Shown: piece by piece, positions 1 through 38,388 of the stretch
Position numbering within the stretch: the stretch's first letter is position 1
Layout of the letters: every line of letters starts with the position of its first letter
Origin: Candidatus Methylopumilus universalis
Lineage (GTDB): Bacteria; Pseudomonadota; Gammaproteobacteria; Burkholderiales; Methylophilaceae
Direction: 5' to 3'
Assembly: GCA_945878605.1 (NCBI GenBank)
Contig: CAMCTR010000002.1
Location: 1 to 38,388 of the forward strand
DNA: 38,388 nucleotides
Translations under genes and position numbers: made by a program
The notes under the pieces: generated by a model
Told to the model about the DNA's origin: nothing
The model's input: the letters and a program-made list of their open reading frames with translations, nothing else
Databases searched by the model: none

Positions 1-799
1 ATGAGATACCAGCGACATATTGTTCGCTTTGCATTTCGTCAGGAGAGAGTGGATGGCGGCAAGCATGGCATTGGTCGTAATCGCCAATCTTTAAGCCGTG
101 CTTTACTGATACGCGTTGGTCAAACACAAAGCATTCGCCTTCCCATAGACTTTCTTCTTTTGGGACTTCTTCAAGATACTTGAGGATGCCGCCTTGTAAG
201 TGGTAAACCTCTTCGAAGCCTTGCTCCATCATGTAGGAGCTGGCTTTTTCACAGCGGATGCCCCCAGTACAAAACATTGCGACTTTTTTATGTTGTTTGG
301 TATCTAGGTTTTTGCTGACATACTCAGGAAACTCACGGAATGTTGTGGTTTTGGGGTCAATGGCGCCTTTAAATGTGCCAATGTCATATTCGTAATCATT
401 GCGGGTATCAATCAGTATCACGTCAGGGTCCGAGATAAGTGCGTTCCAATCTTGAGGTTTTACATAAGTGCCCACCTTGTAATTTGGGTCTATGCCTTTT
501 ACGCCTAAAGTCACAATCTCTTTTTTAAGGCGAACTTTCATGCGATAAAACGGCATCTCATCCGCATGCGATTCTTTATGGTCTAAATCTGCTAAACGTG
601 CGTCTTGTTTCAGATAGTGAATCAGCGCATTAATATCAGCGCGACTGCCTGCTACCGTCCCATTAATGCCTTCTTCAGCCAAAAGCAGCGTACCTTTAAT
701 GTTGTGAGCTAAACAAAAGTTCAGCAAGCTTGGCTGAATGGCTATGTAATCGTTGAGTTTTGCAAACTTATAGAGTGCGGCGACAATGAAATTGGGCAC
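1..799 (-). CDS. trhO: tRNA uridine(34) hydroxylase / rhodanese-like protein TrhO (YceA family), C-terminus cut by window edge
   Basis: Reverse-strand translation from GTG at 799: [51 protein letters not shown]...[34 protein letters not shown]...[41 protein letters not shown]. Contains the rhodanese [10 protein letters not shown] active-site loop. AGAAAGAA-type RBS precedes the GTG. Not in the supplied ORF track. Confidence 0.9.
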
Positions 800-857
800 T
801 AGATTCTTTCTTGGGGTTGCTACTTAAATGAGGTCGCTATGATAAGCCATGCGGGGC

Positions 858-1475
858 TTATTTTCTACGCAAATTGATGTGGTTGCTAATTAAGTCCCCA
901 GCTTGGTCGCGATAATGTTTGCGGTCTAAGTCTTTGACCCATAAATGAATGAGTCCGCTAAAGAATAAATGCGTATCCATTGCGAGGATGAGAGGAGAGT
1001 CGGTAGTCTTTAGCTGGCCTTTTGTTTTTGCGCGCTCGTAGAGTTGTTCGATTTTTTTGGCGATGCGTTCACAGTTGCATAATGTTTGTTCCAGCACTGC
1101 TGTTAGTTCTTCTACGTATTCACATTTCACCATCATGATTTCGAAAGTTTGGCGGGTGTCAGACGATTCATTCAATGCATCAATGGTGCCGCTGAGGAAT
1201 TTGCCAATTTGACCTAGTGGGTCATCATTGTTTTCAATCAGAAGGCTGTCATCCATTCGGTCTATGAGTGGAAGTAATACTTGCTCTCGCATAGCGCTAA
1301 ACAACTCTGTCTTGTTGCTAAAGTGCCAATACACGGCGCCACGGGTAACGCCAGCTTCAGCGGCGATTTGTTCCATACTGGTGCGACTCACTCCGCGAGA
1401 TACAAACACCTGGCGTGCCGCATCAATAATGCGTTGTCTTGTGAGCTCTGCATTTTTTTTGGTTTGTCTAACCAT
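858..1475 (-). CDS. TetR/AcrR-family transcriptional repressor of the adjacent RND efflux operon
   Basis: N-terminal HTH: TRQRIIDAARQVFVSRGVSRTSMEQIAAEAGVTRGAVYWHFSNKTELFSAM, typical of AcrR/TtgR. Divergent from the efflux operon. The ORF track starts at 1502; the internal ATG at 1475 (MVRQTKKNAELTRQRI) fits AcrR-family N-termini better. Confidence 0.9.
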   Translation of the reverse strand: MVRQTKKNAELTRQRIIDAARQVFVSRGVSRTSMEQIAAEAGVTRGAVYWHFSNKTELFSAMREQVLLPLIDRMDDSLLIENNDDPLGQIGKFLSGTIDALNESSDTRQTFEIMMVKCEYVEELTAVLEQTLCNCERIAKKIEQLYERAKTKGQLKTTDSPLILAMDTHLFFSGLIHLWVKDLDRKHYRDQAGDLISNHINLRRK

Positions 1476-1569
1476 GGCGTATTGTTTCCATTTTAATGGC
1501 ATTTTTTTGATGCAGTATTTTCAATATTTACCCTTTGTAACGCATGGTGTTTTAATCGAGTAAAACACG

Positions 1570-1597
1570 TTTACATACAGGCTTGTTTCTATATAAT
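1570..1597 (+). promoter_or_regulatory. Predicted sigma70 promoter of the RND operon (TTTACA, 16 bp, TATAAT)
   Basis: TTTACA at 1570-1575 and a perfect TATAAT at 1592-1597, directly upstream of the MFP gene. Confidence 0.6.
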
Positions 1598-1598
1598 A

Positions 1599-1618
1599 TA
1601 CATACAACTTTGTATGTA
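1599..1618. promoter_or_regulatory. Predicted AcrR-type operator, perfect inverted repeat TACATACA-actt-TGTATGTA
   Basis: Perfect 8-bp arms with a 4-bp spacer between the divergent tetR and efflux genes. Half-sites match those of the E. coli AcrR operator (TACATACA...TGTATGTA). A further TTACATACA half-site lies at 1571-1579. Confidence 0.75.
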
Positions 1619-1653
1619 AACAAGCATTATTTTAGCTTTAACCTTTTAAAGAC

Positions 1654-2859
1654 ATGGAGTTAACAATGCCAACCTTATTTTTAAAACACAGCAGCAAGCC
1701 AAGTTTTTCGCATTATCTAATGATTTGCGCAGTGACAAGCTTGGGATTGGTTGCCTGTGGCAAAAAAGAAGAGGCTGCACCGCAAGGTACTGGCATGGTG
1801 ATGCCTGTGAGTGTGATTTCAGTGAAATCAACCAGTGTACCCATTACTGCTGAGGCAGTAGCGCAAACTGAAGGCGCAAAAGAAGTTGAAATTCGTCCCC
1901 GTGTTGGCGGAATTTTACTAAAGCGTATGTATGACGAGGGCGCTTCTGTAAAAGCGGGGCAAACCATGTTTTTGATTGATCCAGCCCCTTACCAAATTAC
2001 TTTGCAACAGGCTAAAGCAGCTTATTCAGCGCAGCAAGCAAGAGTTGAGCAAGCAGCACGTGAAGAATCTCGTTTGCGTGGTTTATTGGCGAGCCAATCC
2101 ATTAGTCAGCGCGAATACGATAATGCGGCGAGTGATAAAGCGACTTCAGTTGCCAATCTTCAACAAGCTTTAGCGAATGTAAAAGAGGCGGAGCTGAACC
2201 TTTCATATACGAATGTCACTTCGCCACTAACGGGTATTTCAGGACGCTTCCAATTCTCTGAAGGTGCATTGGTTGCGCCTAACACTAGCTTGTTAACAAC
2301 GGTTTCTCAAATTTCTCCAATTTGGGTGCGATTTAGTCTGTCTGACAGTGAAATCAAGCAGCTTGGCGGACACTTAACTGAAAAGAATGTAAAAGATGTC
2401 TCTCTTGTATTGCAAGATGGAACAGTCTTCAAACAAAAAGGTAAGTTAAACTTTTCAGCTAGCCAAATCGACCCAAAATTAGGGACGCAACAATTAAGAG
2501 CCACTTTTGAAAATAGCGAGCATCAATTATTGCCGGGCCAGTTTGTCAGAGCAAAAATATCGACAGGTGAGCGTAATGGCGTATTTTTGATTCCACAAAC
2601 CTCGGTACTCACTGGCGACCAAGGCAAGTTCGTATTTATAGCGGATAAAGATAAAGATGGCAAAGTGGTTGCCGTTGTTCGCCCAATTAAAGAGGGCAGT
2701 TGGTTAGGCAGTGATTGGGTGGTGATTGAAGGGCTAAAAGATGGAGACCAAGTGATTGCAGACAACTTGATTAAAGTGCGTCCTGGGGCACCAGTGAACC
2801 CCCATCCCTTGGGTACGGCAGCAGAAATGCCTGCCGCCAATTTTGCAAAAGCTAAGTAA
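1654..2859 (+). CDS. RND efflux periplasmic adaptor (AcrA/MexA family lipoprotein)
   Basis: Lipobox LVACG, biotinyl-lipoyl-like segment EIRPRVGGILLKRMYDEGASVKAGQTMFLIDPAPYQ, HlyD-like hairpin. First gene of the efflux operon. Start may be the ATG at 1666. Confidence 0.93.
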   Translation: MELTMPTLFLKHSSKPSFSHYLMICAVTSLGLVACGKKEEAAPQGTGMVMPVSVISVKSTSVPITAEAVAQTEGAKEVEIRPRVGGILLKRMYDEGASVKAGQTMFLIDPAPYQITLQQAKAAYSAQQARVEQAAREESRLRGLLASQSISQREYDNAASDKATSVANLQQALANVKEAELNLSYTNVTSPLTGISGRFQFSEGALVAPNTSLLTTVSQISPIWVRFSLSDSEIKQLGGHLTEKNVKDVSLVLQDGTVFKQKGKLNFSASQIDPKLGTQQLRATFENSEHQLLPGQFVRAKISTGERNGVFLIPQTSVLTGDQGKFVFIADKDKDGKVVAVVRPIKEGSWLGSDWVVIEGLKDGDQVIADNLIKVRPGAPVNPHPLGTAAEMPAANFAKAK

Positions 2860-2865
2860 TCGAAT

Positions 2866-5800
2866 ATGAAAAACTTCACACGATTTTTTATTACGCGGCC
2901 AATTTTTGCTTCGGTTTTATCTATTATTATGGTGCTGGCTGGCTTAGCGGCCGCATTTAAGCTACCAATTGCACAATATCCGCAAATTGCTCCGCCAACG
3001 GTAACCATTACCGCGGTTTACCCTGGCGCAAGTGCTGATACGATATCCAAAACCGTCGCTGCGCCAATCGAGGAGCAATTAAGCGGTGTTGATAACCTGC
3101 TTTATTTCAACTCTAGCGCTGACTCCAGCGGCACTTTGGTGATTACAGCTACTTTTGAGATTGGCACCAACGTTGACCAAGCGACATTTAACGTCAGTAA
3201 CCGCGTTAATATCGCAACACCACGTTTGCCTGACGAGGTTCGTCGTAACGGCTTAATTGTTCAGAAAAAATCGAACGACATTTTGCTAGTAGTGATGCTC
3301 ACTTCAAAAAATAAAGCGCACAACCGTTTATTTTTGAGTAACTACGCCACCCTTAACGTGATGGATGAGATGAAGCGTGTCAAAGGGGTAGGTGACGCAG
3401 TTATTTTTGGCGGTCAAGATTACTCAATGCGCGTTTGGCTTCGCCCAGATCGTATGGCGCAACTTGGTGTCAGTACTACAGATATTTCCAATGCAATTAC
3501 AGCGCAAAACAATCAATATGCAGCAGGTAAGATAGGCCAAGAGCCCGCGCCATCATCACAGCAATTGGTTTATACCGTAACTGCTAAGGGGCGTTTGATT
3601 GATCCTGAGCAATTTGGCAATGTGATTATCAAAGCTGAGGGCCCTAATGGTGTCTTATATCTTAAGGACGTGGCACGTATTGAACTTGGTGCGCAAAACT
3701 ACAACGTGGCTTCAACCCTAGATGGCACGCCAGGTGTGGCGATTCCTATTTTCTTGCAAACAGGGGCTAATGCGCTTGATACTGCTAAAAACATCAAGGT
3801 AAAGATGGATGAACTCAAGGCTGAGTTTCCAGAGGGTATGCAGTTCAGCATTCCTTACGACACGAGTGACTTTGTGAAAGCGACCATCAACGAGGTGTTT
3901 CATACCTTTGCTGAAGCTTTAATATTGGTTGTGTTGGTGGTGTTCTTATTCTTACAGAGCTGGCGCGCTACGCTAATTCCTATCATTGCCGTGCCTATTT
4001 CATTAATCGGTACTTTTGCTGGACTTTACCTTTTTGGATTCTCCATTAACTTACTGACTTTGTTCGCCATGATTTTGGCAATTGGTATCGTAGTGGATGA
4101 TGCAATTGTAGTGCTCGAGAATACTGAGCGATTGATGACTGAAGAGAATATGGCACCATTGCCTGCCGCGATTAAGTCGATTAGTCAGGTGTCTGCGGCC
4201 GTGGTGGCGATTGTGCTCGTACTTTGCGCTGTATTCGTGCCTGTCGCATTCCAAGGTGGCATCGCTGGTGAGTTATATAGGCAATTCGCGGTCACAGTAG
4301 CGATTGCTGTGGTCATTTCAGGAGTTGTTGCTTTAACGCTAACCCCTGCACTATGTGCAATGATTCTGAAAAAAACTCATGGTGAGAATGTTTTATTCAA
4401 GAAATTTAATAATGGATTTAGTAGATTAAGAGATTTTTATAGTGATTTAGTTATGTTGACCTTAAAACATAAAATTATTGGGGTATTAGCGTTTTCTTTC
4501 ATTGTTATTGTGGTTGCAGCTCTATTTAAAATGGTACCCGGAAGTTTTGTACCTGCTGAAGACCAGGGCTATGTTGTTACTATAGTCATCATGCCTGATG
4601 GTGCGACATTAAGCCGCACATCCAAAACAACTGAAGCAATAAGATCAGCGATTGCAAATGACCCAGCAGTGGCCCATGAGTTTGCGGTGAATGGTTTTGA
4701 GTTGCTCACAGGCGCGAATAAAACCAACGCTGCAACCATGTTTGTCCGACTAAAAGATTGGAAAGAGCGCGAAACAAGTGCGACTGATATCGTTGGCAAG
4801 TTGTTTGGCATTGGCATGAGTCAACCAGATGGCTTGGCGATTGCAGTTAATCCACCTGCGATTCGTGGGTTGGGCTCTGCTGGCGGCTTTGAGGTGTATG
4901 TGCAAAGTCAACGCGATACTGATCCGATTAAGCTTGCAGCCGTCATGAATGGCTTTATTGATACCATGCGGGCTGAGCCGACCTTAACAGGGTTGAATTC
5001 ATTTTTCCGCCCGACTGTGCCTCAGCTTTTAATTGAGGTGGACGAAGCAAAAGCGCTTTCACAGGGTGTGCGTATAGCGGATATTTATGCGACCTTACAA
5101 AGCACGATGGGCGCATTTTATGTGAACGACTTTAACCGCAATGGCCGCACCTACCGCGTGCAATTGCAAGCGGAGCCTGAGTTCCGAATGAATCCTCAAG
5201 ACTTAGGTAAAGTTTATGTGCGGAGTCAGCCAACAGTGGCTCATCCGAGTGGCAACATGATTCCACTTTCAGCCTTAAGCAAGGTCAGCAATATCGTCGG
5301 TGCTGAGCAGTTGGAACGTTATAACGGCTTACTCTCTGCCAAAGTGTTTGGCAGTGGCGCACCCGGTGTGAGCTCTGGCGATGCAATTAAAATGGTTGAA
5401 CGCATCGCTAAGGAAAACTTACCTGATGGTTACAAAATTGCTTGGACAGGCCAAGCCTACCAAGAGAAACGCACTGGTTCAGCCGCATTATTTGCTTTTG
5501 GCTTCGCTATCATTATGGTGTTCTTAATTTTGGCAGCACAGTTCGAAACTTGGGCCTTACCGTTGGCGGTAATTATGGCTGTGCCATTCGCTCTTGCCGG
5601 TGCATTATTAGCGGTTCTGCTTCGTGGTATGCCAAATGATATTTACTTCCAAATTGGTCTAATTACGCTGATTGGCTTGGCCGCAAAAAATGCGATTCTG
5701 ATTGTGGAGTTTGCAGCGCAAAAAATGGAAGAGGGTATGCCTATTGGTGCAGCGGCTATTGAAGCAGCGCGAATGCGCTTCCGTCCAATTGTAATGACTT

Positions 5801-6033
5801 CGATGGCCTTTGTACTTGGAATACTTCCACTCGTCGTTGCCACAGGCGCTGGTGCCGCAGCAAGACGTTCCATGGGTACAGGCGTGTTCGGCGGTATGAT
5901 ACTCGCCACCTTTGTTGCCACTATTTTTATTCCTCTGTTCTTTACATGGTTAAGCGGTAAACACGTGAGACAGCATGGTCATGTTGAAAACCATATTGCA
6001 ACCCATGAATCGCAAGAGAAAGAAGCTCAATGA
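2866..6033 (+). CDS. RND efflux inner-membrane transporter (AcrB/MexB HAE1 family)
   Basis: 1055 aa. N-terminus MKNFTRFFITRPIFASVLSIIMVLAGLAA; proton-relay DD in GIVVDDAIVVLENTERLM; full-length HAE-RND architecture. Confidence 0.97.
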   Translation: MKNFTRFFITRPIFASVLSIIMVLAGLAAAFKLPIAQYPQIAPPTVTITAVYPGASADTISKTVAAPIEEQLSGVDNLLYFNSSADSSGTLVITATFEIGTNVDQATFNVSNRVNIATPRLPDEVRRNGLIVQKKSNDILLVVMLTSKNKAHNRLFLSNYATLNVMDEMKRVKGVGDAVIFGGQDYSMRVWLRPDRMAQLGVSTTDISNAITAQNNQYAAGKIGQEPAPSSQQLVYTVTAKGRLIDPEQFGNVIIKAEGPNGVLYLKDVARIELGAQNYNVASTLDGTPGVAIPIFLQTGANALDTAKNIKVKMDELKAEFPEGMQFSIPYDTSDFVKATINEVFHTFAEALILVVLVVFLFLQSWRATLIPIIAVPISLIGTFAGLYLFGFSINLLTLFAMILAIGIVVDDAIVVLENTERLMTEENMAPLPAAIKSISQVSAAVVAIVLVLCAVFVPVAFQGGIAGELYRQFAVTVAIAVVISGVVALTLTPALCAMILKKTHGENVLFKKFNNGFSRLRDFYSDLVMLTLKHKIIGVLAFSFIVIVVAALFKMVPGSFVPAEDQGYVVTIVIMPDGATLSRTSKTTEAIRSAIANDPAVAHEFAVNGFELLTGANKTNAATMFVRLKDWKERETSATDIVGKLFGIGMSQPDGLAIAVNPPAIRGLGSAGGFEVYVQSQRDTDPIKLAAVMNGFIDTMRAEPTLTGLNSFFRPTVPQLLIEVDEAKALSQGVRIADIYATLQSTMGAFYVNDFNRNGRTYRVQLQAEPEFRMNPQDLGKVYVRSQPTVAHPSGNMIPLSALSKVSNIVGAEQLERYNGLLSAKVFGSGAPGVSSGDAIKMVERIAKENLPDGYKIAWTGQAYQEKRTGSAALFAFGFAIIMVFLILAAQFETWALPLAVIMAVPFALAGALLAVLLRGMPNDIYFQIGLITLIGLAAKNAILIVEFAAQKMEEGMPIGAAAIEAARMRFRPIVMTSMAFVLGILPLVVATGAGAAARRSMGTGVFGGMILATFVATIFIPLFFTWLSGKHVRQHGHVENHIATHESQEKEAQ

Positions 6034-7448
6034 AATTAAAACAGTTATTTAGATTGTCTTTGGCGCTATCGGCATTAAGCTTGGTGGCGTGTCAGATGGT
6101 GGGTCCTGATTATTTCAGGCCTAAGCAAATATTGCCAGAGAGTTACCAAGAAACACCAGCGACGGATGCTGGACAAGCGATGAGCAATCAATGGTGGACA
6201 CTTTATAACGATGAAGTGCTCAATGATCTAATTGCAAAAGCTAGCAAAAACAATACCGACCTTAAGATTGCAGTTACGCGTATTGAAGAGGCCGATGGGT
6301 ATTTGCGTGAAGTTGGTGCAGCTTTATTTCCTCAAGTCAATCTGGACTCAAGCGCTAATCGTTATAGAGTCACTGAATTAGGTGCCGTGCCAATGTTTAG
6401 TGGCATGAGACCAACAAGAAGCAATTTTAATGTCAGGTTGGGAACGACTTTTGAATTGGACTTTTGGGGTAAGTTAAGACGCGCGCAGGAGTCAGCAAGG
6501 GCAAAAGCATTGGCTTCAAGGTTCGCAAAAGACACAGTTGATTTGTCACTAAAAAGCTTAGTAACTGGCGACTATTTGTTACTACGGAGTTTGGAAGCAC
6601 AAATCGAAATTACAAAGTCTAATATGCAAAGTCGTGAAGACAGCTTGGCATTGACTAAGCGACGTCTAGAAGGTGGATTATCTTCAGTCCTTGATGTTCA
6701 TCAGGCTGAAGTGGCTTACAACAATCTTAAAGCACAGTTGGCTGACTCTACTCGTCAACGCGCCATGATTGAACATCAATTAGCTGTGTTAACAGGTGAT
6801 TTGGATTTGAAAGTTGCGACTGGGAATATTCAGTCTTTGCCTGTTCCTCCAGTACCGCCAGTTGGCTTGCCATCAACACTTCTGGAAGCGCGCCCAGATG
6901 TGCGCCAAGCAGAGCAAAACTTAATCGCCGCTAATGCAAAAATTGGAATTGCCAAAGCCGCGTTATTCCCAACGATATCGCTTACTGCTGGCTTGGGTGG
7001 CGAAAGTAAAGATTTGGGTGATGTGTTGAAATCTGCCGCTAGAATTTGGAATGGTGGTTTGAGTTTAAATCTTCCAGTCTTTGATTCTGGTAGATTGAGA
7101 TCTAATGTTGATCAAGCTACAGCTCAACAAAAACAACTATTGCTAGCTTATGAGCGCGCCGTGCAAAATGCGTTTACTGAAGTAAATGATGCTTTAGTGA
7201 ATGTGCGTCAAAACACAGAGCGTGAGGCGGCACTCAATGCAAGCCAATCATCTGCTAGCAAGGCTATGGAGATTGCTAACAATCGCTATAAATCAGGCTA
7301 TTCTGGTTATTTGGAAGTGCTCGATGCGCAGCGTGTTTTTAACGATACTTCCTTATCTTATGTGCAAAGTCGTCAAGCTAGGCTAACTTCAACCGTTGAG
7401 TTGTTTAAGGCGCTTGGCGGTGGATGGGTTGCGGCGAATCAACAGTAA
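6030..7448 (+). CDS. RND efflux outer-membrane lipoprotein (OprM/NodT family)
   Basis: Lipobox LVACQ; VGPDYFRP start; ARPDVRQAEQNLIAANAKIGIAKAALFPTISL motif. ATGA overlap with the RND gene. Confidence 0.95.
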   Translation: MKLKQLFRLSLALSALSLVACQMVGPDYFRPKQILPESYQETPATDAGQAMSNQWWTLYNDEVLNDLIAKASKNNTDLKIAVTRIEEADGYLREVGAALFPQVNLDSSANRYRVTELGAVPMFSGMRPTRSNFNVRLGTTFELDFWGKLRRAQESARAKALASRFAKDTVDLSLKSLVTGDYLLLRSLEAQIEITKSNMQSREDSLALTKRRLEGGLSSVLDVHQAEVAYNNLKAQLADSTRQRAMIEHQLAVLTGDLDLKVATGNIQSLPVPPVPPVGLPSTLLEARPDVRQAEQNLIAANAKIGIAKAALFPTISLTAGLGGESKDLGDVLKSAARIWNGGLSLNLPVFDSGRLRSNVDQATAQQKQLLLAYERAVQNAFTEVNDALVNVRQNTEREAALNASQSSASKAMEIANNRYKSGYSGYLEVLDAQRVFNDTSLSYVQSRQARLTSTVELFKALGGGWVAANQQ

Positions 7449-7718
7449 TTATTTTTTGAGCACTTGCTGAATTTTTAATACTAGCACAATGGCTGAAAGT
7501 ACAAGCGTGATGGCATTAGCAATAATCACAGGCCTGCTATGGATGAGTAGTCCATAAAAAAACCAAAGGGCAACGCCTGAGGTGAACAGGCTATACATCG
7601 GTAATGAAATGCCTTCAAGATTGCGTGTTTTCCATGATTGATAAGCTTGAGGAGCAAAAGCAATCGTGGTGAAAAAAGCCGCGCTGTAGCCGATGATGTT
7701 GCTTAAGTCTTGAGGCAT
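7449..7718 (-). CDS. SemiSWEET family transporter (MtN3/PQ-loop)
   Basis: 89 aa, three predicted TM segments; IGYSAAFFTTIAFAPQAYQSWKTRNLEGISLPMYSLFTSGVALWFFYGLL matches the bacterial SemiSWEET pattern. Confidence 0.9.
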   Translation of the reverse strand: MPQDLSNIIGYSAAFFTTIAFAPQAYQSWKTRNLEGISLPMYSLFTSGVALWFFYGLLIHSRPVIIANAITLVLSAIVLVLKIQQVLKK

Positions 7719-7750
7719 GTTGATAATTAATGTTTTTCTATGAACGCTGA

Positions 7751-7780
7751 TTAAATCACAACTAGTTAAATCACTGCTAG
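7751..7780. repeat. Tandem 15-bp direct repeat (two units, 2 mismatches)
   Basis: TTAAATCACAACTAG followed directly by TTAAATCACTGCTAG in the divergent SemiSWEET/gltX intergenic region. Confidence 0.6.
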
Positions 7781-7886
7781 ATTTTTTTGGTCAAACATTT
7801 TTTCTTTGCTTCATCCTCTATCGCTAGCGTGATAAAATCCATATTAAATGTCAATCATTGAATTTAAGCGAAGATAATTAAAAAAA

Positions 7887-9281
7887 ATGACAGTTCGTAC
7901 CCGTTTTGCCCCTAGCCCTACCGGTTTCATGCATATTGGCGGCGCTCGTACCGCTTTATTCTCTTGGGCTTACGCCCGCAAACACAAAGGGCAGTTCATT
8001 CTTCGTATTGAAGATACCGATTTGGCGCGCTCAACACCTGAAGCCGTGCAAGCGATTTTGGACGGCATGTCATGGTTGGGCTTGGAATGGGCTGAAGGTC
8101 CTTTCTACCAAATGCAGCGCATGGATCGATACAAAGAAGTGATCCAAAAAATGTTGGCAGAAGGCAATGCTTACCTTTGTTACTCAAGCAAAGAAGAATT
8201 GGATGTTTTGCGTGAACGTCAGATGCAAGAGGGAGTAAAGCCTCGCTACGACTATCGTTGGAGACCTGAAGAGGCTAAAGCGCTTCCTGAAATTCCGGCT
8301 GGAGTTCAGCCAGTTATTCGCTTTAAAAATCCCAAAACAGGCTTAGTAGAATGGAATGATATGGTTAAAGGTCATATCGCCATTTCAAACGAAGAGTTGG
8401 ACGACCTGATTATTGCTCGTGGTGATGGCACCCCAACTTACAACTTCTGTGTTGTGGTGGACGATTGGGAAATGGGCATTACTCAAGTGATTCGTGGAGA
8501 TGATCACGTGAATAACACACCTCGCCAAATTAACATGCTAAAAGCCCTTGGTGCCACCATTCCTCAATACGCGCATTTATCCATGATTTTAGGTGATGAT
8601 GGACAAAAGCTATCTAAACGACATGGTGCTGTTAGCGTGATGCAGTATGACAATGATGGTTATTTGCCAGAAGCTGTATTGAATTATCTTGCTCGTCTTG
8701 GGTGGTCGCATGGTGATGATGAAATTTTTAGCATGGAACAATTTTGCAAGTGGTTCGATTTAGACCACATTACGCCATCAGCGGCGCAGTTTAATACTGA
8801 AAAGCTAAACTGGATTAATGCGCATTACATCAAGCAAGCGGATTTAAATGTATTAGCGGCTGATATTGAAAAACGTCTTTTAGCTAAAGGGCTTAAAACC
8901 GAAGGTGGTCCTGTTTTGAATGAGACGATTGCGCTTTATCGTGACCGTGCAAATACGCTTAACGACTTGGCGGCAAGTATTGAATATTTTTACAGTGAAC
9001 CAGCGCTCGATGCAGCGACTGCAGAGAAACACCTAACCCCAGACATTATGCCGATTATGAAAGCGATGCTTGCAGAGCTTGCTGATACCGACTGGACAAT
9101 TGAGGCCATTCATCATGTGATTGAGCAAACAGTCGTAAAAAATGAATTAAGATTTGCTAAAGTGGCAATGCCTCTCCGCGTAATGGTGACTGGCGGTGGA
9201 CAGTCCCCAAGTGTTGATGCGGTTATGCATCTTTTAGGTAAAGAAGAAACACTGAAGCGTATGTCTGCTTTTTGTGCCTAA
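7887..9281 (+). CDS. gltX: Glutamyl-tRNA synthetase
   Basis: HIGH-like FAPSPTGFMHIGGARTALFSW and KMSKS-like GQKLSKRHGAVSV; 464 aa. Confidence 0.97.
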   Translation: MTVRTRFAPSPTGFMHIGGARTALFSWAYARKHKGQFILRIEDTDLARSTPEAVQAILDGMSWLGLEWAEGPFYQMQRMDRYKEVIQKMLAEGNAYLCYSSKEELDVLRERQMQEGVKPRYDYRWRPEEAKALPEIPAGVQPVIRFKNPKTGLVEWNDMVKGHIAISNEELDDLIIARGDGTPTYNFCVVVDDWEMGITQVIRGDDHVNNTPRQINMLKALGATIPQYAHLSMILGDDGQKLSKRHGAVSVMQYDNDGYLPEAVLNYLARLGWSHGDDEIFSMEQFCKWFDLDHITPSAAQFNTEKLNWINAHYIKQADLNVLAADIEKRLLAKGLKTEGGPVLNETIALYRDRANTLNDLAASIEYFYSEPALDAATAEKHLTPDIMPIMKAMLAELADTDWTIEAIHHVIEQTVVKNELRFAKVAMPLRVMVTGGGQSPSVDAVMHLLGKEETLKRMSAFCA

Positions 9282-9380
9282 ACATATTTGAATTTAGTGA
9301 GAACGAACGGCATATACTGATAGTCTTACCTGTACGATTTTATTTATTATTAATTAATTTACCAAGAAAAAGGTGAAAAC

Positions 9381-9617
9381 ATGAATCCCAAAGGGCAGTT
9401 GTTACAAGACCCATTTTTAAATGCTTTGCGCAAGGAACATGTGCCAGTATCAATTTATCTCGTGAATGGCATCAAGTTACAAGGACAGGTTGATTCATTT
9501 GACCAATACGTTATCTTATTAAAAAACACAGTGACTCAAATGGTCTATAAACACGCAATTTCTACGATTGTTCCAGGCCGTGCGGTAACTATTCCTCATG
9601 GGGCAGATGAAGAATAA
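9381..9617 (+). CDS. hfq: RNA chaperone Hfq
   Basis: [64 protein letters not shown] is a canonical Hfq core. Confidence 0.99.
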
Positions 9618-9672
9618 TCCAAGTGTTTAGCGCTTTTGTATTAACAATCATCCTTGATGATGTTGTCTTGTA

Positions 9673-10800
9673 ATGCTTGATCGGCCAGAGAGTAGTAGCG
9701 ACGCCATTTTGGTGAGCTTGGATTTTGGTGAGACAGGCTACGAAGAGAGCTTGGATGAGCTTAAACAGCTTGTCATCAGTGCTGGCATTTCGATTCGTGG
9801 TGTCCTTGAAGGTAAGCGCGATAAGCCTGATGCTAAATACTTTATCGGATCAGGTAAAGCTGAAGAGCTTGCTGAAATGGTGAAAGCCACGGAATCACGC
9901 GCTGTTGTTTTTAATCACGACCTCAGCCCATCTCAGCAACGCAATCTAGAGCGATTACTCGAGTGCCGTGTTGCAGATCGCACGGGATTAATCCTCGATA
10001 TTTTCGCCCAGCGTGCCAAAAGCCATGAAGGCAAGCTCCAAGTTGAGCTCGCCCAGCTAGAGCATCTTTCAACACGTTTGGTTCGAGGATGGACTCACTT
10101 GGAGCGCCAAAAAGGCGGTATTGGTGTGCGTGGCGGCCCGGGTGAGACGCAGCTTGAGCTTGATCGGCGCATGTTGCGCATTCGTGTGAAACAAGTCCGT
10201 GAAAAACTTGATAAACTTAAACAGCAGCGGAGTATGCAACGACGATCACGTCAACGCTCTCAAGTGATGTCTGTTTCATTGGTGGGCTACACTAATGCTG
10301 GAAAATCCACATTGTTTAATCGTTTAACCCAATCTAAAGTGCTTGCGGTGGACCAGTTGTTCGCAACCTTGGATACGACTTCACGCAAGCTGTATATGCC
10401 TGAAGCTGGACCTATGGTGATATCCGATACGGTTGGTTTTATTAAGCATTTGCCACATGCACTTGTCGAGGCTTTTGGCGCCACGCTTGAAGAGGCTGTT
10501 CAGGCTCACTTGTTGCTGCATATTGTAGATACAGCAAGTACGAATCGCGACGAGCAAATTGCGGAAGTGAACAAAGTGCTTAGTGAGATTGGCGCGCAGG
10601 ATGTGTCGCAGATATTGGTCATGAATCAAATTGATCGAGCAGGGTTGGAGGCGGGCTTGGAGCGTGACGAATATGGTAGAATTTATAAAATACTGATTTC
10701 AGCAATAACTGGCGATGGCCTGCAGTTTTTGGAACAAGCATTAAAAGAGCATCAGCAACGCTTGTATGACTTCCGCACTTCAGAAGCGGCATATATTTAA
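9673..10800 (+). CDS. hflX: Ribosome-associated GTPase HflX
   Basis: GIGVRGGPGETQLELDRRMLRIRV and G1 motif GYTNAGKSTLFNRL; follows hfq. Confidence 0.97.
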   Translation: MLDRPESSSDAILVSLDFGETGYEESLDELKQLVISAGISIRGVLEGKRDKPDAKYFIGSGKAEELAEMVKATESRAVVFNHDLSPSQQRNLERLLECRVADRTGLILDIFAQRAKSHEGKLQVELAQLEHLSTRLVRGWTHLERQKGGIGVRGGPGETQLELDRRMLRIRVKQVREKLDKLKQQRSMQRRSRQRSQVMSVSLVGYTNAGKSTLFNRLTQSKVLAVDQLFATLDTTSRKLYMPEAGPMVISDTVGFIKHLPHALVEAFGATLEEAVQAHLLLHIVDTASTNRDEQIAEVNKVLSEIGAQDVSQILVMNQIDRAGLEAGLERDEYGRIYKILISAITGDGLQFLEQALKEHQQRLYDFRTSEAAYI

Positions 10801-10828
10801 TTGATTTATTTATTTATTGGAGTTTTTG

Positions 10829-12016
10829 ATGGCAAATGATCCCGGCTGGGGCAATCGCAATAATGAAGGTCCACCTGATTTGGATGAGGTAATGCGCCAA
10901 TTTAAACGCAAAATAAAAGCTTTATTTGGTAAAAAAACAGAGCCTAATGGCGACCCTGAGGGAAAACCTATCGTGGCGGTTCTGCCAATTTTTGGCTTGA
11001 TTGTGTTGGTATGGATGGCGACAGGATTTTATATCGTCGACCAAGGTTCGCGCGGTGTTGTTTTGCGTTTTGGTAAGCACGTAGAAACCACCATGCCAGG
11101 ACCTCGTTGGCATATGCCTTTCCCTGTTGAGTCTGCGACGGTTGTCAATATGGAGCAAGTGAGAACGATTGAAATTGGTTACCGCTCTGCCGAAGGCGGC
11201 TCAGGTCGTAGCAAAGAGTTACGTGAGTCCTTAATGCTCACTGATGATGAAAATATCATTGATTTACAATTTGCTGTTCAGTACAACCTTAAGAATGTTG
11301 AAGATACTTTGTTCAACAATAGAAGTGTAGATGAAGCTGTGCGCGGCATCGCAGAAACGGCTATTCGTGAAGTGGTGGGTAAAAGCAAGCTAGACTTTGC
11401 ACTTTACGAAGGTCGTGATGAGGTTGCAGTTAACACCAAAAAATTGATGCAGGAAGTATTGGATCGTTATAAGACAGGAGTTAATGTAGTAAGTGTGACC
11501 ATGCAAAACGCACAACCACCGGAACAAGTGCAGGCAGCTTTTGAGGATGCGGTTAAAGCTAAGCAAGATTTAGAGCGCCAAAAAAATGAAGGCCAAGCTT
11601 ACGCTAATGACGTGATCCCTAAGGCGCGAGGAACGGCGTCTAGATTACTTCAAGAGGCGGCGGGCTATAAATTGCGCGTTGAAAATGAGGCGCAAGGTAA
11701 TGTGAGTCGTTTCAATCAAATTTTTGCACAGTATCAACGTGCTCCAGAAGTAACACGCTCTCGTATGTATTTAGATGCACAAGAGCAGATTATGTCTAGC
11801 GTCAGCAAAGTCATTGTTGATCAAAAAAACGGCAATAGTTTGCTTTATCTGCCATTGGATAAATTGATGGCGGCGTCAGGGGCTAACCTATCAACTCCCC
11901 CATCATCAGCAAACGCTCAGCTATTGCCAGTAGCGCCATCTCTGCCAAATGTTGATGCTAATGCAGAATTTAAAGCACGAGACACATCCCGCAGTCGAGA
12001 TCGTGATAGTCGATAA
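10829..12016 (+). CDS. hflK: FtsH protease activity modulator HflK
   Basis: MANDPGWGNRNNEGPPDLDEVMRQFKRKI... with SPFH domain. The ATG at 10829 with GGAG upstream is preferred over the tracked TTG at 10817. Confidence 0.96.
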   Translation: MANDPGWGNRNNEGPPDLDEVMRQFKRKIKALFGKKTEPNGDPEGKPIVAVLPIFGLIVLVWMATGFYIVDQGSRGVVLRFGKHVETTMPGPRWHMPFPVESATVVNMEQVRTIEIGYRSAEGGSGRSKELRESLMLTDDENIIDLQFAVQYNLKNVEDTLFNNRSVDEAVRGIAETAIREVVGKSKLDFALYEGRDEVAVNTKKLMQEVLDRYKTGVNVVSVTMQNAQPPEQVQAAFEDAVKAKQDLERQKNEGQAYANDVIPKARGTASRLLQEAAGYKLRVENEAQGNVSRFNQIFAQYQRAPEVTRSRMYLDAQEQIMSSVSKVIVDQKNGNSLLYLPLDKLMAASGANLSTPPSSANAQLLPVAPSLPNVDANAEFKARDTSRSRDRDSR

Positions 12017-12031
12017 AAGTGAAGGTTTGAG

Positions 12032-12904
12032 ATGAAAAATTTAGTATTGGTTGTTGCAGGACTCTTGCTGATAGTCGTATTGATTAGCAGCTCAGTTTTT
12101 ACAGTAGATCAGCGTGAGTTCGCTTTAGTTAAACGATTGGGTGAGGTGGTGGCGATTGAAAAATTGCCAGGCCTATACTTAAAAGCACCTTTTGTCGACA
12201 ATGTGGTGTATTTCGACAATCGTATTTTGACGCTGAACTGGGAAGAGCCAGACCGTTTTATTACGAGTGAAAAGAAAAACGTGCTAGTCGACTCTTTTGT
12301 GAAGTGGCGAATTATTGACCCACAGAAATATTATGTGTCTGTAAAAGGGGATGAGGTTCAGGCAGAACGTCGTTTATCGCAAACAGTTAACGACGGCTTG
12401 CGTGCTGAATTTGGTAAACGCACTATTCATGATGTAGTGTCAGGTGAGCGTGGCCAAATTATGGAAATTCTCCGCCAACGTGCTGACCGCGATTCACGCC
12501 AGATAGGCATTCAGGTATTGGATGTCCGCATCAAACGCGTTGACTTGCCTGAGAATGTAAGTAACTCAGTATACGACCGTATGGAAGCCGAGCGTAAAGG
12601 TGTTGCCAACCAATTGCGCTCAGAAGGTTCTGCTGCTGCTGAAAAAATCCGTGCTGATGCTGATAGGCAGCGTGAGGTGATTGTTGCTGAAGCTTTTAAA
12701 GAGGCGCAACGAGTTAAGGGTCAAGGCGATGCAAGTGCCGCTGAGATTTACTCTGCTTCATACGGTAAAAATCCTGAGTTCTATGCGTTTTATCGGAGCC
12801 TAGAAGCCTACCGTAACAGCTTTAAGAGTAAGAGTGATGTGATGGTGCTTGAGCCTAGCTCGGACTTTTTGAAATATATGCGCAGTTCTGGCGCTAAAAA
12901 ATAA
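12032..12904 (+). CDS. hflC: Protease modulator HflC
   Basis: SPFH protein SSVFTVDQREFALVKRLGEVV...; directly downstream of hflK. Confidence 0.96.
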   Translation: MKNLVLVVAGLLLIVVLISSSVFTVDQREFALVKRLGEVVAIEKLPGLYLKAPFVDNVVYFDNRILTLNWEEPDRFITSEKKNVLVDSFVKWRIIDPQKYYVSVKGDEVQAERRLSQTVNDGLRAEFGKRTIHDVVSGERGQIMEILRQRADRDSRQIGIQVLDVRIKRVDLPENVSNSVYDRMEAERKGVANQLRSEGSAAAEKIRADADRQREVIVAEAFKEAQRVKGQGDASAAEIYSASYGKNPEFYAFYRSLEAYRNSFKSKSDVMVLEPSSDFLKYMRSSGAKK

Positions 12905-12919
12905 TTGATTTGAGTGCTT

Positions 12920-14104
12920 ATGCGTAATTGGTTGCTGCCTGAATATATTGAAGATGTGTTGCCTGCTGAAGCCGCGCAAATTGAGTCTCTACGTAGATCG
13001 TTATTGGATCTGTTGGATGTGCATGGCTATCAACTCGTTATGCCACCGATGTTGGAGTATTTAGAGTCTCTCATTACAGGTGTTGGCCACGATTTGGATC
13101 TGGCGACGTTTAAAGTAGTGGATCAGCTTACAGGGCGTCTAATGGGCGTTCGTGCAGATATTACGCCACAAGCTGCCCGTATTGATGCACACATGCTAAA
13201 TAATCAGGGTGTTACACGTCTTTGCTATGCTGGAAGTGTATTAAGAACCAACCCGGATGGCTTAGCGCGAACGCGTCAACCAATGCAGTTAGGTGCTGAA
13301 CTGTTTGGCCATGCCGGCATAGAAGCTGATATTGAGATTCAGTGTTTGATGGTCAAAACGCTCCAAGCAGCAGGCGTTAAGGCCTTGCAAATTGATTTCA
13401 GCCATGTGGGCATCTTTGATAGCTTAATGAGTAAAGTGCAAGCAAACGATGCGCTTAAGCAGTCTATTTACCAAGCATTGCAAAGCAAAGACCAAACAGA
13501 AGTGAAAGCGCTGACTCAAGATTTTGATGCTGAAACGGCTAAAGCCTTGTGCCGTTTAACTGAATTAAATGGCGATACAAGCATTTTGGCAGTTGCTGTA
13601 AAAGACTTGCCAAAAACACCTGAAATTACGAGTGCTTTAAACGATTTAACCCAAGTAGCCACGGCGTTGGCTGAGTTGGGTGTCGGTTTAAGTTTTGATT
13701 TGGCAGAGCTTCGTGGCTATCATTATCACAGCGGTATGGTGTTCGCATCTTACGCACAAGGCTGTTCGGGTCCATTAGCGTTTGGTGGACGATATGATGA
13801 AGTCGGACAAGCCTTTGGTCGATCTCGAGCAGCAACTGGCTTTAGCTTAGATTTGCGGGGTTTGATAACAGCACTTCCGCCTTTGAAGGTGATAAAAGGC
13901 ATTCTCGCGCCTTATGGAAATGATGCATCTTTATTAAATATAATCAATTCATTAAGATCATCTGGTGATAAGGTGATTCAAGAGCTTCCAGGTCATGATG
14001 CGCATATTCAGGAATTGGGTTGCGATAGAAAATTAGTCAATCAAGCAGGTCAATGGCAAGTAGTTTCTGCGAAAGCATTCAAAAAATCAGCAGTACAAAA
14101 TTAA
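12920..14104 (+). CDS. hisZ: ATP phosphoribosyltransferase regulatory subunit HisZ
   Basis: HisRS-like paralogue: WLLPEYIEDVLPAEAAQIESLRRSLLDLLDVHGYQLVMPPMLEYLESL...MGVRADITPQAARIDAH. ATG at 12920 preferred over GTG at 12914. Confidence 0.93.
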   Translation: MRNWLLPEYIEDVLPAEAAQIESLRRSLLDLLDVHGYQLVMPPMLEYLESLITGVGHDLDLATFKVVDQLTGRLMGVRADITPQAARIDAHMLNNQGVTRLCYAGSVLRTNPDGLARTRQPMQLGAELFGHAGIEADIEIQCLMVKTLQAAGVKALQIDFSHVGIFDSLMSKVQANDALKQSIYQALQSKDQTEVKALTQDFDAETAKALCRLTELNGDTSILAVAVKDLPKTPEITSALNDLTQVATALAELGVGLSFDLAELRGYHYHSGMVFASYAQGCSGPLAFGGRYDEVGQAFGRSRAATGFSLDLRGLITALPPLKVIKGILAPYGNDASLLNIINSLRSSGDKVIQELPGHDAHIQELGCDRKLVNQAGQWQVVSAKAFKKSAVQN

Positions 14105-14134
14105 AAAAAGCACTTAAATATTACTAGGTAGATT

Positions 14135-15457
14135 ATGGCTAAAAATGTTGTTGTTATCGGCACCCAATGGGGCGATGAAGGTAAAGGGAAAATTGTTGAT
14201 TGGTTAACCGACCATGCGCAAGGCGTGGTGCGCTTTCAAGGTGGTCATAATGCTGGTCATACGTTGGTTGTAGGTCAGGGTGATGCGCAGCGTGTTTATA
14301 AGCTTAACTTAGTGCCATCTGGCATTGTTCGACCAGGAGTGAATTGCTATATTGGCAACGGTGTTGTTTTAGATGCCGGACATTTACTCAAAGAGATTAA
14401 AGACCTTGAAAATGGCGGGTTGGAAGTTAAAAACCGTCTAAAAGTGAGTCCAGGTTGCCCATTAATTTTGGATTATCACGTTCGACTAGATGTGGCACGT
14501 GAATTAAAAAGGGGCGCGGATAGGAAAATTGGCACAACTGGTAAGGGCATTGGCCCAACTTATGAAGATAAGGTAGCTAGACGTGCCTTACGCCTTTATG
14601 ACTTGTTTTATCCAGAACAATTTACTGAAAAACTCCGAGATGTTTTGGATTACCACAACTTTGTCCTTACAAAATATCTAGGGGCAGAAGCGGTTGATTT
14701 TAATCAACAACTTGATTCTGCATTAGCTAAAGCTGAGCATATCAAACCTATGGTCGCAGATATTTCTGCTGCCTTGTATGAAGCTAATAAAGTAGGTCAA
14801 AACCTCTTGTTTGAGGGCGCACAAGGTACATTGCTAGACGTTGATCATGGAACATATCCTTATGTAACATCAAGCAACTGTGTGTCTGGACAAGCATCCG
14901 CAGGCACTGGTGTTGGTCCAAGTATGTTGCATTATGTCTTGGGGATTACTAAAGCTTACACAACCCGCGTTGGTGGTGGCCCGTTCCCAAGTGAATTGGA
15001 TATTGATTCTGAAGGGGCCCCAGGCACACAAATGTCCGTAAAGGGCCGGGAAATTGGCACAGTCACTAAACGTAAACGTCGTTGTGGTTGGTTTGATGCT
15101 GCGGCATTACGTCGTTCTGCACGCATCAATGGTTTGTCAGGTCTATGTATTACCAAGCTAGATGTGCTTGATGGCATTTCAGAGTTACGTATTTGCACTG
15201 GTTATCAGCTTGATGGTAAAACCATTGATATGTTGCCAGTTGGTTCAGATGACGTTGCGCGTTGCCAACCAATTTACGAAACATTGCTAGGCTGGACTGA
15301 AAATACCTTTGGCGTTAGCCGCTGGGAAGACTTGCCAGTCAACGCACGTAACTATCTAAAACGCCTAGAAACGTTATGTGAGGTACCTGTAGATATCGTT
15401 TCAACGGGTCCTGAACGCGACGAAACTATCTTGTTGCGTCATCCATTTGGGCTTTAA
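14135..15457 (+). CDS. purA: Adenylosuccinate synthetase
   Basis: [41 protein letters not shown] and later PurA motifs. Confidence 0.98.
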
Positions 15458-16005
15458 TGAAGCCTGTTGAAAAACAGCGCATGGCGTGGGCTTTAACGGG
15501 CTCAGGCCACTATTTACGTGAATGCATCGCTATTTTCGATAAGCTAGAAGATGTCGATTTATTTCTAAGTAAAGCGGCCGCTGAAATACTCCAGCAATAC
15601 GGCTACAAACATAATGCAGGCAAAGTCTATCAAGACAAAACTGCAAGCTCTGTGCCTGTTGAGCTTTTTTATCATGGGGCTTATCACAGCGTGGTAATTG
15701 CACCTACAACCTCTAATACTGTCGCCAAAATGGTTTATGGTATCTCAGATAATTTAGTCACCAATATCTTTGCGCAAGCTGGTAAGTGCCGTGTGCCGAG
15801 TATTGTGTTTGCTTGCGATACAGAAGATGAGATGGAGTCTGAGGCACCACGGGACAATTTGGTAAAAGTTTATCCGCGTCGTATTGATTTGGAAAATACA
15901 GCCAAACTCAAAACATTTGAAGAAACAACAGTGGTCGAGAATATGCAGCAGCTCGATACTGCCATTCAGGCAAGATTAGCATGTCTGAAAGCCTCCTCTT
16001 TTTAA
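15457..16005 (+). CDS. dmrB: Flavoprotein resembling archaeal-type dihydromethanopterin reductase (DmrB)
   Basis: MAWALTGSGHYLRECIAIFDKL...VVIAPTTSNTVAKMVYGISDNLVTNIFAQAGKCRVPSIVFACDTE: flavoprotein fold with cysteine-rich tail. Overlaps the purA stop (TAATG) and is followed by H4MPT-type genes. Confidence 0.75.
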   Translation: MKPVEKQRMAWALTGSGHYLRECIAIFDKLEDVDLFLSKAAAEILQQYGYKHNAGKVYQDKTASSVPVELFYHGAYHSVVIAPTTSNTVAKMVYGISDNLVTNIFAQAGKCRVPSIVFACDTEDEMESEAPRDNLVKVYPRRIDLENTAKLKTFEETTVVENMQQLDTAIQARLACLKASSF

Positions 16006-17375
16006 CAGGTAAGTTGGCCGAAAAGAGCTTGCGTCAAGTATTAGCAAGCATGCAGCCAGCTCCTTTCAAGTATCGCATTACTCAAATTGGCGTATCCGTT
16101 GCCGCACTGATGACACCTGAATTGATTGCTAGACGCTTGCCAGAGGTTGGTGATGCGAGCAAAGTAATTGTGCCTGGTTTGTGTTGTGGCGATTTAACGA
16201 TGCTTGAAGATAAATATGGCGTTCCTGTAGCGCGAGGTCCTTTGGACCTGAAGGATCTACCACAATATTTCGGTCGTGGAGAAAAATTGCCTGACTTATC
16301 CAAATATGATGTCAAAATCTTCGCTGAAATCGTCGATGCGCCGCAATTAAGTATTGAGGCCATATTGGCGCGCGCTCAATATTTTCAAGCGCAGGGTGCT
16401 AATGTCATTGATCTAGGCTGTTTGCCAAACACGCCTTTCCCACACCTAGCTGACGCAATTAAAACGCTGAAAGCCGCTGGCGTTAATGTGAGCGTTGATT
16501 CTTTAAACGTGGATGATTTATTGCTTGCAGGTAAGTCGGGCGCGGATTATCTTCTGAGCCTCACTGAGCATACCTTGTGGATTGCAGAGGAGGTTAGTGC
16601 GACCCCTGTATTGATCCCTTCAAAACTAGGCAGTTTGCCATCCTTATACCGCGCTATCGAAGGTATGCAGAAAATTTCCAAGCCATTCATTGCTGATGCT
16701 ATCCTTGACCCGATTCCTTTTGGATTTACTGAGTCCATCGTTCGTTATCAAAAGCTACGTAAACGTTATCCTGATATTCAAATCATGATGGGCGTGGGTA
16801 ATATTACAGAGCTTACCGATGCCGACACCACAGGCATTAATGCCATTTTATTTGGCATTATTAGTGAATTAAAGATCAATGCGGTATTAGCAACCTCTGT
16901 TAGCCCACATGCGATTAATGCAGTTGCTGAAGCGGATGTGGCAAGGCGCATGATGTTTGCCGCACGTGAAGAAAATCGCTTGCCTCGCGATTACACCCTA
17001 GGCTTATTAGGTTTGCATGACCGTAGGCCTTTCACTTATACGCTAGAAGAAATCGCAGAATTCGCAGCTCAAATCAAAGACCCGAGCTTTAGAGTTCAAA
17101 TTAGCAAAGAGGGTATGCATATCTACAATCGTGATGGCCTATTTAGCGACATTGATCCATTTAAGTTATATTCGCATTTAAAGGTTGAAGGTGATGCTTC
17201 TCATGCTTTCTATTTAGGCGTGGAGCTAGCAAGGGCACAAATCGCATGGCAACTTAAAAAGCGCTACATCCAAGATGAAGAGCTAACATGGGGCGTAAAC
17301 ACCCACGAGAGTAGTCAAGAGGGAAAAACGGCTCATCGTGAAGCTTCAATGAAGGAAAAGAAGCAAAAGCCATGA
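15981..17375 (+). CDS. DUF6513 / dihydropteroate synthase-like protein, probable tetrahydromethanopterin biosynthesis
   Basis: LLFLTGKLAEKSLRQVLASM... N-terminal domain, then a DHPS-like TIM-barrel segment (ANVIDLGCLPNTPFPHLADAIKTLKAAGVNVSVDSLNVDDLLLA). 25-nt overlap with the upstream gene. Confidence 0.8.
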   Translation: MSESLLFLTGKLAEKSLRQVLASMQPAPFKYRITQIGVSVAALMTPELIARRLPEVGDASKVIVPGLCCGDLTMLEDKYGVPVARGPLDLKDLPQYFGRGEKLPDLSKYDVKIFAEIVDAPQLSIEAILARAQYFQAQGANVIDLGCLPNTPFPHLADAIKTLKAAGVNVSVDSLNVDDLLLAGKSGADYLLSLTEHTLWIAEEVSATPVLIPSKLGSLPSLYRAIEGMQKISKPFIADAILDPIPFGFTESIVRYQKLRKRYPDIQIMMGVGNITELTDADTTGINAILFGIISELKINAVLATSVSPHAINAVAEADVARRMMFAAREENRLPRDYTLGLLGLHDRRPFTYTLEEIAEFAAQIKDPSFRVQISKEGMHIYNRDGLFSDIDPFKLYSHLKVEGDASHAFYLGVELARAQIAWQLKKRYIQDEELTWGVNTHESSQEGKTAHREASMKEKKQKP

Positions 17376-17968
17376 GTATCCTTAATAAGAGCTCAGAAAA
17401 AATTAACGAAATTATCCTCATCACAGAGTGTGAAGATGGATCAACATACATCGCGCCATTTGGGGTGCGTGAACGTGATGGCTTAATCTTAATCGCGCCG
17501 TTTAGGCCGTCCGTCAGCTTGGATAATTTATTGAGTGGGCGACGTGCAACCATTAATACAACGGATGATGTACGCGTGTTCGCTGGCGCATTAACTGACA
17601 GACGCCATTGGAAGGTACAAGATAAAGCAGGGGCTATGGTGCTTGAATTCGCATTAGCGTATAAAACGCTTAAGCTTGAAAAAGTGGAAGATGATATTCA
17701 ACGCCCTCAACTTTATTTTAAAGTTATTAGAGAAGAGATGCTTAAACCTTTCCAAGGATACAACCGCGCGCAAGCAGCAGTGCTGGAGTTGTGCGTTCTT
17801 GTAAGTCGGTTAAATATGTTACCGATAGAAAAAATCAGTTCCGAAATGGATTATCTCAGTATTGTCATTGAAAAAACAGCAGGGGATATAGAACAGGAGG
17901 CTTGGAGTTGGTTAGTTGAAGCAGTTGAAAACCATCGCGCTCAATTATCGAGGGGTGATATTGCTTAA
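17372..17968 (+). CDS. DUF447 family protein (C1-cofactor cluster, function uncertain)
   Basis: INEIILITECEDGSTYIAPFGVRERDGLILIAPFRPSVSLDNLLSGRRATINTTDDVRVFAGAL fits the DUF447 pattern. ATGA overlap with the upstream gene. Confidence 0.75.
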   Translation: MSILNKSSEKINEIILITECEDGSTYIAPFGVRERDGLILIAPFRPSVSLDNLLSGRRATINTTDDVRVFAGALTDRRHWKVQDKAGAMVLEFALAYKTLKLEKVEDDIQRPQLYFKVIREEMLKPFQGYNRAQAAVLELCVLVSRLNMLPIEKISSEMDYLSIVIEKTAGDIEQEAWSWLVEAVENHRAQLSRGDIA

Positions 17969-18650
17969 GGCGCCATCGTCAATCAAGATGTTGGCAAGCG
18001 TCACAAGCGTCGAGGAGGCGCTAATGGTGCTTGATGCTGGCATAGATATGATAGACCTCAAAAATCCAGTTGAAGGGACACTAGGTGCGCTTGATCATGC
18101 TTTGGTGAAAGATATTGTGCAGGCGGTTAATCACCGAAGTTCGGTAAGCGCGACGATTGGTGATTTGCCGATGCAGGCTAGCTTAATAGTCGATGCAACG
18201 AAGTCAATGCTTGATACAAGCGTTGATATTGTAAAGATTGGATTTTTTGGTCAATCGCATCACGGGCAATGTTTGGATGCTTTGCGAACTTTGACACGGG
18301 GAACTAAGCTCATTGCAGTCTTGTTCGCTGATGAAAGTCCTGATTTAAGATTGTTGCCCGTGATCGCTCAAGCTGGTTTTTATGGCGTGATGCTCGACAC
18401 TGCAAATAAAAGTCATGGCCATTTGCAAACGCATTTAAATTTAAACTCTCTGAATCGCTTTGTGATTATGGCTAAAAATCTAGGTCTTGAGGCTGGCTTA
18501 GCTGGCTCACTTCAGATGAGCCACATTCCAGATTTGTTAAAAACCCACCCATCCTATTTGGGTTTTAGAGCAGCCCTATGTGGAAATGCTCAAAGAACTT
18601 CTCATTTAGAGCCGGATAAAGTTAGAGCGATTAAAAAAATGTTTTCTTGA
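17961..18650 (+). CDS. (5-formylfuran-3-yl)methyl phosphate synthase-like protein (MfnB / DUF556)
   Basis: MLASVTSVEEALMVLDAGIDMIDLKNPVEGTLGALDHALVKDIVQAV...VDIVKIGFF matches MfnB. The tracked ATG (17916) lies 53 nt inside DUF447. TTG at 17961 with GAGGGG RBS, or ATG at 17988, is more plausible. Confidence 0.82.
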   Translation: MLKAPSSIKMLASVTSVEEALMVLDAGIDMIDLKNPVEGTLGALDHALVKDIVQAVNHRSSVSATIGDLPMQASLIVDATKSMLDTSVDIVKIGFFGQSHHGQCLDALRTLTRGTKLIAVLFADESPDLRLLPVIAQAGFYGVMLDTANKSHGHLQTHLNLNSLNRFVIMAKNLGLEAGLAGSLQMSHIPDLLKTHPSYLGFRAALCGNAQRTSHLEPDKVRAIKKMFS

Positions 18651-18731
18651 GAATATTTTTTGTTAATCCTGTATTAGATTGAAAATTAAATACCAGGTGT
18701 AGTATTGGCATTTATTTAATTTATTAATAAG

Positions 18732-18890
18732 GAGGTTGAAGAAGGTCGTCTGAAAGCAGTTGGTAAAGGTGAGTCTGAGACGATTGTTGCTTGTGACGGA
18801 GTTAAAGGTAAAAAACTGATCGTATGTTTACAGCCTAATCGTCGTGTGGTTTTATCTGCTGAAAAACTACGTGAAAGCGCTTGTAAATAA
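18732..18890 (+). pseudogene. Remnant of an OmpA-family outer-membrane protein gene (C-terminal domain end only)
   Basis: The open frame after an in-frame TAA (18717-18719) reads FINKEVEEGRLKAVGKGESETIVACDGVKGKKLIVCLQPNRRVVLSAEKLRESACK*, matching the OmpA C-terminal signature (G-GES-P...C...LI-CL-PNRRV). No usable ATG/GTG and no N-terminal part. Confidence 0.75.
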
Positions 18891-18909
18891 CTTATAATAT
18901 GATTTAATT

Positions 18910-18937
18910 AAAGCCCCGCTTAGTCGGGGCTTTTTTT
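18910..18937 (+). terminator. Rho-independent terminator
   Basis: AAAGCCCCG-cttagt-CGGGGCTTT followed by a T-run. Confidence 0.92.
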
Positions 18938-18948
18938 ATGCGAAAAAT

Positions 18949-20301
18949 ATGACTGATACCATTAAAATAAATGTAGATTTGATGATTGAAGCTAAGTGGC
19001 TTGTGCCTGTGACTCCAAGCAATAAAGTGTTGGAACAACAGACCGTAGTTGTTCATCAAGGCTGCATTATTGAGCTTGCTCCAATGCCGATAGCAAGAGC
19101 ACGATATTCAGCGAATAAGACGGTAGTGCTAGATGAGCACGTGTTAATTCCAGGATTGATTAACCTGCATACCCACGCTGGGATGACGTTGATGCGTGGC
19201 CTGGCTGACGATATTCCTTTGATGCCTTGGTTGCAAAATCACATTTGGCCCGCTGAGCAGCAAATCGTTTCTGAAAAGTTTGTGCACGATAGCGCCTTAT
19301 TCGGCTGTGCTGAAATGCTGTCTGGTGGAGTAACTTGCTTTAATGATATGTATTTTTTTCCTCAAGCAACTGCAGAGGCTGTTTTGCAAGCCGGGATGCG
19401 TGCCCAGCTTGGCTTGGTGGTTTTGGAGTTTCCAACCAATTATGCCAATAATGCAGACGACTATCTTGAAAAGGGCTTATTGATTCGCGACGCTTGGCGA
19501 GGCAATCCATTGTTATCAGCCAGTTTGGCGCCTCATGCTCCTTATACCGTTTCGGATGCGACCTTTGAGAAAGTGATTACCTATGCGGAACAACTAGGTT
19601 TAGGTGTTCATACCCACCTTCATGAAACAAAAGTTGAAATCGCTGAGAGCATTGAAAAGCACGGTGTGCGTCCAATTAGACGCATGGCTAATTTGGGACT
19701 TTTGGGACCTAGTTTTACTGCTGCACATTGCGTGCAAATCAATAATGAAGATTTTGATTTATTAAGTGCACATGGCGCGCATGTAGCCCATTGCCCAAGC
19801 TCTAACGCAAAGCTAGCAAGTGGTATTGCACCAATTAATCAAATGTTAAACGCTGAAATTAATGTGGGATTGGGCACGGATGGCGCTGCAAGCAACAATC
19901 GTCAAGATATGTTCACGGAAATGCGCCTAGCTGCTTTATTGTCCAAAGCCGTTACAGAAGATGCAACAAGTATTCCAGCGGTGCAAGCTTTAGAAATGGC
20001 AACTATCAATGGCGCTAGGGCATTGGGTTTAGATCATCAAATCGGCTCAATCGAAGTTGGTAAGCTTGCTGATTTAACTGCTGTACGCATTGCCGATGTG
20101 GAAACTTTACCTTGCTTCGACCCTCTGTCTCATTTGATATACGCTTGCGGCCGAGAGCATGTCAGTCATGTTTGGGTGGCGGGAGATTTGCGTTTTGAGC
20201 GCTCAAGCCAACAAGCGGGCTTGTATGCCAATATTGAACCTAACGAATTAAAGGAAATTGCATTGCTATGGAAATCGAAATTGAATCAACACAAAGCGTG
20301 A
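18949..20301 (+). CDS. TRZ/ATZ family amidohydrolase (MtaD-like, 5'-methylthioadenosine/SAH deaminase family)
   Basis: [75 protein letters not shown]. Confidence 0.92.
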
Positions 20302-20990
20302 ACGTCGATCCAGCAGAGCTTGAAAAGTTCGCAAGCCTAGCGCACCGTTGGTGGGATAAAACCAGTGAATTTAAGCCTTTGCATGCTATCAATCCCCTAC
20401 GATTAAAATTTATTGATGATCTGGTTGGCTTAGACGGCAAGCGTGTGCTAGATGTTGGCTGTGGCGGTGGCATCCTCTCCGAGTCTATGGCGGAGAAGGG
20501 CGCTGATGTCACAGGGATCGATTTGGGCGATAAAGCACTTAAAGTGGCTAAGTTGCACCAATTGGAATCAGGCTCAAAAGTTGATTACCGTTTGGTTTCG
20601 GTTGAGCATTTAGCCAAAGAACAGCCAGCTAGCTTTGATGTGGTGACTTGTATGGAAATGCTGGAGCACGTGCCAGATCCTGAAGCGATCGTTCGTGCTT
20701 GCGCGCAATTAGTGAAGCCGGGTGGTTCGGTCTTTTTTTCTACCATCAATCGCAATCCTAAATCTTATCTATTTGCAGTGATTGGCGCAGAATATATACT
20801 CAACATGCTGCCAAAGGGCACGCATGAGTATCAAAAGTTTATTAAACCATCAGAGCTGTCATCGTGGGCACGTTATGTCGGCCTAAATGTCGGTCAGCTC
20901 AAAGGCATGGGATATAACCCATTAATAGACCATTATTCATTGGTCGACAACGTTTCTGTCAATTACCTCATTCATACACTCAAGTCTTAA
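20268..20990 (+). CDS. ubiG: Ubiquinone biosynthesis O-methyltransferase UbiG
   Basis: [30 protein letters not shown]...[28 protein letters not shown]. Confidence 0.96.
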
Positions 20991-20991
20991 T

Positions 20992-21633
20992 ATGATTCTA
21001 TTTGATCTTGATGGAACGCTTGTTGATACCGCGCCAGACCTTGGTTATGCGCTCAATTTGCAACGCGAGCATCATGGCCTAGCGCATTTGCCTATGGAGG
21101 CAATTCGTCCTTTCGCATCCCACGGCTCAAAGGGATTACTAAATATCGGTTTCGATTTAACTCCTGACGATGAAACTTTTGAGGCGATGCGGGTTGAATA
21201 TTTAGATTTATACGACCAAGTATTTACGAGATCACCAGTGCTATTTGATGGGGTGACTGAACTGCTTGCAGGACTCCAAAAACTTGATATTAGATGGGGT
21301 GTAGTGACGAATAAACCTAGACGTTTTGCCGCGCCATTGATCGAGTCAATGCACCTTAGCAACTCAATGACATGCTTGGTCTGTGGTGATGATGCGCCAT
21401 TACCTAAGCCAGCGCCCGACACCTTATTTATGGCATGTGAACAGTCCTTGGTAAAGCCTGAGCATTGTTTATATGTGGGAGATGCAGAGCGAGATGTTAA
21501 GGCGGGTAATGCTGCAGGGATGAAAACAGTTGTAGCCTTGTGGGGCTACCTTGATGTTACTGATAGACCAATGAATTGGGGTGCTAATTTTGCAATTAAT
21601 TACCCATCAGAACTCATTGCTTTGATGGACTAA
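20992..21633 (+). CDS. gph: Phosphoglycolate phosphatase (HAD family)
   Basis: ILFDLDGTLVDTAPDLGYALN; ...VVTNKP...; YVGDAERDVKAGNAAGMKTV; follows ubiG. Confidence 0.93.
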   Translation: MILFDLDGTLVDTAPDLGYALNLQREHHGLAHLPMEAIRPFASHGSKGLLNIGFDLTPDDETFEAMRVEYLDLYDQVFTRSPVLFDGVTELLAGLQKLDIRWGVVTNKPRRFAAPLIESMHLSNSMTCLVCGDDAPLPKPAPDTLFMACEQSLVKPEHCLYVGDAERDVKAGNAAGMKTVVALWGYLDVTDRPMNWGANFAINYPSELIALMD

Positions 21634-21638
21634 AGCTC

Positions 21639-24224
21639 TTAACTAAACATTTCCGTGAGGGTTTTTTCTAGCGCCTCAATTGCATCATCACTTAACTTAA
21701 TGCCACTTTTCCCTGAAATTAAAAATACATCTTCAGCGCGTTTTCCCAAAGTGTTAATTTTGGCGGTTTGAATATGCACCTCATGAATGAGGAAAGCGTG
21801 TGCAATCATCGAGAGAAGGCCTGGACGATCTCCAGCAACTATTTCGAGCTTGTGCTTATTGCTAGCAAGCACAGTCTCAACCGTCACCTTGCATTTAATC
21901 GGCATGTGTTTCACTTGCCTGCTTAGCCTGCCTTTTGCAGGAGCGTTTTGCGAAGTATTGCTGCGCAAACTTTCACCTAATTCGTACTCGATATAATTCA
22001 ATAAGTCACGATAGCTAATAGATTTATCACTATGATCTAAAACTAAAAAACTATCTAATGCATAAGCGTTTTGAGAAGTGTAAATTTTTGCTTCTAAAAT
22101 GGTGTAGCCAATACGCTCGAAGAAGCTGCAAATGCAGGCAAATAGATCATCCCTATCTGGCGTGTAAATCATCACCTGAATACCATCTCCAGATGGGCTT
22201 AACCTAGCTCTAACAATAGGTTCTTCTGTATCGACATGCCTCAATAGCAGCCTGCTATGCCAAGCAATTTCTTGGCTGGTGTGTCTAAGGAAATACTGCT
22301 CACCTAAATTATTCCATAGTGGCAAATAAGAGCGCTCCAAGATGCTGTAATGATTAAGCGTAGCTTGCGCCTCAGCTTTACGAACCGCCAACTCATCCAT
22401 TCTGCCAACCGCATTCCCATTGAGCAGGCGCTGTGAACTTAAAAATAATGATTCTAGTAGCTTTGCTTTCCAAGCATTCCAAACCTTTGGACTTGTGCCG
22501 CGAATGTCTGCAACGGTGAGCAGGTAAAGTGCTGTTAAGTGACGCTCGTCTCTCATTAGTAATGAAAACTCGTCAATCACCTGCGGTTCTGACAAATCAG
22601 ACTTTTGCGCAATGCTTGACATGGTGAGGTGCAAGCCCACCATCCAGGCGACTAATTGACAGTCTTCTTTGCTGAGCCCGTGTTGCTTACAAAAACGTTT
22701 TGCATCAGATGTGCCAAGCTTAGAATGGTCTCCACCACGTCCTTTTGCAATGTCATGGAAAAGGGCGCCTAAGTAAAGTAAGTGGGGCTTATCAAAAGCC
22801 CCAAATAACTTGCTGCACAGAGGAAATTCATGGTTAAACGCCTTTATTGAAAATCGCTCTAAGTTGCCAAGCACATGTAAGATGTGTTCGTCGACGGTAT
22901 ATACATGAAATAAATCATGCTGCATCTGACCTATAATTCGTCCAAAAGCGGCAATGTAATTGCCGAGCACACCATAACGGTTCATGCGTTTGAGCGTTTC
23001 AGTCACGCCGCTAGGCTGTTTGAGCATCTCAATAAACAAAGCTTTGTTTTTAGCGTTTTGCCTAAAGTCACGATTTACTAAGTTTTTGACGCGCTGTAAT
23101 GTACGCAGTAACGTTGCACTAATGCCTGTCAACTCGGGATGTTGTTGTAGTAATAAGAATATCTCAAAAATACATGAAGGGCTACGTTGAAACAGAGTAT
23201 TAGATTTTGCGTTTAGCAGACCATTGTAAGACTCAAAGCGAGCGTTAAGAGTTTTAACTTCAACAGTCTCGGGCAACGCTAACTCCTTAAGGAGTTTGAG
23301 TAAGATTTCATTAAACAGGCCAACCGCTTTTGCGCTTTTGTAATAATCGCGCATCAATTGTTCACTGGCGCGGTATCGCTTGGTATTGCTAAACCCTAAG
23401 TCTTCTGCGAGAGCATTTTGTAAATCAAAAATAAGCCTGTCTTCTCGGCGATTGGCCATGTAGTGCAGACGAATACGTAGCATTTGCAAGTGTTGCTCAT
23501 GCTTAGTAATTTGTCTTAGCTCGGCCTGACTAATCAGGTCGCGCTTAACCAACGCTTTCAAAACACCCCCCATATTTAGGCTACGTAAAATCCACAGCAC
23601 AACTTGTAAATCGCGAAGGCCACCAGGGCTTTCTTTGATATTGGGCTCTAGGTTATATTCCGTATCATGAAAGCGAGCGTAGCGTTGTTCCTGTTCATGA
23701 AGCTTGGCTTTAAAAAAAGCGCCGACATCCATCGCGTTTGACATTTGAACTTGCAAGTTTGCAAATAGAGAGGGATTGCCAACAATGAAGCGGGATTCAA
23801 GCAAGTTGGTTTGAACGGTGACATCTTTTTTTGCTTCAGTAATGCATTCGTCTAGATTTCGAACACTATGTCCAACTGTTAATCCAATGTCCCAAAACAA
23901 GCCAACTACACGCTCAACTTTTGCATTAAGGCTCGCGGCAGGATTGTTGGGTAACAAAATTAGTAAATCAACATCAGAATGGGGAAATAGCTCACCTCGA
24001 CCATAACCACCAACCGCAACAATGCAACCCAAAGCACTTAAGTCAAATTGAAACCAAATCTGCTGAAGCACATCATCAACAAGCTTAGATTGTTGTTTGA
24101 GCAGCTTGCGAGTATTGTTGTGCTGAAAAAAGTCTTCACGAAGTAGAGCCTGATTCCGCTTTAGGCTTTCACGCCATGCTTTAGCGTGACTTTCTTCTTG
24201 GCTCTGTGTTTGATTGAGCTGCAT
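21639..24224 (-). CDS. glnD: [Protein-PII] uridylyltransferase / bifunctional GlnD
   Basis: GGYGRGELFPHSDVDLLILLP nucleotidyltransferase motif, HD domain (LGALFHDIAKGRGGDHS), C-terminal ACT domains. Confidence 0.97.
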   Translation of the reverse strand: MQLNQTQSQEESHAKAWRESLKRNQALLREDFFQHNNTRKLLKQQSKLVDDVLQQIWFQFDLSALGCIVAVGGYGRGELFPHSDVDLLILLPNNPAASLNAKVERVVGLFWDIGLTVGHSVRNLDECITEAKKDVTVQTNLLESRFIVGNPSLFANLQVQMSNAMDVGAFFKAKLHEQEQRYARFHDTEYNLEPNIKESPGGLRDLQVVLWILRSLNMGGVLKALVKRDLISQAELRQITKHEQHLQMLRIRLHYMANRREDRLIFDLQNALAEDLGFSNTKRYRASEQLMRDYYKSAKAVGLFNEILLKLLKELALPETVEVKTLNARFESYNGLLNAKSNTLFQRSPSCIFEIFLLLQQHPELTGISATLLRTLQRVKNLVNRDFRQNAKNKALFIEMLKQPSGVTETLKRMNRYGVLGNYIAAFGRIIGQMQHDLFHVYTVDEHILHVLGNLERFSIKAFNHEFPLCSKLFGAFDKPHLLYLGALFHDIAKGRGGDHSKLGTSDAKRFCKQHGLSKEDCQLVAWMVGLHLTMSSIAQKSDLSEPQVIDEFSLLMRDERHLTALYLLTVADIRGTSPKVWNAWKAKLLESLFLSSQRLLNGNAVGRMDELAVRKAEAQATLNHYSILERSYLPLWNNLGEQYFLRHTSQEIAWHSRLLLRHVDTEEPIVRARLSPSGDGIQVMIYTPDRDDLFACICSFFERIGYTILEAKIYTSQNAYALDSFLVLDHSDKSISYRDLLNYIEYELGESLRSNTSQNAPAKGRLSRQVKHMPIKCKVTVETVLASNKHKLEIVAGDRPGLLSMIAHAFLIHEVHIQTAKINTLGKRAEDVFLISGKSGIKLSDDAIEALEKTLTEMFS

Positions 24225-24233
24225 CAGGCGATA

Positions 24234-25037
24234 TTAGTTATTGATGAAACTAGGTGCTAATGGCGTGCCTTCAGATACTGTCATTACTTCGTAACCATTT
24301 GGTGTGACTAAAATAGTATGCTCAAACTGCGCTGATAGGCTGTGGTCTTTGGTGACAACAGTCCAGCCGTCGCCAAGCTGCTTGATAAAGCGTTTGCCTG
24401 CGTTAATCATCGGTTCAATAGTAAATATCATGCCTACTTGCAATTTAAGTCCTGTGCCCGCTTTACCATAATGAAGCACTTGCGGGTCTTCGTGGAATTT
24501 CTTGCCAATCCCATGTCCGCAAAACTCTTGCACCACACTAAAGCCATTTTTTTCTGCATAAGATTGTATTGCATAGCCAATGTCGCCTAAAGTGGCGCCA
24601 GGCCTCACTTTCGCAATACCCAGCCACATACATTCGTAAGTCACTTCACATAAGCGTTTAGCTTGGATGGATGGCTCCCCTACATAAAACATACGGCTTG
24701 TGTCGCCGTGATAGCCATCTTTAATGACCGTTATGTCTAGATTCACCACATCGCCATTTTTAAGCACTTTTTCACCAGGTACGCCATGACAAATCTGATG
24801 ATTAACTGAGGTGCAAATGGATTTAGGGTATGGTACATGGCCAGGTGGGGCATAGTTAAGCGGCGCTGGGATGCTCTTTTGAACTTTTACCATATAATCA
24901 TGGCATAACTTGTCTAGGTGGCCCGTTGTTACCCCTGTTTTTACATAAGGGGTGATAAAATCAAGCACTTCAGAAGCCAGCTTGCCGGCGATGCGCATTT
25001 TTTCGATGTCTTGTTCGTTTTTGATCGTAATTGCCAT
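24234..25037 (-). CDS. map: Methionine aminopeptidase, type I
   Basis: HGVPGEKVLKNGDVVNLDITVIKDGYHGDTSRMFYVG and EFCGHGIGKKFHEDPQVLHYG. Confidence 0.97.
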   Translation of the reverse strand: MAITIKNEQDIEKMRIAGKLASEVLDFITPYVKTGVTTGHLDKLCHDYMVKVQKSIPAPLNYAPPGHVPYPKSICTSVNHQICHGVPGEKVLKNGDVVNLDITVIKDGYHGDTSRMFYVGEPSIQAKRLCEVTYECMWLGIAKVRPGATLGDIGYAIQSYAEKNGFSVVQEFCGHGIGKKFHEDPQVLHYGKAGTGLKLQVGMIFTIEPMINAGKRFIKQLGDGWTVVTKDHSLSAQFEHTILVTPNGYEVMTVSEGTPLAPSFINN

Positions 25038-25327
25038 AGTTCAAACTTAAAGCCATTCAGGCTGAGGTTTTCCTTGAGTTTCGAGATGTGCTTATGGTAG
25101 CATACCGCAACCGTTTAGCTGGCAAGCAATCAGCAAAACGGTAATGATTAAAATACTGGTGAGTGACAGGATTTAATCAAATTTATTAATAACTTAGCTT
25201 GATAAATTAATTTTTTGCAGTTTTTGCATCAATAATTTTTTAAATACATCATGCTCCTCGTACAGGGTGTTCGCTTAGGCGAATGTTGTTGGGAGTATGT
25301 GAGCTATAACCCTTACTGGAGACTTTT

Positions 25328-26080
25328 ATGTCCGTTACTATGCGTGAAATGTTGGAAGCTGGAGTTCACTTCGGCCACCAAACCCGTTACTGGAACCCAA
25401 AAATGGCACCATTTATTTTTGGTGATCGCAACAAAATCCATATCGTTAACTTAGAAAAAACTTTGCCTTTGTTTGAAGATGCATTGAAATATGTGCGTCA
25501 AATTTCAGCAAACAAGGGTCGAATTCTGTTCGTCGGCACAAAGCGTCAAGCTCGTGACATCATGCAAGAAGAAGCGATTCGTTCAAACTGTGCTTACGTG
25601 AACTATCGCTGGTTGGGCGGTATGTTGACTAACTTCAAAACAGTTAAACAATCGATCAAGCGTTTAACCGACTACGAAGCTATGCTACAAGATGGTAGTT
25701 TGGAAAAGTTCGGAAAAAAAGAAGCTTTGGGCTACAAACGTGAAGTTGAAAAACTTTCACGCTCTATCGGTGGCATTAAAGAAATGGGTGGCTTGCCTGA
25801 TGCGATTTTCATCGTTGACGTAGGTCATGAAAGCGGCGCTGTGACTGAAGCTGCTAAGCTTGGCATTCCAGTCATCGGTGTTGTTGATACAAACAACTCA
25901 CCAGATGGCGTAACTTACGTTATCCCGGGTAACGATGACTCAAGCCGTGCTATTCGCTTGTACGCTCGTGGTATTGCTGATGCTGTATTAGAGGGTCGGA
26001 ACCAATTTATTGCTGAGATTGTTAAATCTGCAGAGGAAGAAGCAGTTGTTGAAGCAACTGAAGAAGCTGCGGCAGAGTAA
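25328..26080 (+). CDS. rpsB: 30S ribosomal protein S2
   Basis: [45 protein letters not shown]. Confidence 0.99.
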
Positions 26081-26090
26081 TCCCTTGTTA

Positions 26091-26115
26091 AAAAGGGGCT
26101 TAGGCCCCTTTTTTT
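26091..26115 (+). terminator. Rho-independent terminator/attenuator between rpsB and tsf
   Basis: AAAAGGGGC-ttag-GCCCCTTTT followed by further Ts. Confidence 0.9.
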
Positions 26116-26191
26116 GTATCTAATACTTTTGAATGAAACGGCTTTTAAGTGAACGCACCCTTAAGCCGAGATTATATTTAAGGAGTTTTAA

Positions 26192-27067
26192 ATGGCTGAA
26201 ATTACCGCATCAATGGTAAAAGAATTACGTGAGCGCACTGATGCTCCGATGATGGACTGTAAAAAAGCGTTGTCAGAAGCTGAAGGCGATATGGACCGTG
26301 CTGAAGAGATTCTACGCGTGCGTTTTGGCAACAAAGCAAGCAAGGCTGCTGACCGTGTTGCTGCTGAAGGTACAGTTGGCGTTAGCATCAGTGCTGATGG
26401 CAAAACTGGTGCAATGATTGAAGTGAACTCTGAAACCGACTTCTGTGCTAAGAATGATGACTTCTTAACTTATGTGCGTGAATTAGCTTCTGTCGTTGAA
26501 AAAAACAACCCAGCTAACATCGAAGCAGTTTCAACGTTGCCTATGAATGGCAGCACAGCAGAAAACGTTCGTACACAACTGGTTGGTAAAATTGGTGAGA
26601 ACATTACACCGCGTCGTTTTGTTCGTTTAGCTGCTCAAGGTAAATTGGCTACTTACGTTCACGGTAGCAAAATTGGTGTCATCGTTGACGTTATTGGCGG
26701 TGACGAAACGCTCGGTAAAGATATCGCCATGCACATCGCTGCTGCGAAACCAAAGTCATTGGATGCTAGTGGCGTTGATGCAGCATTGATCGAAGCTGAA
26801 CGTCGTGTTGCGATCGAAAAAGCAAAAGAAGCTGGCAAGCCAGATGCAATGCTTGAGAAAATCGCTGACGGTACTGTGCAAAAATTCTTGAAAGAAGTCA
26901 CATTGCTTAGCCAAAACTTCGTTAAAGATGACAAGCTAACAGTTGATCAACTGTTGAAATCCAAAGGCGCTTCAATTGCTTCATTCACGATTTACACTGT
27001 GGGTGAGGGCATCGAAAAAGTGGTTATTGATTTCGCTGCTGAAGTTGCTGCTGCTGCTAAGCTATAA
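26192..27067 (+). CDS. tsf: Elongation factor Ts
   Basis: [42 protein letters not shown]. Confidence 0.99.
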
Positions 27068-27115
27068 AAAATAATTGTGTAGCGGATTTTTAGCGCCACA
27101 ATGTTGTAAACTCTA

Positions 27116-27155
27116 AAAACGATGATATCCAAGAAGAACTTGGCGTCATCGTTTT
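27116..27155 (+). promoter_or_regulatory. Long stem-loop in the tsf-pyrH intergenic region / pyrH leader
   Basis: AAAACGATGA...TCATCGTTTT (10 perfect bp) enclosing CCAAG-aagaa-CTTGG (5 bp). Confidence 0.7.
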
Positions 27156-27181
27156 GTACAATAGAACAGGAGTTTTATACC

Positions 27182-27904
27182 GTGTCTGCACAAACGCCAA
27201 AATACAAACGCATCTTATTAAAACTTTCTGGCGAGGCTCTCATGGGTGATGATGCTTACGGCATCAATCGCGCCACCATCAATCGTATCGTTGGTGAAGT
27301 TAAAGAGGTCGTTGATTTGGGTGTGCAAGTAGCGGTAGTGATTGGTGGCGGTAATATTTTCCGTGGTGTTGCCCCAGCAGCCGAAGGCATGGATAGAGCT
27401 ACCGCCGATTACATGGGGATGCTCGCTACGGTGATGAACGCCTTAGCACTTCAAGATGCAATGAAACACATTGGTTTAGTCAGTCGTGTTCAATCAGCAC
27501 TCAATATCGAGCAAATTGCAGAGCCTTATATTCGAGGCAAGGCCATTCGATATTTAGAAGAGGGTCGTGTGGTTATTTTTGGGGCCGGCACAGGCAACCC
27601 ATTCTTTACGACCGATACAGCAGCAGCTTTACGCGGTCTTGAAATGAGTGCAGAAATTGTGATTAAGGCTACAAAAGTTGATGGTATTTACACGGACGAC
27701 CCTAAAACAAATCCCGATGCAATGCGCTACACCACAGTTTCATTTGATGAAGCCATTGGTAAGAATCTAAAAGTGATGGATGCCACTGCTTTAACGCTAT
27801 GTCGCGACCAAAATCTTCCAATTTCAGTATTTAGTATATTCAAGCAAGGTGCATTGAAGCGCGTGGTGATGGGTGAAGATGAAGGTACTAAAGTTTTAGC
27901 TTAA
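27182..27904 (+). CDS. pyrH: UMP kinase
   Basis: [59 protein letters not shown] start at 27182 preceded by CAGGAG; the tracked ATG at 27122 lies inside the leader stem-loop. Confidence 0.97.
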
Positions 27905-27965
27905 GAGTTTTAACTTAAACTACCCTAATCAAACATCCAATTAAGTTATTAGCAAGGAGAATTAA

Positions 27966-28523
27966 ATGTTAGCTGAATTAAGAACTAATGCAGAACAAAA
28001 GATGCAAAAGTCGCTAGATGCCCTTAAAAATGATTTGGGCAAAGTGCGCACAGGTCGTGCTCACACAGGCCTTTTAGATCATGTAATGGTTGAATATTAC
28101 GGCTCCATGGTGGCTGTAAACCAAGTGGCTAATGTAACATTAGGCGATGCCCGAACAATTAACGTGCAACCTTATGAAAAGCCAATGATAGGTAAGGTTG
28201 AAAAAGCCATTCGTGATGCTGATCTAGGCCTTAACCCAGCCACCAATGGCGATTTAATTCGTGTTCCCATGCCGATGTTAACCGAAGAGCGTCGAAGGGA
28301 TCTGATTAAAGTAGTACGTACAGAAGGCGAAAATGCAAAGGTTGCATTGCGTAATATTCGCCGTGACGCGAATGATGCGCTAAAAAAAATGATTAAGGAC
28401 AAAGATATCAGTGAGGATGATGAGCGTCGTTCGCAAGACGAGATTCAGAAAATTACTGATAAAAATGTGGCGGAAGTTGACAAAATGCTTCATGCCAAAG
28501 AAACAGATTTGATGGCAGTATAA
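27966..28523 (+). CDS. frr: Ribosome recycling factor
   Basis: [59 protein letters not shown]. Confidence 0.98.
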
Positions 28524-28566
28524 GCTGACTTTAATGAAGAATTTTATATTCAATATGGAGCTTTAA

Positions 28567-29313
28567 TTGGGTATATTCTCGAGCTCAACGAGCTCTATTC
28601 CTGAAGTGATTGAAATCCCACGCCACATTGCGATAATCATGGATGGAAATGGGCGTTGGGCTAAAAAACGTTTTCTACCTCGCGTTGCAGGACATAAAGT
28701 TGGGGTCGAGACAATCCGAGCTATTGTTAATCAATCTATAGATATGGGGGTTAAGTATCTGACATTGTTTGCATTTAGTAGCGAAAATTGGCGTAGACCC
28801 CCTAAAGAAGTTAGCTTTTTGATGGGCTTATTCAGGGTAGTGCTAATAAAAGAAGCGGTCAAGTTTAACGAGAGTAATGTTCGTTTTGTGATGATTGGAG
28901 ATCGATCCCGTTTCAGTTTATCCGTAGTTGCTGAAATCGAAAAAGCTGAGCGATTAACATCTAGCAATACAGGACTGACGCTCACGATTGCAGCTAATTA
29001 TGGTGGGAGATGGGATGTGCTTCAGGCTTTTAATGCTATGCAAACAGCTCATCCGGAATTGGCTAGTCAATATAGAGAAGCTGACTTAAGTCCATACTTT
29101 TCAATGCATTACGCTCCGGAACCAGATTTATTTATACGTACAGGAGGTGAGAAGCGAATTAGCAATTTCTTGCTTTGGCAATTAGCGTATACCGAGCTAT
29201 ATTTTACAGATACTCTTTGGCCTGACTTTGATAATAGTGCGTTCAAGCTAGCGATCAAATCCTATCAACAACGTGAGCGTCGCTTTGGGCGCACCAGTGA
29301 ACAGTTAAGATAG
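28567..29313 (+). CDS. uppS: Undecaprenyl diphosphate synthase
   Basis: PRHIAIIMDGNGRWAKKRFLPRVAGHKVGVETIRAIV; TTG start with GGAG upstream. Confidence 0.97.
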   Translation: MGIFSSSTSSIPEVIEIPRHIAIIMDGNGRWAKKRFLPRVAGHKVGVETIRAIVNQSIDMGVKYLTLFAFSSENWRRPPKEVSFLMGLFRVVLIKEAVKFNESNVRFVMIGDRSRFSLSVVAEIEKAERLTSSNTGLTLTIAANYGGRWDVLQAFNAMQTAHPELASQYREADLSPYFSMHYAPEPDLFIRTGGEKRISNFLLWQLAYTELYFTDTLWPDFDNSAFKLAIKSYQQRERRFGRTSEQLR

Positions 29314-29318
29314 TACCG

Positions 29319-30134
29319 ATGCTCAAAACCCGCCTCATTACCTCTTTTTTACTCATCACGAGCTTTTTAGCAGCGCTAATTTATTTCCCCACAAATTATT
29401 GGAATGTTTCAATGACGGCTATGCTCGCAATTGCGATACGGGAATGGGCATTAATGTCCAACTTTAGCAAAGCAGCACAATGGACGTTTGCCGGCTTAAT
29501 TTTTATTACGGGGGTGTATGTTGTTTTTAACCAACAACTACTTCTAACCAACTTGATTCTAATGGCGATGCCAATTTCAGTATTATTTTGGCTCATTGTC
29601 GTTCCAGTTCTTTTATGGTCCCAAATTCACATCAAAAATTCTTGGTTAATGGGGCTCACTGGATTAGTTGCATTAGTTCCATTTGGTCTTGCCATGATAG
29701 GTTTAAGGGATTTTAACCCTTTTATACTGCTTGGCATCGCAATGATTGTGTGGATTGCCGACAGTGCAGCCTACTTTACTGGCAAGCGCTATGGCAAACA
29801 TAAGCTTGCACCACTGGTCAGTCCAGGGAAAACATGGGAAGGGGTTGCAGGCGCCTGGTTAGCAACATCCATTTATGCTTTAATCATGATCAAAATTACG
29901 GGACTAAGTTACTGGTTTATTTTATTATTCTGGGCATTGATGGCAATGAGTATTTTGGGTGATTTATTTGAGTCACTGATCAAGCGACAAGCTGGCGTCA
30001 AAGACAGCGGCAACCTATTACCTGGTCATGGCGGGTTGTTAGATCGGGTTGATGGTTTAATGCCTGTTGTGCCTTTTGTGGTTTTTATCATGATGCTTCC
30101 AATCTACATTCGGTATATTTTAACTAATGCCTAA
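29319..30134 (+). CDS. cdsA: Phosphatidate cytidylyltransferase
   Basis: Polytopic; C-terminal signature SPGKTWEGVAGAW...SILGDLFESLIKRQAGVKDSGNLLPGHGGLLDRVDGLM. Confidence 0.96.
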   Translation: MLKTRLITSFLLITSFLAALIYFPTNYWNVSMTAMLAIAIREWALMSNFSKAAQWTFAGLIFITGVYVVFNQQLLLTNLILMAMPISVLFWLIVVPVLLWSQIHIKNSWLMGLTGLVALVPFGLAMIGLRDFNPFILLGIAMIVWIADSAAYFTGKRYGKHKLAPLVSPGKTWEGVAGAWLATSIYALIMIKITGLSYWFILLFWALMAMSILGDLFESLIKRQAGVKDSGNLLPGHGGLLDRVDGLMPVVPFVVFIMMLPIYIRYILTNA

Positions 30135-31314
30135 ATTGCAGCACGTCACCATACTCGGTGCGACAGGTACTATAGGCGTCAATACCCTGGATGTCATTTC
30201 ACAGCATCCTCATCGGTTTGAAGTATTTGCATTAACAGCTAATCAAAACGTTGATGCTTTATTCAGTCAATGCCAAAAATTTAATCCTCGCTATGCTGTT
30301 ATGCTCGAAGAGCATGCGTCTGAGCAGTTATCTGTTAAGTTAAAAGAAGCAGGCAGCCCAACCGAAGTGCTTCATGGAATGTCGGCATTAGAGTTTGTTT
30401 CCGCGCATGAAAAAGTCGATGCTGTGATGGCCGCGATTGTCGGCTCTGCGGGCTTGAAGCCAGCCATTGCAGCGGCGAAAGCTGGAAAGCGCATTTTGTT
30501 GGCCAACAAAGAAACGCTTGTAATGGCCGGTAGTATTTTTATGCAAGCTGTAGAAGAGGGCGGTGCGACACTGCTACCAATTGATAGTGAGCATAACGCG
30601 ATATTCCAAGTTATGCCACAGGGCAAATTCGCAAGCTTAATTGACGGCGGCGTTAAAAAAATTCTTCTTACTGCATCTGGTGGGCCGTTTCGCAAAGCAA
30701 GTTCGGACGAGCTTAAGCGCGTTACACTAAAACAGGCTTTGAATCATCCTAACTGGGTGATGGGGCCAAAAATCACCATCGATTCGGCAACGCTCATGAA
30801 TAAAGGCTTAGAAGTTATAGAGGCGCATTGGCTGTTTAACGCCTCACCAGCGCAAATTGAGGTGGTGGTGCATCCTCAAAGCGTAATTCACTCCATGGTT
30901 GAATATATTGATGGCTCCGTGCTTGCCCAGCTAGGTAATCCCGATATGCGCACGCCAATCGCTTATGCCTTGGGCTATCCAGAGCGCATGCAAAGTGGTG
31001 TTAGTTCACTCGATTTATTCAAAATTGCACGACTAGATTTTGAGGCACCTGATACACAAAAATTCCCATGTCTACGATTGGCCTTTGATGCATTAAAAAC
31101 TGGCGGTAATGCCGCAGCGATTATGAATGCAGCTAATGAAGTTGCTGTAGAAGCGTTTATCAAAGAAAAAATCGGCTTTACAGATATTCCTGCACTCATT
31201 GAATCAGTCTTAGAAAATAGCCAAATTAAAGCTGTCTCGGATTTGGAAATGCTAATTACCTCCGACCAAGAAGCAAGAATTTCTGCTGAAGCATGGGTGA
31301 AAAGCTTCGTATGA
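30127..31314 (+). CDS. dxr: 1-deoxy-D-xylulose 5-phosphate reductoisomerase
   Basis: VTILGATGTIGVNTLDVISQHPHRFEVFALTANQN; LLANKETLVMAG; 8-nt overlap with cdsA. Confidence 0.97.
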   Translation: MPKLQHVTILGATGTIGVNTLDVISQHPHRFEVFALTANQNVDALFSQCQKFNPRYAVMLEEHASEQLSVKLKEAGSPTEVLHGMSALEFVSAHEKVDAVMAAIVGSAGLKPAIAAAKAGKRILLANKETLVMAGSIFMQAVEEGGATLLPIDSEHNAIFQVMPQGKFASLIDGGVKKILLTASGGPFRKASSDELKRVTLKQALNHPNWVMGPKITIDSATLMNKGLEVIEAHWLFNASPAQIEVVVHPQSVIHSMVEYIDGSVLAQLGNPDMRTPIAYALGYPERMQSGVSSLDLFKIARLDFEAPDTQKFPCLRLAFDALKTGGNAAAIMNAANEVAVEAFIKEKIGFTDIPALIESVLENSQIKAVSDLEMLITSDQEARISAEAWVKSFV

Positions 31315-32684
31315 TCACCTTGCTTGCCTTTGTATTCACATTAGCGATTTTAATTGCCATTCATGAGTTCGGACATTATCAAGTTGCCAAATGGTGCGGC
31401 GTTAAGGTGCTTAAGTTTTCATTAGGCTTTGGCCGTCCGATTTTCTCTAGAAAGTTTGGCCAAGACCAAACTGAGTTTGTGATCTCTGCATTGCCATTCG
31501 GCGGCTTCGTCAAAATGTTGGATGAGGGTGAAATTTCCGAAAATGAAAAATTATTATTAAATCACCAAGACCTAAATCGAGCCTTTAACCGCCAAAGTGT
31601 TGTTAAGCGGATTGCGATTGTGGCAGCAGGTCCCATTGCTAATCTCTTACTCGCTGTTGCCTTGTATTGGGTGTTAATGTTGCAGGGCACGACCGGTCTG
31701 AAGCCCGTCTTAGCAGAGGTTCCGAAATCATCACCAGCAAGCATCGCTCAACTACATCAGGGTGATTTGGTTGTAAGCGTTGCTGGGGAGCCAGTTAAAT
31801 TATGGCAAGACCTTCAATGGGTACTCATTCGTCATGCGTTTAAAACGCAGGCTATCGAGATTGAAACACTGGATGATCAACATACCTTACACCTAAATAA
31901 AATCGATATCTCAAGCATTACAGAGGCTGATTTAGATAAGGATTTTTTATCAAAACTAGGACTTCAGTCTAAGCACCCTAAAGTGTTGCCAATTATTGGC
32001 TCGGTATTGAAAGATACGCCTGCAGAGAATGCTGGGTTACAAGCAGGCGATAGAGTGACCAATGCCGATGGAGTAATTATTGAGGATTGGGAAACGCTTG
32101 TGAAAATCATTCAATCAAGCCCAGATAAAAATTTACTACTTAATGTACAAAGGTCAAATCAAAAATTAATGATTAATGTATTACCCAAGGGCATAAACAA
32201 AAATGGTAAAAAAACAGGCCAAATTGGCGCATCAGTTTTGGTTGATGAAACATTGATGGCTGATTATTTAATAACCTTCCATAGATCGCCTGGGGAGGCA
32301 TTGCTGAAAGCAATTGAAAAAACCTATGAAACGGCTACATTTAGTTTAAAGATGCTAGGTAATATACTGACAGGAAAGATCTCAATCAAGTCGATTAGCG
32401 GCCCAGTCACGATTGCCACTTATGCAGGTCAAAGTGCGCATTTGGGAACAAACGCGTTCATAGCCTTTTTAGCAGTGATTAGCATCAGCCTTGGCGTGTT
32501 AAATATCCTGCCAATCCCTGTGTTGGATGGGGGGCATTTGTTGTATTATATGGTTGAATTAATCAAGGGAAGCCCTGTTTCCGAGCAAACGATGGAAGTT
32601 GGTCAGCGCATTGGATTAGCAATCTTAGGATTGCTCATGGTCTTTGCCTTATATAATGATATTAATAGATTAATAGCGGGCTAA
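31311..32684 (+). CDS. rseP: Site-2 protease RseP (M50), PDZ domains
   Basis: HEFGHY zinc motif, NILPIPVLDGGHLLYY. ATG at 31311 overlaps the dxr stop (ATGA); the track starts upstream at 31293. Confidence 0.96.
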   Translation: MITLLAFVFTLAILIAIHEFGHYQVAKWCGVKVLKFSLGFGRPIFSRKFGQDQTEFVISALPFGGFVKMLDEGEISENEKLLLNHQDLNRAFNRQSVVKRIAIVAAGPIANLLLAVALYWVLMLQGTTGLKPVLAEVPKSSPASIAQLHQGDLVVSVAGEPVKLWQDLQWVLIRHAFKTQAIEIETLDDQHTLHLNKIDISSITEADLDKDFLSKLGLQSKHPKVLPIIGSVLKDTPAENAGLQAGDRVTNADGVIIEDWETLVKIIQSSPDKNLLLNVQRSNQKLMINVLPKGINKNGKKTGQIGASVLVDETLMADYLITFHRSPGEALLKAIEKTYETATFSLKMLGNILTGKISIKSISGPVTIATYAGQSAHLGTNAFIAFLAVISISLGVLNILPIPVLDGGHLLYYMVELIKGSPVSEQTMEVGQRIGLAILGLLMVFALYNDINRLIAG

Positions 32685-32690
32685 GGCTTA

Positions 32691-35027
32691 ATGATTTCTA
32701 AAGAAAAATTACGTGCAAAATTAAAGCAATTTCCGCTAGCGGTGATTGGACTTTATGCTTCAAGTGCATTTGCAATGGACCCGTTTGTCGTAAAAGATAT
32801 TCGCGTAGAAGGCATTCAGCGTACAGAAGCTGGCACGGTTTTTAGTTACTTGCCTGTAAAAGTCGGTGAAACCATGGATGACGATAAGGCTACGCAAGCA
32901 ATTAAGTCACTCTATGGAACAGGATTTTTCAAGGATGTGCGCGTAGAAGCCGATCAAGACGTTCTGGTCGTTACTGTTAAAGAGCGCTCAGCGATTGCAC
33001 AAATCACTTTCAACGGTAATAAATCATTTCCAACAGATAAAATGAAAGAAGGGCTCAAGCAAATTGGCCTTTCTGAAGGACTTATTTTTGATAAGTCGAT
33101 GCTAGACCGTGCAGAGCAAGAAATTAAGCGACAGTACCTGTCACAAGGAAAGTATGGCGCAAGTGTTAAAGCATCAGCAAGTCCATTAGAACGTAATCGT
33201 GTTGGTCTTCGTTTCGAAATTGAAGAGGGTGCAGTTTCCAAAATCAGAAGTATCAATATCGTTGGCAACCAAGCGTTTACTGAAGATGAATTGCATCAGC
33301 AATTTAAGCTTACAACACCAGATTGGATGACATGGTGGAGTAAGAATGATCAATACTCAAAACAAAAGCTCACCGCAGACTTAGAGGCTATGCGTTCTTT
33401 TTATATGAACCAAGGCTATTTAGAGTTCAATATTGATTCAACTCAAGTATCTATCACGCCAGACAAACGCGATATTTACATCACAGCGAATATTACTGAG
33501 GGTGAAAAGTACACGGTGACGGGCATTAAAGTGGCTGGCGATACCATCATTCCAGAGGATGATCTTCGTAAGCTAATTGGCTTAAATGCTGGCGATACTT
33601 TTAACCGTCAAAAAGTGACCACGTCGACCAAGGCGATGAGTGACCGCTTAGGTAACGAAGGATACGCGTTTGCTAATGTGAATGCAGTACCGGAAGTGGA
33701 TAAAGAGAAGCATACGGTAGCATTTACCTTTATGGTGGATCCTGGTCGCCGCGTTTACGTGCGTCGCATCAACCTAACTGGCAATACTAGAACGCGGGAT
33801 GAAGTCATTCGACGTGAAATGCGTCAGATGGAATCATCATGGTATGGCGCAGACAAAATTACGCGTTCTAAGCAACGTTTGGATCGTTTGCAATACTTCT
33901 CAGATGTAAACCTCGAGACGCCAGCTGTTCCTGGCACATCTGATCAAGTGGATGTTAACGTTAAAGTCACAGAAAAATCAACAGGTAGCATTATGTTTGG
34001 CGCAGGCTTGTCTAGTTATGAAGGTATTTTGTTGGGTGTGACAGTCAATCAAAACAACTTCTTAGGTACAGGTAATCGAGTAGCTGCGCAAGTTAATACC
34101 GGTAAGATCAATACTGTTTACTCATTGTCTTACACCGACCCATACTTTACACCTGATGGTATTAGTCGAACATTTAATATTTACCGTCGAGATGTGGATA
34201 CAACTCGTATGTCAATTGCCACTGGTTCTTATCAGACTTCATCATACGGCGGTGGCATTTCATTTGGTATGCCCCTAAATGAACGTGATTCAGTTAATGC
34301 CGGCATTTCGTTCGATTACACTGACGTAACACTTCAAGCAAACAGTCCCCAGCGATTCAAGCGATATTGCGGTGCTAATGAAAACTTGGGCTGTGAAAAC
34401 TATTCTTATATGCTCAATTTAGGCTGGGCACATGACACGCGCGACAGTACTTTATTTCCAAAAGAGGGTGTTTACCAAAGAATTTTGGCTGAAATTGGAC
34501 TGCCAGGTTTGGATTTGGAGTACTACAAGCTAGATTATAAACATACTTGGTATCAACCCATTAACCAATTCATGACGTTTTCACTTAATGGAGAGTTTGG
34601 CTATGGTGATACCTATGGATCAAAAGCATTTCCGTATTTCAAAAATTACTATGTTGGGGGCGTAAACTCGGTTCGCGGCTATGATACAAGCGCGATTGGC
34701 CCTTTTGCTAAACCAGATCCAGTCACTAACAGTTTCGGATACTTTGAAGGTGGAACTAAGCGTGTTGTGGGTAATGCGGAAATTTACTTCCCCGTGCCTG
34801 GTATGAAAGACTCAAGTCAGTTACGTTTAAGCACATTCATTGATGCTGGTAACGTGTATACAGCAGATCAAAGTGTAAGCCTGGGTGACTTGAGGTATTC
34901 AGCAGGTGCTGGCATTAGCTGGTATTCTCCTTTTGGTCCAATAAAATTGGTTTTTGCAAAAGCGCTAAATCCACAATCGACTGACAGAACACAGATGATT
35001 CAATTCCAAATGGGATCACAGTTTTAA
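32691..35027 (+). CDS. bamA: Outer membrane protein assembly factor BamA
   Basis: Signal peptide, five POTRA-like repeats, C-terminal barrel with VRGYDTSAIGP motif and terminal IQFQMGSQF. Confidence 0.97.
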   Translation: MISKEKLRAKLKQFPLAVIGLYASSAFAMDPFVVKDIRVEGIQRTEAGTVFSYLPVKVGETMDDDKATQAIKSLYGTGFFKDVRVEADQDVLVVTVKERSAIAQITFNGNKSFPTDKMKEGLKQIGLSEGLIFDKSMLDRAEQEIKRQYLSQGKYGASVKASASPLERNRVGLRFEIEEGAVSKIRSINIVGNQAFTEDELHQQFKLTTPDWMTWWSKNDQYSKQKLTADLEAMRSFYMNQGYLEFNIDSTQVSITPDKRDIYITANITEGEKYTVTGIKVAGDTIIPEDDLRKLIGLNAGDTFNRQKVTTSTKAMSDRLGNEGYAFANVNAVPEVDKEKHTVAFTFMVDPGRRVYVRRINLTGNTRTRDEVIRREMRQMESSWYGADKITRSKQRLDRLQYFSDVNLETPAVPGTSDQVDVNVKVTEKSTGSIMFGAGLSSYEGILLGVTVNQNNFLGTGNRVAAQVNTGKINTVYSLSYTDPYFTPDGISRTFNIYRRDVDTTRMSIATGSYQTSSYGGGISFGMPLNERDSVNAGISFDYTDVTLQANSPQRFKRYCGANENLGCENYSYMLNLGWAHDTRDSTLFPKEGVYQRILAEIGLPGLDLEYYKLDYKHTWYQPINQFMTFSLNGEFGYGDTYGSKAFPYFKNYYVGGVNSVRGYDTSAIGPFAKPDPVTNSFGYFEGGTKRVVGNAEIYFPVPGMKDSSQLRLSTFIDAGNVYTADQSVSLGDLRYSAGAGISWYSPFGPIKLVFAKALNPQSTDRTQMIQFQMGSQF

Positions 35028-35058
35028 TTAGCAATATCAATATATTAGGAGATTTTAA

Positions 35059-35562
35059 TTGAGTAAATTATTTAGTCATTTATTGATCACTGGTTTGTTT
35101 GCCTTTACAGTGAATACAAATGCAGCTGAGCTTAAAATTGGTTATGTGCAAGTTGATAAAATCTTGCAGGAAGCCCCTCAAACATCAGAAAGTGGTAAGA
35201 AGCTAGAGAAAGAATTTAGTCCGCGCACGCAAGAATTAGAGCGTTTGCAAAAGCAAATTAAAGATATTGAAACGTCTTTTGATAAAGATGCGTTAACTAT
35301 GTCAGATGCCGATAGAAAAAATAAAGAACGAGAAGCAGCCAATCTCAAAATCGAATTTCAACGCAAGCAGCGCGAATTACGTGAAGATGTAAATCTACGT
35401 AAAAATGAAGAGTTAGGCTCATTGCAAGAACGCATCAATAAAGCTGTGACAGCAGTATCAGAAGCCGAAGGTTATGATTTGGTTGTCTACGGTGGTGTGG
35501 CATATGCAAACAAAAAGATAGACATTACAGAAAAAGTGCTTAAGTCATTAGGAAAAAGATAA
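35059..35562 (+). CDS. skp: Periplasmic chaperone Skp/OmpH
   Basis: Signal peptide, LKIGYVQVDKILQEAPQ, coiled-coil body; follows bamA. TTG start with AGGAG upstream. Confidence 0.94.
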   Translation: MSKLFSHLLITGLFAFTVNTNAAELKIGYVQVDKILQEAPQTSESGKKLEKEFSPRTQELERLQKQIKDIETSFDKDALTMSDADRKNKEREAANLKIEFQRKQRELREDVNLRKNEELGSLQERINKAVTAVSEAEGYDLVVYGGVAYANKKIDITEKVLKSLGKR

Positions 35563-35586
35563 GACTGAATTGAGCTGATTAACATT

Positions 35587-36612
35587 ATGTCGCTAACCCT
35601 AAAAGCGCTAATTAAAAAACTTGGTGGTGAGTTAGTAGGTGATGATGTTCAAGTGGAGCGTGTGTCATCAATTGCCAACGCTTATGCGGGTAGTATCACT
35701 TTCATTACCGATGCAAAATATCGTAAAAGCCTTGCTGAAACTAGAGCGAGTGCAGTGATCCTTTCACCTGAAAGTAAAGCATTTTGTAAGTTACCTTGTA
35801 TAGTGACTGATAATCCTTATGCTTACTTTGCCCATGTTTCTGGAATGCTGAACCCAAGGATTAAGATGAAGAAGGGGATTCATCCCACCGCAGTTGTTTG
35901 CGGAGCCAGTGTTCCAAGGAATTGTTCTATAGGGGCTCATGTTGTGTTAGGTCAAAATGTAAGCCTAGCTGAAGGTGTGGAGATTGGTGCTGGTTGTTTT
36001 ATTGGAGATAACGTCACCATTGGCAAAAATACCCAGTTACAAGCTAACGTCACTATTTATTCAGATTGTGTAATTGGTGCGCATTGCAATATTGCTGCAG
36101 GAGCAGTAATAGGATCTGATGGTTTTGGCTATGCTAACCAGGAGGGTGCTTGGGTAAAAATTCCACAAGTAGGACGTGTGTTGATTGCTAATAACGTAGA
36201 TATTGGTGCAAATACGACAATAGATCGGGGCGCTTTAGAAGATACAATTATTGAGCAGGGCGTAAAATTAGATAATCTCATTCAGATCGGCCACAATTGC
36301 GTTATTGGTGAGCACACAGTGATCGCAGGTTGTGTTGGAATTGCAGGTAGTGCAAAGGTAGGCAAGCGTTGCAAAATTGGTGGTGCTGCAATGATACTAG
36401 GGCATTTGGAAATCGCAAATGATGTCACAGTTTCACCTGGAACCATGATTACTAAGTCACTAAAAAAGGCAGATACTTATACAGCATTGATGCCATTCCA
36501 AGCCCATGGAGACTGGCTAAGAACAGCTGCTAGCTTGCGACATTTAGATGAAATGCATGAAAAACTAAAAAAACTAGAAAAACAATTAGCTGAATTAAAC
36601 TTAAAAAATTAA
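35587..36612 (+). CDS. lpxD: UDP-3-O-(acyl)glucosamine N-acyltransferase
   Basis: LbH hexapeptide repeats; IGSDGFGYANQEGAWVKIPQVGRVLIANNVDIGANTTIDRGALEDTII. Confidence 0.97.
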   Translation: MSLTLKALIKKLGGELVGDDVQVERVSSIANAYAGSITFITDAKYRKSLAETRASAVILSPESKAFCKLPCIVTDNPYAYFAHVSGMLNPRIKMKKGIHPTAVVCGASVPRNCSIGAHVVLGQNVSLAEGVEIGAGCFIGDNVTIGKNTQLQANVTIYSDCVIGAHCNIAAGAVIGSDGFGYANQEGAWVKIPQVGRVLIANNVDIGANTTIDRGALEDTIIEQGVKLDNLIQIGHNCVIGEHTVIAGCVGIAGSAKVGKRCKIGGAAMILGHLEIANDVTVSPGTMITKSLKKADTYTALMPFQAHGDWLRTAASLRHLDEMHEKLKKLEKQLAELNLKN

Positions 36613-36648
36613 GACATAAGAATTGATATTGAAAAATAAGGCAGAAAT

Positions 36649-37110
36649 ATGATAGATAACGTAGATACAAGTATGGACATCCATCAGATATTGGATCATT
36701 TGCCTCATCGTTATCCATTTGTACTAATTGATCGCGTGTTGTCACTTGAGGTAGGTAAAGAGATTACTGCTATAAAAAATGTCAGCATTAATGAGCCATT
36801 TTTCCCTGGACATTTTCCATATCATCCTGTGATGCCAGGTGTATTAATTGTTGAAGCTATGGCACAAGCAGCTGCGATTCTTTCATTCAAAACCATGGGT
36901 ATTAAGCCAACAGATGACGCCGTTTATTACTTTGCGGGTATTGATAATGCGCGCTTCAAAAAACCCGTGTCCCCAGGCGATCAAATTATCCTAAAAGTAA
37001 GCATTGATCGAATTCTGCGCGGCATCTGGAAGTATAAAGGTGTTGCACTAGTTGATGACGCTGTCGTTGCTGAGGCAGAAATGATGTGCATCCTTAAAGA
37101 AATCGCGTAA
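36649..37110 (+). CDS. fabZ: 3-hydroxyacyl-ACP dehydratase FabZ
   Basis: [17 protein letters not shown]...[29 protein letters not shown]. Confidence 0.98.
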
Positions 37111-37121
37111 GTTTTTTTAAT

Positions 37122-37904
37122 ATGGCTTGTAAAAATATTCACTCAACAGCAATTGTTGATGCCAAAGCTGAACTTGCTGATGATGTAATAGTAGGTGCTT
37201 TTACCACTATCGGCCCCAACGTCAAGATAGATAGTGGAACCACGATTGCCTCTCATGTGGTGATTAATGGTCACACCACAATTGGCAAGCATAATCAAAT
37301 CTTCCAATTTTCATCATTAGGCGAAGCCCCGCAAGATAAAAAATATCAGGGCGAGCCTACCCAGCTTGAAATCGGCGATCACAATACCATTCGTGAGTTT
37401 TGTACTTTTAATCGCGGTACGGTTCAAGACAAAGGTATCACCAAGATTGGTAATCAGAATTGGATTATGGCGTATGTGCATATTGCACATGATTGCTTCG
37501 TTCACAACAATACAATTCTAGCTAACAATTCATCATTGGCAGGTCATGTGGATATCGATGACTATGCGATTCTTGGCGGTTTCACCTTGGTTCACCAGTT
37601 CTGTAAAATTGGTCAACATGTCATTACGGCGGTTGGATCAGTCGTATTTAAGGACATTCCGCCCTATGTCACAGCTTCAGGCTACAATGCTAAGCCACAC
37701 GGCATTAATGCCGAGGGCCTCAAGCGCAGAGGCTTTTCAGCTGAAAGTATTACCAATATCAAACGCGCCTACAAAACGCTATATCGTCAAAGCTTAACTT
37801 TGGATGAAGCAAAGGTCGTGCTCACGAAGCAGACGTTAACAACGCCTGAGCTGAGTTTGTTAGTGGAGTTTTTAAACCAATCTACTCGCGGCATCATTCG
37901 CTAG
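37122..37904 (+). CDS. lpxA: Acyl-ACP--UDP-N-acetylglucosamine O-acyltransferase
   Basis: IHSTAIVDAKAELADDVIVGAFTTIGPNVKI...GEAPQDKKYQGEPTQLEIGDHNTIREFCTFNRGT. Confidence 0.98.
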   Translation: MACKNIHSTAIVDAKAELADDVIVGAFTTIGPNVKIDSGTTIASHVVINGHTTIGKHNQIFQFSSLGEAPQDKKYQGEPTQLEIGDHNTIREFCTFNRGTVQDKGITKIGNQNWIMAYVHIAHDCFVHNNTILANNSSLAGHVDIDDYAILGGFTLVHQFCKIGQHVITAVGSVVFKDIPPYVTASGYNAKPHGINAEGLKRRGFSAESITNIKRAYKTLYRQSLTLDEAKVVLTKQTLTTPELSLLVEFLNQSTRGIIR

Positions 37905-37917
37905 CTAGGTCTCGAAT

Positions 37918-38388
37918 ATGGCGCTAACCGTTGGTATCGTTGCAGGAGAGGCTTCAGGTGATTTGCTTGGCAGTCGATTAATTCGTGTATTAAAAAAACA
38001 TCGGCCAGACATAGAATTTGTAGGTATCGCTGGCCCCAAAATGATGTCCGAAGGCGCAAAGTCACTGTACCCTATGGACAGACTTTCCTTACATGGCTAT
38101 GGCTTTGACGTCTTAAAACAAATTCCCAATTTATTCACAATGCGCAGGCAGCTTGGCGATTTTTTCATTGCTAACCCACCGCAAGTTTTTATAGGAATTG
38201 ATGCACCTGACTTCAACTTTTCATTAGAGAAAAGACTTAAGAAAAATGGCATCTGCACCATCCATTACGTGAGCCCATCGATATGGGCTTGGCGCAAAAG
38301 ACGTATGGCTAAAATTAAGCGTGCAGTTAATCATATGCTTACTTTATTTCCTTTTGAGCCAGCCATATATGAGGCCGCTGGGGTTAAG
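37918..38388 (+). CDS. lpxB: Lipid-A-disaccharide synthase, C-terminus cut by window edge
   Basis: MALTVGIVAGEASGDLLGSRLIRVLKKHRPDIEFVGIAGPKMMSEGAKSLYPMDRLSLHGYGFDVLK...YVSPSIWAWRKRRMAKIKRAVNHMLTLFPFE. Not in the ORF track because it runs off the window. Confidence 0.96.
   Translation, partial: MALTVGIVAGEASGDLLGSRLIRVLKKHRPDIEFVGIAGPKMMSEGAKSLYPMDRLSLHGYGFDVLKQIPNLFTMRRQLGDFFIANPPQVFIGIDAPDFNFSLEKRLKKNGICTIHYVSPSIWAWRKRRMAKIKRAVNHMLTLFPFEPAIYEAAGVK

Follow-up and report, generated by a model that had tools for sequence, protein, structure and literature searches.

A probable pseudogene remnant of ompA between mfnB and mtaD in Candidatus Methylopumilus

The window, that is, the whole 38,388-nt stretch of DNA analysed here, belongs to a draft genome of 1.4 Mb (81% complete, 146 contigs). 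Between the end of an mfnB-like gene (18650) and the start of an amidohydrolase gene (18949) lies a 298-nt gap, which holds the ompA scar described in this study (Table 1). Upstream of the gap, four consecutive genes at 15457-18650 encode a flavoprotein (PF02441), a DUF6513/pterin-binding-like protein, a DUF447 protein and MfnB (PF04476); these look like a tetrahydromethanopterin-related biosynthesis cluster.

Table 1. Features in and around the ompA scar (positions are those of the window)
Feature	Position	Strand	Basis
mfnB-like gene (4-HFC-P synthase, PF04476), adjoining the lost ompA on its 5' side	17961-18650	+	Pfam E=9e-67; same neighbour beside intact ompA in relatives
Remnant of the ompA promoter/5' leader	18669-18704	+	36-nt alignment to the G004 leader, weaker to G001
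Zone of the deletion junction, with AAGGAGG at 18729-18735	18705-18735	+	Comparison with G001, G004 and G008
Last 51 codons and stop of ompA-1, startless	18735-18890	+	tblastn E=2e-15 to G004 OmpA; 33-37 of 51 residues identical to syntenic OmpA
Conserved AATATGATTTAATT block, possible extended -10 of an mtaD promoter	18896-18909	+	12-14 nt identity in G002, G003, G007 and G009; promoter role putative
Former intrinsic terminator of ompA, 9-bp hairpin	18910-18933	+	Near-identical hairpin 3' of intact ompA in G004 and G008
Amidohydrolase gene (mtaD-like)	18949-20301	+	Pfam; order conserved in Betaproteobacteria
ubiG	20268-20990		Downstream of the mtaD-like gene
gph	20992-21633		Downstream of ubiG

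The frame of the scar, VEEGRL...ESACK, is open at 18735-18887 and ends at a TAA stop (18888-18890). Counted from 18735 it has 51 codons, and it is open further back to 18720, which makes 56 codons. The intact OmpA of the congener G004, used as a tblastn query, matched 18720-18887 with its residues 313-368 of 368 (61% identity, E=2e-15), a similarity far beyond chance. In G004 numbering, the 3' part of the scar picks up at codon 318 of 368. From the preceding stop up to the OmpA motif, this frame contains no ATG, GTG or TTG start. When the 51-residue tail alone was searched against Pfam, PF00691 was not matched, and a SAV0927-like match was sub-threshold and was taken as chance. A functional OmpA requires a signal peptide, a beta-barrel and a complete C-terminal domain, and of about 368 codons, the final 51 are all that is left here. 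The interval combines homology to OmpA (PF13505 barrel plus PF00691), an intact orthologue at the same locus in relatives, and loss of the start, the signal peptide and the barrel, as is typical of a pseudogene remnant. We consider it very probable that the interval is a remnant of ompA-1, deleted internally in this lineage. An earlier note on this DNA, made from its letters alone, had described an AAGGAGG sequence followed, without a start codon, by about 50 codons from the end of the OmpA C-terminal domain and then by a strong terminator; the positions of the motif and of the startless OmpA end are both borne out, and the terminator corresponds to the hairpin in Table 1.

The same locus was compared in relatives. 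A complete ompA of 360-369 codons lies at the exact site of the scar in the congeners G004 and G008 and in the family member G016, and in Methylotenera a complete ompA is located between mfnB and mtaD-ubiG-gph. Many Betaproteobacteria, Methylotenera among them, have ompA adjoining mtaD and/or ubiG-gph. Our family sample consisted of 41 genomes, 40 of them with mtaD, and adjacency was counted from match coordinates; in 33 of the 40, an OmpA match of full or almost full length was located directly upstream of mtaD. The seven without an adjacent ompA are the scar genome, G005, G012, G022, G024, G156 and G158, and all of these genomes are 1.3-1.8 Mb. The proposal of the earlier note that the fragment marks the ancestral position of ompA is thus supported by complete genes exactly there in close and distant relatives. 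The note had also placed ompA just upstream of ubiG-gph; this order is found in Betaproteobacteria, but the amidohydrolase gene (mtaD) sits between the scar and ubiG. Compared with the betaproteobacterial ompA-(mtaD)-ubiG-gph order, the flanks and the order are the same here, and ompA is cut down to its tail.

Whether the genome carries another full ompA had been raised earlier, and one was found. A tblastn search with G004 OmpA detected an intact paralogue, ompA-2, on another contig (C22) of the same genome, 50% identical to the G004 protein. Besides the scar, this search detected ompA-2 and a Pal-like gene in the assembly; no further piece of ompA-1, and in particular not its missing N-terminal half, was found. 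Counterparts of ompA-2 occur in G001, G002, G003, G004 and G005 with common neighbours, for example a two-component system or lysC-alaS. An IS3-type transposase-like fragment (L001, 1614-2054; integrase domain recognised by eye) is located about 180 bp upstream of ompA-2 on C22. In two other congeners, G007 (97% complete) and G009 (92% complete), one Pal-like match each and no full OmpA protein were found, so these genomes may lack both ompA copies.

The presence of an OmpA paralogue next to a transposase fragment could be taken to mean that the scar is the 3' end of ompA-2, duplicated and inserted between mfnB and mtaD. The tail, however, shares 33-37 of its 51 residues with the syntenic OmpA (ompA-1) of the congeners and of G016 but 28-29 with ompA-2, and the position of the scar is the ancestral one. 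In a tree of OmpA proteins, the scar groups with ompA-1, apart from ompA-2, and the separating branches have 98-100% support. An origin from ompA-2 was dropped on this tree, and we regard it as hardly conceivable. It could also be supposed that the assembly is collapsed or chimeric, the assembler having skipped about 1 kb of an ompA that is complete in the true genome, since the draft is fragmented and ompA paralogues can mislead assemblers. Against this, the genome's own ompA-2 shares only 28 of 51 residues with the scar and is so unlike it that there is no long repeat to collapse on. Moreover, no orphan N-terminal piece of ompA-1 was found in the assembly, ompA-1 is independently absent or broken in sister genomes, and drift is seen in the -10 of the ompA promoter. 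Assembly collapse at the scar is therefore unlikely, and we give this explanation only a slim chance.

The region upstream of the tail retains traces of the ompA leader. The alignment of the scar leader to the G004 leader was equalled by 2 of 2000 shuffles and the weak match to the G001 leader by 59 of 2000; no match to the leaders of G008 and G016 was seen. The TTGAAA that had been read as a -35-like element is present at 18679-18684, and the leader alignment takes in the TTGnAA -35. A weak TAGTAT -10-like sequence lies at about 18700, and the -10 and its spacing have drifted. The alignment of this leader with the ompA leaders of G004 and, more weakly, G001 argues for the loss of about 950-1000 bp by internal deletion, reaching from the 5' UTR into the C-terminal codons, as the earlier note had suggested. 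AAGG is found both in the Shine-Dalgarno of G001 (AAAAGGAAT) and in its SKGV codons (TCTAAGGGTGTT). Because AAGG could derive from either side, the junction can be placed only to about 18705-18735. The same coincidence makes a deletion via this short match plausible, although four bases are no proof.

The age of the deletion was estimated from substitutions in the tail. Comparisons of the tail gave dN of 0.21-0.25 and dS of about 1.0-1.8, like those of intact genes; in the G001 pseudogene, dN was up to 0.38. Between the scar and G001, dS was 1.1 and dN was 0.21, which indicates constraint on the tail during most of the period after the split and disfavours neutral decay over the whole branch. 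Intact-like dN against a dS of about 1 or more suggests that the deletion of ompA-1 is probably recent. A recent loss had earlier been proposed from the intact frame, and the mostly synonymous divergence of the tail agrees with it. The intact frame by itself is weak evidence, because 34% of 51-codon frames are still stop-free at 0.2 neutral changes per site.

Different states of ompA-1 were observed within the genus. The gene is whole in G004 and G008. In G001 it is a pseudogene, in which a tryptophan codon reads TGA and the barrel/linker has suffered an in-frame deletion; this decaying copy is at C2:209425-211203 (L053). The scar genome (G000) has the 51-codon tail; the final few codons are left in G003 and G007, only a 14-nt block (AATATGCTTTAATT) in G002 and G009, and no recognisable trace in G005. 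A tree of nine flanking genes gave the pairs G000+G001 (support 73), G002+G009 (81), G003+G007 (67) and G004+G005 (99). If ompA-1 was never regained, this tree implies about four or five losses. The first lesion may have been shared by G000 and G001, as the part of ompA concerned is gone in G000.

A conserved block lies just after the ompA stop. The block AATATGnTTTAATT (also TATGATTTAAT) is identical over 12-14 nt in G002, G003, G007 and G009, where the rest of ompA-1 is lost, and nearly so in others, a count anchored on the block itself. With one mismatch allowed, it occurs once in the window, and 0.34 occurrences are expected by chance. The block was retained through every loss of ompA-1 except that in G005, where it is absent, and several genomes that keep it have a decayed terminator hairpin. 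The block may be the mtaD promoter, with a candidate extended -10 (TGA-TTTAAT, 18900-18908) and a possible -35 (TTGTAA, 18881-18886) over the ompA stop. Tentatively, and with rather less than even confidence, we suggest that the 3' end of ompA-1 goes last in several lineages because the mtaD-ubiG-gph promoter is embedded there and selection on it sets where deletions stop.

Retention of the open frame, the terminator and a weak promoter, with mostly synonymous changes in the tail, would also fit a functional stand-alone small protein or a small RNA derived from the 3' end. A start codon is absent, however, and relatives show the whole gene, a pseudogene or nothing, never the fragment alone; a conserved stand-alone small gene, which the earlier note had named as speaking against a deletion, was thus not found among them. 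For a small RNA, all Rfam matches were sub-threshold. The best, STnc100 (RF02076), scored 29 bits against a gathering threshold of 47, and an equal match at the 3' end of the intact G004 ompA indicates that the match follows the terminator. We consider a stand-alone function very improbable.

The preferred reading, a remnant of ompA-1, can be outlined as follows. The ancestor would have had a complete ompA-1 between mfnB and mtaD. One internal deletion, with breakpoints perhaps at the short AAGG matches of the Shine-Dalgarno and the SKGV codons, would have taken out the start codon together with the signal peptide, the barrel, the linker and the greater part of the OmpA domain; the 5' leader would thereby have been fused to the final ~51 codons, followed by the terminator. 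The remnant is predicted to yield no OmpA protein. The loss was probably tolerable because ompA-2 persists, and it would be one of repeated losses of ompA-1 in members of the family with small genomes. The element after the stop was perhaps kept because it carries the mtaD-ubiG-gph promoter.

Bacterial pseudogenes in reducing genomes are likewise truncated and startless at a conserved site, with intermediates in sister species. Here, by contrast, the lineage seems to live freely in freshwater plankton and not as a host-restricted symbiont, and a single genus displays the stages. For the Methylophilaceae (Ca. Methylopumilus, OM43 and Ca. Methylosemipumilus), streamlining has been described as involving small genomes and removal of paralogues (PMC6794327), and small genome size, paralogue removal and the family are all in common with the scar genome. 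In the parts of the main text of that paper drawn on here, OmpA or outer membrane proteins are not mentioned, and the loss of ompA-1 seems undescribed there. The ompA scar is a gene remnant, a well-known type of feature, and reveals no new mechanism; it is the kind of feature that automatic annotation would miss. It offers a well-resolved snapshot of how a major outer-membrane protein gene is lost step by step in a freshwater lineage with small genomes: intact, damaged, truncated and erased states of ompA-1 are seen together at one site in one genus.
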